Origin: a virus
Virus record (IMG/VR): IMGVR_UViG_3300024344_000038
Coordinates: 1-42,650 of that record
Reading direction: 5' to 3' (one strand)
Length of the DNA stretch: 42,650 bases
Every line of letters begins with the position of its first letter. The stretch's first letter is position 1. The position numbers and the translations under genes were made by a program. This document shows, piece after piece, positions 1 through 42,650 of this stretch. Below the pieces are notes generated by a model. The model was not told the origin of the DNA. It saw only the letters and a program-made list of their open reading frames with translations, and did not search any database.

Positions 1-131
1 TAAATTATAAAGATTCACCAGCTACTACTTCGGCAATTACTTATAAGGTTCGTGCTAGAAAAAATAGTGGAACAATTACATTGAACGAAAATTCAATCGG
101 CTCAATTACAGCATTTGAGATAGGAGCATAG
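1..131 (+). CDS. C-terminal part of fibre-like protein (gene begins at 42242)
   Basis: The window opens inside a gene. Reading the codon formed by base 42650 plus bases 1-2, the frame stays open to the TAG at 129-131 and continues the gene that starts at 42242, giving a 179-residue protein. The visible C-terminal 42 residues contain a DSPATTSAITYK stretch matching DSPSTTSATTYK in the gene at 438-1064, and both proteins end in EIGA. It is therefore a paralogous fibre-like or tail-tip module. The final codons (ATAGGAGCATAG) also supply the AGGAG Shine-Dalgarno for the next start at 133. Confidence 0.85.
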   Translation, partial: NYKDSPATTSAITYKVRARKNSGTITLNENSIGSITAFEIGA

Positions 132-132
132 T

Positions 133-438
133 ATGAGAATAACAACTGGACAAGCACTTACATCTCTTTGTCCTACTGCTGATTTTTCAGCGAGTGAAGA
201 AAATGATGGTACAAATGTTCAAATCTATTGGCACGACAAAGTGCAAAAACAACCTTCTAGTGCAGAAATAAAAGCAGAGATAGTTCGTCTACAAGCAGAA
301 TACGATAATAATAAATACCAAAGAGACAGGAAACCTCTCTACGGAACTTGGGAGGAGCAATTAGATATGATGTATCACGGAACGTGGAAAGACCATATTG
401 CAAAGGTGAAGGCCGATATACCGAAAGGAAATAACTAA
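133..438 (+). CDS. Tail-fibre-associated/chaperone-like protein, copy 1
   Basis: This 101-residue protein has a central RLQAEYD-x5-YQRDR-x2-Y motif followed by EEQLDMMYHG and a C-terminal VKADIPK. That arrangement (EYD, YQR, QLD.lYh, VK..yPK) is typical of small proteins found behind tail-fibre genes in marine phages, often described as DUF4376-like or fibre-assembly-like; the function is inferred from position only. It starts 2 bases after the preceding fibre gene with an AGGAG at 122-126. The stop overlaps the next ATG at 438. Two relatives lie at 1067-1375 and 1959-2273. Confidence 0.8.
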   Translation: MRITTGQALTSLCPTADFSASEENDGTNVQIYWHDKVQKQPSSAEIKAEIVRLQAEYDNNKYQRDRKPLYGTWEEQLDMMYHGTWKDHIAKVKADIPKGNN

Positions 439-1064
439 TGCCACAAATTGACATTTCAGGAAGCGACTCCAAACTAAGTTGCGACAAAATTCAGGGCCAG
501 TCAGGGAGTGTAGTCACCGTCCCTACTGGACATACAGTTGCAATCACGGATAGCGGTGGGCTTACTTTGGCTGGTACGGCTGTTAAGGCTGGTGCATTGG
601 GTAAAGTTTTGCAGGTAGTACAAACAGAAAAAACAGATACATTTTCTACAACGACAAATTCATTTGTTGACGTTACAGGAATGTCAGTTACGATAACTCC
701 AAGTGCAACTGGATCAAAAGTGTTGGTTTTAGGTCATTTAGAAATAATGGCTGATAATGGTGTAACTTCCCAGACACAATTACTCAGAGGAACCACTGCG
801 ATTAATATTGGTGCAGCAGCAGGATCTCGAACCCGTGCAACTTACAATACTGGTAATCAGGCGGGAGATATTGAGGGGGGGAATAGTGTATCTCTTTGTT
901 ATCTTGATTCGCCTTCAACAACAAGCGCAACAACATATAAAATACAGATTCGTAATAATGGGAGTGGAGGGGCAGTATATTTTAATCGAACTGATGCAGA
1001 TGATGATTTAGCTACAAGAGGCAGATTCGCGAGTACTCTTGTCGTGCAAGAAATAGGAGCATAA
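438..1064 (+). CDS. Fibre-like structural protein
   Basis: The 208-residue protein is rich in Thr, Ser, Gly and Ala and has no charged core, as is usual for phage fibre or appendage proteins. Its middle and C-terminus (GKVLQVVQTEKT..., DSPSTTSATTYKIQIRN, ending EIGA) match the gene spanning the window edge (GKVLQVVHNSTT..., DSPATTSAITYK, EIGA), so the two are paralogues. The beta-rich domain probably forms a trimeric jelly roll, which is an inference. The start ATG overlaps the stop of copy 1 of the chaperone-like gene, giving translational coupling. Confidence 0.8.
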   Translation: MPQIDISGSDSKLSCDKIQGQSGSVVTVPTGHTVAITDSGGLTLAGTAVKAGALGKVLQVVQTEKTDTFSTTTNSFVDVTGMSVTITPSATGSKVLVLGHLEIMADNGVTSQTQLLRGTTAINIGAAAGSRTRATYNTGNQAGDIEGGNSVSLCYLDSPSTTSATTYKIQIRNNGSGGAVYFNRTDADDDLATRGRFASTLVVQEIGA

Positions 1065-1066
1065 TA

Positions 1067-1375
1067 ATGGACAGAGATACTGCAATACGAAATACGCATC
1101 CTACTGTAACCAACATTAATGCGGAAAGAGATGCTTGGGATAAAGATGGGAATGTGGTCACTTTAGATGAATCAAAAATAGCTCCCGAAATGGCTAGGCT
1201 TCAAGCTGAATATGACTCAACACAATATCAGAGAGATAGACAACCAAACTATCCCCCAATAACCGACTACCTAGACGGCATAGTAAAGGGCGATCAGGCT
1301 CAAATAGATAAGTACATCGCTGACTGTTTGGCAGTTAAGCAACGATTCCCCAAGAATGATGGAGGTGACAAGTGA
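1067..1375 (+). CDS. Tail-fibre-associated/chaperone-like protein, copy 2
   Basis: The 102-residue product shares RLQAEYD-x5-YQRDR-Q-P-x-Y and a C-terminal VKQRFPK with copy 1 at 133-438, but its first 50 residues differ. Its Shine-Dalgarno (AGGAG) is formed by the last codons of the fibre gene at 438-1064. The end overlaps the next gene as GTGA. The alternation of fibre-like gene and this gene suggests each one serves the fibre encoded just upstream; that pairing is an inference. Confidence 0.8.
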   Translation: MDRDTAIRNTHPTVTNINAERDAWDKDGNVVTLDESKIAPEMARLQAEYDSTQYQRDRQPNYPPITDYLDGIVKGDQAQIDKYIADCLAVKQRFPKNDGGDK

Positions 1376-1962
1376 GTATCACACTGAACGGAAATGGCAC
1401 TATACAGAATCTTGTTGCTGGTGGACTTCCTACAGGATCAGTCACAGCAGATTCACTTTCGACTAACTCGGTGGATTCGGCAGAGTTAGTAGATGGGTCT
1501 ATTGATGCTAGTCATTTGGCAGCAGCAATCAAAGCGGGGCCATATGTTAGGGCATATGTAAATTCAACTCATAGTAATATAACAAATAATGTGTTTACCA
1601 AGGTGATATTAAATGGGGAATCCTACGATACAGCAAGCGAGTTTGATCCTTCCACAAATTACAGATGGACTTGTGGAACTGCTGGTAAATACTTGGCAAC
1701 AGCTAATTTGACTTGGGATCAACCGGGAATGGTTGCTGATAAACGGCATAAGGTAATGATCTATAAAAATGGTTCTCAAACTTCACACAATGAAACTTGG
1801 ACTGCTGTTGGGGGTGAGTTCTCGCAGTCTGTAACCGATGTATATGATATGTCTGCCACAGATTATCTTGAAATGTATTGTTGGCATCTGGCAGGAGTAG
1901 ACACACCAGATGTCCAAGCTGGGGCACAGACTACTTGGTTTGCTATAGCGAGGATTATATGA
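1372..1962 (+). CDS. Fibre-like protein with C1q/TNF-like jelly-roll domain
   Basis: The N-terminal 50 residues (NGNGTIQNLVAGGLPTGSVTADSL..., ...DGSIDASHL) resemble the tail-fibre spacer at 40276-41652 ([12 protein letters not shown]...). From about residue 58 onward the pattern (NNVFTKVILNGESYD, AGKYLATANLTW, MIYKNGSQTS, TDYLEMYCWH, TWFAIARI) fits a C1q/TNF-like jelly roll often found at phage fibre tips. The start is GTG at 1372, with GGAGGTGA at 1361-1368 as a strong ribosome site. It overlaps both neighbours. The role is receptor binding by inference. Confidence 0.8.
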   Translation: MSITLNGNGTIQNLVAGGLPTGSVTADSLSTNSVDSAELVDGSIDASHLAAAIKAGPYVRAYVNSTHSNITNNVFTKVILNGESYDTASEFDPSTNYRWTCGTAGKYLATANLTWDQPGMVADKRHKVMIYKNGSQTSHNETWTAVGGEFSQSVTDVYDMSATDYLEMYCWHLAGVDTPDVQAGAQTTWFAIARII

Positions 1963-2273
1963 AATTTATAAAACAAAAATCAACAGGGCAAATCGTTCAC
2001 AGAGAAATGCCTCACACTGATAAAACATTAGATAATGCTGTCCATGCACAGAGGATAGATAAAGCTGATTTAGAAATAGTGGAAGAAAATTGGACTGACG
2101 AGGAATGGAATAACGCTTTGCAAAATCAGTTGGGTTATGCAGAAAAACGCAAAGCAGAATACCCCTCAATAGAGGAACTGGTAGTCGCCCTATACGATAC
2201 CCAAGACAGGGCAGAGATTGATAAACGTAGGGCAGATATTAAGAAAAAATATCCGAAAGGAGTAACTAGATGA
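1959..2273 (+). CDS. Tail-fibre-associated/chaperone-like protein, copy 3
   Basis: I place the start at ATG 1959, which overlaps the preceding stop as ATGA; the same frame is open further upstream, but only inside the fibre gene. The 104-residue product ends with KRKAEYPSIEELVVALYD...IKKKYPK, the same layout as copies 1 and 2, but it lacks their RLQAEYD and has a different N-terminus (MKFIKQKSTGQIV). It is likely an assembly factor or chaperone for the fibre gene at 1372. AAAGGAG at 2256-2262 near its end is the ribosome site for the next gene. Confidence 0.75.
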   Translation: MKFIKQKSTGQIVHREMPHTDKTLDNAVHAQRIDKADLEIVEENWTDEEWNNALQNQLGYAEKRKAEYPSIEELVVALYDTQDRAEIDKRRADIKKKYPKGVTR

Positions 2274-2473
2274 GAGAACAACTACTAACAGCTTTGAGAT
2301 CCTATTATGTAGGACACATCGAAAAGCATAAGATGAACGTAGAAAATTTAATTAGGAACAATGTGGGTGTAGCCGAACACTCAGATTACATAGCAACCAT
2401 TTCTAAAGAAGTAGAAGAAGTTGCAAAGTATGACGAGATGTTACAAATGCTTGACAAACATTTTAAGGAGTAA
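2270..2473 (+). CDS. Conserved phage hypothetical protein, helical
   Basis: The 67-residue protein (MREQLLTALRSYYVGHIEKHKMNVENLI..., GVAEHSDYIATISKEVEEVAKYDEML) has the look of a small helical protein seen in many marine and T7-like phages near the lysis/terminase region, with the HxxNVE and GxxEHSD signatures. No function is known to me. The start overlaps the previous stop as ATGA, and AAAGGAG precedes it by 7 bases. Confidence 0.8.
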   Translation: MREQLLTALRSYYVGHIEKHKMNVENLIRNNVGVAEHSDYIATISKEVEEVAKYDEMLQMLDKHFKE

Positions 2474-2476
2474 CTC

Positions 2477-2728
2477 GTGCCTGAAAAAGACGTACTTGAA
2501 AAACTAAATGCTATGCACACAGATGTACTATTAATACATCAGGACTTATCAACAACTAAACATGAAGTCGAAGAACATGAGTTAATCCTTAGAGGAGAAT
2601 CTAAGATGAATGGTTTAGTAGGTGATGTTCGTAACATACAAACAGCGCAAGCTACTTCTAATCGACTTTGGCTTTTTATGGTTTCTATTACTGGAACTGT
2701 AATTGCATGGTTAGGATTATCTAAATGA
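2477..2728 (+). CDS. Single-pass membrane protein, possible holin or lysis protein
   Basis: The GTG start at 2477 is supported by AAGGAG six bases upstream. The 83-residue protein has an N-terminal helical, charged, heptad-like part (residues 1-60) and one C-terminal transmembrane segment (LWLFMVSITGTVIAWLGL). This resembles XhlA-type or small single-pass holin-associated proteins. Its position before the holin- and spanin-like genes and terminase fits the T7 gene 17.5-18.5-19 lysis region. The assignment is from topology and context, not from a diagnostic motif. Confidence 0.65.
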   Translation: MPEKDVLEKLNAMHTDVLLIHQDLSTTKHEVEEHELILRGESKMNGLVGDVRNIQTAQATSNRLWLFMVSITGTVIAWLGLSK

Positions 2729-3021
2729 GAAAAACAAGAAATCAATTAGTAATAGAGTTGCTTACAAATAAAGATAATTTACATCGACTTATAATTATCG
2801 AATGGTTTGATCCTTATGACGATAATGACGAAGTAACTGTTGGGAATCTTAATGTAAAAAAAGCTTTATATGAATCTTGTGGTTTTTTGATGGGAGTTTC
2901 AAACGATCATGCAGTTATTGGTTACAATAAAGACATGATTGAAAAAGGGAAGTACAAAGGATGTGGTTATATACCCATGTCTTTAATTACTAACGCACAT
3001 TTAATGGATAGGAATTGCTAA
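2725..3021 (+). CDS. Hypothetical protein in the lysis region
   Basis: The 98-residue soluble protein starts with MRKTRNQLVIELL and contains IIIEWFDPYDDNDE and CGFLMGVSNDHAVIGYN. The middle suggests a small beta sheet with acidic residues and the end holds three scattered cysteines. I do not recognise a function. It overlaps both neighbours by a few bases (ATGA at 2725 and TAATG at 3021), so it belongs to the same translationally coupled run. Confidence 0.7.
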   Translation: MRKTRNQLVIELLTNKDNLHRLIIIEWFDPYDDNDEVTVGNLNVKKALYESCGFLMGVSNDHAVIGYNKDMIEKGKYKGCGYIPMSLITNAHLMDRNC

Positions 3022-3227
3022 TGGAAACTATTATTAAACCTATTATGAACTTTATTGACGGTTTTATGCCAGGATATAAAACATATTTTATGATGCTTAT
3101 GGGTGTTATGATGTGTATATGTCAAATGATGGGCTATCATGCGTTTACTCCTGAAGCTTGGGCATTAGTTGGTATGACAGGTGGTATTACTTGGAAATTA
3201 GGTATGGATCGAGTTAAACGAAAATAA
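3021..3227 (+). CDS. Small membrane protein, holin candidate
   Basis: I chose ATG 3021, directly on the preceding TAA, over the upstream TTG. The 68-residue product has a hydrophobic Met-rich segment (YFMMLMGVMMCICQMMGYHAF) and a second weaker one (EAWALVGMTGGITWKLGM), then a basic tail DRVKRK. Two short transmembrane helices with a positively charged C-terminus is the class II holin layout, matching its place immediately before the spanin-like genes and terminase. No family motif confirms it. Confidence 0.65.
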   Translation: METIIKPIMNFIDGFMPGYKTYFMMLMGVMMCICQMMGYHAFTPEAWALVGMTGGITWKLGMDRVKRK

Positions 3228-3228
3228 C

Positions 3229-3414
3229 ATGGGTATCATAGGTTTACTAAAGGCTATCTTTCAGATAGCCCTATGGTATCTTAAAGGAAAACCAGAACGT
3301 GAACGTATTAAAAACAAGGAACAATTTGATAAAGCTATTGCAGATGGGGATGCTTCTCGTATTACCCTTCTTTTTAGTAAACTGCACGACAGAAAGAGCA
3401 GTCATAATTCCTAG
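3229..3414 (+). CDS. Possible i-spanin-like membrane-anchored protein
   Basis: The 61-residue product has an N-terminal hydrophobic helix (IIGLLKAIFQIALWYLK) followed by a charged helical part (ERERIKNKEQFDKAIADGDASRITLLFSKLHDR). A downstream gene with a lipobox starts inside it in another frame. This resembles the nested Rz/Rz1 spanin arrangement, with this protein as the inner-membrane partner. It is short for an i-spanin, so it could also be an unrelated small lysis-region protein. Confidence 0.6.
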   Translation: MGIIGLLKAIFQIALWYLKGKPERERIKNKEQFDKAIADGDASRITLLFSKLHDRKSSHNS

Positions 3415-3517
3415 TGATATGACGATAACCAAGATAGACGAGCACCACTATAAGGTATCAGATGCTTGGCTACATAAACAATATAATCTCTTAAGGAGCT
3501 GTGAAAATGGACGATAA
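3299..3517 (+). CDS. Small lipoprotein, o-spanin (Rz1-like) candidate
   Basis: The reading frame contains a signal peptide with hydrophobic core LLVLPFFLV and a lipobox LVNC followed by TTERAVIIPSD, so the Cys would be the lipidated +1 residue and the mature part about 44 residues. The GTG at 3299 has AAAGGA ten bases upstream; in-frame ATGs at 3344 and 3350 are alternative starts just before the hydrophobic core. It overlaps the previous gene out of frame by 116 bases and runs 11 bases into the small terminase gene. A short outer-membrane lipoprotein in this position is most simply an o-spanin. Confidence 0.7.
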   Translation: MNVLKTRNNLIKLLQMGMLLVLPFFLVNCTTERAVIIPSDMTITKIDEHHYKVSDAWLHKQYNLLRSCENGR

Positions 3518-3740
3518 AAGTTCTGAAAAGGATTTAGGAGAATTACATGGTATCCTTGCTAAAACACTTAAAGAAAAAATTATGTCGGGTGATGCCTCTC
3601 CAGCAGATCTTAATGTGGCCCGTCAGTTTCTTAGAGACAATCATATTGAGTGTAATGGTTCTAATAATCTGGATATAAAAAGTTTAATAGAAGAACTTCC
3701 TTTTGATGAAATCCCAAAAAAGCCAGCTAGAGCTAATTAA
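3507..3740 (+). CDS. terS: Terminase small subunit
   Basis: The 77-residue protein has the KEKIMSGDASPADLNVARQFLRDN helix region that is characteristic of T7-like small terminase subunits (gp18-type). It recognises concatemer DNA and recruits the large subunit. I chose ATG 3507 rather than the in-frame GTG 3501 because AAGGAG at 3493-3498 lies eight bases before the ATG. It overlaps the large terminase by 35 bases. Confidence 0.85.
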   Translation: MDDKSSEKDLGELHGILAKTLKEKIMSGDASPADLNVARQFLRDNHIECNGSNNLDIKSLIEELPFDEIPKKPARAN

Positions 3741-5358
3741 AGCTGATTTCAGGAACTTTCTGTATTTAGCATGGAAACATTTAGCTCTACCTGAACCAAC
3801 CCCAATACAATATGATATAGCTGATTACCTCCAAGGTGGACCTAAGAGACTCATCATTCAAGCTTTTAGAGGTGTAGGTAAGTCTTGGATTACTTCAGCA
3901 TTTGTCGTATGGAAACTTTTAGTAGACCCACAGTTGAAATTTCTAGTGGTGTCTGCATCTAAACAGAGGTCTGATGATTTCAGCACGTTTACAAAAAGAA
4001 TCATTAACGAAATGCCAGTTTTACAACACTTACGAGCACGAGAAGATCAACGTAACTCCAATGTGGCCTTTGACGTTGCTCCTGCTCGTGCTTCCCATGC
4101 TCCTTCTGTCAAGTCTGTTGGTATTACTGGGCAGATTGTCGGTAGTCGGGCTCACATTATAATTGCAGATGATGTCGAGGTATTATCTAATGCTTTGACT
4201 CAAGTCATGCGCGATAAGCTAGGTGAAGTAGTAAAAGAGTTCGATGCTGTAGTTATGCCTAAAGTTGGACGTATTGTTTATTTAGGTACACCACAAGTAG
4301 AAGAATCTCTTTATAGCAGCTTACAGTCCAGAGGATACGAATGTCGTATATGGCCTGCTAGGATGCCCGATAGTCGATTAAAAGAATTCTATAGTACCAA
4401 GCTGTCTCCTTTCATAAATGTCCTTCAGAAAGCCACTGGAGAGCCCACAGACCCCCTCAGATTTGATGATCTGGATTTAACTGAACGTGAGTCTTCCTAT
4501 GGTAAATCTGGTTTTGCTCTCCAGTTTATGCTGGATACTTCAGGAGAGGACGATCAGCGTTATCCGCTTAAACTCAGGGATCTACTTGTAATTCCTCTAG
4601 ATTCAGACCAAGGGCCTGGAAGGGTGCTTTACGCTAAAGATGAGCTCCTGGATCTGCCTGCTGTGGGTTTAACCGGAGATTACTTCTATAAGCCTTTTGA
4701 AGTCTCAAAGGATTACTATGAGTATACCGGAGCAGCACTCCATCTAGATCCTAGTGGTAGAGGAGCTGATGAAACAGGTTATGTTGTCACTAAACTATTG
4801 AATGGTAAGATCTTTGTGTTAGCTGTTGGTGGACTTAAAGGTGGCTATGATCGCGGTACATTAACTCAGTTAGCCAAGATAGCTCAACAATACAAGGTTA
4901 ACACCATAGAAATAGAAGCTAACTTTGGTGATGGTATGTATACTGAGTTGTTTAAACCTGTACTTAACCAGTATCACCAGTGTCATGTAGAAGAAATAAA
5001 ACATTCTAAGCAAAAAGAAGCAAGAATTATAGATATATTAGAACCTATAATGAACCAACATAGACTTGTTATAGATCTAGATGAAGCTAGAAATGACTAT
5101 GAGAATTCTAAAGAAGAACCTCGTAGACAATTATTCTATCAAATGACTCGACTTACACGAGATAAGGGATCACTTCAGTATGATGATAGAATAGATGTCT
5201 TAGCTATGGGAGTAAACTATTGGGTAGAACAAATGGCTGCTGATGAAACATTAGCGTACCATGAGAGAAGAAATGAACAATTTGAAGACAACATCAAATC
5301 TTTTATGTCTACAGTAGATCAGTCATATGAAGATGAAAATGTTTGGGTCAAAGTCTAG
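3706..5358 (+). CDS. terL: Terminase large subunit (packaging ATPase and nuclease)
   Basis: The protein of about 550 residues is the T7 gp19-type DNA packaging motor. Walker A is RGVGKSW at residues 55-61, Walker B is HIIIADDVE with acidic residues near 155-156, and the C-terminal RNase H-like nuclease has LHLDPSGRG (Asp348) and a late DDRIDVLAMGVNYW. The start is ATG 3706, with a TTG just upstream at 3703 as an alternative. It lies inside the end of the small subunit gene, so translation is probably coupled. The protein cuts concatemers and pumps DNA through the connector encoded at 23463. Confidence 0.97.
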   Translation: MKSQKSQLELIKADFRNFLYLAWKHLALPEPTPIQYDIADYLQGGPKRLIIQAFRGVGKSWITSAFVVWKLLVDPQLKFLVVSASKQRSDDFSTFTKRIINEMPVLQHLRAREDQRNSNVAFDVAPARASHAPSVKSVGITGQIVGSRAHIIIADDVEVLSNALTQVMRDKLGEVVKEFDAVVMPKVGRIVYLGTPQVEESLYSSLQSRGYECRIWPARMPDSRLKEFYSTKLSPFINVLQKATGEPTDPLRFDDLDLTERESSYGKSGFALQFMLDTSGEDDQRYPLKLRDLLVIPLDSDQGPGRVLYAKDELLDLPAVGLTGDYFYKPFEVSKDYYEYTGAALHLDPSGRGADETGYVVTKLLNGKIFVLAVGGLKGGYDRGTLTQLAKIAQQYKVNTIEIEANFGDGMYTELFKPVLNQYHQCHVEEIKHSKQKEARIIDILEPIMNQHRLVIDLDEARNDYENSKEEPRRQLFYQMTRLTRDKGSLQYDDRIDVLAMGVNYWVEQMAADETLAYHERRNEQFEDNIKSFMSTVDQSYEDENVWVKV

Positions 5359-5564
5359 TGACTTGGTTACTTATAGTAATTTTTCTAAATCTTTCTGTAG
5401 TACCTCCTCATATTGAACATGGAGAAATAGTCGGTAGTTTTCAAAGTGAACAAGCTTGTATTAAAAAACAAAAGGAATTTATAGATCAAAGTAGAGAACA
5501 GAATATCAAAGTTCCTGAAAATTTAAACGTAGGATGTATACCATTTAAAAGGAGTATAATGTAA
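5358..5564 (+). CDS. Small secreted or membrane-anchored hypothetical protein
   Basis: I place the start at GTG 5358, overlapping the terminase stop by one base; the open frame extends back to 5343. The 68-residue product has an N-terminal hydrophobic segment (TWLLIVIFLNLSVV) that could be a signal peptide or anchor, followed by about 50 polar residues with two cysteines (EQACIKKQ and VGCIPFKR) that could form a disulphide in the periplasm. I know no function. Its last codons hold AAAAGGAG for the next gene. Confidence 0.65.
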   Translation: MTWLLIVIFLNLSVVPPHIEHGEIVGSFQSEQACIKKQKEFIDQSREQNIKVPENLNVGCIPFKRSIM

Positions 5565-5565
5565 A

Positions 5566-6024
5566 ATGCCTGCACCTTTATTAGCACTTGCTTTACGATT
5601 AGGAATTAAAAAAGCAGCTCAAATAGTTAAAGACAAGGGATATAAATTTCTTCAAAGAAAAGTTAATAAAGCTTTAAAATCTAAAACTAAACAACAAGAA
5701 TCTGCTGAAAAGGCTTATAAAGGAAAAGGATCAAAGAGACAAAAAGGAAAAGTAACTCAGCGAAAGAAATCTAAAGTTGACTCTGGTTTATCTATAAAAA
5801 AAAACCCTAAACATGGCTCCATAAAACAACAAGAAAACACTATTCGTAGACAAAGAATTAAAGAAGAACATAAAAAAAGGCAACTTAAAGAAAAATATAA
5901 TAAAGGTGAAGGTTTAATTACTAAAAAAGAAGCAACACAAATTGCTAAAGAACACGCTACTTCTTCCAAACTTTCAATTAAAGATAAATGGAACTTAAGA
6001 AGTAAAATTCCACCAAAAAAATGA
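5566..6024 (+). CDS. Highly basic lysine-rich hypothetical protein
   Basis: The 152-residue product starts with a hydrophobic/amphipathic helix (MPAPLLALALRLGIKKAAQ) and then becomes extremely rich in Lys, Gln and Arg. It is low in complexity and probably largely disordered with helical stretches. Such a basic protein could bind nucleic acid or be a virion passenger, but no motif supports either. AAAAGGAG precedes the start. It is the first gene after the terminase and lies towards the presumed right end of the physical genome. Confidence 0.75.
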   Translation: MPAPLLALALRLGIKKAAQIVKDKGYKFLQRKVNKALKSKTKQQESAEKAYKGKGSKRQKGKVTQRKKSKVDSGLSIKKNPKHGSIKQQENTIRRQRIKEEHKKRQLKEKYNKGEGLITKKEATQIAKEHATSSKLSIKDKWNLRSKIPPKK

Positions 6025-6206
6025 AAATAATAGACAAGAAAGATAAGTATAAGATTGAATCACAAGTAGTAAACAAAATGTTTCGGGAAGATAAGCAGTA
6101 CCGAACTAGAATAATTCCTAACAAAAAGAAGGAGTACAAGTATGACAAAGAAGATCAGGGGAGATGTAGGTTCAGGGGGCTTCAATACGAGCCTTGGGAG
6201 ACGTAA
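6021..6206 (+). CDS. Small basic hypothetical protein
   Basis: The 61-residue frame begins on an ATGA overlap with the previous stop. Its first 45 residues (KDKYKIESQVVNKMFREDKQYRTRIIPNKKKEYK) look protein-like, with the RTRIIPNKKKEYK stretch resembling conserved small proteins near the end of T7-like genomes. The last 20 residues overlap the next gene in another frame and may be only read-out. It has no clear Shine-Dalgarno and depends on coupling. Function unknown. Confidence 0.55.
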   Translation: MKIIDKKDKYKIESQVVNKMFREDKQYRTRIIPNKKKEYKYDKEDQGRCRFRGLQYEPWET

Positions 6207-6330
6207 TCCTACACCTCCAGCTAAAGATACCTCACCGATGACCGTTAAACACAAAGGAGTACATAAAGTCTCCACTCGATTCCCTTATGATTCATCCAAG
6301 GGAGAAATTCGTAACCATAAAGGACTATAA
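6142..6330 (+). CDS. Small hypothetical protein
   Basis: The 62-residue product starts at ATG 6142, with AAGGAG at 6129-6134 providing a good ribosome site. It is rich in Gly, Lys, Pro and Ser (GDVGSGGFNTSLGRRNPTPPAKDTSP) and is probably disordered in its first half. I recognise no domain. It overlaps the preceding small gene by 65 bases in a different frame; the stronger ribosome site favours this one as certainly translated. Confidence 0.65.
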   Translation: MTKKIRGDVGSGGFNTSLGRRNPTPPAKDTSPMTVKHKGVHKVSTRFPYDSSKGEIRNHKGL

Positions 6331-6333
6331 ACC

Positions 6334-6429
6334 ATGCCTAAACTCAAAGGATACAGGAATCCTAAGCCTAAACCTAAAATGACTAAGCGTAAACCCAAAG
6401 CTAAACCTGTTAAACTTAGGACTTACTAG
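6334..6429 (+). CDS. 31-residue Lys/Pro-rich peptide
   Basis: A short frame from ATG 6334 to TAG 6427-6429 encodes a peptide with a PKPKPKMTKRKPKAKP core, followed by VKLRTY. An AAAGGA lies ten bases upstream and the gene fits exactly between the previous stop and the terminator at 6446. It is strongly basic like its two upstream neighbours. Function is unknown; nucleic-acid binding is a guess. Confidence 0.55.
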   Translation: MPKLKGYRNPKPKPKMTKRKPKAKPVKLRTY

Positions 6430-6445
6430 CTGATAGTTGACTATT

Positions 6446-6466
6446 GCCTCCTAATAGGGGGCTTTA
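6446..6466 (+). terminator. Likely rho-independent terminator after the terminase-region genes
   Basis: GCCTCCT and AGGGGGC form a 7-pair stem (one G-U) with a 3-base AAT loop, ended by a short TTT. It closes the late transcription unit just after the last small basic gene. The short U-tract makes it moderate in strength. Confidence 0.6.
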
Positions 6467-6487
6467 GTTGGCTGTAAGTAGGGTTAT

Positions 6488-6628
6488 ATGGACAAGAACG
6501 TCCAATGGGAAGGCGGTGGGATGGATGTAGTAATCCGCTTGATTGATCCAGAGGAAGAATTAGCAGAGTTTTTCTATCAATGCGATGAATACTTTGAGGA
6601 AACTCAAGTTGACCAAAAGTTTTGTTAG
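6488..6628 (+). CDS. 46-residue acidic hypothetical protein
   Basis: The frame from ATG 6488 to TAG 6626-6628 encodes an acidic peptide (MDKNVQWEGGGMDVVIRLIDPEEELAEFF...YQCDEYFEETQ) with ordinary-looking codon use and balanced composition, unlike the surrounding non-coding DNA. The ribosome site is weak (GTAGGG). It lies after the terminator at 6446, so it may be read from a promoter in the terminal region or by read-through. Function unknown. Confidence 0.5.
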   Translation: MDKNVQWEGGGMDVVIRLIDPEEELAEFFYQCDEYFEETQVDQKFC

Positions 6629-6937
6629 AAAAATGTGAATGGGTATACGATATAGACACCAAAAAAAAATTCCCCCATCGGGTCCTTCATATACGCGCGC
6701 GCGCACCTGGGCGCGTTCATTATATACGCAAAACTTTTGTAAACTCATGGTCAACCACAAGTCAACAATAAGTGATCGGTGGTGGTGGTGCGTCTCTTTG
6801 GTGTGGGGTATATTCATTTTTTTAGCTATGGTTGATATGTTCGAGATGTTATCAATCATTAAACTAATTATATTTATTTTTTTTCAATAGCTAACTCATT
6901 GTAATTGCAGCAGTTGTCCAGGTTGAGCCAACTATCT
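6629..6937. other. Gene-poor repeat-bearing region, probable neighbourhood of the physical genome ends
   Basis: I see no well-supported gene here. It holds an A-tract (6661-6669), a short C-run, an alternating CG run of 11 bases (6694-6704), an ACGCGC/GCGCGT inverted repeat (6693-6698 and 6711-6716), two ATATACGC copies (6689-6696 and 6722-6729) and the first copy of a 12-base direct repeat TGTTCGAGATGT (6838-6849; second copy 6937-6948). In T7 relatives the terminal repeat lies between terminase-side genes and the first early promoter, which is exactly this position. The exact ends cannot be read from a closed map. Confidence 0.5.
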
Positions 6938-6989
6938 GTTCGAGATGTCGAACTTTATTGTTGACAATTAATTCAATAATTGATAATTT
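6938..6989 (+). promoter_or_regulatory. Sigma70-like early promoter with upstream dyad
   Basis: A consensus TTGACA at 6961-6966 is followed, 17 bases later, by TAATTT (6984-6989), or alternatively GATAAT at 6982-6987 with a 15-base spacer. Just upstream is a perfect dyad GTTCGA-GATG-TCGAAC (6938-6953), and the spacer carries CAATTA/TAATTG. It sits 30-50 bases before the first early gene at 7017, so it is probably read by the host RNA polymerase on entry. The dyads may be operators, which is an inference. Confidence 0.65.
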
Positions 6990-7016
6990 ACAGAAAAACT
7001 TAACAAAGGATTAACA

Positions 7017-7223
7017 ATGGCTGAGCAATATAAAATAGTGGACGCAAAAGGGAAGCATCTATTCAATAAAAAAGTGTTTAATAGTTTTATAGAGACTTAC
7101 AATTTTATTGACGCGTTAGAATTCGATAGCTATGAAGAAATGGTTGAAGATCTCGAAAACGTAAGCGGTATGGAATTGTTTGCAGTACCAACTACATGGG
7201 AAAATTTTAAGGGAAGGGGTTAA
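7017..7223 (+). CDS. First early gene, hypothetical protein
   Basis: The 68-residue acidic protein (MAEQYKIVDAKGKHLFNKKVFNSFIETYNFIDAL..., ending ENFKGRG) starts after AAAGGA at 7004-7009. It is the first gene downstream of the strong promoter at 6961. In T7-like phages this position holds small host-takeover proteins such as Ocr or Gp0.4, but no sequence match to those is visible. Confidence 0.7.
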   Translation: MAEQYKIVDAKGKHLFNKKVFNSFIETYNFIDALEFDSYEEMVEDLENVSGMELFAVPTTWENFKGRG

Positions 7224-7227
7224 CAAA

Positions 7228-7353
7228 ATGATAGAAACTGTGTTTATTATAATTTCAGTAGTATTGTTATTAGGATTAGCAATACCGCAATTATTCTGGC
7301 TAATTGACATTAACAAAGAAGTTAAAATTTATACTGAAAAAAAGGAGAAATAA
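7228..7353 (+). CDS. 41-residue single-pass membrane protein
   Basis: ATG 7228 to TAA 7351-7353 encodes a peptide of which residues 4-26 (TVFIIISVVLLLGLAIPQLFW) are one transmembrane helix, followed by a lysine-rich tail. GAAGGGG about ten bases upstream can act as the ribosome site. It lies four bases after the previous stop and one base before the next start, which supports expression. The role is unknown; early membrane peptides in phages often affect the host envelope or exclude other phages. Confidence 0.6.
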   Translation: MIETVFIIISVVLLLGLAIPQLFWLIDINKEVKIYTEKKEK

Positions 7354-7354
7354 A

Positions 7355-7555
7355 ATGAGAAATAGAAACTCATATATCGGCTTTTTTAAAGGCAAAGTAT
7401 TATTATCTCAAGAACCTTTTATGGGAGATCATTATTACTTCGGAAAAAAGGAAGAGTATATTCCATCCGAAATTAACAAAATTACTGAAACTATTACTAT
7501 AATACCAGCAAGTACCAGCATTCCTATAACTTATAATTATGTAATTATTAACTAA
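7355..7555 (+). CDS. Early hypothetical protein
   Basis: I chose ATG 7355 because AAGGAG at 7342-7347 lies seven bases upstream; the same frame is open back to 7304 without a ribosome site. The 66-residue product has aromatic residues in its first half (YIGFFKGKVLL, HYYFGKKEEY) and a beta-prone Thr/Ile-rich C-terminus. No family recognised. Confidence 0.65.
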   Translation: MRNRNSYIGFFKGKVLLSQEPFMGDHYYFGKKEEYIPSEINKITETITIIPASTSIPITYNYVIIN

Positions 7556-7566
7556 GGATAAATAAA

Positions 7567-8184
7567 ATGATTAAACTTAGTAAAACTTCAAAAATGCCTT
7601 GCAAGTCTTTTGCTTTACCAGTATCGAAAAATACTTGTATTGGTATGCTAGATGAGCATGGGAAAATTAAAGAGGTTTGTCAAAATTGCTATGCTATCAA
7701 AGGTAGTTATTCATGGCGTGCAGCTAAGGCTTTAAGGAAGCATAATTATGAGGAAACACTTAATAATCTAGACTCTTTTCACGATGATATGATTAACTTA
7801 ATTAAAAAAGAAAAGAGTAATTATTTTAGGTGGTTTGATTCAGGAGATATTTACGACAATGATTTACTCTATACAATTACTAGCATTTGTCGATTAACTC
7901 CTGATATATTCCATTGGATACCAACAAAGGCTAGAGAATTACTAGATCAAGATTTATGGGAAAAACTAGAGGCTTTACCAAACGTAAAAGTACGCTATTC
8001 GAGCCCTAGTGTTAATGGTTATTATGAGTCAATACATGGTAGCACAGTTATCCAAAATAGTCAAAAAGTTGACACTTCTAAAATCTATGTGTGTCCAGTT
8101 GGTAAAGATAAAGATAGAAAAAGTTGTCAAGAATGTCGCGCGTGTTGGCATGATGATAAAGTGATAGCTTATACATATCATTGA
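7567..8184 (+). CDS. Gp88-like cysteine-rich early protein, possible metal or Fe-S protein
   Basis: The 205-residue protein begins LSKTSKMPCKSFALPV, then has VCQNCYAIKGSYSW (Cys38, Cys41), WFDSGDIYDNDLL and WIPTKARELL in the centre, and ends with a CxxCxxC cluster (Cys187, 190, 193) after Cys176. That order (N-terminal CxxCYA, central W.DSGDiyd and W.pTK, C-terminal cysteine cluster) is what I know as the phage Gp88-like family (Pfam 'Gene product 88'), whose biochemistry is not established. Seven conserved-type cysteines suggest a metal site. It precedes the structured leader and the DNA methyltransferase. Confidence 0.75.
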   Translation: MIKLSKTSKMPCKSFALPVSKNTCIGMLDEHGKIKEVCQNCYAIKGSYSWRAAKALRKHNYEETLNNLDSFHDDMINLIKKEKSNYFRWFDSGDIYDNDLLYTITSICRLTPDIFHWIPTKARELLDQDLWEKLEALPNVKVRYSSPSVNGYYESIHGSTVIQNSQKVDTSKIYVCPVGKDKDRKSCQECRACWHDDKVIAYTYH

Positions 8185-8193
8185 GCACCGATT

Positions 8194-8280
8194 TAAGCCT
8201 ATATTCTATAATAACTGGTAGGGTATGTTAGATAACATTAGAATATGGGCTTATTTAGGCTCTCAGGAGCTGAGAATAAG
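8194..8280 (+). promoter_or_regulatory. Two overlapping hairpins in the methyltransferase leader
   Basis: TAAGCCTATATTCTA (8194-8208) pairs with TAGAATATGGGCTTA (8239-8253) as a 15-pair stem with a single G-U. The 30-base loop (8209-8238) contains a small TAAC/GTTA helix. A second hairpin uses CTTATT (8250-8255) with AATAAG (8275-8280) around an inner CTCAG-GAG-CTGAG stem. The two share CTTA at 8250-8253, so their outer helices are mutually exclusive. They end 28 bases before the methyltransferase ATG, whose ribosome site TAGGAGC follows. Attenuation, processing or protein binding are all possible. Confidence 0.6.
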
Positions 8281-8307
8281 AGTTGAATATTAACCATAGG
8301 AGCAATT

Positions 8308-9342
8308 ATGAATGTACTCAGTTTATTTGATGGTATGAGTGGTGGACAGCTTGCGTTACAAAAAGCTGGACTCCGAGTAGACAAGTATTACTCGTGTGAA
8401 ATTGACGAGTATGCTCAGTCTGTCACAAGATACAATTTTCCTAATACTATCTTTTTAGGAGATGTGACAAAAGTTGATTTTAGCAAGCTTAAAGACATTG
8501 ACTTGGTAATAGGTGGTTCACCATGTCAGGACCTGAGTTTTGCTAAGGGTAATGGAAAAGGATTAGAAGGTAGTAGATCAAGTCTATTCTATAAGTTTGT
8601 AGAAGCTATTGAGGTTTGTAAGCCTGAGTATTTCTTGCTAGAGAATGTAAAAATGAAACAAGAGTGGAAGGATATTATTTCAGACTTACTAGGGGTTCAG
8701 CCTATCTTTATCAACTCTGCTGATTTCTCAGCACAGAATAGACAGAGGCTTTATTGGACTAATATAGATATTTTACCTTATGATACAAAACAGGTTAATA
8801 TAAATGATATAATTGAAGATCAGAATAATAGCGTGATTGGTAGTGCTGTCAGAGGTAGATATTTAGACGGTAAAGTAGTGCAACATCTGGAATTAAGAAA
8901 GGATGATAAACTTAACGCTATAACTACGGTTCGAAAAGATTACTTACTAGCTTATAAAGACATTAAAGAGATTGACGTTGACGATAATTTCTACTACAGT
9001 CCTAAGATGTTAGCTTGGATAAAACGACATGGTGAACGTAAGAATAAGAAGCTCAGGATTCAATCTGATAATGATAAAGTCCAGATGATAGAGGCAAGTC
9101 ATTTTAAAGGTTGTAGCTCACAGCGGTTTTTTGGTATTGAGGACGTAAAAGGACTTAGGTATATTACGCCACTTGAGTGTGAACGAGCTCAAACTGTACC
9201 AGATAACTACACGAGCAAAGGCATACGAGAAGGAAAAGAAGTAAAGATAAGCAATACTCAGCGTTACAAAATGTTAGGCAACGGCTGGACGATAGATGTC
9301 ATAGCCCATATCTTTAAATCCTTAAGAAAAGGAGCAGTATAA
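8308..9342 (+). CDS. DNA (cytosine-5) methyltransferase, orphan
   Basis: The 344-residue enzyme transfers methyl from S-adenosylmethionine to C5 of cytosine in DNA. Motif I is LSLFDGMSGGQ (SAM binding, residues 5-14), motif IV is GGSPCQDLSFA with catalytic Cys73, motif VI is LLENV (Glu112), motif VIII is QNRQRLYW (from residue 143), and motif X is GNGWTIDVIAHIF near residue 324. The target-recognition region between VIII and X is short. No restriction endonuclease is adjacent, so it probably protects phage DNA or changes regulation. Its leader has the hairpins at 8194-8280. Confidence 0.93.
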   Translation: MNVLSLFDGMSGGQLALQKAGLRVDKYYSCEIDEYAQSVTRYNFPNTIFLGDVTKVDFSKLKDIDLVIGGSPCQDLSFAKGNGKGLEGSRSSLFYKFVEAIEVCKPEYFLLENVKMKQEWKDIISDLLGVQPIFINSADFSAQNRQRLYWTNIDILPYDTKQVNINDIIEDQNNSVIGSAVRGRYLDGKVVQHLELRKDDKLNAITTVRKDYLLAYKDIKEIDVDDNFYYSPKMLAWIKRHGERKNKKLRIQSDNDKVQMIEASHFKGCSSQRFFGIEDVKGLRYITPLECERAQTVPDNYTSKGIREGKEVKISNTQRYKMLGNGWTIDVIAHIFKSLRKGAV

Positions 9343-9343
9343 A

Positions 9344-9646
9344 ATGAGTAATCCATACCGATACATTATGAAAATCGAGTATAACGAGGAAGCTAAAGCC
9401 TTTATTGAATCTCTAAGAGCTTTAGGCAAGCGTGAAGGCTTTAGAGTACGAGTCCGAGGTTCAGGAGCTAGAGCTAAACATTCACTTCAAGATTCTAATG
9501 GCTACACTTCAAGAATGTATGATAATAGCCTACCACTCAAACACGCAACCCATGTTAGACTCTACCTAGACTCTCCTAAGAGTGAAGGTGAAGGCTATAC
9601 TGGTAGTGGTTGGATTGGACAAGATTGGAGATCACAGTTAGCATGA
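9344..9646 (+). CDS. Early hypothetical protein
   Basis: The 100-residue protein begins two bases after the methyltransferase stop, with AAAAGGAG upstream. It has MKIEYNEEAKAFIESLRALGKREGFRVRVRGSGARAK, then a Ser/Gly-rich part (SPKSEGEGYTGSGWIG). The middle RVRVRGSGARAK is basic and beta-prone and could touch nucleic acid, but no family is recognised. It ends in an ATGA overlap with the next gene. Confidence 0.65.
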   Translation: MSNPYRYIMKIEYNEEAKAFIESLRALGKREGFRVRVRGSGARAKHSLQDSNGYTSRMYDNSLPLKHATHVRLYLDSPKSEGEGYTGSGWIGQDWRSQLA

Positions 9647-10020
9647 GTAAACTAGAGAAGTACATTAGAAAAGATTTACCAGATGAATTTTATATCACTA
9701 GACTAACTTTAAAGGAGCTAAAAGAAATGCAAAGTTTAGATAATGAGTATTGGGACAGATTGCAGCATTTGGAAGATTTAACCGATAAGCTGAAACAAGA
9801 AATCCAGGAAAACGACTTGCCTGACCAATTAGATGCACCTGAGTCGGACGAAGATGGGCTAAGAGTTAACAATTTTGCTAATAGGATCTATGACTTGGGT
9901 TGTGATATTACTGACATCTCAGAGAAGCTTATGGTAGGACGAGGAGTACAAGAGAACTACAACGATAAACGAGAAGATGACATTATTAATCCATTTATCA
10001 ATAAGGATAACTATTTATGA
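9643..10020 (+). CDS. Acidic coiled-coil hypothetical protein
   Basis: The start is ATG 9643, on the previous TGA; the frame is open further back only inside the upstream gene. The 125-residue product is acidic and helical (LKELKEMQSLDNEYWDRLQHLEDLTDKLKQEIQE), with heptad-like spacing of hydrophobic residues, and a conserved-looking VNNFANRIYDLGCDITDISEKL part. Function unknown. It is in a run of ATGA-coupled early genes. Confidence 0.65.
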   Translation: MSKLEKYIRKDLPDEFYITRLTLKELKEMQSLDNEYWDRLQHLEDLTDKLKQEIQENDLPDQLDAPESDEDGLRVNNFANRIYDLGCDITDISEKLMVGRGVQENYNDKREDDIINPFINKDNYL

Positions 10021-10205
10021 GTTTACTTAACCGAGCAAAAGTTAAACGGCACGTTCTTATGATCGCGCATGAATCCAGGAATACTCGTTTACACAAATAC
10101 GAACGAGTTTCTAAGTCCTCTTTAGACTATCTAGAAGCTAGGCTAAAGCTAGAAATAAGAGAACTTGTAGAGAACCAAAGGACAGGCATTACGATTAAAC
10201 CTTAG
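10017..10205 (+). CDS. Small basic helical early protein
   Basis: The 62-residue product begins on an ATGA overlap. It has many basic residues in the first half (LNRAKVKRHVLMIAHESRNTRLHKYERV) and a helix LDYLEARLKLEIRELVENQ followed by TGITIKP. It resembles small phage proteins of unknown function with a conserved R-x-x-K-x-x-R-V-S core. DNA binding is possible but unsupported. Confidence 0.6.
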   Translation: MSLLNRAKVKRHVLMIAHESRNTRLHKYERVSKSSLDYLEARLKLEIRELVENQRTGITIKP

Positions 10206-10309
10206 TATACTAATAGTAGTACTAATAGTAACACTAGTAATACTCTATACTTCTTATGTAGACTTATATTAGTCTATATAAGCTTATAACTAACTAAAGG
10301 AGTAACACT
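10206..10309 (+). promoter_or_regulatory. AT-rich intergenic leader with repeats and palindromes
   Basis: There is no gene here. It contains ACTAATAGTA-type direct repeats (10209-10230), a perfect hairpin TAGACT-TATATT-AGTCTA (10259-10276) directly followed by the 12-base palindrome TATAAGCTTATA (10277-10288), then AAAGGAG for the next start. It is the largest gap within the second half of the early region and could hold a promoter for the genes leading into the RNA polymerase. No sequence matches a known phage promoter. Confidence 0.45.
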
Positions 10310-10489
10310 ATGTATATACCTCGTAGCGAAAGAGCAGCTAAGATTTATCCAGTTAAAGTTTATAATAAAAAGGGAGAATTGACTCAATACATAAGTTGGG
10401 CTGAGTTGGAAGCTAGAGATGAGGAGGACATAGCTCAGGAGGTTAAAGAACTAAAGCATGAGCTCAATATCAAGCGAACAGTAAAATAG
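10310..10489 (+). CDS. 59-residue early hypothetical protein
   Basis: ATG 10310 to TAG 10487-10489, with AAAGGAG 8 bases upstream. The product starts MYIPRSERAAKIYPVKVYNKKGEL and ends in a charged helix (LEARDEEDIAQEVKELKHEL). Composition and ribosome site make it convincing, but I recognise no family. Confidence 0.7.
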   Translation: MYIPRSERAAKIYPVKVYNKKGELTQYISWAELEARDEEDIAQEVKELKHELNIKRTVK

Positions 10490-10552
10490 GCTCTTGCATA
10501 TAGTAGACAAATAGAGTACACTAATAAAAACTTTAATACTGTGGAGTTTGAC

Positions 10553-10711
10553 ATGAATACAAAGGGTTTACAAATTGTTGTAGCAGTTCTTGTTCTTACA
10601 GTGGCGTTTATTGGGTGGTACTACCATAAACCAGATACGACAGTAATGGATAACTGGAAGTTTGAGCATTGTACTTCTAACTCTGATTCTAGTTGTGGGA
10701 GACTAAAATGA
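10553..10711 (+). CDS. 52-residue membrane-anchored hypothetical protein
   Basis: ATG 10553 to TGA 10709-10711. Residues 6-22 (LQIVVAVLVLTVAFIGW) form a transmembrane anchor or uncleaved signal, followed by a short polar tail with two cysteines (FEHCTSNSDSSCG) that would face the periplasm. GGAG lies about seven bases upstream. The stop overlaps the next ATG as ATGA. Confidence 0.65.
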   Translation: MNTKGLQIVVAVLVLTVAFIGWYYHKPDTTVMDNWKFEHCTSNSDSSCGRLK

Positions 10712-10947
10712 GTTATGGGGAAGTTCAGTGGGACCGACTCCAAGAATTAGAAAAAAAGTGGAAAAATGGACTAACACAAGGAGACATCATGGCTAATACA
10801 AAGAAAGTAACATTACATGAAGATGAAATTGTCATTCGTAAACCTGATCTACTGTGGAAGCTAGAACAAGCCTATAAAAAAGGCATGGAGACAGGAGAAA
10901 TGATGATGGGTGAACTATTAGACATAGTAACTGAAGAAGATGAATGA
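10708..10947 (+). CDS. Early hypothetical protein with possible internal second start
   Basis: I chose ATG 10708, coupled to the previous stop, giving 79 residues. Inside it, in frame, ATG 10789 is preceded by AAGGAG at 10778-10783, so a 52-residue shorter form (MANTKKVTLHEDEIVIRKPDLL...) may be made as well, or may be the only form. The C-terminal half is helical and acidic (GEMMMGELLDIVTEEDE). Function unknown. Confidence 0.65.
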   Translation: MSYGEVQWDRLQELEKKWKNGLTQGDIMANTKKVTLHEDEIVIRKPDLLWKLEQAYKKGMETGEMMMGELLDIVTEEDE

Positions 10948-11230
10948 AATCTTAATTACACTAACTCTGTTAATACCTCCAGCTTCTAAAGGAATCCACT
11001 GGGGAATCAATGAAGTTCCTAATCAACTGGTGGTTACGTTCAAGTCTGGAGTAAAAGCCAGTTATAGTTCTATCCAGGTTCCTTGCCACACCAAGCCTAC
11101 CAAGGAAGGGTGGGCGGTTTACCATGATATGTCTATGGGGCAGGAAGTTTGTTATTTAACAGACACTAATTATCCTGTCATGGTAAGAGGTCCTTGGAGA
11201 GCTACAACTAAAAAAACGTACAGAAAATGA
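10940..11230 (+). CDS. Secreted or membrane-associated hypothetical protein
   Basis: The 96-residue product starts inside the end of the previous gene. The first 15 residues are hydrophobic (EILITLTLLIPPAS) and could be a signal sequence, followed by a beta-rich part (QLVVTFKSGVKASYSSIQVPC) and two cysteines. The C-terminus is basic. I recognise no family. It overlaps the next gene as ATGA. Confidence 0.6.
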   Translation: MNEILITLTLLIPPASKGIHWGINEVPNQLVVTFKSGVKASYSSIQVPCHTKPTKEGWAVYHDMSMGQEVCYLTDTNYPVMVRGPWRATTKKTYRK

Positions 11231-11472
11231 TTATCAATTACACAGTAGAGTTTACTTTAACAGTATGGGCTGCTTGGTCTGTTCGGCTTATTAATAGACA
11301 GGCTAAGTATGCTCTGTATTCAGGAATCCTGTGTAACCTCTGCTTCTTGTCTTGGTGGGTGTTTACCAAGCAGTATGGGTTCTTGGTGGGAGACTTTGTG
11401 TTTACTGCTATGTACTCAAGAGAACTGTATAGGAGTCTAAATGTTTCAAAGACAAAAAGACCTAGAAGATGA
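11227..11472 (+). CDS. Small membrane protein upstream of RNA polymerase
   Basis: The 81-residue protein has two or three hydrophobic segments (TVEFTLTVWAAWSV, LYSGILCNLCFLSWWVF, YGFLVGDFVFTAMY) separated by short basic loops, then a basic tail KTKRPRR. It overlaps the RNA polymerase start by 32 bases in another frame, with GGAG for the polymerase inside it. The role is unknown; early membrane proteins at this place may modify the host envelope. Confidence 0.65.
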   Translation: MIINYTVEFTLTVWAAWSVRLINRQAKYALYSGILCNLCFLSWWVFTKQYGFLVGDFVFTAMYSRELYRSLNVSKTKRPRR

Positions 11473-13816
11473 AATGGTAGCTCTTGGAGTCAAACGATTT
11501 CGAGAGGAGAACAGACAAGCTAAGAAGGGTAAGCACGAATCCACAACTCCTGCTGGAATCCAGTTCCTCAGGAAAGGTGTGGGTAAAATAGAAAAAGAGA
11601 TTGTTGAGCTAAAGAAACAATATAATACTGGATCACCTACAACACACTCAACAGACGCAATAGCGCGTCTATTCGAGCTGCCGTCAGATGTGATTGCCTT
11701 TCTTAGCTTGAAAGCCTGTGTTAACCACTTGTCAACACCTGTAAAGCTGGTAAAAATAGCCCATGAGATAGGAGCTTTCTTAGAAGATGAAGCGCGGTTC
11801 AGGTTCTTTCAGAAAGCTAATCCAGCGTTATATGGAGTGGTAACAAGAGACTTAAACAAGAGAACTACTAACTATCGAAAACAAAAAAGGGTTCTGGTTC
11901 ATTCTGAAAAGAAAGCTGGTATTAGCTGGAAAAACTGGCTACCTGGAAATAAGGTGAGGCTAGGACAAATGATGGTGTCCTTAGTGTGTGATGCTACTAA
12001 GCTATTTGAGATTGTATTGCGTACTGCACAAGAACAAAATAGAAGGACAATCTATTGGTTAGAGGCTACGGAGGAATCTATCAAGTGGATTGAAAAGAAA
12101 AATTCTATTTGTGAGTTGTATAATCCGGTAACGCTGCCTTGTCTTATTCCTCCTAGAAAATGGGAGTCGGTTTATACAGGAGGTTATTACACTTATACAG
12201 GTATGAACTTGGTGAAGACTATGGATCAGTCTTATCTTGAGCTTATCAATGCCACGAAACCTACTGACGTATTTAAAGCTGTGAATATGGTTCAAGAGAC
12301 AGGCTGGAAGATCAACAAGGAAGTCTATGAGATTATGGAACACTTGTTTACTTCCAAAGCCAGCTCTAAAGTGATCCCTGAATTCCATGAACATACTATG
12401 GAAGAACCTTATCCTAAGAAGGGAACTAAAGAAGAACAAGTAAACTGGAAACGTAAAGCAACTTTGATGCACACTGATAATGTCCGAAGGAAAACCAAAA
12501 GAATACAATTTAGTCAGCTTATGTGGACTGCAAGAAAGTTCAAGGATGAAAAAGTTTTTTACTTTCCTCATACCTTGGATTTCAGAGGCAGACTCTACGC
12601 GAATACCGCCTTCCTTAATCCTCAGGGGGAAGACTCAGCCAGAGGCTTGCTGGAGTTCTCGAAAGGGAAACCTATGGGAAACTCAGGCAAGCCTTGGTTG
12701 ATGGTACACTTAGCTAACTGCTATGGGTACGATAAGGTGTCGCTAGAGGAACGAGTAGAATGGGTTCTGTTGCATGAACAGGATATTATGGATATAGGTT
12801 TAGATCCTCTAGAAAACAAGTGGTGGATGGATGCAGATAAACCTTGGCAATTCCTGAGAGCTTGTATTGAGTTTGTTAAAGCAGAAAAAAACAAAGACTA
12901 CAGGAGCCCTTTACCTATTACTGTGGATGGGTCCTGTAATGGACTGCAACATTTCTCAGCTATGCTGAAAGACCACAAGGGGGGAGTCGCGGTAAACCTG
13001 TGTCCTTCAGATGACCCTCAGGATATTTATGGTATAGTGACAGAGGTAGTTAAAGAAAAAATTAAGAATGATCCAGAAGCTATCTTAGAGGAAGGGGATA
13101 TAAACAGAGCTCTTATCAAGCGTCCGGTAATGACAACTCCTTATGGAGCTACCTTATATGGAATGAGAGATCAGCTCTATGAGGAATATAAGAAGCAGCT
13201 TGATAAGGGGCTTCAGTTTCCTACGGTTAACAAGGATGAAGACATCTGGAAATATTGTAAATACTTGGCTAACCATATTTACGCTTCCATTGGAGATGTG
13301 GTGGTGTCAGCGAGGGAAGGCATGAAATGGCTCCAGGATTGTGCTAAAGTAATGAGCAAGGAAGGCAAGCCTATCTACTGGACGGTTCCCACTGGTTTTA
13401 TAGTCAAACAAAAGTACATGAAGCCTGTGGTAAAACAAGTCAAAACTGTTTTAAATGGAAAGCTGGTGTCTTTGTTTTCAGCTCATAGTTTAACCGACAA
13501 GCTGGATAAACATAAACAGGCAAATGGGATAGCCCCTAATTTTGTGCATAGCTTGGATGCTTGTCATTTAATGAAAACTGTTATTGCTGCTTATGCAGAC
13601 ATTCAGAGCTTTGCTGTGATACACGATTCGTTTGGGACCCATGCTTGCGATATGGAAATTCTCAGCTCAGTCTTGAGAAAAACTTTTATTGAGCTCTACT
13701 CAGAAGATGTGCTTCTCAAGTTTTCTGAGGAGCAGACCGAAGCATTACCTAAATTACCGAAGTATGGAACTTTAAATATTAATGAGGTGAAAGATGCAGA
13801 GTTCTTTTTTAGCTAA
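11441..13816 (+). CDS. T7-type single-subunit DNA-directed RNA polymerase
   Basis: The 791-residue enzyme transcribes middle and late phage genes from phage-specific promoters. It has DFRGR-LY (around residue 383), motif A VDGSCNGLQHFSA with catalytic Asp495, motif B KRPVMTTPYGA with Lys560 and Tyr568, and motif C HDSFG with catalytic Asp729. At 791 residues it is shorter than T7 RNA polymerase (883), mostly at the N-terminal promoter-binding side, as in marine relatives. Start ATG 11441 lies within the previous membrane protein gene. It leads the replication block. Confidence 0.97.
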   Translation: MFQRQKDLEDEMVALGVKRFREENRQAKKGKHESTTPAGIQFLRKGVGKIEKEIVELKKQYNTGSPTTHSTDAIARLFELPSDVIAFLSLKACVNHLSTPVKLVKIAHEIGAFLEDEARFRFFQKANPALYGVVTRDLNKRTTNYRKQKRVLVHSEKKAGISWKNWLPGNKVRLGQMMVSLVCDATKLFEIVLRTAQEQNRRTIYWLEATEESIKWIEKKNSICELYNPVTLPCLIPPRKWESVYTGGYYTYTGMNLVKTMDQSYLELINATKPTDVFKAVNMVQETGWKINKEVYEIMEHLFTSKASSKVIPEFHEHTMEEPYPKKGTKEEQVNWKRKATLMHTDNVRRKTKRIQFSQLMWTARKFKDEKVFYFPHTLDFRGRLYANTAFLNPQGEDSARGLLEFSKGKPMGNSGKPWLMVHLANCYGYDKVSLEERVEWVLLHEQDIMDIGLDPLENKWWMDADKPWQFLRACIEFVKAEKNKDYRSPLPITVDGSCNGLQHFSAMLKDHKGGVAVNLCPSDDPQDIYGIVTEVVKEKIKNDPEAILEEGDINRALIKRPVMTTPYGATLYGMRDQLYEEYKKQLDKGLQFPTVNKDEDIWKYCKYLANHIYASIGDVVVSAREGMKWLQDCAKVMSKEGKPIYWTVPTGFIVKQKYMKPVVKQVKTVLNGKLVSLFSAHSLTDKLDKHKQANGIAPNFVHSLDACHLMKTVIAAYADIQSFAVIHDSFGTHACDMEILSSVLRKTFIELYSEDVLLKFSEEQTEALPKLPKYGTLNINEVKDAEFFFS

Positions 13817-14054
13817 CACAGATGCAAAGCGAGTATCAGAAGGTATGATGTTAGTAGTCAGCAGTCTTGAGGGCTTTACCAAGGCTGAAAAGTGTGCTAT
13901 AATCAGTTCTGTTTTTAATTGTTTATATCATCATAAGTTTGAAAGGAGATTCAGTGACGTTATGGGAGTTGTAGATAATATGCGTATAGATTGTAAGTTA
14001 AAAAAAATCCCTGAGTTTGGGGGTGCAGAAAAATTTATTCAAGGAGAAATATAA
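13794..14054 (+). CDS. Hypothetical protein between RNA polymerase and SSB
   Basis: The 86-residue product overlaps the RNA polymerase end by 23 bases and has GAGGTGA as ribosome site. It is a mostly helical protein with mixed charge (VSSLEGFTKAEKCAIISSVFNCLYHHKF) and three cysteines. I do not recognise it. By position it might match T7 gene 1.x-2 host-interaction genes, but no similarity is visible. Confidence 0.65.
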   Translation: MQSSFLANTDAKRVSEGMMLVVSSLEGFTKAEKCAIISSVFNCLYHHKFERRFSDVMGVVDNMRIDCKLKKIPEFGGAEKFIQGEI

Positions 14055-14056
14055 CC

Positions 14057-14635
14057 ATGAAAAAGAAAGAATCATTTCCGATTAATTTTACACCTGTGGG
14101 AATCGCCTCGTATCCTCATTTAAACAAGCCTGACACTAGGTTTGATGATGATGGGGTCTACCAAGTTGATCTTATTTTTAACAGGAAAGATGCTGCAATC
14201 ATTGAAAAAATCGTTAACCCTCTAATGAATGGTGGCAAGCACAATCCTATCAAGGAAGAACTTGGGGAGGACGACAAGCCCACTGGTAATTACAAGGTTA
14301 AATTTAAAATGAAGGCTATGATTAAAGTCAATGGCAATCATATTAAACAGCAACCTGTTTTAACAGACACTAAGGGAAACAGGATGAGAGCTCAAGTAGG
14401 TGGTGGCAGTCAGCTTAGGATCGCGTATCAAGCTATTCCGTTTAGCCAAGGACAAGGTGGAGTTACTCTGAGAATGAAAGCGGTCCGAGTGCTTGACTTG
14501 GTGGAATATACGGCTGGTGTCAAATGGGATCAAGAAGATGAAGGTTTTGTTCAGGCAGCAGTCGAAGAAGAAACTCGTAAGGAGGCTGTGGAGATCGAGG
14601 AAGATGATGATGACGATAAATACGAGGACTTCTAA
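14057..14635 (+). CDS. Single-stranded DNA-binding protein, T7 gp2.5-like
   Basis: The 192-residue protein has the gp2.5-like order: N-terminal FTPVGIASYPHLNKPDTRF, an OB-fold core (KVKFKMKAMIKVNG, GSQLRIAYQAIPF, VTLRMKAVRVLDLVEY), then an acidic tail EIEEDDDDDKYEDF ending in Phe. The acidic tail with final aromatic residue is the hallmark by which gp2.5 contacts the polymerase and the primase-helicase. AAGGAG precedes the start. It stands immediately upstream of the replication enzymes. Confidence 0.88.
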   Translation: MKKKESFPINFTPVGIASYPHLNKPDTRFDDDGVYQVDLIFNRKDAAIIEKIVNPLMNGGKHNPIKEELGEDDKPTGNYKVKFKMKAMIKVNGNHIKQQPVLTDTKGNRMRAQVGGGSQLRIAYQAIPFSQGQGGVTLRMKAVRVLDLVEYTAGVKWDQEDEGFVQAAVEEETRKEAVEIEEDDDDDKYEDF

Positions 14636-14856
14636 TGATGCCTTCTTTCGAGGAGTTAAAAAAGTATACGGCTGCGGATGTTGCGGATAACGTAAGGGAG
14701 CTCCCTGATTTAACACTATATGAATTCATAATACAAGTGGAATTCATGGTTGAAGCAGGGAGTTTTCCGAGGGAGATTTTTTACGAAGTTTCTCAAGTTA
14801 GTAAACTACTCCGAGGATTAAAAGAGGATAGGATCAAGAGTAATGTGGCGAACTAA
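14635..14856 (+). CDS. Small helical hypothetical protein
   Basis: The 73-residue product starts on the SSB stop (ATG 14635; ATG 14638 is an alternative) and ends overlapping endonuclease I. It is helical (FEELKKYTAADVADNVRELPDLTLYEFIIQVEFMVEAG, then SKLLRGLKEDRI). No known family. Its location between SSB and endonuclease I suggests a replication or recombination accessory role, by position only. Confidence 0.65.
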   Translation: MMPSFEELKKYTAADVADNVRELPDLTLYEFIIQVEFMVEAGSFPREIFYEVSQVSKLLRGLKEDRIKSNVAN

Positions 14857-15253
14857 AAGACAAAGGCTCAGAGGTATACGAGAGGGGTATAGAAGTGGTC
14901 TAGAGGAGTCCATAGCAAAGCAGTTGGAACACTGCAAGGATATAGCTTGGACTTATGAAACCGAAAGAATCAAGTATATCTCTGAGCCTAGACATTATAC
15001 TCCTGATTTTATTTTAGAAGGTAAGATATATATTGAGACAAAGGGTAGGTTCTTGGCAAAGGACAGAACCAAACACCTGTTAATCAAAAAGCAATATCCG
15101 GATTTAGATTTACGATTCGTATTTACAAATTCCAGACAAAAACTTTATAAAGGCTCAAAGACAACGTATGCAGCATGGTGTGAAAAGCATGGGTTTCTTT
15201 ATGCTGAAAGGAGCATACCTGAACTATGGATGAACGAGCTCATCAAAAAGTGA
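14843..15253 (+). CDS. Endonuclease I (T7 gp3-like Holliday-junction resolvase)
   Basis: The 136-residue protein resolves branched DNA and digests host DNA. The PD-(D/E)XK-type site is intact: Glu21 in SGLEESI, Asp55 in YTPDF, Glu65 and Lys67 in YIETKGR, close to T7 gp3 (Glu20, Asp55, Glu65, Lys67). The length is like T7 gp3 (149). It overlaps the start of the primase-helicase gene by 28 bases, and the T7 order gp2.5-3-4-5-6 is preserved here without a lysozyme between 3 and 4. Confidence 0.93.
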   Translation: MWRTKRQRLRGIREGYRSGLEESIAKQLEHCKDIAWTYETERIKYISEPRHYTPDFILEGKIYIETKGRFLAKDRTKHLLIKKQYPDLDLRFVFTNSRQKLYKGSKTTYAAWCEKHGFLYAERSIPELWMNELIKK

Positions 15254-16824
15254 TACACGAGCCATGTCCGAAGTGTGGCTCTAAAGATAACTTAGGGAGG
15301 TATCCAGATGGACACGCATACTGCTTTGGAGAAAGCTGTGATTATTATGAGCATAGTGATAGTAATTCTGCTAGGTTTGTGCCTCAGTCAACCACTAAAG
15401 GACTTATTATGGGTGGACGCTACAAGCCCCTTACTAAAAGAGGAATCTCTATTGATACCTGTAGATTCTTTGGATACCAAGTAAAAACAACTGCCTCAGG
15501 CACGACTATTCATTTAGCTCCCTATTTTAATTGCAACAAAGAACTGGTAGCACAACAAATTCGTAAGAAGGGACACGACTTTAGCTTTGTTGGAGATACC
15601 AGCAGTCTTGGGTTGTGGGGTAAGCAGTGTTGGACTTCTGGAAAATACATTGTGATTACTGAAGGCCAGTTAGATGCCATGTCTGTTGCGGAAATCAACA
15701 ACTGTAAATATCCTGTAGTATCTATCGCGAATGGTGTAGGATCAGCTTGTAAGAGTATCAGTAAAGATTTAGAGTGGCTGTTGGCAAACTTTCAAGAGAT
15801 TGTGTTAATGTTTGACAACGATCCTCAAGGTAAGAGTAGTGCTCGTAAAGCTGCTGAATTGTTTCCACCAGGACGCTGTAAGATTGCTTCCTTACCTCTT
15901 AAGGATGCAAATGATATGCTCCAAGAAGGCAGAGGTAGCGAAGTTGTAAATGCAATATTCAGGGCTAGTGTCTATAGACCTGATGGAATCATAGCAGGAG
16001 AAGATACTTGGGACCTTGTTAATACTCCTATGGAAGCAGCAGACATGGAGTACCCTTGGCAGGGGCTTAACAGCCTTACTCTAGGAGCGCGCAAGGGGGA
16101 GCTTGTTACCTTCTGTGCTGGCACTGGAGTTGGCAAGTCCACAACTGTTAAAGAGATTGCATCTTACTTTCTCAGCAAGGGAGAGACTCTAGGCTATATT
16201 GCCTTGGAAGAATCTGTTAGACAAGCTGCGGTTGATTTCATGTCTATCGAAGCCAACCAAATGCTACACCTTCAAAATAATTTGGATGAAAAATATTTAA
16301 GGGATATATGGGAGAAGACTTTAAATACAGGCAGGATCTATTTATACGATCATTGGGGGAGTTTAGATGGTGAAGTGTTGTCAAATAGAATTCGCTACCT
16401 TGTGAGAAGTTGTGGGGTAGGTTGGGTTATCATAGATCACATCTCTATTATGATTTCCGGTATGGAAGGTGGAGATGAACGAAGATTAATTGATAACCTA
16501 ATGACTAAACTAAGATCCCTAGCAGAAGAACTTAACATAGGGATGCTGATAGTATCACACCTAAGAAAACCTAGTGATGGAAGGGGGCATGAAGATGGAA
16601 GAAAAATTACACTTAATGATGTTCGAGGGAGTGGAAGCATTTCTCAACTTAGTGATTTCGTTATTGGACTCGAAAGAAATCAACAAGAAGACGGTGAGAC
16701 GACTGTTCGTATCCTTAAGGCAAGGTATAAGGGAAGCTCGACAGGAATTGCAACCAAACTCTACTACGACAAAGACACCGGAAGACTTAGAGAGTGTGGA
16801 TCAGCTCTTGAGGAAGGATTCTAA
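15226..16824 (+). CDS. Bifunctional DNA primase-helicase (T7 gp4-like)
   Basis: The 532-residue protein unwinds DNA at the fork and makes primers. The N-terminal zinc finger uses Cys14, Cys17, Cys33 and Cys38 (CPKC and CFGESC). The TOPRIM primase has TEGQLDAMS (Glu146) and FDNDP (Asp197, Asp199). The RecA-like helicase has Walker A GTGVGKST (Lys304), LEESVRQ, Walker B VIIDH (Asp404) and VSHLRKP. T7 gp4 is 566 residues. It overlaps endonuclease I and ends two bases before the polymerase gene. Confidence 0.97.
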   Translation: MDERAHQKVIHEPCPKCGSKDNLGRYPDGHAYCFGESCDYYEHSDSNSARFVPQSTTKGLIMGGRYKPLTKRGISIDTCRFFGYQVKTTASGTTIHLAPYFNCNKELVAQQIRKKGHDFSFVGDTSSLGLWGKQCWTSGKYIVITEGQLDAMSVAEINNCKYPVVSIANGVGSACKSISKDLEWLLANFQEIVLMFDNDPQGKSSARKAAELFPPGRCKIASLPLKDANDMLQEGRGSEVVNAIFRASVYRPDGIIAGEDTWDLVNTPMEAADMEYPWQGLNSLTLGARKGELVTFCAGTGVGKSTTVKEIASYFLSKGETLGYIALEESVRQAAVDFMSIEANQMLHLQNNLDEKYLRDIWEKTLNTGRIYLYDHWGSLDGEVLSNRIRYLVRSCGVGWVIIDHISIMISGMEGGDERRLIDNLMTKLRSLAEELNIGMLIVSHLRKPSDGRGHEDGRKITLNDVRGSGSISQLSDFVIGLERNQQEDGETTVRILKARYKGSSTGIATKLYYDKDTGRLRECGSALEEGF

Positions 16825-16826
16825 AC

Positions 16827-18638
16827 ATGAAAATCATATTTGATATTGAAACCGATGGTCTTTTACCAGATGTAACTAAGGTTCACTGTGTTGGGCTTAC
16901 TGTTGAGGGAGCTAAAGCCTCTCAGATTTATGCCAACCAGAATGGGTATGATTGTATTGAAGATGCTCTTGATGTTATGTCGGGGGCTGAGACGATAATT
17001 GGACATAACATTATTGGTTTTGATCTACCTGTTCTTAAAAAAGTATTGGGGTGGGAGCCTCGACAGTCGATTCAAATTGAAGATACTTTAATTATGTCTC
17101 GTTTGATGTTTCCCAACATCATGGAGCTTGATGCCAAACCACCCACGCGTGTACCTCGAAAACTATGGGGCTCTCATGGGTTAAAAGCATGGGGTTACAG
17201 GCTTGGGTTGCTGAAAGGAGAATTTAATAATGATAACACTGAGTGGGGTACTTTTTCTTCTGATATGGCAAGGTATTGTGCAAACGATGTTTCGATAACA
17301 TCTTTGTTGTATGAGCATATAGATTATTGTGAGATTCCATCCGAAGCTGCTATGTTGGAACATGACTTTGCTTCTATCATTCAGAGACAGATAGAGTGGG
17401 GGTTTAAGTTTGATACTAAGAAAGGACAAGGCTTATATGTTCAGCTTTTAAAAGAAAAAGATTTGGTAGGCAAAAATTTAAAAGACACCTTTGGCTCTTG
17501 GTATAAGGATGGGGGTGAGTTTGTACCTAAAAGAGCAAACATATCCAAAGGGTATTCTGCTGGTGCAGTGTTTAATAAGATAGAGAAAGTTCATTTTAAT
17601 CCAAACAGTAGAGATCATATCAGTCTTAGATTAAAACAGGACTATGGATGGAAGCCTGCTGAATTTACTCCTAATGGTAAACCTAAGATTGATGAAAAGA
17701 TTTTAAAAAAGTTACCTTATCCTCCATGTGAAGATTTATATACTCATTTTCTTTTGTCGAAAAGAATTTCTCAGTTGGCAGAGGGAGATAATGCTTGGCT
17801 TAAGCTAGAGAAAGAGGGAAGGATACATGGGTACGTCAACACTAACGGAGCTGTTACTGGTAGGTGTACTCATTCTTCTCCTAATGTAGCTCAAGTTCCT
17901 GCGGTGTATAGTCCTTATGGTAAGGAGTGTCGGGAACTGTTTAAGCCCACTAAAGGTAAAGTATTAGTGGGCTGTGATGCAGATGGCCTGGAACTGAGAG
18001 CTTTAGCTGGCTATCTTAAACGCTATGATGGTGGTACATATGCTAACGCAGCAGTCGAGGGAAACTCAACGGATGGAACCGATATACATACACTGAATCA
18101 AAGAGTATTAGGTATTGATTCAAGGGATAAAGCTAAGACTTTTTTCTACGCATTTATCTATGGGGCAGGAGATGAAAAGTTAGGAATTATCTTAGGAGCA
18201 AACAGGAAAGCAGGCAAACGTGCTAGAGAAAAGCTCTTTAAAGGAGTCAAAGGTTTAGAACAACTAACGGATGCGGTAAGGAAGGCTTATCGAAGGCGCG
18301 GACATCTAATAGGTTTAGACGGTAGACATCTCCATGTTAGGTCTGAGTATAGTGCTTTGAATACATTACTTCAAAGTGCTGGAGCTGTACTTATGAAAAA
18401 AGCTCTGGTACTTTTAGATGAGAGGTTGAAATTTTTAGGTTTTGATGCTCCTGTTGACTATGAATTTGTAGCTAATATTCACGATGAATTCCAAATTGAA
18501 TGTAAGGAGAGGTATGCCGAAAGATTTATTGGACCCCAAGCGGAATCAGCTATTAAAAGGGCTGGAGAATACTTTGAATTTGGATGCCCTCTTAGTGGCA
18601 CGTTTAAAATTGGAAGAAATTGGGCTGAAACACATTAA
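16827..18638 (+). CDS. DNA polymerase I family replicative polymerase (T7 gp5-like)
   Basis: The 603-residue enzyme has a 3'-5' proofreading domain (FDIETDG with Asp6 and Glu8) and a family A polymerase domain: motif A VGCDADGLELR (Asp384), motif B AKTFFYAFIYGAG (Lys437, Tyr441), motif C NIHDEFQ (Asp553). It is about 100 residues shorter than T7 gp5 (704), as in several marine podoviruses. Whether a thioredoxin-binding loop is present cannot be judged. Its last 125 bases also encode the start of an HNH protein in another frame. Confidence 0.96.
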   Translation: MKIIFDIETDGLLPDVTKVHCVGLTVEGAKASQIYANQNGYDCIEDALDVMSGAETIIGHNIIGFDLPVLKKVLGWEPRQSIQIEDTLIMSRLMFPNIMELDAKPPTRVPRKLWGSHGLKAWGYRLGLLKGEFNNDNTEWGTFSSDMARYCANDVSITSLLYEHIDYCEIPSEAAMLEHDFASIIQRQIEWGFKFDTKKGQGLYVQLLKEKDLVGKNLKDTFGSWYKDGGEFVPKRANISKGYSAGAVFNKIEKVHFNPNSRDHISLRLKQDYGWKPAEFTPNGKPKIDEKILKKLPYPPCEDLYTHFLLSKRISQLAEGDNAWLKLEKEGRIHGYVNTNGAVTGRCTHSSPNVAQVPAVYSPYGKECRELFKPTKGKVLVGCDADGLELRALAGYLKRYDGGTYANAAVEGNSTDGTDIHTLNQRVLGIDSRDKAKTFFYAFIYGAGDEKLGIILGANRKAGKRAREKLFKGVKGLEQLTDAVRKAYRRRGHLIGLDGRHLHVRSEYSALNTLLQSAGAVLMKKALVLLDERLKFLGFDAPVDYEFVANIHDEFQIECKERYAERFIGPQAESAIKRAGEYFEFGCPLSGTFKIGRNWAETH

Positions 18639-19050
18639 AACATATAATGAACTGGAAGTATTTTGTGAAGGACTTTACAAATTTATATTATCAAAAAATC
18701 CTTATAGTTGGACAGCCAATAAAGTATCATACTTTCGGTTTCGAGCCCATGCTAATAGATATATTATACAATTTTTAAGAAATTTTTCATGCCAAGGATG
18801 TGGAAAACGAACTAAAATACATGGGTTGCATTTTCACCACGTTGATCCTAATACTAAAACAGCTAAAGTTTCTAGCCTTATGAAAGACGGTTGGAGACAA
18901 GCATTACGAGAATCGTTGGTGTGTTTGTACTTGTGTGAAGAATGTCATTATAAAGAACATTTTAAAGAAGGTGAATATCATGGAAACCACGCAGTTATTG
19001 ATAGATGGAGACATACTTATATACAAAATTTGTTGGGCAGTACAGAATGA
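18514..19050 (+). CDS. HNH endonuclease overlapping polymerase and exonuclease genes
   Basis: I chose ATG 18514 because AAGGAG at 18504-18509 is just upstream. The 178-residue protein has an HNH/zinc module: Cys93 and Cys96 (CQGC), LHFHHVDPNTK (His108, His109) and CEECH (Cys141, Cys144, His145). The N-terminal 90 residues are helical and not recognised. The gene overlaps polymerase by 125 bases and exonuclease by 71 bases. T7 gp5.3 is an HNH protein at the same position, so it is likely an established part of this gene order and may be a homing-type nuclease. Confidence 0.85.
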   Translation: MPKDLLDPKRNQLLKGLENTLNLDALLVARLKLEEIGLKHIKTYNELEVFCEGLYKFILSKNPYSWTANKVSYFRFRAHANRYIIQFLRNFSCQGCGKRTKIHGLHFHHVDPNTKTAKVSSLMKDGWRQALRESLVCLYLCEECHYKEHFKEGEYHGNHAVIDRWRHTYIQNLLGSTE

Positions 19051-19729
19051 GATAGAGTGGGATGATGGTATAGTAACAACTCATGTTAACCTAGAAGAAA
19101 TGTATAGGCAGGCTGATAAGGTTATAGACAATCTTATTACAACTGTTTTAGCTGGCAGGGTTGCAGATGTTACTGTTTGTCTATCGGATAGGTCAAATAA
19201 TTTTAGGAAGAAAATTTTTAGCGAATATAAAATGCAAAGAAAAAAAAACAGGAAACCTCTAGGGTATAATCAACTGGAAAAGTATCTGCGTGATAAGTAT
19301 GAGGCTGTTTCGTATCCTACTTTAGAAGCTGACGATGTGATAGGAATTTTAGCTACAGATAAAACGTATCACATTAATTATGTAGCCTCGATTGATAAAG
19401 ATATGAAAACCATTCCTTGTATCTATTATAATATGGATACGGAAATCAAAACCAATATTAACGAGGAGACAGCAGATTTTAATTTCTATATACAAGTTCT
19501 AACCGGAGACACAGTAGATAATTACAAAGGGTGTCCAGGAATAGGTCCTAAGAAAGCTAACAATTTACTTGAAGGTCAAAAGCCTGCTGACTATTGGGGT
19601 ATAATAGTTCAAGCTTATAAAGCGGTTGGCTTGACAGAAGAAGATGCACTTGTTCAAGCTAGGGTGGCTCGAATTTTAAGGTGTGAAGATTACGAGAAAG
19701 GAGGAGTTAAACTATGGAACCCGAAATAA
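18980..19729 (+). CDS. 5'-3' exonuclease (T7 gp6-like)
   Basis: I chose ATG 18980 (METTQLLIDGD), since the frame upstream lies inside the HNH gene. The 249-residue protein has the FEN-like metal site: LLIDGD (Asp9, Asp11), LEADDV (Asp118, Asp119), ASIDKD and TGDTVDNYKGCPGIGPKKA, where the last part is the helix-hairpin-helix. It removes primers and degrades host DNA in T7. It overlaps the HNH gene by 71 bases and the next gene by 16. Confidence 0.92.
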   Translation: METTQLLIDGDILIYKICWAVQNEIEWDDGIVTTHVNLEEMYRQADKVIDNLITTVLAGRVADVTVCLSDRSNNFRKKIFSEYKMQRKKNRKPLGYNQLEKYLRDKYEAVSYPTLEADDVIGILATDKTYHINYVASIDKDMKTIPCIYYNMDTEIKTNINEETADFNFYIQVLTGDTVDNYKGCPGIGPKKANNLLEGQKPADYWGIIVQAYKAVGLTEEDALVQARVARILRCEDYEKGGVKLWNPK

Positions 19730-20028
19730 CAGACCACCTAAGGGTTAAAGAAATTCTAGAGGAGTGTGCCTTACTAGCTGAGAAAAAGAATAAGGATTAT
19801 GCTAAACCTGGAGATCCTTTACATAACTTTAGAAGGTGTAAGGCACTAGGAATTCCTGTAAGTGTGGGGATTGCCTGTAGGTTACAGGATAAGTGGAGTA
19901 GAATTGAATCTTATTTCAGGGAGAAGAAGTTATCTAATGAGTCTATTAAAGATTCTTTGATGGACAATATTAATTATTCGGCTATACTAATACAAGCCTT
20001 AGAGGAAGAAGGAAACGAACATGAATAA
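19714..20028 (+). CDS. DUF1599-like nucleotide-associated protein
   Basis: The 104-residue protein has DYAKPGDPLHNFRR (28-41), then RLQDKWSRI (56-64) and NESIKDSLMDNINYSAIL (75-92). These features match DUF1599, the 'nucleotide modification associated domain 1' family, which is helical and MazG-like. The acidic residues at 76-84 and 28 would fit metal coordination. Its position between the exonuclease and the MazG-like gene suggests a role on the nucleotide pool; the reaction is unproven. Confidence 0.8.
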   Translation: MEPEITDHLRVKEILEECALLAEKKNKDYAKPGDPLHNFRRCKALGIPVSVGIACRLQDKWSRIESYFREKKLSNESIKDSLMDNINYSAILIQALEEEGNEHE

Positions 20029-20392
20029 GGTGAAAGAGTTTCATCAAAAAGTAAACCTAGCTATTGACGAGCCTTTTAGTAAAGAGCTTTTGGAATTCAG
20101 AATGAAACTAATTTTTGAAGAAGTCCAAGAGCTCGCGGATGTAGCGTTAAGGCTAGAGGGAAATCTAGATCAAGGTGAACAGTATGTTATGCTACAGGAT
20201 TTCTTGCAGGAAATGTGTGATGTGGTTTATGTTCTAAAAGGAACGGCTGTATCTTTTGGGATGGATTTCGATAAAGCTTTTGACTTAGTTCATCAAGCCA
20301 ACATGAGTAAGTATCCTTTTACTAAGAGTGAAAATGGAAAGGTTTTAAAAGGAGATAATTATCAACCGCCTGTTTTAGAGGAGTGTCTATGA
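20021..20392 (+). CDS. MazG-like nucleotide pyrophosphohydrolase
   Basis: The 123-residue protein has the EExxE(x)nExxD metal site: FEEVQELAD with Glu33, Glu34, Glu37, Asp40, and QEMCDVVY with Glu64 and Asp67. This all-alpha NTP-pyrophosphatase fold hydrolyses nucleoside triphosphates or related molecules to monophosphates. The substrate is unknown; marine phage MazG proteins have been suggested to act on (d)NTPs or ppGpp. It overlaps both neighbours (DUF1599-like and NrdJ), forming a nucleotide cassette. Confidence 0.85.
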   Translation: MNKVKEFHQKVNLAIDEPFSKELLEFRMKLIFEEVQELADVALRLEGNLDQGEQYVMLQDFLQEMCDVVYVLKGTAVSFGMDFDKAFDLVHQANMSKYPFTKSENGKVLKGDNYQPPVLEECL

Positions 20393-22326
20393 TGCCTTCA
20401 GTTAGAGCTCAAGTAATTACCAGACGTACTTATAGCAGACCCATTAAAGGTGAACAGGAACTCTATGAAACATGGAATCAAATTGTAGACAGGGTTATTA
20501 ATCACCAACAATGGTTGTGGGAACGAGCTGCTGGAGATGAGCTGGAAACAGAAACAGAACTAAATGAGTTGCGTCAGCTACTTTTAGATCGTAAGGTTAT
20601 GTTATCTGGTAGAACTCTTTGGCTTGGTGGAACTGAGATAGCCAAGAGGAGAGAGGCCAGCCAATTCAACTGTGCTCATTTAAAGGTGGAGACTATACAT
20701 GATATTGTTGACTCTTTGTGGCTCTTGTTACAGGGGTGTGGAGTCGGGTTTACTCCTGTCGTTGGAACCCTCTCAGGTTTTACAAAACCCATTGAAGAAA
20801 TTGAAATCATTAGGAGTAAGCGTACAAAGAAAGGAGGACATGAAGGAAATAAGGAAAGCTTTGATAGCGACACAGGCACTTGGACCATTACCGTTGGAGA
20901 CTCTGCTGAAGCATGGGCAAAAAGTATCGGCAAGCTTTTGGCTTTTAAAGGGAAAGCTACAAGGTTCGTTCTCGATCTCACCCAACTTAGACCAGCAGGA
21001 CAGAGGCTCAGTGGATACGGATGGATCAGCTCAGGAGACGCACCCTTATCGAAAGCCTACACAGCTATCGTTCAAATTCTAAACAAGAAATCAGGTCAGC
21101 TCTTATCTAAAATGGACATCTTAGATGTAATGAATTGGTTAGGTACTGTATTAAGCAGCAGAAGATCTGCTGAGATAGCTTTAGTTTATCATAATACTCC
21201 TGAATGGAAACAGTTTGCTAGAGCTAAAGATAATCTTTCAGACACTCCTCACCGTAGTCAATCTAATAACTCGATAGTCTTTTGGGAAGAACCTACTTAT
21301 GAAGAACTCGAAGAAGTCTTTAAAATCATTAAAGAATCAGGGGGCTCAGAACCTGGAGTCATCAATGGAAAAGAAGCGCGCAGACGAGCCCCTTGGTTCA
21401 CCGGAGTCAACCCTTGTGCCGAAATCCTTCTTGGAAATAAAAGTTTCTGTAACCTGTCCGAAGTTGATCTCTCAAAATTTAGAGAAGACTCTGGTGGATT
21501 GGAAAGGGCGGTCTTCCTCGTTGCAAGAGCTAACTATAGGCAAACCCTTGTTAATCTTGATGATGGAATACTGCAAAGAACTTGGCATGAAAACAATGAA
21601 TACCTCAGACTTTGTGGAGTGGGACTTACAGGGATCGCCAGCCGTGAAGACTTATCTTACTATGACTACAAGCGACTGAAGAACCTTGCAGTACATGGAG
21701 CATATTCTATGGCAGATGAGTTAGAAACTCAAAGACCTAAGAATGTTACCACCATAAAACCTAGTGGAACATTGAGTAAAATAATGGATACCACTGAGGG
21801 ATGTCATAAGCCAGCAGGACGTTACATATTTAATCATGTTAATTTTTCAGTGAATGATCCTATGCTTCCTAGACTTAGGGAAGCTGGCTACCAAGTTGTT
21901 ACTAATCCAGTAGATGAACATAATGTTATTGTGACCTTTCCAGTTAAATGGGAAAACATTAGATTTGAAAAAGATGGAGATAAATATGTTAATCACGAGA
22001 CGGCTATTAAACAGCTCCAAAGATACAAGTCACTCATGGACTCTTACGTTGAACAGAACTGCTCGATTACGGTTACTTATAAGGCTGACGAAATACCAAC
22101 TATCATTGATTGGCTCCTCAATAATTGGAGTTCTTATGTTGGTGTTAGCTTTCTTCCCATTTGTGATACTCAAGAGGTCTATTCCTACCTACCTCAACAA
22201 GTGGTAACGAAGGAAGAATATGATGAGTATATTGCACAGTTAAATCCAGTTGACTTAGATGAAGTCATGGGCCTCCATGAAATCGAGGACGATGAATGTT
22301 TACAAGGAGTTTGTCCAACTAAGTAA
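20389..22326 (+). CDS. nrdJ: Class II (adenosylcobalamin-dependent) ribonucleotide reductase
   Basis: I chose ATG 20389 because AGAGGAG lies five bases upstream; GTG 20383 is also in frame. The 645-residue monomer reduces ribonucleoside triphosphates. Substrate-site cysteines Cys95 (FNCAH) and Cys354 (SFCNLSE), thiyl-radical Cys343 with Glu345 (NPCAEI) and the C-terminal redox pair Cys637/Cys642 (ECLQGVC) keep the spacing of the Lactobacillus leichmannii enzyme (408/419 and 731/736). It is shorter than that enzyme (739). The phage needs host-supplied cobalamin for this enzyme. It follows the MazG-like gene with a 4-base overlap. Confidence 0.95.
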   Translation: MMPSVRAQVITRRTYSRPIKGEQELYETWNQIVDRVINHQQWLWERAAGDELETETELNELRQLLLDRKVMLSGRTLWLGGTEIAKRREASQFNCAHLKVETIHDIVDSLWLLLQGCGVGFTPVVGTLSGFTKPIEEIEIIRSKRTKKGGHEGNKESFDSDTGTWTITVGDSAEAWAKSIGKLLAFKGKATRFVLDLTQLRPAGQRLSGYGWISSGDAPLSKAYTAIVQILNKKSGQLLSKMDILDVMNWLGTVLSSRRSAEIALVYHNTPEWKQFARAKDNLSDTPHRSQSNNSIVFWEEPTYEELEEVFKIIKESGGSEPGVINGKEARRRAPWFTGVNPCAEILLGNKSFCNLSEVDLSKFREDSGGLERAVFLVARANYRQTLVNLDDGILQRTWHENNEYLRLCGVGLTGIASREDLSYYDYKRLKNLAVHGAYSMADELETQRPKNVTTIKPSGTLSKIMDTTEGCHKPAGRYIFNHVNFSVNDPMLPRLREAGYQVVTNPVDEHNVIVTFPVKWENIRFEKDGDKYVNHETAIKQLQRYKSLMDSYVEQNCSITVTYKADEIPTIIDWLLNNWSSYVGVSFLPICDTQEVYSYLPQQVVTKEEYDEYIAQLNPVDLDEVMGLHEIEDDECLQGVCPTK

Positions 22327-22375
22327 AATCTTGCCCTGAAAAGGAAAAGAAATTCAACCCTCTAGGAACAGTTTT

Positions 22376-22594
22376 ATGACAAAACATAATAAATTTGGTT
22401 TAATAATTACAGATGAGTTGTTGAAATTGCTAGGTGAAATGTTTCCTGATAAGCTTCCTTATGATCTTGTATCTGATAAAGAGATGAGTAGACTCATAGG
22501 ACAGCAGGACGTAATCAGGTGGCTCAAGGATAAACAAGAAGAATTAATTCAGGATAATTTAGAGCGAGAAGCTCAAGTTACTATTAAAACTTAA
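22376..22594 (+). CDS. Small hypothetical protein between NrdJ and tail gene
   Basis: The 72-residue acidic protein (LIITDELLKLLGEMFPDKLPYDLVSDKEMSRLIGQQDVIRWLKDKQEE) appears helical. The ribosome site is weak (TAGGAA). I do not recognise it. It sits at the junction of the replication and virion blocks after a 49-base gap without features. Confidence 0.65.
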   Translation: MTKHNKFGLIITDELLKLLGEMFPDKLPYDLVSDKEMSRLIGQQDVIRWLKDKQEELIQDNLEREAQVTIKT

Positions 22595-22608
22595 AGGAGA
22601 CTAGGAAC

Positions 22609-22875
22609 GTGCTAGAGCTATTGAATATCTTAATGTGTATGGGAGGAGGAAGACCAGCAGCTCCACCGCCACCCCCTCCACCCCCACCGCCACCACCGCC
22701 TCCGAGCCCTCCAGCTCCGATAGCACAGGTGACTACAGGACCAGCTAGGACAACAAAAGATGTTCAGGCAAAGCAAACAGCTAAGGGTAAAACCAAAGTT
22801 GCTAGGAGAGCTACAGGTAAACGAAGATTCCGAGTTCCTTTAGGTGGTGGACCTACTGGACTTAACATTGGATAA
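22609..22875 (+). CDS. T7 gp7.3-like tail/virion protein with polyproline tract
   Basis: The GTG at 22609 has AAAGGAGA eight bases upstream; ATG 22633 (MCMGGG...) is an alternative without a ribosome site. From the GTG the product has 88 residues. It has 14 consecutive prolines, then a Lys/Arg-rich part and the C-terminus TGKRRFRVPLGGGPTGLNIG, which resembles the end of T7 gp7.3 (GKKSLSVARSSGGGINI). T7 gp7.3 is a small tail/virion protein encoded just before the connector, as here. The polyproline tract is coded by C-rich DNA at about 22660-22700. Confidence 0.65.
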   Translation: MLELLNILMCMGGGRPAAPPPPPPPPPPPPPPSPPAPIAQVTTGPARTTKDVQAKQTAKGKTKVARRATGKRRFRVPLGGGPTGLNIG

Positions 22876-22879
22876 TAAT

Positions 22880-22954
22880 ATGATTACATACGCTATTGTT
22901 TTTGTTTCGGTTTACGCTACCATTCAGTTATTTGGTATGTTACTAGGTCAGTAA
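22880..22954 (+). CDS. 24-residue hydrophobic microprotein
   Basis: ATG 22880 to TAA 22952-22954 encodes MITYAIVFVSVYATIQLFGM plus four residues, a single transmembrane segment. It fits exactly between the stop at 22875 and the start at 22958, four bases from each. The upstream GGATAATAAT is a poor ribosome site, so expression depends on coupling. It may be a virion-associated or membrane peptide; function unknown. Confidence 0.45.
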   Translation: MITYAIVFVSVYATIQLFGMLLGQ

Positions 22955-22957
22955 GCT

Positions 22958-23461
22958 ATGTGTGAACCTATTTCAATGGGTATTGCGATAGGTGCAGCCA
23001 CTGGAGCAGTAGGGGCAGCGATAACAGGGGGTGATCCACTTCAAGGTGCTGTCATGGGTGGTATCACTGGTGGTTTTACTGGTGGTCTTTCTCCAGAGTC
23101 TTTGGGAATGACTCAAGGGCTTGATATGTTTGCCACTACAGGCTTTAATACAGCGATGGGTTGGGGAGTTTCGTATGCAGGGCTGGCAACAGCAGCAGGC
23201 ATAGGACTAGCTACGTCTGTAGGATCAGGACTACTCATGCCAAAACAACAGGACTATTCTCAATATTATAACCAAGCTGGATCTAATCCTATAGCGTACA
23301 ACACTCAACAATCAGTAGTTACAGGTTCAGGTGGCAGACAAGCCAGTGCTAATTTGGCTGCAGAAATTAAACGTGCGAAGACACGCAGGGCAGCCCAAGC
23401 AGACGTAGGTAACATAGATCTTGCGACTTCACTTTCTAATACAGGATTACAAATAGCATAA
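22958..23461 (+). CDS. Gly/Ala-rich virion-associated protein upstream of the connector
   Basis: The 167-residue protein begins MCEP, has a long Gly/Ala-rich region (GIAIGAATGAVGAAITGG, GGITGGFTGGL, AGIGLATSVGSGLLM) that could insert into membranes, and a polar C-terminus with AEIKRAKTRRAAQADVGN. Small 'MCxP'-starting proteins near the connector occur in T7-like phages (T7 gp6.7 starts MCFSP and is a virion protein ejected with the DNA). I infer a virion role. It ends two bases before the connector gene. Confidence 0.6.
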   Translation: MCEPISMGIAIGAATGAVGAAITGGDPLQGAVMGGITGGFTGGLSPESLGMTQGLDMFATTGFNTAMGWGVSYAGLATAAGIGLATSVGSGLLMPKQQDYSQYYNQAGSNPIAYNTQQSVVTGSGGRQASANLAAEIKRAKTRRAAQADVGNIDLATSLSNTGLQIA

Positions 23462-23462
23462 T

Positions 23463-25010
23463 ATGGTAGAATCTATATCTAAAAAGTATTCAAGCTTAAG
23501 TCAACGTAGACAGTGGTTTCTTAGTAGGGCTTGGGATGGAGCAGAGATTACTATACCCTTTATACTTCCTAGAAATTCTTCTCTCGATCAGGATTTACCA
23601 ACTCCGTTCCAAGGAATCGGAGCAAGAGGAGTAAACAACCTAGCTGCCAAACTCCTGTTAACTTTGTTTCCTCCTAATTCTCCTTTCTTTAAATTTCAGA
23701 TAGATGATTTTACTTTAGAAGAACTACAAGCACAAAGGGCTCCGGTAGAAGAAGGCTTAAATGCTATGGAGAGAGCCGTCATGGATGAAGTGGAAGCAAA
23801 GGCCATGCGCGTTCCACTGAATGAATGTTTACGGCACTTGATTATCACTGGTAATGCTTTGATTAATGTTAATAAGAATAACAAGATCAGAGTTTTTCAT
23901 CTGGATCAATATGTAGTGAGACGAGATCCTCAAGGAGAAATGCTTGAGGTGATTGTTCAAGAGAAAATGAGCAGGGAGTTATACAAAGATGTTTTTGGCA
24001 GTGCTCCTCCTAATGAAACAGGTCATGCTGCGGATTCCGTTGAACGAGATTTAGACCTTTATACTGTAGTCAAACGAAGCAATAACAAGATCAAAGTATT
24101 CCAGGAAGTGCATGGTAAAAAGATTCCTAATACAGATTCTGTTTATCCGCTTGATAAAAACCCTTGGCTCCCCTTGAGGTTTTCTTCTATTGATGGAGAA
24201 GACTATGGGAGAGGGTTTGTAGAAGAATACTTAGGTGACTTAAGATCTCTGGAAGGGTTAGCTAAAGCTATCTTAGAAGGCTCTGCTGCTGCTGCTAGAG
24301 CTGTGTTCTTGGTTAGACCTAATGGAACTACCAAGTTAAAAACAATTTCACAAGCTCCAAATCTAGCGGTTCGACAAGGTAGTGCAGATGATGTGACTGT
24401 ACTTCAGATGCAGAAGTTTAATGATTTCAGGGTAGCTCAGGAAACTATCAATCAAATTGAACGAAGGCTGGCAGCAGCTTTCATGTTAAATCAAAGTGTT
24501 CAACGTGATGCAGAACGAGTTACAGCAGAAGAAATCAGGTTCTTAGCTAATGAACTTGAGACTTCTCTAGGTGGTATCTATAGTCTTCTCTCACATGAAC
24601 TTCAGTTACCTTTGATTAAACGTATTATTTCTGTATTGGAAAGAGAAAAGAAATTACCAAAGCTTCCTGAGGGATCTGTAGAACCTGTAATCATCACAGG
24701 GTTTGAAGCTTTAGGTAGAGGAAACGATGCTAATAAGCTTGCTACATTCTTACAGACAGCAGCTCAGATACTAGGACCGGAATCCGTACTTACTTACACT
24801 AATGCCAGCGATGCTTTAAAACGCTTAGGTGTTGGTTTTGGAATAGATATGAAGGGATTAATAAAACCTGAGGAACAAGTGCAACAAGAACGACAGGCTG
24901 CTCAACAACAACAAGCGATGGCACAGGCTGGTGTAGCTGCCACACCTAATGCTGTTAATCAAGCAGGCGAAATGATAAGGGAGCGACAAGCAAATGCCGA
25001 AAACCAATAA
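23463..25010 (+). CDS. Head-tail connector (portal) protein, T7 gp8-like
   Basis: The 515-residue protein forms the dodecameric portal at the capsid vertex through which DNA enters and leaves. The N-terminus (YSSLSQRRQWFLSRAWDGAEITIP, GARGVNNLAAKLLLTLFPP), central GRGFVEEYLGDLRSLEGLAKAILEG and the RVTAEEIRFLANELE region are characteristic of T7-like connectors (T7 gp8 536 residues). The C-terminus is Gln/Ala-rich. It overlaps the next small gene by 17 bases. Confidence 0.95.
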   Translation: MVESISKKYSSLSQRRQWFLSRAWDGAEITIPFILPRNSSLDQDLPTPFQGIGARGVNNLAAKLLLTLFPPNSPFFKFQIDDFTLEELQAQRAPVEEGLNAMERAVMDEVEAKAMRVPLNECLRHLIITGNALINVNKNNKIRVFHLDQYVVRRDPQGEMLEVIVQEKMSRELYKDVFGSAPPNETGHAADSVERDLDLYTVVKRSNNKIKVFQEVHGKKIPNTDSVYPLDKNPWLPLRFSSIDGEDYGRGFVEEYLGDLRSLEGLAKAILEGSAAAARAVFLVRPNGTTKLKTISQAPNLAVRQGSADDVTVLQMQKFNDFRVAQETINQIERRLAAAFMLNQSVQRDAERVTAEEIRFLANELETSLGGIYSLLSHELQLPLIKRIISVLEREKKLPKLPEGSVEPVIITGFEALGRGNDANKLATFLQTAAQILGPESVLTYTNASDALKRLGVGFGIDMKGLIKPEEQVQQERQAAQQQQAMAQAGVAATPNAVNQAGEMIRERQANAENQ

Positions 25011-25206
25011 AAAACCTGAAACCAGTATTACTTCTAAAACACAATTAAAAGATGTAGATAATACACTGGTTGTCATGGAACAGAAAGCTAACGTCCAAGC
25101 AGGAAACGGTGGAGGTTTACCATCAACGTATACCAAGATCAAACTTCCAAATGGAACAATAAAAGAAACCTATGGAGAGCGTTATGGCAGACCAACTGAT
25201 AATTGA
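24994..25206 (+). CDS. Small hypothetical protein between connector and scaffold
   Basis: The 70-residue polar product (MPKTNKKPETSITSKTQLKDVDNTLVV..., GGGLPSTYTKIKLPNGTIKETYGERYG) overlaps both neighbours in a different frame. TYTKIKLPNGTIKETYG looks like a beta hairpin. I know no function. A virion or assembly accessory role fits its position. Confidence 0.6.
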   Translation: MPKTNKKPETSITSKTQLKDVDNTLVVMEQKANVQAGNGGGLPSTYTKIKLPNGTIKETYGERYGRPTDN

Positions 25207-25978
25207 AAATGACGCTCCTCAGAGTGTGGCACAACATGAAGCTGAAATGGCATCTAAAGCTGTTATGGCTGAGAACACGATTGACCAAGGTGTTGTTCCT
25301 CTGGAGGGTGAGGAGGAAAGCCAAACATTTAGACCAGAAAAATTTCAGTCAGATGAAGCTTGGAGAAAAAGCTACGATGAACTGGAAAGAAAGTTTCATG
25401 GACAAGCCGAAGAACCCCAAGTAGAAGATGGTGATTTAAGTATTCCTGAAACTCCTGACGCGCCATTTGATATGGGAGCTTTACAACAGGAATACATGGA
25501 AACAGGATCTTTAACGGATAAGAGCTACAAGACTCTCGAACAAGCTGGTATCAGTAGAGACTATGCTGATACTTATATAGCTGGTGTGAAAGCTTTAGGA
25601 GAACAAATAGGAAACCAAGTGAAGAATTCTGTTGGTGGTAATGAAACCTATGCTAACATGGTAGAATGGGCTCAGGCTAATTATACCTCTGAACAAATTC
25701 AAGCTTACGATAATGCTGTTAATAGTGGTGACACTCAGTTAGCTATGATTACAGCCAATGGTTTAAAGGCTGACTATCAGAACGCTACAGGTGTATATGG
25801 GCAGGAGATTAGCGGTGATGTACCCTCCAGGATGAGTGAGGGGCTTGAAGTTTTCCGAAGCAACGCTGAGATCACTGCTGCTATGAAAGATCCAAGATAT
25901 GAAAATGATCCAGCTTATAGACAAGATGTACTTGATAGGTTGGAACGCTCAGATGTTTTTAAAGCAGGCCATATTTAA
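25184..25978 (+). CDS. Capsid scaffolding/assembly protein, T7 gp9-like
   Basis: I chose ATG 25184 over 25172 because GGAG at 25174-25177 is six bases upstream. The 264-residue acidic protein ends with EVFRSNAEITAAMKDPRY and ENDPAYRQDVLDRLERSDVF, the typical C-terminal capsid-binding signature of T7-like scaffolds (T7 gp9 307 residues). The middle is helical (GALQQEYMETGSLTDKSYKTLEQAGI). It drives procapsid formation and lies directly before the capsid gene. Confidence 0.9.
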   Translation: MADQLIIENDAPQSVAQHEAEMASKAVMAENTIDQGVVPLEGEEESQTFRPEKFQSDEAWRKSYDELERKFHGQAEEPQVEDGDLSIPETPDAPFDMGALQQEYMETGSLTDKSYKTLEQAGISRDYADTYIAGVKALGEQIGNQVKNSVGGNETYANMVEWAQANYTSEQIQAYDNAVNSGDTQLAMITANGLKADYQNATGVYGQEISGDVPSRMSEGLEVFRSNAEITAAMKDPRYENDPAYRQDVLDRLERSDVFKAGHI

Positions 25979-26100
25979 AGCCTGCTGGTAGTACGAGCTA
26001 TAGAGTAATTAAGTGAGTAGATTAAAGACCTACTGCGGTGGATAATCTTTGAGTCGAAAAGTTAGTGAAGAAGTATAGCATTGTGTTAGATACTTTTTTT
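25963..26100 (+). promoter_or_regulatory. Structured leader between scaffold and major capsid genes
   Basis: The 151-base gap (25979-26129) holds three dyads. AGCAGGC/GCCTGCT (25963-25969, 25980-25986) spans the scaffold stop. AGATTA/TAATCT pairs 26019-26024 with 26043-26048. AAGTAT/ATACTT pairs 26071-26076 with 26090-26095 and is followed by a T-run (26094-26100), like a weak terminator. T7 has its strongest class III promoter and an RNase III site in the same place. No promoter consensus can be named. Confidence 0.5.
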
Positions 26101-26129
26101 ATTAATTTAAGATTGAAAGGAGACTTGCT

Positions 26130-27110
26130 ATGGGTGTAACTGCAACTACCGCCCCTGTTCAAGTAATGTCTCGCTCTGGTCAAAAGAACAGCACTGGTGA
26201 TTCCAGTGCGATGTTTCTTAAGGTCTACGCTGGTGAAGTGTTGACCGCTTTTGAACAAGCTAGTGTTACAATGGACAAGCACGTTATCCGTTCTATCAAC
26301 TCAGGTATATCAGTGCAATTTCCGTTAGTATGGAAAACTGCTTCAACTGAATATGCTTATATTAATAGTTCTGGTAGCACTTCTACCACAGCTAATGAGC
26401 TTGATGGTACGGCAATCAATAAGAATGAGAAAGTCATTTCTATTGATGGTCTGCTTTTAGCAGATCACTTTGTCAATAACCTTGACGAAGCTATGAATCA
26501 CTATGATGTACGTTCTATTTATGCTAAGGAAGCTGGTATTATTCTTGGTACACAATGGGATAAGAACATATTACAACAAGGTTTATTAGGTGCTAGATCC
26601 TCTACCCTCGTTACGAGTGGTAATGGTGGTGCGGTACTTACTAACTCCTCTTATGGAACATCCGGATCTACTTTGGGTGGTGGCTTGTTTGATGCTGCTG
26701 AAGAATTAGATGAGAAGAATGTTCCTGAAAATGATCGCTATATGTATGTACGTCCTGCTCAGTATTACTTAATGGCAGAAACGACTGACCTAATCAACCG
26801 TGATTGGGGTGGACGTGGAGTATATGCAGAAGGTGAAGTTATGAAGGTTGCTGGTATTCACATTGTGAAAACTAATAATCTTCCTATTACTAACATTAGT
26901 TCTGCTCAAGTTACTACGCATGACGGCAATTTCTCTACAACGAAGGCTTTGGTTATGCACAAGTCTTCTGTAGCTACCGTTAAGCTTCTTAACTTGGCTG
27001 TAGAAACTGAATACGACATTCGACTCCAAGGTTGGTGGATTGTGGCTAAGTATGCTATGGGTCATGGTTTTATCCGTCCTGAAGCGTGTGTTGAATTTAA
27101 AACCTCTTAA
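26130..27110 (+). CDS. Major capsid protein, T7 gp10-like
   Basis: The 326-residue protein has the HK97-like fold of T7 gp10A (345 residues). Visible features are an N-terminal arm (VMSRSGQKNSTGDSSAMFLKVYAGEVLTAFEQ), the KHVIRSINSGISVQFP stretch, and GIHIVKTNNLP and RLQGWWIVAKYAMGHGFIRPEA at the C-terminal end. AAAGGAG at 26116-26122 provides strong translation. No frameshift second form (gp10B) is seen. It forms the icosahedral shell with the connector at 23463. Confidence 0.95.
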   Translation: MGVTATTAPVQVMSRSGQKNSTGDSSAMFLKVYAGEVLTAFEQASVTMDKHVIRSINSGISVQFPLVWKTASTEYAYINSSGSTSTTANELDGTAINKNEKVISIDGLLLADHFVNNLDEAMNHYDVRSIYAKEAGIILGTQWDKNILQQGLLGARSSTLVTSGNGGAVLTNSSYGTSGSTLGGGLFDAAEELDEKNVPENDRYMYVRPAQYYLMAETTDLINRDWGGRGVYAEGEVMKVAGIHIVKTNNLPITNISSAQVTTHDGNFSTTKALVMHKSSVATVKLLNLAVETEYDIRLQGWWIVAKYAMGHGFIRPEACVEFKTS

Positions 27111-27127
27111 GGAAAGGATATTATACT

Positions 27128-27970
27128 ATGACTGATATTGCGAATATCCAATCCTTAGCGGTTCCTGCTAATACTGTTACCAATGTAACATTAGTTCAGC
27201 CTTATGCTGATAACACTACTATTGGAACATCATTTGAAACAATCTGTAACACCAATGCGGATCAGGTTTTGCCTGTTATTGCTGGTGCAGATATTGATGT
27301 AGTATCTTCATCTACCGATGATGATGGTTCTCCTGCTGGAACTGGAGCTAATACTATTAAAGTAACGTACTTAGACGATGACTTTAATCAGGCTACTGAA
27401 ACCATCACTTTGAATGGTACGACTGAAGTTGAAATGACTGAGCAGAACATTTCCTTTATCCAGAAAGCTGAAATTGCAACTTCTGGTACTGGACTTGCTG
27501 CTGCTGGTGCTATCACTATCGCTGATGTAACTGGTGGTGGAGTACACGCTGTCATTGATGCAGGATCTAAAGAGTCAGGAAACTGTACTTGGAAAATTCC
27601 TGCTGGTCATACTGGTTATGTTCACGGTTTCTGGTATGATGTAGATGCTGTAGGTGCTGGTCAGGGTACGGCTGAGATTGCGCTTCAAGTGGCTCATGCC
27701 GAATCATCTGGTGTAGCTAACTCAGAAAGCTGGCGCACTGTTGCTAAAGTAACAGTAGTAGAGAACGACAATGATGTAGTTGCTGCTACTGGTGGTAACT
27801 CTAACAATATGGGTTCATTCTCCTTTCCAGGAAATGTGCCTTTTGTTGTTCCTGCTAAAGCTATGGTAAGACTCGCTGGTAAAGCTCATTCTACTGCTGT
27901 AGCTGCTACTTGTGGGTTCAGTATGTCGGTACAAGGTTCTGGTAGTGGTACTACCGTAACCTCAAGTTAA
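27128..27970 (+). CDS. Probable capsid decoration or structural protein
   Basis: The 280-residue protein is rich in Ala, Gly, Thr and Val, with beta-strand patterns (TIKVTYLDDDFNQATETITLNG, ...GHTGYVHGFWYD..., EIALQVAHAESS) and few lysines. It is directly downstream of the capsid gene, has a good ribosome site (AAGGAAAGGA), and is closed by the strong terminator at 27977, so it is probably made in high amounts. That suggests a capsid decoration protein. No family is recognised. Confidence 0.65.
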   Translation: MTDIANIQSLAVPANTVTNVTLVQPYADNTTIGTSFETICNTNADQVLPVIAGADIDVVSSSTDDDGSPAGTGANTIKVTYLDDDFNQATETITLNGTTEVEMTEQNISFIQKAEIATSGTGLAAAGAITIADVTGGGVHAVIDAGSKESGNCTWKIPAGHTGYVHGFWYDVDAVGAGQGTAEIALQVAHAESSGVANSESWRTVAKVTVVENDNDVVAATGGNSNNMGSFSFPGNVPFVVPAKAMVRLAGKAHSTAVAATCGFSMSVQGSGSGTTVTSS

Positions 27971-27976
27971 CCTTTT

Positions 27977-28015
27977 GAGGAGTCTAGGGTAACACTTAGG
28001 CTCCTCATTTTTTTT
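27977..28015 (+). terminator. Strong rho-independent terminator after capsid unit
   Basis: GAGGAGTCTAG (27977-27987) pairs with TTAGGCTCCTC (27996-28006) as an 11-pair stem with two G-U pairs and an 8-base loop, followed by A and eight T. It corresponds to the T7 T-phi terminator after gene 10 and would lower transcription into the tail genes. Confidence 0.85.
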
Positions 28016-28032
28016 AACGGAGATTTTGAAGA

Positions 28033-28596
28033 ATGACTGATACAAGTAGAACCGTAAGCAACTTAGTTACTAACTTGTTTCAAGACGGTCAAGCTGCTGG
28101 TTCTATTACTCCCCAAGACTTGCGAGACTTTATTGAAACAACCCAAGTAAAACAAGGGAGTATGTATGTTTCTTCTCCTGGCAGCACTACAATCAGTGTA
28201 GCTGGAACGTATGTAGAAGGAACAGCAGGAACTTGGACTCTTAGTACAGCTCCTACTGCAAATGAGTTTGATGAAAATACCGATGGTAGACTAAGATATA
28301 CAGGGACCCCTACAATTAACTGTTTATTCTTAGCGTCAGCTTCTTTGGAAATTGATACTTCTGCTGTAGATAAAGAGTTTGGATTAGCTATACATAAAAA
28401 CGGAACACTTATTACAGGCACTAAAATAGTAGGCTTTTGTCCTAGAGTTACAGTTAACTCAGTTAACCTTGTTACTTTTGGATATGCTTCAATGGCTACT
28501 AATGATTATGTTTCTATCTTTGTTGCTAATGTAGATAGCACTGATAATTTAACTATTAGAACTGCTCAAGTTATGGGCATGGGGTTAGTTACTTAA
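28033..28596 (+). CDS. Jelly-roll structural protein (head fibre or appendage)
   Basis: The 187-residue protein has an N-terminal helical part (SNLVTNLFQDGQAAGSITPQDLRDFIETT), common in phage structural proteins, then a beta domain with RLRYTGTPTINCLFLASASLEID, LAIHKNGTLITGTKI and NDYVSIFVANVDSTDNLTI. The second part fits a TNF/C1q-like jelly roll. Start ATG 28033 follows ACGGAG. It sits between the capsid terminator and tail-tube gene, so it is probably a virion appendage. Confidence 0.7.
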   Translation: MTDTSRTVSNLVTNLFQDGQAAGSITPQDLRDFIETTQVKQGSMYVSSPGSTTISVAGTYVEGTAGTWTLSTAPTANEFDENTDGRLRYTGTPTINCLFLASASLEIDTSAVDKEFGLAIHKNGTLITGTKIVGFCPRVTVNSVNLVTFGYASMATNDYVSIFVANVDSTDNLTIRTAQVMGMGLVT

Positions 28597-28597
28597 A

Positions 28598-29203
28598 ATG
28601 TCACATTTTTCTACAGTACCTATAACAGAACTAGATTCAGTTAATATACTCTTAGCTGCGGTAGGTGAGGCTGCTGTTTCTAGTTTAGAGACAGCTACCA
28701 CAGTAGATGTTACTCAAGCTAAAAATCTTATATCCAATATCAACAGAGAGGTACAGCAAAAAGGATGGCATTTTAATACGGAATGGGATGTTGTATTGTC
28801 CTTAGATTCAGACAGCCGTATTCCTCTTGGTACATCCGTATTATCTGTTTATTCTCCTACTAAACTTACAACAATCAGGGGAAGGGAAGGATCTCCTTTT
28901 CTTTATGATTTAGACAATAATACTTTTATTTGGACAACTTCTATTAATGATGCTGTTACTATTACCTTGTTGGATTTTGAAGACATTCCACAAACTGCAA
29001 GGCAGTATATAACTACAAAGGCAGCGCGAGTATTTCAAGAAGAAATTATAGGACAAGTCTCAGCAGAGACAGTTAATCGACAAGAAGAAGCCGAAGCTTA
29101 TGCTGATTTACTGGATGATGAAGGAGAGAGATCTGGATTCAATATAGGCTATGGCACTACAGATATGTATAACACCACCAAATTATACAGGAAGCTATGG
29201 TAA
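28598..29203 (+). CDS. Tail tubular protein A (T7 gp11-like)
   Basis: The 201-residue protein forms the gatekeeper ring between connector and nozzle. The N-terminus LDSVNILLAAVGEAAVSSLE and the later VQQKGWHFNTEWDVVLSLDSDSRIPLG, then FEDIPQTARQYITTKAARVFQEEIIG, are diagnostic of gp11. The length equals T7 gp11 (196). It starts one base after the preceding stop and ends directly before the tail tube B gene. Confidence 0.95.
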   Translation: MSHFSTVPITELDSVNILLAAVGEAAVSSLETATTVDVTQAKNLISNINREVQQKGWHFNTEWDVVLSLDSDSRIPLGTSVLSVYSPTKLTTIRGREGSPFLYDLDNNTFIWTTSINDAVTITLLDFEDIPQTARQYITTKAARVFQEEIIGQVSAETVNRQEEAEAYADLLDDEGERSGFNIGYGTTDMYNTTKLYRKLW

Positions 29204-31651
29204 ATGCCTCTTATTACAGAGCAAATAAGTAACTTAATCAATGGGGTTTCTCAACAACCTCCTGCATTACGCTTGGCTTCTCAATCGACTACACAAGAGA
29301 ATGGGTTAGTTACTATAGCTGAGGGGCTTAAAAAAAGACCTCCGTTAGAATATATAGCAAAGTTAAGTAATAAAACTGATACAGATGCAAATATTCATTT
29401 CATTAACAGGGATGAAAATGAGAGATATATAGTACATCTGACCTCAGAACAGTTTAGTTCTGATTTTAGTTCCGATTTTTCCGGAGCTGAAATGGAAGTA
29501 TGGGATCTAGATGGTGTTTCTAAGAGTGTCTCAGGAGCTACAGGAGACGTATTAACCTATATAACCAGTGCTAATACACGAGATAATCTTAAGTTATTTA
29601 CAGTAGCTGATTTTACATTTCTATTAAACAAAACTGTTACCACTGCTAAGTCATCTACTACAAGTTCTGATAGAAACCCTGAAGGTATAGTGTTTCTCAA
29701 GCAGGCTACTAATGCTGCTACTATGACCGTATATGTTGATGGTACATTGAGATCAACTGTTACTTCTAGTGCTGACGCTGCTACACAACTTGATGATATT
29801 TACAATGATATTAATGGAAGTATTGGTTCTGCTGGTACTGGAGCTTTTACTGTTACCAAGTTTGGGAGTTCCAATGTTCATCTAACAAGAGTTAATGGTG
29901 CTGACTTTACGCTTCATGCACAAGCTCCTGAAGACAATCTAATAGCTATCAAGGGCTCTGTTGTTGACTTTACGGATCTTCCTTCTAGGACTAAAGATGG
30001 TTTTATAGTTAGAGTTACCGGAAGCCCAAGCTCAGGAACGGATGACTACTGGCTTAAACATAATAACCAAGCAGATGAAGATGTGGGTGAATGGGTAGAA
30101 ACTGTAGAACCTGGATTAGCTAATAGTCTAGATGCTAGTACAATGCCTATACAGTTTATCAGGACTTCTGAAGATCCTTGGGATGATGCGTTTGCTGCTG
30201 ATTTTGGTGAAACCGTATTTTCACTGTCTCAAATTACATGGACTGATAGGTTAGTAGGTGATATAACGACTGCTCCTGATCCTAGTTTTATTGGTGAAAA
30301 GTTAAATGATATTTTCTTTCACAAGAATAGATTTGGCTTTTTAGCAGGAGAAAATATTATACTGTCTGAGCTTGGAGAATTCTTTAATTTCTATAATACA
30401 ACGGCTACAGATTTACTGGATACAGACCCTATAGACTTAGCTTCTCCTAGTAACCAAGTAAGTATTCTTCATCATAGTCTTGCCTTTAACGAAGACCTTT
30501 ATTTATTTAGTAATTTTGCACAGTTTAAATTATCTGAGTTTGCAGCAGGAGGTTTGACTCCTACTAATGCTAAACTATCACTGCTTACAGAATATAAGAA
30601 TGACATAGGGGCTACTCCTATTCTGAATGGACGTAAACTTTATTTTTCAGAAGAAGTAGATGGCTTTTCTTCTATTCGTGAATTCGGAACTATAGAAGAC
30701 TTACAAGAAGAAACAGCAGAAGAAATTACAAGCCATGTGCCAAGTTATATCAAGGGTAAAATATTTGATATAAGTCCTCATAGTGACTTTTTGTTTGTTC
30801 TCTCAGATGAAAACTTAAATGAAATATTTATCTATAAGATGTTATTTGAGAGAGGAGTTAAAAAGTTAAGCTCATGGTCTAAATGGAAGTTTAAAGCTGA
30901 AGAAAAAGTAATAGGTATTAATGTTATAGACCATATCGCCTATCTTGTTATCGTTAGACCTGATGGCACTTATCTGGATAAAATAAGTTTACAAGATGCT
31001 AACCTTGTTAATCTGACTGAAAGCTCAACTCAGCTTTCTTTCAAGCCACATCTTGATAGACTTACAGAAGTTACTGGCTCTTATAGTTCAGGAGCTGATC
31101 TTACTTCATGGACTATTCCTTATCCTGATGATTTTGGTTCCACGTTTAGAGTGGTCTTTGGGGCAGGTTTTAGTGGAAAAGAAGGTGACTTGGTGCAAGG
31201 GGTATCACAAACCACTCCTACAACCCTTACTGCTTCTGGAGATCACTCAGCCAGCTCATGTTTCATTGGTAAAGATTACCGCTTTCTCTATGAGTTTACT
31301 GAGCCTACAATTAAGACTGAAGTACAAGGAAGACTAAGCTCGTTATCTGGTGGTATCTTGAAGATCCGTAAGTTCAATGTAGATTACTTTAATACCGGAT
31401 ACTTTAAACTTCAAGTGACAGCTCCAGGAAGGGATGCTTTCAGCCATATCTATACTGGACGTATTCTAGGATCGACTCTAAACAAGATTGGTACTATTCC
31501 ATTTGAAACTGGTAGTTTTAAAAAGCTTATCTTAGCTGATGCTAGAGATTTAAAACTAGAATTAATCTCAGATTCTTATTTGCCTTGTGCATTTACAGGA
31601 GCCGATTGGGAAGGCAATTATGTAGTACGGACTGTTTCTGCTAGGAGATAA
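29204..31651 (+). CDS. Tail tubular protein B, nozzle (T7 gp12-like)
   Basis: The 815-residue protein (T7 gp12 794) begins with LITEQISNLINGVSQQPPALRLASQ, the family signature, and contains VGDITTAPDPSFIGEKLNDIFFHKNRFGFL and GENIILSELGEFFNFY. It forms the distal tail nozzle through which DNA passes. It follows gp11 without a gap, as in T7. Confidence 0.95.
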   Translation: MPLITEQISNLINGVSQQPPALRLASQSTTQENGLVTIAEGLKKRPPLEYIAKLSNKTDTDANIHFINRDENERYIVHLTSEQFSSDFSSDFSGAEMEVWDLDGVSKSVSGATGDVLTYITSANTRDNLKLFTVADFTFLLNKTVTTAKSSTTSSDRNPEGIVFLKQATNAATMTVYVDGTLRSTVTSSADAATQLDDIYNDINGSIGSAGTGAFTVTKFGSSNVHLTRVNGADFTLHAQAPEDNLIAIKGSVVDFTDLPSRTKDGFIVRVTGSPSSGTDDYWLKHNNQADEDVGEWVETVEPGLANSLDASTMPIQFIRTSEDPWDDAFAADFGETVFSLSQITWTDRLVGDITTAPDPSFIGEKLNDIFFHKNRFGFLAGENIILSELGEFFNFYNTTATDLLDTDPIDLASPSNQVSILHHSLAFNEDLYLFSNFAQFKLSEFAAGGLTPTNAKLSLLTEYKNDIGATPILNGRKLYFSEEVDGFSSIREFGTIEDLQEETAEEITSHVPSYIKGKIFDISPHSDFLFVLSDENLNEIFIYKMLFERGVKKLSSWSKWKFKAEEKVIGINVIDHIAYLVIVRPDGTYLDKISLQDANLVNLTESSTQLSFKPHLDRLTEVTGSYSSGADLTSWTIPYPDDFGSTFRVVFGAGFSGKEGDLVQGVSQTTPTTLTASGDHSASSCFIGKDYRFLYEFTEPTIKTEVQGRLSSLSGGILKIRKFNVDYFNTGYFKLQVTAPGRDAFSHIYTGRILGSTLNKIGTIPFETGSFKKLILADARDLKLELISDSYLPCAFTGADWEGNYVVRTVSARR

Positions 31652-31652
31652 C

Positions 31653-32102
31653 ATGAAGCCTTATCATAGGCAATCTATATTACATGATATTTGTGAATTA
31701 GCTCCTAATTTAAGATACGAAGATAAACGAGAAGTCAATACGTTAGGAAAGACTTCTGAACAAGCTTTACTGTCCGGATATTTATTTGGAAAAGTTTGTC
31801 GTTCTATAATAGATAATCATGGACAAGTAGTAGGGATGTACGGAGTTTGTCCTGTAGATGAAACAACAGGCATTGTGTGGATGTTAGGCTCTAAAGGTTT
31901 ACATAAGATTAAACGCGCTTTCTTACGAGAGAGTCGAACTGAAGTTAATGGAATGAATAGTCTCTTTCCGCATATATGGAATATTATAGATAGTAGAAAT
32001 GATCTACATATTAAATGGATAAGATGGTGCGGATTTAAGATTATAGGAGAACGCATGATTAATAACGTAAAGTTTTATGAATTTTGTAAGGTAGCTGATT
32101 AA
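31653..32102 (+). CDS. T7 gp13-like protein (GNAT-like fold)
   Basis: The 149-residue protein has the layout of T7 gp13-type proteins: an N-terminal helix, VVGMYGVCPVDETTGIVWMLGS, a helix with KIKRAFLRESRTEVNGM, then PHIWNIIDSRNDLHIKWIRWCGFKIIGE. The latter is typical of acetyltransferase-like folds. In T7 gp13 lies in the same place and is needed for core assembly. Whether any enzymatic activity exists is unknown. It overlaps the next ATG. Confidence 0.8.
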   Translation: MKPYHRQSILHDICELAPNLRYEDKREVNTLGKTSEQALLSGYLFGKVCRSIIDNHGQVVGMYGVCPVDETTGIVWMLGSKGLHKIKRAFLRESRTEVNGMNSLFPHIWNIIDSRNDLHIKWIRWCGFKIIGERMINNVKFYEFCKVAD

Positions 32103-32800
32103 TGGGTTTTACTGCTTTGTGGGATATGGCTACAAGTGCTGATCTTGATACCTACTTGAAATTAGGTCAGTTTGCTGCTTCTGCTGGAACCAAACTGATG
32201 GAATATCAAGAAACAACGATATTAAGACAGCAAGAATATTATAGAGCAAGAGAACAGGCAGCTTTTAATAATCAGTTATTATACAATTCGTATACAAATC
32301 TAAACGAACAAGAACAGCTTGAATATAAGAAACACGCAGTTAATCAATTTGAATTACAAGGTCAAGTTAGAAGGGCTGTAGCTGCTAGATTAGCTCTACA
32401 AGGTTCAGCTAATAAGTCTGGAGGGTCTGCTGAAAGTATTATAATGAATATTCAAAGACAAGGCTTATATGCTAGTCATAGAAAAGATTTTAATTATGAA
32501 ATAAGAATAAGAAATCTACAAACCCAACGTGCTAATGAAGCCCTTGCAACTCAAAGTAGAAACAATGCGTTATATAATTCATTACAAGGATTCCCAAGTG
32601 CTACCGGATTAGCTCTATCTATTGGAGCTTCAGCCGTACAATATGGATCTGAGTGGAACAAAGGACGCGTAGGAAATGTTCCTAGTGCGAAAAGCGATAC
32701 AACTCCAACTAAAAAAGTTTCAAGTGAGTACGGCACTAAATCACATGGAGGAGTTTTCGCAACTCCTGTTGATAAACGAATGTTGGGAGGAAAAAGATAA
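32102..32800 (+). CDS. Internal virion protein, T7 gp14-like
   Basis: The 232-residue protein has a long helical region (KLMEYQETTILRQQEYYRAR, QAAFNNQLLYNSYTNLNEQEQLEYKK) with AARLALQGSANKSGGSAESI and RIRNLQTQRANEAL, matching gp14-type core proteins (T7 gp14 196 residues). In T7 gp14 forms a pore in the outer membrane during DNA ejection. The hydrophobic segment GLALSIGASAVQYG is the likely membrane-active part. It ends on the next gene's start. Confidence 0.8.
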   Translation: MGFTALWDMATSADLDTYLKLGQFAASAGTKLMEYQETTILRQQEYYRAREQAAFNNQLLYNSYTNLNEQEQLEYKKHAVNQFELQGQVRRAVAARLALQGSANKSGGSAESIIMNIQRQGLYASHRKDFNYEIRIRNLQTQRANEALATQSRNNALYNSLQGFPSATGLALSIGASAVQYGSEWNKGRVGNVPSAKSDTTPTKKVSSEYGTKSHGGVFATPVDKRMLGGKR

Positions 32801-34573
32801 GTGGCTCAAAATCAAATTCCTCTAGACCCCATTCAAGCACAGCTAGTTAAAACTTCTCAAACTGGTACAGCTTTAACAACATCCGGACCAGCTTATACAC
32901 AAAATGTATTTGGTACTCGAAGTCCAGCAGGAACTGGATTAGTCGAAGGACTTAGAGCTTTTGGTAAAGCTTTAGGATCAGCAGCAGAAATAGCGAAGCA
33001 GCGAAAGTTTGCAGAAGATATGATTACTGCTGGATTATATGCAGCCAAAGAACAAGTAGCTCCAGGATTAACTTCACAAAAAGCTTTAATTCATAATTAT
33101 AATTTATTAGACGAAAACTATGCTAATAAAATTTTAAACCAAGTAGAAGTTTATAGCTCTAATACGGCTGACAATATTTCTAACCATTTAGAATTAACTA
33201 CAGAACAAAAAGCTATACAACACGCTGGATTTATTGACCAAATTAGAGAAGAAGCAACTCGTAATATTACTCATAATGGCGAAGCTTTAGCAACTCTAAA
33301 TACTAAGTTAGAAGGTTACAAGCATAAATGGAATGTTGATATAGCTAAGTTTGAATTAGCAAGTCGTATGCAAAATACTATGGAAGCTGTAAGTGCTTCT
33401 ATAGAAAAGCAGTTTACTGAAACTACATTTATACCAGTACCTTTTATTAAAACTTTAGTTGACAAACTTAAACTTAGTGAAATTAAACATGAACGAATTA
33501 AAGTTGGAGGGAAATGGATTCGTACTGAGTTGAATATAGATAATAATAAAGCTGTATTTTCACTTTTGAAAAATAATGTAGTTGACAAATACAGACAAAA
33601 TCCTGAGTTATATGACGAGTTAACCGATAGAATTGATGATTATTTTAAACCTTTATCTGATAAAGAAGAAGCTTTGATTACTGCTGGAAAACAAGATGCA
33701 ATCGGAGATCATCAAACTTTTAAATCTTTGTTTAGTGAATTAGATAGCGAGATTACAGCTATACAAAAAGCCCTAACAGCAGAGCATAAAAATAGTGCGG
33801 GTGATTGGTTTCAGGGTTGGGCAGCCGTTAAATTAGAAAATGATCTTCCTTGGACAGCAGAAGATACCACATTATTTATACAACAATTTGGAACAGATGC
33901 TTCTACTTGGATTAACAAAGCCAAAGTGCTTTTAACATCCGATAAAAATGGAGTGGGTAGTACACAATTTATGCAAGCTTTAGGTTATGTTGCAAGAGGG
34001 CTAGTTACAAATGAAGAAGGTGTTCAAGGATTAGTGCAAAAATTCCATTTAACAAATGATGTAGCATCTAAACTGAACGGCTTAGTAGGAGTAAATAAAA
34101 GTTCTTATAAAGAAAATATAAGTATGCTAGAGAAATCAAGCATAACTTCTGATGGACGAATTCAAAAATTAGTTCAAAATACATTTCTTCAAAATTATTT
34201 AGCTCCTATTTTAGAAGAAGAAAACGAAACTTTAGAAGATCTTTTTTCCGAAAAATGGATGGAAGGTTGGTATCTGGTTATAAATAAAGTTAAATGGCCT
34301 CAGGAAGTTAGATTTATTTTAGAGACAGTACAATCGGAAGTAGCAAAAAATCAAGCAGCAATATATACAGCTAGTTTGAATAGAGTTTATGATGATGCAG
34401 CTAATCAGAAATATGGAAGACGTACTTTTGCACCTGAAGAAGCTAGTGCGTGGGCTATTCAAAGAACAGAAGCCGTATTAAAACTTATAGAAGACCTTGG
34501 AGAGTGGGAGGTTGTAGAAGAAGATCAGAATGGTACAACAGTAAGATTATTGAAGAAAAAGGAGTCTAAATAA
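32801..34573 (+). CDS. Internal virion protein, T7 gp15-like
   Basis: The 590-residue protein (T7 gp15 747) starts at GTG 32801, preceded by GGAGG at about 32787. It is mainly helical and acidic, with LVEGLRAFGKALGSAAEIAKQRK near the N-terminus. By order it follows gp14 and precedes the large core protein, so it is the gp15 equivalent, which in T7 builds the internal core and the periplasmic channel. Sequence alone is only weakly recognisable. Confidence 0.75.
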   Translation: MAQNQIPLDPIQAQLVKTSQTGTALTTSGPAYTQNVFGTRSPAGTGLVEGLRAFGKALGSAAEIAKQRKFAEDMITAGLYAAKEQVAPGLTSQKALIHNYNLLDENYANKILNQVEVYSSNTADNISNHLELTTEQKAIQHAGFIDQIREEATRNITHNGEALATLNTKLEGYKHKWNVDIAKFELASRMQNTMEAVSASIEKQFTETTFIPVPFIKTLVDKLKLSEIKHERIKVGGKWIRTELNIDNNKAVFSLLKNNVVDKYRQNPELYDELTDRIDDYFKPLSDKEEALITAGKQDAIGDHQTFKSLFSELDSEITAIQKALTAEHKNSAGDWFQGWAAVKLENDLPWTAEDTTLFIQQFGTDASTWINKAKVLLTSDKNGVGSTQFMQALGYVARGLVTNEEGVQGLVQKFHLTNDVASKLNGLVGVNKSSYKENISMLEKSSITSDGRIQKLVQNTFLQNYLAPILEEENETLEDLFSEKWMEGWYLVINKVKWPQEVRFILETVQSEVAKNQAAIYTASLNRVYDDAANQKYGRRTFAPEEASAWAIQRTEAVLKLIEDLGEWEVVEEDQNGTTVRLLKKKESK

Positions 34574-34575
34574 AA

Positions 34576-35313
34576 ATGGCTACTAATGTAAAGGCAACCT
34601 CTAGACCAGATAAAACTGGAGGACCTCTAGATAGTCCTAGATTTCCAAATACACTTACTACTGAAGATACCCAAGAAACAGATTCTTTTCTTACCGCAGG
34701 AATATTTGAATGGATTAAAGATCCTAAAGCTACTGCTTTTAAAATAGGTGAAGTAATAGCTAAAGAAGCTAAGGAAACAGAAACTGATATTAAAGAATTT
34801 GTACGCTATCTTAAAATATTGGAAGATCCTTTGCCTGCATATTCGTTTATAGGTTATTTAGCTGATTCAGCCAAAGCTAGAATTAAAGCTGGACTAAATC
34901 CAACTCAAGCTGAAGTAGATGCTCAACGTACTTTTACACCTGAATCACTTATGACAGCACAACATATGGAGACTTTAGATTTTTTTGTGAGAAAGGCTAA
35001 GAACGATTGGAAAGGTGGACCAAAGGATAAAGACAGTAATTGGAACAGTTTAAATTTGCTTGATAAAAAATATGAACCACTACTAGACCAAGATCCTAAG
35101 TTAAGAGCTATGGCTTGGACACTTGGTAAGGTTAGTTTTAAACAAGATCCTAAGACAAACACGATAACTTATGCAGATAGATATGATTTTGACAAGAAAG
35201 AAGCTGCTAAAACAAAGGGGATAGTAGGTCCATCGAAAGCTCCAGAATTTACATGGGGTATAGGTAGACCATTTCCAAAAGGTACTAAAGCTCCTAAGAT
35301 AACAGAAATTTAA
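34576..35313 (+). CDS. Probable internal virion protein of unknown type
   Basis: The 245-residue protein lies between gp15- and gp16-like genes, where T7 has no extra gene. Its N-terminus is polar (KATSRPDKTGGPLDSPRFPNTL), then SFLTAGIFEWIKDPKATAFKIGEVIAKEAKE, and later LRAMAWTLGKVSFKQDPKTNTITYADRYDFD. The middle is helical. I infer a virion role from context and do not recognise a family. Confidence 0.65.
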   Translation: MATNVKATSRPDKTGGPLDSPRFPNTLTTEDTQETDSFLTAGIFEWIKDPKATAFKIGEVIAKEAKETETDIKEFVRYLKILEDPLPAYSFIGYLADSAKARIKAGLNPTQAEVDAQRTFTPESLMTAQHMETLDFFVRKAKNDWKGGPKDKDSNWNSLNLLDKKYEPLLDQDPKLRAMAWTLGKVSFKQDPKTNTITYADRYDFDKKEAAKTKGIVGPSKAPEFTWGIGRPFPKGTKAPKITEI

Positions 35314-35325
35314 TGGATAACATAA

Positions 35326-38300
35326 ATGGCTGACGAATCATTTAATATTTTACAGAATTTTATAGAGCCTGAAGAACAGCTAATTGAACCTGAAGAACAA
35401 GAAATTAATCTTCCCGATAGTTCTTCTATAGCAGCTCCGTCAGAAGAAACTTTTGCAGCAGAAGCTTTTGATAAAGAAGTAGAATTTGATACATTTATTG
35501 ATAAATATAAAGAAAATTCAGATACTATTTTTATAGAAGCTACTAAAGAAGATAATAATGTTAGCCAAGAAGATCGTGACCAAACAGCTTTAGACGAACA
35601 GAAGGAACACTTTAAACATAACGCGCAAAAAAGAGAAATAGATAAATTAGAAGCTGAAGATCCGGATAGTATTTGGTGGACTGTTAAAGAATATGCTAAT
35701 GTTGCTAAACGAGCAGCAAAAATGCCTGCGTATGGTGTAATGCAAATGGGCGAAAATGTGTTATCTAGAGTTGGAGCTGTTGAAGAAGGTTCTTTACATA
35801 TCCCTGAACCTAAAAATATTTTTGAAGCTCTATTAAAAGGTTTTCCACAAGCAGCCTCTTTTTTTGTTCCTGCTACTTGGGCTGTTAAAGGTCCAGTAGC
35901 TGCGATGAAAATAGGTCAAGGCTTAACAACTTTATTTAAATCTTCTAAAACACTTAAAAAAGCCCAAGATCTTTTAACATGGGGTATAGCTGGAGCTGGT
36001 ACAGATGCGTTAGCTTTTAAAGCAACCGATCCAAATATGGCTAATATGTTATTGCTTTTTGATAGTCTTGCTCAACATCCTGTAGCTTCCCATGCACTTT
36101 ATACTTATCTAGCTACTAAACCTGAGGGTTATACAGATCCTAAAACTGGAAAGTTAGATCCTGATTCTACTGCGAAAGCTACTACTAAAAATGTAATAAC
36201 AGGTGCTATTGGAGCACCTATAGTAGCATCTGTATTAAAAAATCTATTGAAGTTTATGGGTTGGTCTTATACTAAAACTTCTACTTGGATTAATCCTCAA
36301 GGTGCAGAGGAGATGCTTGGTGTCGATAAAAGTTTAGCTAAAGAAGTAGCACAATTAGGAAAAAGATTTCAAACTGAAACAGGAGTTGCACTTAAGGACG
36401 TTGAAAAAGCTACTCAAGAGTATGTAACAGAAATATTACCTCTTTTAAAAGTTACTTTCGATCAAGCTGATGAAGCTGGTAAAAAATCTATTTTAGATAA
36501 TTTACCTCAAAATTTAGAAGCTTCTGCTAGAAAAGAAATCGAAAACAGTTTAAGAAGTCCTCTACCTAAAATTGGAAAAGCTCTTACCGAACCCAATCCA
36601 GGTTTAGTTAAACTGTTAACTAAGTATGTTAATGGAGAAAAAATAGAAACTCCAGATTACTATTATATGGGTAAAGATCAAGCTGGAAATCCCAAACAAA
36701 TGCCTATTATAGAATCATTTAACTTATTAAAAACACGAACTACACCGGAATTTAAATCATTAATTCAAGCTTTAAGTCGAGTTATAGATTCTAAAAGTTT
36801 AAAAGATAAAACTTACTTATCTAAAGTTCAAAGTGTTGCAAACTTACTTGGTAAACCTGTAGATGAAATAATTGATACTCTAGGACAAAACGTAGCTAAT
36901 TTAGAAAAGGCTGTTGGATATGTAGATGCGTATAAAGCTTTAGTATTAATGCACTTAGAGCACGTTGAAAAACTTTTTAAACGATTTAAAAATGCTAAAG
37001 TTGGAACAGATGAATATGATATAGCTTTAGCTAATCGTAATGCAGCTTCAGCTCAACTTGAACAGATAATAAGTTTAGCAAGTAGAGAATCTAGTTTAGC
37101 AAGTAATTTACTTAGGGCTCATTCAGAGACAGTTGGGGAATCACTTACAAAATCGAAACTTAATGTCCATGATGAGTTGTTTAATGCCTCGCCTCATGCT
37201 GAAGTTTCTTATACTAGAACAATAGATAACATCTTTAACATGAGTCATAGAAGATCTGATGAGTTTCTTGATACATGGGATAAATTAAAAGTTGATCTTC
37301 CTGGAGCTGCTACTCGTAGAGTTAAGGTTAAAAAGGGGGATACTAAAAAAGGTAAGCGTTTAAAGACCAAATTAAATGCTACCCAAGCTAGAATTAAACG
37401 ACTAGAAAAAAGATTAGCTAATTTAAAAGCTGGTAAACGTCCGAAAAAAGGAGAACCACGTTTAAAAACAGCTAAAGAATTAGAACTAGAAGACCTTATA
37501 GAATTAGAACTAGAAAAAACCACACTTCCTAAAGAGCAACAAGCTATACAACTTAGGTTTGCTCAACTAACTCAGCAATTAAAAGACTTAAAAGCTGGTA
37601 AAGTTACTAAAAAAGGGTTTAAAGAACTAAAAACAACTGAAATATTAGAGCTTGAAAAGGAAGTAAAAAAACTTAAGAAACAAATTAAAAAGCCTAAAAC
37701 GGATACTCAAAAAGCAGAAGCTAATATTAAACGATATAGAGAAGAACTTAATAAACTTATATTAACGAGAGAAGGTAAAGCTCCCACTACTGCTAAACGA
37801 ACTCCAACTGATGTAGAAAAAGAGCTTGTCCAAGAGATTAAGAATCAAAAGCAAAGATTAGGTTGGCTTAAAGATAAACATAAAATAACTTTAGAAGATT
37901 TAAGAGAACTTGCTATACAAACAGCAACTCAAGAAGAAGCTAAAGTTATTGCTGATTCTATGTTAACACAGATACGCATGAGACTATTAGCTCCTAAGTT
38001 AAGCACTTGGATGAAGTATAGACTTATTTCAGAAGAAATATTTATTAATGGATTACTTAGTAGTTTTAAAACTCCTGTTGTAAATGGTATAGGAAATAGT
38101 TTTATGCTAGGTATTACTCCAATGTTTAAGTTTATGGCTGCTCAGAAAGGTGGTGGGCCTGTAACACATAGAGAAGCAGCTATATTTTTTCAAAAATCTA
38201 TGAACGCTATTCCTTCACAACTTAAAGTGTTTTGGAGAGCTATGCGATATGGCGAAGGTTTAGATGATCCTAGAATTAAAACTGATATGCAAAAGCCTCA

Positions 38301-40275
38301 TACACGCTATATGTCCAAAGAATTACTACAATTATCTGGAGCGAGAGGTGCAGCTTTTGATTACATGGGAAAAGTTACAAATTTGCCAGGAAATCTTGTT
38401 TCTTCAATGGATATAGCTTATAAAGGATTAAGTATAGCTGGAGAACTTCCTTCATTAGCTTACCGAAAAGCTGTAAGCGAATTTATGGCAGAGAATAAAG
38501 GCCTTAAACCTACTACTGTGGATCATCAAATTAGCGTTGATAAACGAGCTAAAGAAATAATGGATGATCTTGACGCACATCCAGAGATTAGAGAAGGAGC
38601 TCAACAGTTAGCCGAAAAAAATACATTTACAGATGATTTACCTACTGTTGAAAGACCAGTTATAACTAAAGATGGGGTTGAAATGCAGGAAGTTCCTGGA
38701 TTGGCTTCTAAATTACAAGGCATAATAAACGAAGATTCTACAGGAATTCTAAGAGGTTATCTTCCTTTCTTTCGTACACCTTACCAGATACTAAGAACAG
38801 GTACAGAACTAACTCCTTTACTTAATGAGTTTCATCAAACACTTCAGAAAGAATTAAATCCTAAACTATCTTCACCAGCAGTAGTTCAAATGGCTAAAGG
38901 AAGGGTAGCAACAGGTCGATATTTAATGGCAGGAGCTATATTTTTAGCTGCTAACGGAGTTATTACTAATGGTCCTCCTGCTGATCCTAAGCTTAGAGCT
39001 CGTATGGAAAAAGCTATGGGCGGTAAACATTGGTATACTTTTAACTTAGGCTTTGGTCCTATACCTTATGCTCGATGGGACCCTATTGGTATGATATTTT
39101 CAGAAGCATCTATTATAGCTCAAACTATGCGATCATTACGTCATTTAAACGGACAACAATCTTTAGATCGACAGGGTAATCCACTGGATGATGATAGAAA
39201 ACGAGAAGAACAGTACAACGAAATGTTTAATACAAGTGTTCTTTCTCTCCAAGCGTTAATTAAAGATAGACATTATTTACAAAGTTTAATGCAATCACTA
39301 GCTATTTTTGATGAAGATATTCATATCAAACAAAAATGGTTAAATCAACTTAGATTACGTTATGATCCTCGTGTTAGTTTATTTTCGTCTATACGAAGAA
39401 ATATAATTAAAGGACACGAAGCTGGTAAACCTATAAAGGAATTACCTGAACGTATGAAGTCTGAATGGGACCCTATTAAACAAAAATATACTGGTGAAAT
39501 AGGTGCATCAGCTTTTGAACAATCTTATCGTGCTCTAATAAATGAATCCTCAGTTGTTTTTGATGAGTTTTACAAGAGTCTTACAGGTCATGGAGACACA
39601 GCAAAAGTTAAGAATTTAATGAACGAAACAGAGTTTTATCCAGGAACTCATTACGAAAATGAAAACCATATCCAACCCTATGAATATACACGAAATATGG
39701 TCAATAGTATATTTAATATTGGTGCTACAAATATAGGTTTATCTGAATCTAATAGTGCTGTTATGCGAAAACTTGCTGAACTTGGTTCTAAAATGCAATC
39801 ACCAGAACAAGTTAAATCCTTTTCTGTAGGTAATGATCCACAGACTAATAAAAGTTTTGGTGTTGTTAAATTAAATACGGATGAATGGTTATTTTTCAGA
39901 GATGAATGGCTTAGATTAAATACTAGAGATAATAAATTAGAGAAAATGGTTAGAGGATGGCGGTGGGCATCTCCACCTACAGGTCTTGGACCAAAAGAAC
40001 TTACTGAATGGTGGCAACAACACGTTAAAAAAGGTGGTCTTTCAGCACCAAAGCAATTAGCAAAACTAGACATGAAACTCAATAAGAATAGAGATAGAGC
40101 AATAAAAGCAACAAAAAAGAGATTTCCAGAATTACGCGCTCGTATGAGATATATATTTGAACAAGGTATGCGTCTTAAAAAATCTGCTACAATTCCATCT
40201 TCAAATATAATGGATCAATATTCATCACAAATGGCTCCTTTAAGCCCATTACAACAACCCCAAGGACAACAATAA
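35326..40275 (+). CDS. Large internal virion protein, T7 gp16-like
   Basis: The 1649-residue protein is the largest in the phage and corresponds by position to T7 gp16 (1318 residues), which spans the cell envelope during DNA ejection. Possible membrane-interacting stretches are near residues 175-195 (AASFFVPATWAVKGP) and 288-305 (TGAIGAPIVASVLKNLL). Residues about 660-850 form a Lys/Glu-rich coiled coil, a NGLLSSFKTPVVNGIGNS segment follows near 905, and YLMAGAIFLAANGVI is near 1200. No GLMQ-type lytic transglycosylase motif is visible at the N-terminus, unlike T7 gp16. Confidence 0.8.
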   Translation: MADESFNILQNFIEPEEQLIEPEEQEINLPDSSSIAAPSEETFAAEAFDKEVEFDTFIDKYKENSDTIFIEATKEDNNVSQEDRDQTALDEQKEHFKHNAQKREIDKLEAEDPDSIWWTVKEYANVAKRAAKMPAYGVMQMGENVLSRVGAVEEGSLHIPEPKNIFEALLKGFPQAASFFVPATWAVKGPVAAMKIGQGLTTLFKSSKTLKKAQDLLTWGIAGAGTDALAFKATDPNMANMLLLFDSLAQHPVASHALYTYLATKPEGYTDPKTGKLDPDSTAKATTKNVITGAIGAPIVASVLKNLLKFMGWSYTKTSTWINPQGAEEMLGVDKSLAKEVAQLGKRFQTETGVALKDVEKATQEYVTEILPLLKVTFDQADEAGKKSILDNLPQNLEASARKEIENSLRSPLPKIGKALTEPNPGLVKLLTKYVNGEKIETPDYYYMGKDQAGNPKQMPIIESFNLLKTRTTPEFKSLIQALSRVIDSKSLKDKTYLSKVQSVANLLGKPVDEIIDTLGQNVANLEKAVGYVDAYKALVLMHLEHVEKLFKRFKNAKVGTDEYDIALANRNAASAQLEQIISLASRESSLASNLLRAHSETVGESLTKSKLNVHDELFNASPHAEVSYTRTIDNIFNMSHRRSDEFLDTWDKLKVDLPGAATRRVKVKKGDTKKGKRLKTKLNATQARIKRLEKRLANLKAGKRPKKGEPRLKTAKELELEDLIELELEKTTLPKEQQAIQLRFAQLTQQLKDLKAGKVTKKGFKELKTTEILELEKEVKKLKKQIKKPKTDTQKAEANIKRYREELNKLILTREGKAPTTAKRTPTDVEKELVQEIKNQKQRLGWLKDKHKITLEDLRELAIQTATQEEAKVIADSMLTQIRMRLLAPKLSTWMKYRLISEEIFINGLLSSFKTPVVNGIGNSFMLGITPMFKFMAAQKGGGPVTHREAAIFFQKSMNAIPSQLKVFWRAMRYGEGLDDPRIKTDMQKPHTRYMSKELLQLSGARGAAFDYMGKVTNLPGNLVSSMDIAYKGLSIAGELPSLAYRKAVSEFMAENKGLKPTTVDHQISVDKRAKEIMDDLDAHPEIREGAQQLAEKNTFTDDLPTVERPVITKDGVEMQEVPGLASKLQGIINEDSTGILRGYLPFFRTPYQILRTGTELTPLLNEFHQTLQKELNPKLSSPAVVQMAKGRVATGRYLMAGAIFLAANGVITNGPPADPKLRARMEKAMGGKHWYTFNLGFGPIPYARWDPIGMIFSEASIIAQTMRSLRHLNGQQSLDRQGNPLDDDRKREEQYNEMFNTSVLSLQALIKDRHYLQSLMQSLAIFDEDIHIKQKWLNQLRLRYDPRVSLFSSIRRNIIKGHEAGKPIKELPERMKSEWDPIKQKYTGEIGASAFEQSYRALINESSVVFDEFYKSLTGHGDTAKVKNLMNETEFYPGTHYENENHIQPYEYTRNMVNSIFNIGATNIGLSESNSAVMRKLAELGSKMQSPEQVKSFSVGNDPQTNKSFGVVKLNTDEWLFFRDEWLRLNTRDNKLEKMVRGWRWASPPTGLGPKELTEWWQQHVKKGGLSAPKQLAKLDMKLNKNRDRAIKATKKRFPELRARMRYIFEQGMRLKKSATIPSSNIMDQYSSQMAPLSPLQQPQGQQ

Positions 40276-41652
40276 ATGGCTAATTCAAGTGTAAGATATG
40301 TTGCTTCAGGTGACACTCAGGAATTTGCTGTTACTTTTCCATTTATCAGTCGAACTCATGTAACTGTCGAGGTCGATGGATCTTCAGCAAGTTTTACTTG
40401 GAACAACGATAGTTTAATAACAGTGACTTCTCCTGCTGATATAACTGCGGATCAGGTAGTTTTAATCAAGCGTACTACAAGTCAAGCTACAAGGCTTGTA
40501 GACTATGTAGATGGCTCTAATTTATCTGAGACAGACTTGGATACCGATAGTAAACAAGCGTTCTACATGGCTCAGGAGGCTCTAGATGAGCTCACGTTAC
40601 TTGATGACGCTGCTATTGCAACATCGGGTTTTATATTAGTAGCTGACGGTACAGATTATGCTGGTGTAGCTCTCTCAGGAGATGCTACTATCAGTGCTGC
40701 TGGAGCTTTAACAATAGCTAGTGGAGCAGTAGAGACTGCTATGATAGCTGCGGATGCTATCAATGCAACAAAAATAGCTGACGATGCGATTGACAGCGAA
40801 CACTATACAGACGGAAGTATTGACACTGCCCATATTGGAGCTGGACAAGTAACTACCGCGAAATTGGCTGATGATGCTGTTACCGGAGCTAAAATAACAT
40901 TATTTGATGATTCTTATGCTGCTACTAATACACATATTTTAGTTGCAGATGGCACTGATTTTGATAATGTAGCTATGACAGGAGATATAACTATCTCTAA
41001 TGCTGGTGTTACCTCTATTGGTAGTGGTGTTATTCAAAATGCTGATATTAATGGAAGTGCTGCTATAGATGCTTCTAAGATTCATAATGGGACTATAAGT
41101 AACACTGAGTTTGGTTATCTTAATGGTGTGACTTCAGCTATTCAAACTCAAATAGATGATGTTGTTTCAGGTACAGTTTCAACAATAGATGATGATAACT
41201 TTACACTCCAAGATAATGGAGATACAACTAAAAAAGCTCAATTCCAATGTTCTGGAATATCAACTAGTACGACTAGAACCTTTACTTTTCCAGATGCTAA
41301 TGCTACTTTAGTAGGCACAGCTACTACAGATACACTAACTAATAAAACTTTAACTACACCTGTTATTAATACAGGTGCTAGTTTAAAAAATGCTGCTTCA
41401 AGTGCAGGCTATTTAGATTTTTATGAAGATTCAGATAACGGTACAAACTATGTTAGAGTAATTGGTCCTGCTGCTACGACTACTGTAACAATCACTTTGC
41501 CTGCTGCTACAGATACATTGGTAGGTAAAGCAACCACAGATACATTAACAAATAAAACATTAACCAGCCCTACTATAAATAGTCCAGTTATCGGTGGAAC
41601 TTGGACTTCTTATACAACAAGTACAGGCAAAGCATTAGTCATGGGATTTTAG
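40276..41652 (+). CDS. Tail fibre protein (T7 gp17-like N-terminus)
   Basis: The first 105 residues ([57 protein letters not shown]) are the T7 gp17-type virion-attachment domain. The rest is a repeated shaft: HILVADGTD-type motifs recur at residues about 118 and 219, and [10 protein letters not shown] recurs about 70 residues apart (Asn356 and Asn426). The C-terminus is short and lacks an obvious receptor domain, so the small proteins that follow may complete the tip. It starts directly on the gp16-like stop. Confidence 0.9.
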
Positions 41653-41661
41653 GAGAAAGTT

Positions 41662-41991
41662 ATGGCAAGTGAAGTTTTAAAATTAGCAACATTCAGAGGC
41701 GATGCTTCTTCTGTTCAAGCATTACTTACTGTTGCATCTGGACATACTTATACGGTTTTAAGTATAACTATATGTGAAACAGGAAATGCAGCGGAAACAT
41801 TCAAATTATTGATTGATGACGGAGGGGGAGGATCAGATACTTATATTTATTTCGATCAAGACCTTACAGCTAAAGCAACCTTTGAACATACTTCCAAATT
41901 TGTAATGGAAGCCTCAGATCATTTATCAATTATTACTGGTAGTTCATCAAATATTGATGTATGTGTTTCATATCTCGATCAGACATTATAA
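41662..41991 (+). CDS. Small fibre-associated structural protein
   Basis: The 109-residue protein (VLKLATFRGDASSVQALLTVASGHTYTVLSITICETGN, AETFKLLIDDGGGGSDTYIYFD, ASDHLSIITGSSSNIDVCVSYLDQ) is beta-rich and looks like a small jelly roll of the kind found in phage appendage proteins. TTAGGAGAAAG precedes the start by a few bases. It sits directly after the tail fibre and probably joins the fibre tip. Confidence 0.7.
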   Translation: MASEVLKLATFRGDASSVQALLTVASGHTYTVLSITICETGNAAETFKLLIDDGGGGSDTYIYFDQDLTAKATFEHTSKFVMEASDHLSIITGSSSNIDVCVSYLDQTL

Positions 41992-42001
41992 GGAATAAAC
42001 T

Positions 42002-42232
42002 ATGAGTGGAATCGTTGGATCAAACGTAACCAGATCATCAGGTATTATAGCTACAGCAGAAGGTGGAGGTCCAAGTTTAGGCACAAGTCACATTATACGC
42101 ACCAATGCCAAAACTATTGATGAGAATATAACTTTTCTAGGCTCAGAAAATGGGACAACTGCTGGTCCTGTTTCAGTATCAGATGGATATACGATAACGG
42201 TAGCTAGTGGCTCAACCTGGACTATAATCTAA
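42002..42232 (+). CDS. Small fibre-tip-like protein
   Basis: The 76-residue product begins MSGIVGSNVTRSSGIIA and ends GPVSVSDGYTITVASGSTWTII, a start and end pattern shared by many small structural proteins in marine phages. It is beta-prone with no charged core. AAGGAATAAAC precedes the start. By position it belongs to the fibre set. Confidence 0.7.
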   Translation: MSGIVGSNVTRSSGIIATAEGGGPSLGTSHIIRTNAKTIDENITFLGSENGTTAGPVSVSDGYTITVASGSTWTII

Positions 42233-42241
42233 GGATAAACT

Positions 42242-42650
42242 ATGGCATCGACAATTAAAGTAACAAATATAAATACACCAGATGGAAGTGGAAATATCAC
42301 AGTAGACAGGCCGTTGAGTGGATCGGGAGCAAGTCTTACCAGTTTACCAGCAGGGAATTTAACTGGTGCTATGGCAAGTGGTGTTACAGGGGTGGGGAAA
42401 GTTTTGCAAGTAGTCCATAATAGTACAACTACGAATTATACTGTAAGTGCTAGTGATGCTGACGTTACCAATCATACTCTTTCTATTACTCCTACATCTG
42501 CAACCTCTACGATAATGCTATTCACGAGAACTCATTACTATTATTCAGCTAGTGATTCAGGCTGGTCAATTACATTAAGACGGACTGTGGGTGCAACCGA
42601 CACTAACGTTCATTCAGATAGTACAGCTTATGCTTACTATGGTGAAACAG
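42242..42650 (+). CDS. Fibre-like protein, N-terminal part (continues at base 1)
   Basis: The frame is open from ATG 42242 (AAGGATAAACT upstream) to the window end and continues in frame at bases 1-131, giving 179 residues. The N-terminus (ASTIKVTNINTPDGSGNITVDRPLSG) is the usual short attachment segment of marine phage fibre-like proteins. The GKVLQVVHNSTTTNYTVSASDADVTN part matches GKVLQVVQTEKTDTFSTTTNSF in the gene at 438-1064. The C-terminal part at 1-131 also matches, so these two are paralogues. Confidence 0.85.
   Translation, partial: MASTIKVTNINTPDGSGNITVDRPLSGSGASLTSLPAGNLTGAMASGVTGVGKVLQVVHNSTTTNYTVSASDADVTNHTLSITPTSATSTIMLFTRTHYYYSASDSGWSITLRRTVGATDTNVHSDSTAYAYYGET

Follow-up and report, generated by a model that had tools for sequence, protein, structure and literature searches.

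The window analysed here, the genome of a marine T7-like phage (42,650 nucleotides, IMG/VR record IMGVR_UViG_3300024344_000038), carries a tandem array of three fibre-like genes, each followed by a small gene, and its cassettes are mosaics in which the unit of exchange is the fibre tip together with the N-terminal half (N-half) of the small protein. This unit is referred to as the cartridge, and the C-terminal half (C-half) of the small protein goes with the fibre N-terminal module (N-module) as the slot. The small proteins are quite probably Tfa-like fibre-assembly chaperones in a three-slot array of receptor-binding tips with exchangeable cartridges, for which we infer binding, chaperone activity and receptor change.

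Organization of the Fibre Locus

The record is circular, as the first fibre-like ORF (fA, 179 aa) reads in frame through both ends of the window (42242–42650 and 1–132). The cassette genes lie on the + strand in the order fA, sA, fB, sB, fC, sC, neighbours abutting or overlapping by 1–4 nt, and an earlier sequence-only reading had given the order and coordinates of these pairs correctly. Slot 1 comprises fA, with an N-module at about 42242–42390, a cartridge beginning near 42391 with the start of the tip, and the C-terminal end of the tip ('...SITAFEIGA') in the in-frame continuation at 1–132, and sA (133–438; phrog_9114), whose N-half belongs to the cartridge up to about 331 and whose C-half (type A, 'YQRDRKPLYGTWEEQLDMMYHGTWKDHIAKVKADIPK') belongs to the slot. 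In slot 2, fB (438–1064; phrog_6942, tail fiber) has an N-module at about 438–613 and a tip at about 600–1061, modelled as a TNF-like beta sandwich, and precedes sB (1067–1375), with an N-half reaching to about 1241–1250 and a C-half of type B ('YPPITDYLDGIVKGDQAQIDKYIADCLAVKQRFPK'). Slot 3 is made up of fC (1372–1962), with an N-module at about 1372–1536 and another type of tip from 1537, and of sC (1959–2273), the N-half of which completes the slot-3 cartridge to about 2164 and the C-half of which (type C, 'YPSIEELVVALYDTQDRAEIDKRRADIKKKYPK') starts from about 2168.

The array is flanked by backbone genes, also on the + strand. Upstream is f0 (40276–41652), a T7-type tail fibre gene with a virion-anchoring N-terminal domain (PF03906, E = 2.8e-19) and 97% nucleotide identity to the related locus L214 (labels of this kind denote relative loci or contigs, WIN being the window). 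Right after it lies o1 (41662–41991), assigned to the backbone by synteny and encoding a conserved 109-aa protein for which viral contigs contain 102 relatives, at identities of up to 99%. This strongly conserved protein comes after the T7-type fibre in many phages of marine origin, also in some where no small gene was detected, and could be an adaptor for the extra fibres. The next gene, o2 (42002–42232), encodes a small domain with PHROG matches at the C-termini of long fibres; in relatives the domain is found standalone or as the C-terminus of a long protein (L013 3731–5383, L207 4294–5946), and in the loci where the arrangement was readable, slot-1 fibres come immediately after it. The downstream backbone (2270–5358), with small ORFs and the terminase (3703–5358), is conserved in relatives with differing cassettes. 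The relatives of the primase in the window include many T7-like marine phages. One 6-kb contig from IMG sample 3300009481 (L039, positions 1–3373) matches the window at 100% identity over the stretch from sC to the terminase inclusive, and is probably the same phage.

Relatives and Gene Pairing

With sA as the query, 32 viral contigs yielded relatives of the small proteins, and with sB more than 300 did so; a profile built from the sA and sB relatives recovered 224 ORFs, 154 of them distinct. Of these 154 genes, 140 were preceded on the same strand by an ORF of 60 aa or longer, at a median gap of -4 nt, and the remaining 14 were almost all located at contig ends. About 150 related cassettes were compared; in two groups, cassettes fetched repeatedly from one contig or from near-identical ones were combined manually. 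The order of fibre and then small gene was also identified in phages S46-C10, HTVC010P, HTVC019P, S-CAM8, P-RSM4, MEP402, S42-C7, Lederberg and P-TIM40, and the OM43 phage MEP402 has two tandem pairs of tip and small gene. Genes for a 2OG-Fe(II) oxygenase, an antenna protein or a tryptophan halogenase lie close to the pair in cyanomyoviruses (L036, L037, L315).

Not every tip has a helper of its own. In loci fetched through the tip, a small gene was directly downstream of 70 of 109 tip genes and another tip gene followed 13; P-SSP7 (L396) has three consecutive fibre genes followed by a single small gene that, judging solely from its location and size, takes the place of the helper, and Lederberg (L314) likewise has more tandem tip genes than small genes. 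An initial estimate that nearly every tip gene has a small gene (104 of 109) was dropped in favour of the tip-fetched value, because it was biased by most loci having been fetched via the small gene. In two close relatives, L226 and L043 (the latter with 99% identity in the terminase), no small gene was detected and o1 is followed by ORFs of 460, 260 and 114 aa. No paper on the virion proteomics of P-SSP7 or MEP402 was found.

Crossovers and Relocation of Cartridges

The exchange is seen in L214, which is 97–99% identical to the window on both sides of the array, with unrelated tips and N-halves between. Nucleotide identity of 97% runs through f0, o1 and o2 into fA, where it ends at 42315 after 25 codons; within the array, the only matches are at the end of sA with the start of fB and at sB with the start of fC, after which identity resumes at 98.8% from 2168 (residue 70 of sC) through the terminase, the N-half of sC being unrelated there. 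The same kind of junction is seen with other relatives, as nucleotide identity of the sA C-half to L008, L009 and L010 starts at 314 and that of the sB C-half to L013, L031 and L097 starts at 1250. Crossovers in the small genes are located at a conserved Y-x-x-x-R motif, at 314–331 in sA, about 1241–1250 in sB and about 2135–2168 in sC, and thus sit inside the small gene and not between fibre and small gene. The whole pair of fibre and assembly factor, proposed in the sequence-only reading as the shuffled unit, is therefore replaced by the tip and N-half, with the junction inside the small gene.

Cartridges also relocate between slots. The slot-3 cartridge of the window (from 1537 into sC) has 90% nucleotide identity to L207, where it lies behind a slot-1 N-module; the 331 bases before it in L207 correspond to o2 and the slot-1 N-module in the window (to 42390), and the two matching blocks are 1 base apart. 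Conversely, the slot-1 cartridge of the window is found at 79% nucleotide identity (42391 to 331) in L120, behind a slot-3-like N-module. Comparison of the locus among relatives, which had been suggested in the sequence-only reading, thus revealed cassettes exchanged between near-identical backbones.

Such exchange among relatives upholds the shuffling part of the earlier proposal of duplication and shuffling; recent tandem duplication is rejected. The closest small-protein N-half was never in the same genome (0 of 53 cassettes in multi-cassette genomes), the same was true of the closest tip, and the median normalised similarity of N-halves was 0.10 within genomes vs 0.70 between them. Neighbouring cassettes were therefore assembled from different sources.

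Coupling of the Modules

On side-by-side reading, each cassette consists of four separately assorting modules, namely the fibre N-terminus, the fibre tip, and the small-protein N-half and C-half. There are three recurrent fibre N-modules, whose order is constant (slot 1 'MASTIK...', slot 2 'MPQID...', slot 3 'M(A/S)I.(I/L)NG.G.'). A few types of C-half can be distinguished. Coupling was assessed in 22 genomes with 53 cassettes by shuffling small proteins only among cassettes of the same genome, thereby controlling for genome relatedness, with similarity thresholds (0.4 and 0.45) that were set once and left untuned. The tip and N-half were correlated (0.335 vs 0.136 ± 0.054 in shuffles, 0/2000), and the fibre N-module and C-half gave 35 joint similar pairs vs 13.2 expected (0/2000 shuffles). 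By the same shuffles no coupling was found between tip and C-half (692/2000) or between N-half and C-half (662/2000). A similar tip in two genomes was accompanied by a similar N-half in 26 of 26 pairs. In the marine set, which excludes the largest cluster (48 cassettes, mostly of apparent freshwater origin), similar-tip pairs had a similar N-half in 9 of 9 cases, a similar C-half in 33% and a similar fibre N-module in 22%. For pairs with similar N-halves, tip similarity was 0.19 whether the C-half was similar or not.

As tip and N-half are adjacent, part of their coupling could be due to hitchhiking. Taken to its end, this would mean that the two are exchanged together simply as neighbours, with the conserved flanks acting as homology arms and the small protein having no tip-specific role. 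The cartridge is indeed one contiguous segment with flanks conserved at the DNA level; however, linkage of this kind also predicts crossovers at the gene boundary, yet pairs sharing a tip keep the N-half in every case (26/26, marine 9/9), and N-half and C-half are uncoupled though they are closer together and in the same gene. Linkage as the full explanation is thus considered unlikely.

The coupling of fibre N-module and C-half, on the other hand, can be explained by backbone linkage alone. A tentative possibility, compatible with the chaperone reading as an extension of it, is that the C-half recognises the N-module or slot of its own fibre (or of the next fibre) and so places each tip on the virion. 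The excess of joint pairs noted above is as this would predict, and the association of the C-half is greater with its own fibre (158 joint pairs) than with the next (53), a comparison that does not decide the matter because the slots keep their order and a single large group of cassettes influences the count. Against it, positional linkage of the backbone flanks accounts for the coupling without any function, and there are exceptions in which a slot-1 N-module is combined with C-half D (L040), a slot-2 N-module with E (L045) and a slot-3 type with B (L120). The proposal that each C-half type occurs once per genome was also dropped, as this non-redundancy was not significant (2 of 43 pairs vs 4.4 expected, 309/2000). 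A further step, in which one half of the small protein reads the tip and the other reads the slot, so that three different tips could be set at defined places on the virion and any cartridge could fit any slot without loss of assembly, is regarded as doubtful.

The Small-Protein Family

The relatedness of the three small proteins, which the sequence-only reading had proposed, was confirmed. The sA/sB alignment scored 94 against 27 ± 5 for shuffles (0/1000 reaching 94), sB/sC scored 58 (1/1000) and sA/sC 44 (16/1000), and all three match phrog_9114 (1e-22, 1e-13 and 1.6e-5), with the profile covering most of each protein. This PHROG, which has no assigned function, is matched by 99 of 99 family members. 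Longer proteins containing the small-protein domain occur in L038 (3485–4117, 210 aa) and L132 (3495–4070, 191 aa).

The AlphaFold2 model of sB (mean pLDDT 91) has an alpha/beta N-terminal part and C-terminal helices. No match to this single model of one member, Tfa included, was found in the PDB using Foldseek (E ≤ 0.001), a sequence search of the PDB with the small protein also gave no match, and among viral models only uncharacterised phage proteins were matched. When the 99 members were compared with Pfam (E ≤ 0.1), there was no Tfa (PF02413/PF16778) or tail-assembly-chaperone match among the matches listed, which covered 25 of 29 families. By sequence and fold the small proteins are therefore outside the Tfa family, and their likeness to Tfa is one of anatomy only: a gene directly after the fibre gene, a variable N-part matched to the fibre C-terminus and a conserved C-part. 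The XkdW domain (PF09636) was above the gathering cutoff in 2 of 99 members (L142:5067 and L005:1268; 4.7e-12), in the N-half only, and sA, sB and sC had no match to it at E ≤ 1.

Fibre Tips

The fibre-like proteins share segments or differ in their tips, as had been claimed earlier. Those of slots 1 and 2 are homologous (6.6e-10) and the C-terminal part of fC is unrelated to both, its only sharing being an N-terminal repeat-like segment in common with f0. fC weakly matches tail-protein PHROGs and has no match in the PDB by sequence. The N-terminal anchor PF03906 present in f0 was not found in fA, fB or fC, which would therefore need another way of attaching.

In the AlphaFold2 model of fB, residues 56–208 form a confident beta sandwich and residues 1–55 are not confident, a border that agrees with that between the fibre N-module and the tip. 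Foldseek matched the modelled tip to the trimeric TNF-like lectins PLTL (TM-score by target 0.71–0.74) and BC2L-C (0.66–0.72), and also to Chlamydia Pgp3, and the tip is accordingly predicted to be a TNF-like trimeric lectin. The label 'jelly-roll', given to fC in the sequence-only reading, fits the modelled structure of fB. A sequence search placed the fB family at the C-terminal end of the fibre-like chain 'orf22' of the solved structure 9efk (1.4e-29); orf22 is present there in 18 chains.

Proposed Mechanism and Comparison with Known Systems

A close likeness is to cyanophage Pam3, in which the variable N-domain of the chaperone gp25 binds the TNF-like part of the fibre gp24 and the helical C-domain trimerises; gp25 is absent from virions and is said to resemble Mu Tfa (PMC9608196). 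Both systems combine a fibre and a small chaperone-like protein with a TNF-like tip, and the sB model has the same layout of an alpha/beta N-part and a helical C-part. Pam3 differs in that gp25 is 162 aa long with a larger C-domain and forms a single pair and not an array, and the sB model has no detectable fold match. In the Bacillus phages Sam46 and Sam112, mutations in an XkdW-like gene after the fibre gene change the plaque type (PMC8190038). XkdW of these phages and of PBSX-like elements is similarly a small protein encoded after a tail fibre gene, but it matches the N-half of few members only, those of the window not among them.

Given the Pam3 gp25 pair, and the XkdW N-halves together with the Sam46 and Sam112 mutations, we propose a Tfa-like helper whose N-half reads the tip and whose C-half serves a general role. 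Each slot would be framed by the fibre N-module and the small-protein C-half, with the tip and N-half as the exchangeable cartridge between these frames. The variable N-half would recognise the matching tip, and the conserved helical C-half would perform a general step, such as trimerisation or capping. A new tip might then have to arrive together with its own recognition half, and the general half could stay put. Such an arrangement suggests that the phage may alter its attachment target in a plug-in manner.

A different role can be envisaged for the small protein, as a distal adhesin retained on the virion and not a transient chaperone. The precedent is gp38 of the T-even phages, the gene of which directly follows the fibre gene, as the small genes do here. 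However, the sB model is small and mostly helical, without glycine-rich loops, and the N-half is conserved when the tip stays (69% protein identity between sA and L120), which is not what is expected of a hypervariable receptor face. As Pam3 gp25, of similar layout, is also absent from virions, a role of this kind is highly improbable.

The chaperone reading places the array among other systems of fibre and helper. Mu Tfa (gpU, PF02413) has a two-domain layout of a non-conserved N-part and a conserved C-part, which the small proteins share, but they differ from it in the absence of Tfa Pfam matches (99 members, among the matches listed) and of a fold match. In the Alteromonas phages A5 and V22, a fibre and its cognate chaperone form a host-recognition module that is exchanged among marine phages not related to one another (PMC10579305); there the pair of fibre and chaperone is shared between phages, whereas the present array has its junctions within the small genes and carries several cassettes in tandem. 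The part of the work on metaviromic islands available to us describes host-recognition genes (C1q-like, tail fibre, XkdW-like) as hypervariable in otherwise conserved marine phage genomes (PMC3909814), but treats this variability gene by gene, and no cartridge or two-half helper was found in that part. The modular architecture is real and well supported, and it stays within the theme of fibre and assembly chaperone, not being a new kind of system.

For phrog_9114 and its relatives, which occur in phages of Pelagibacter, Prochlorococcus, Synechococcus and OM43 as well as in numerous further viral contigs, a testable function can now be proposed. The results also yield a concrete rule by which receptor specificity may be altered in marine phages, in which the tip and the matching half of the helper move jointly and the backbone halves stay. 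Cultured phages, MEP402 and HTVC010P among them, already contain pairs on which its predictions can be tested.
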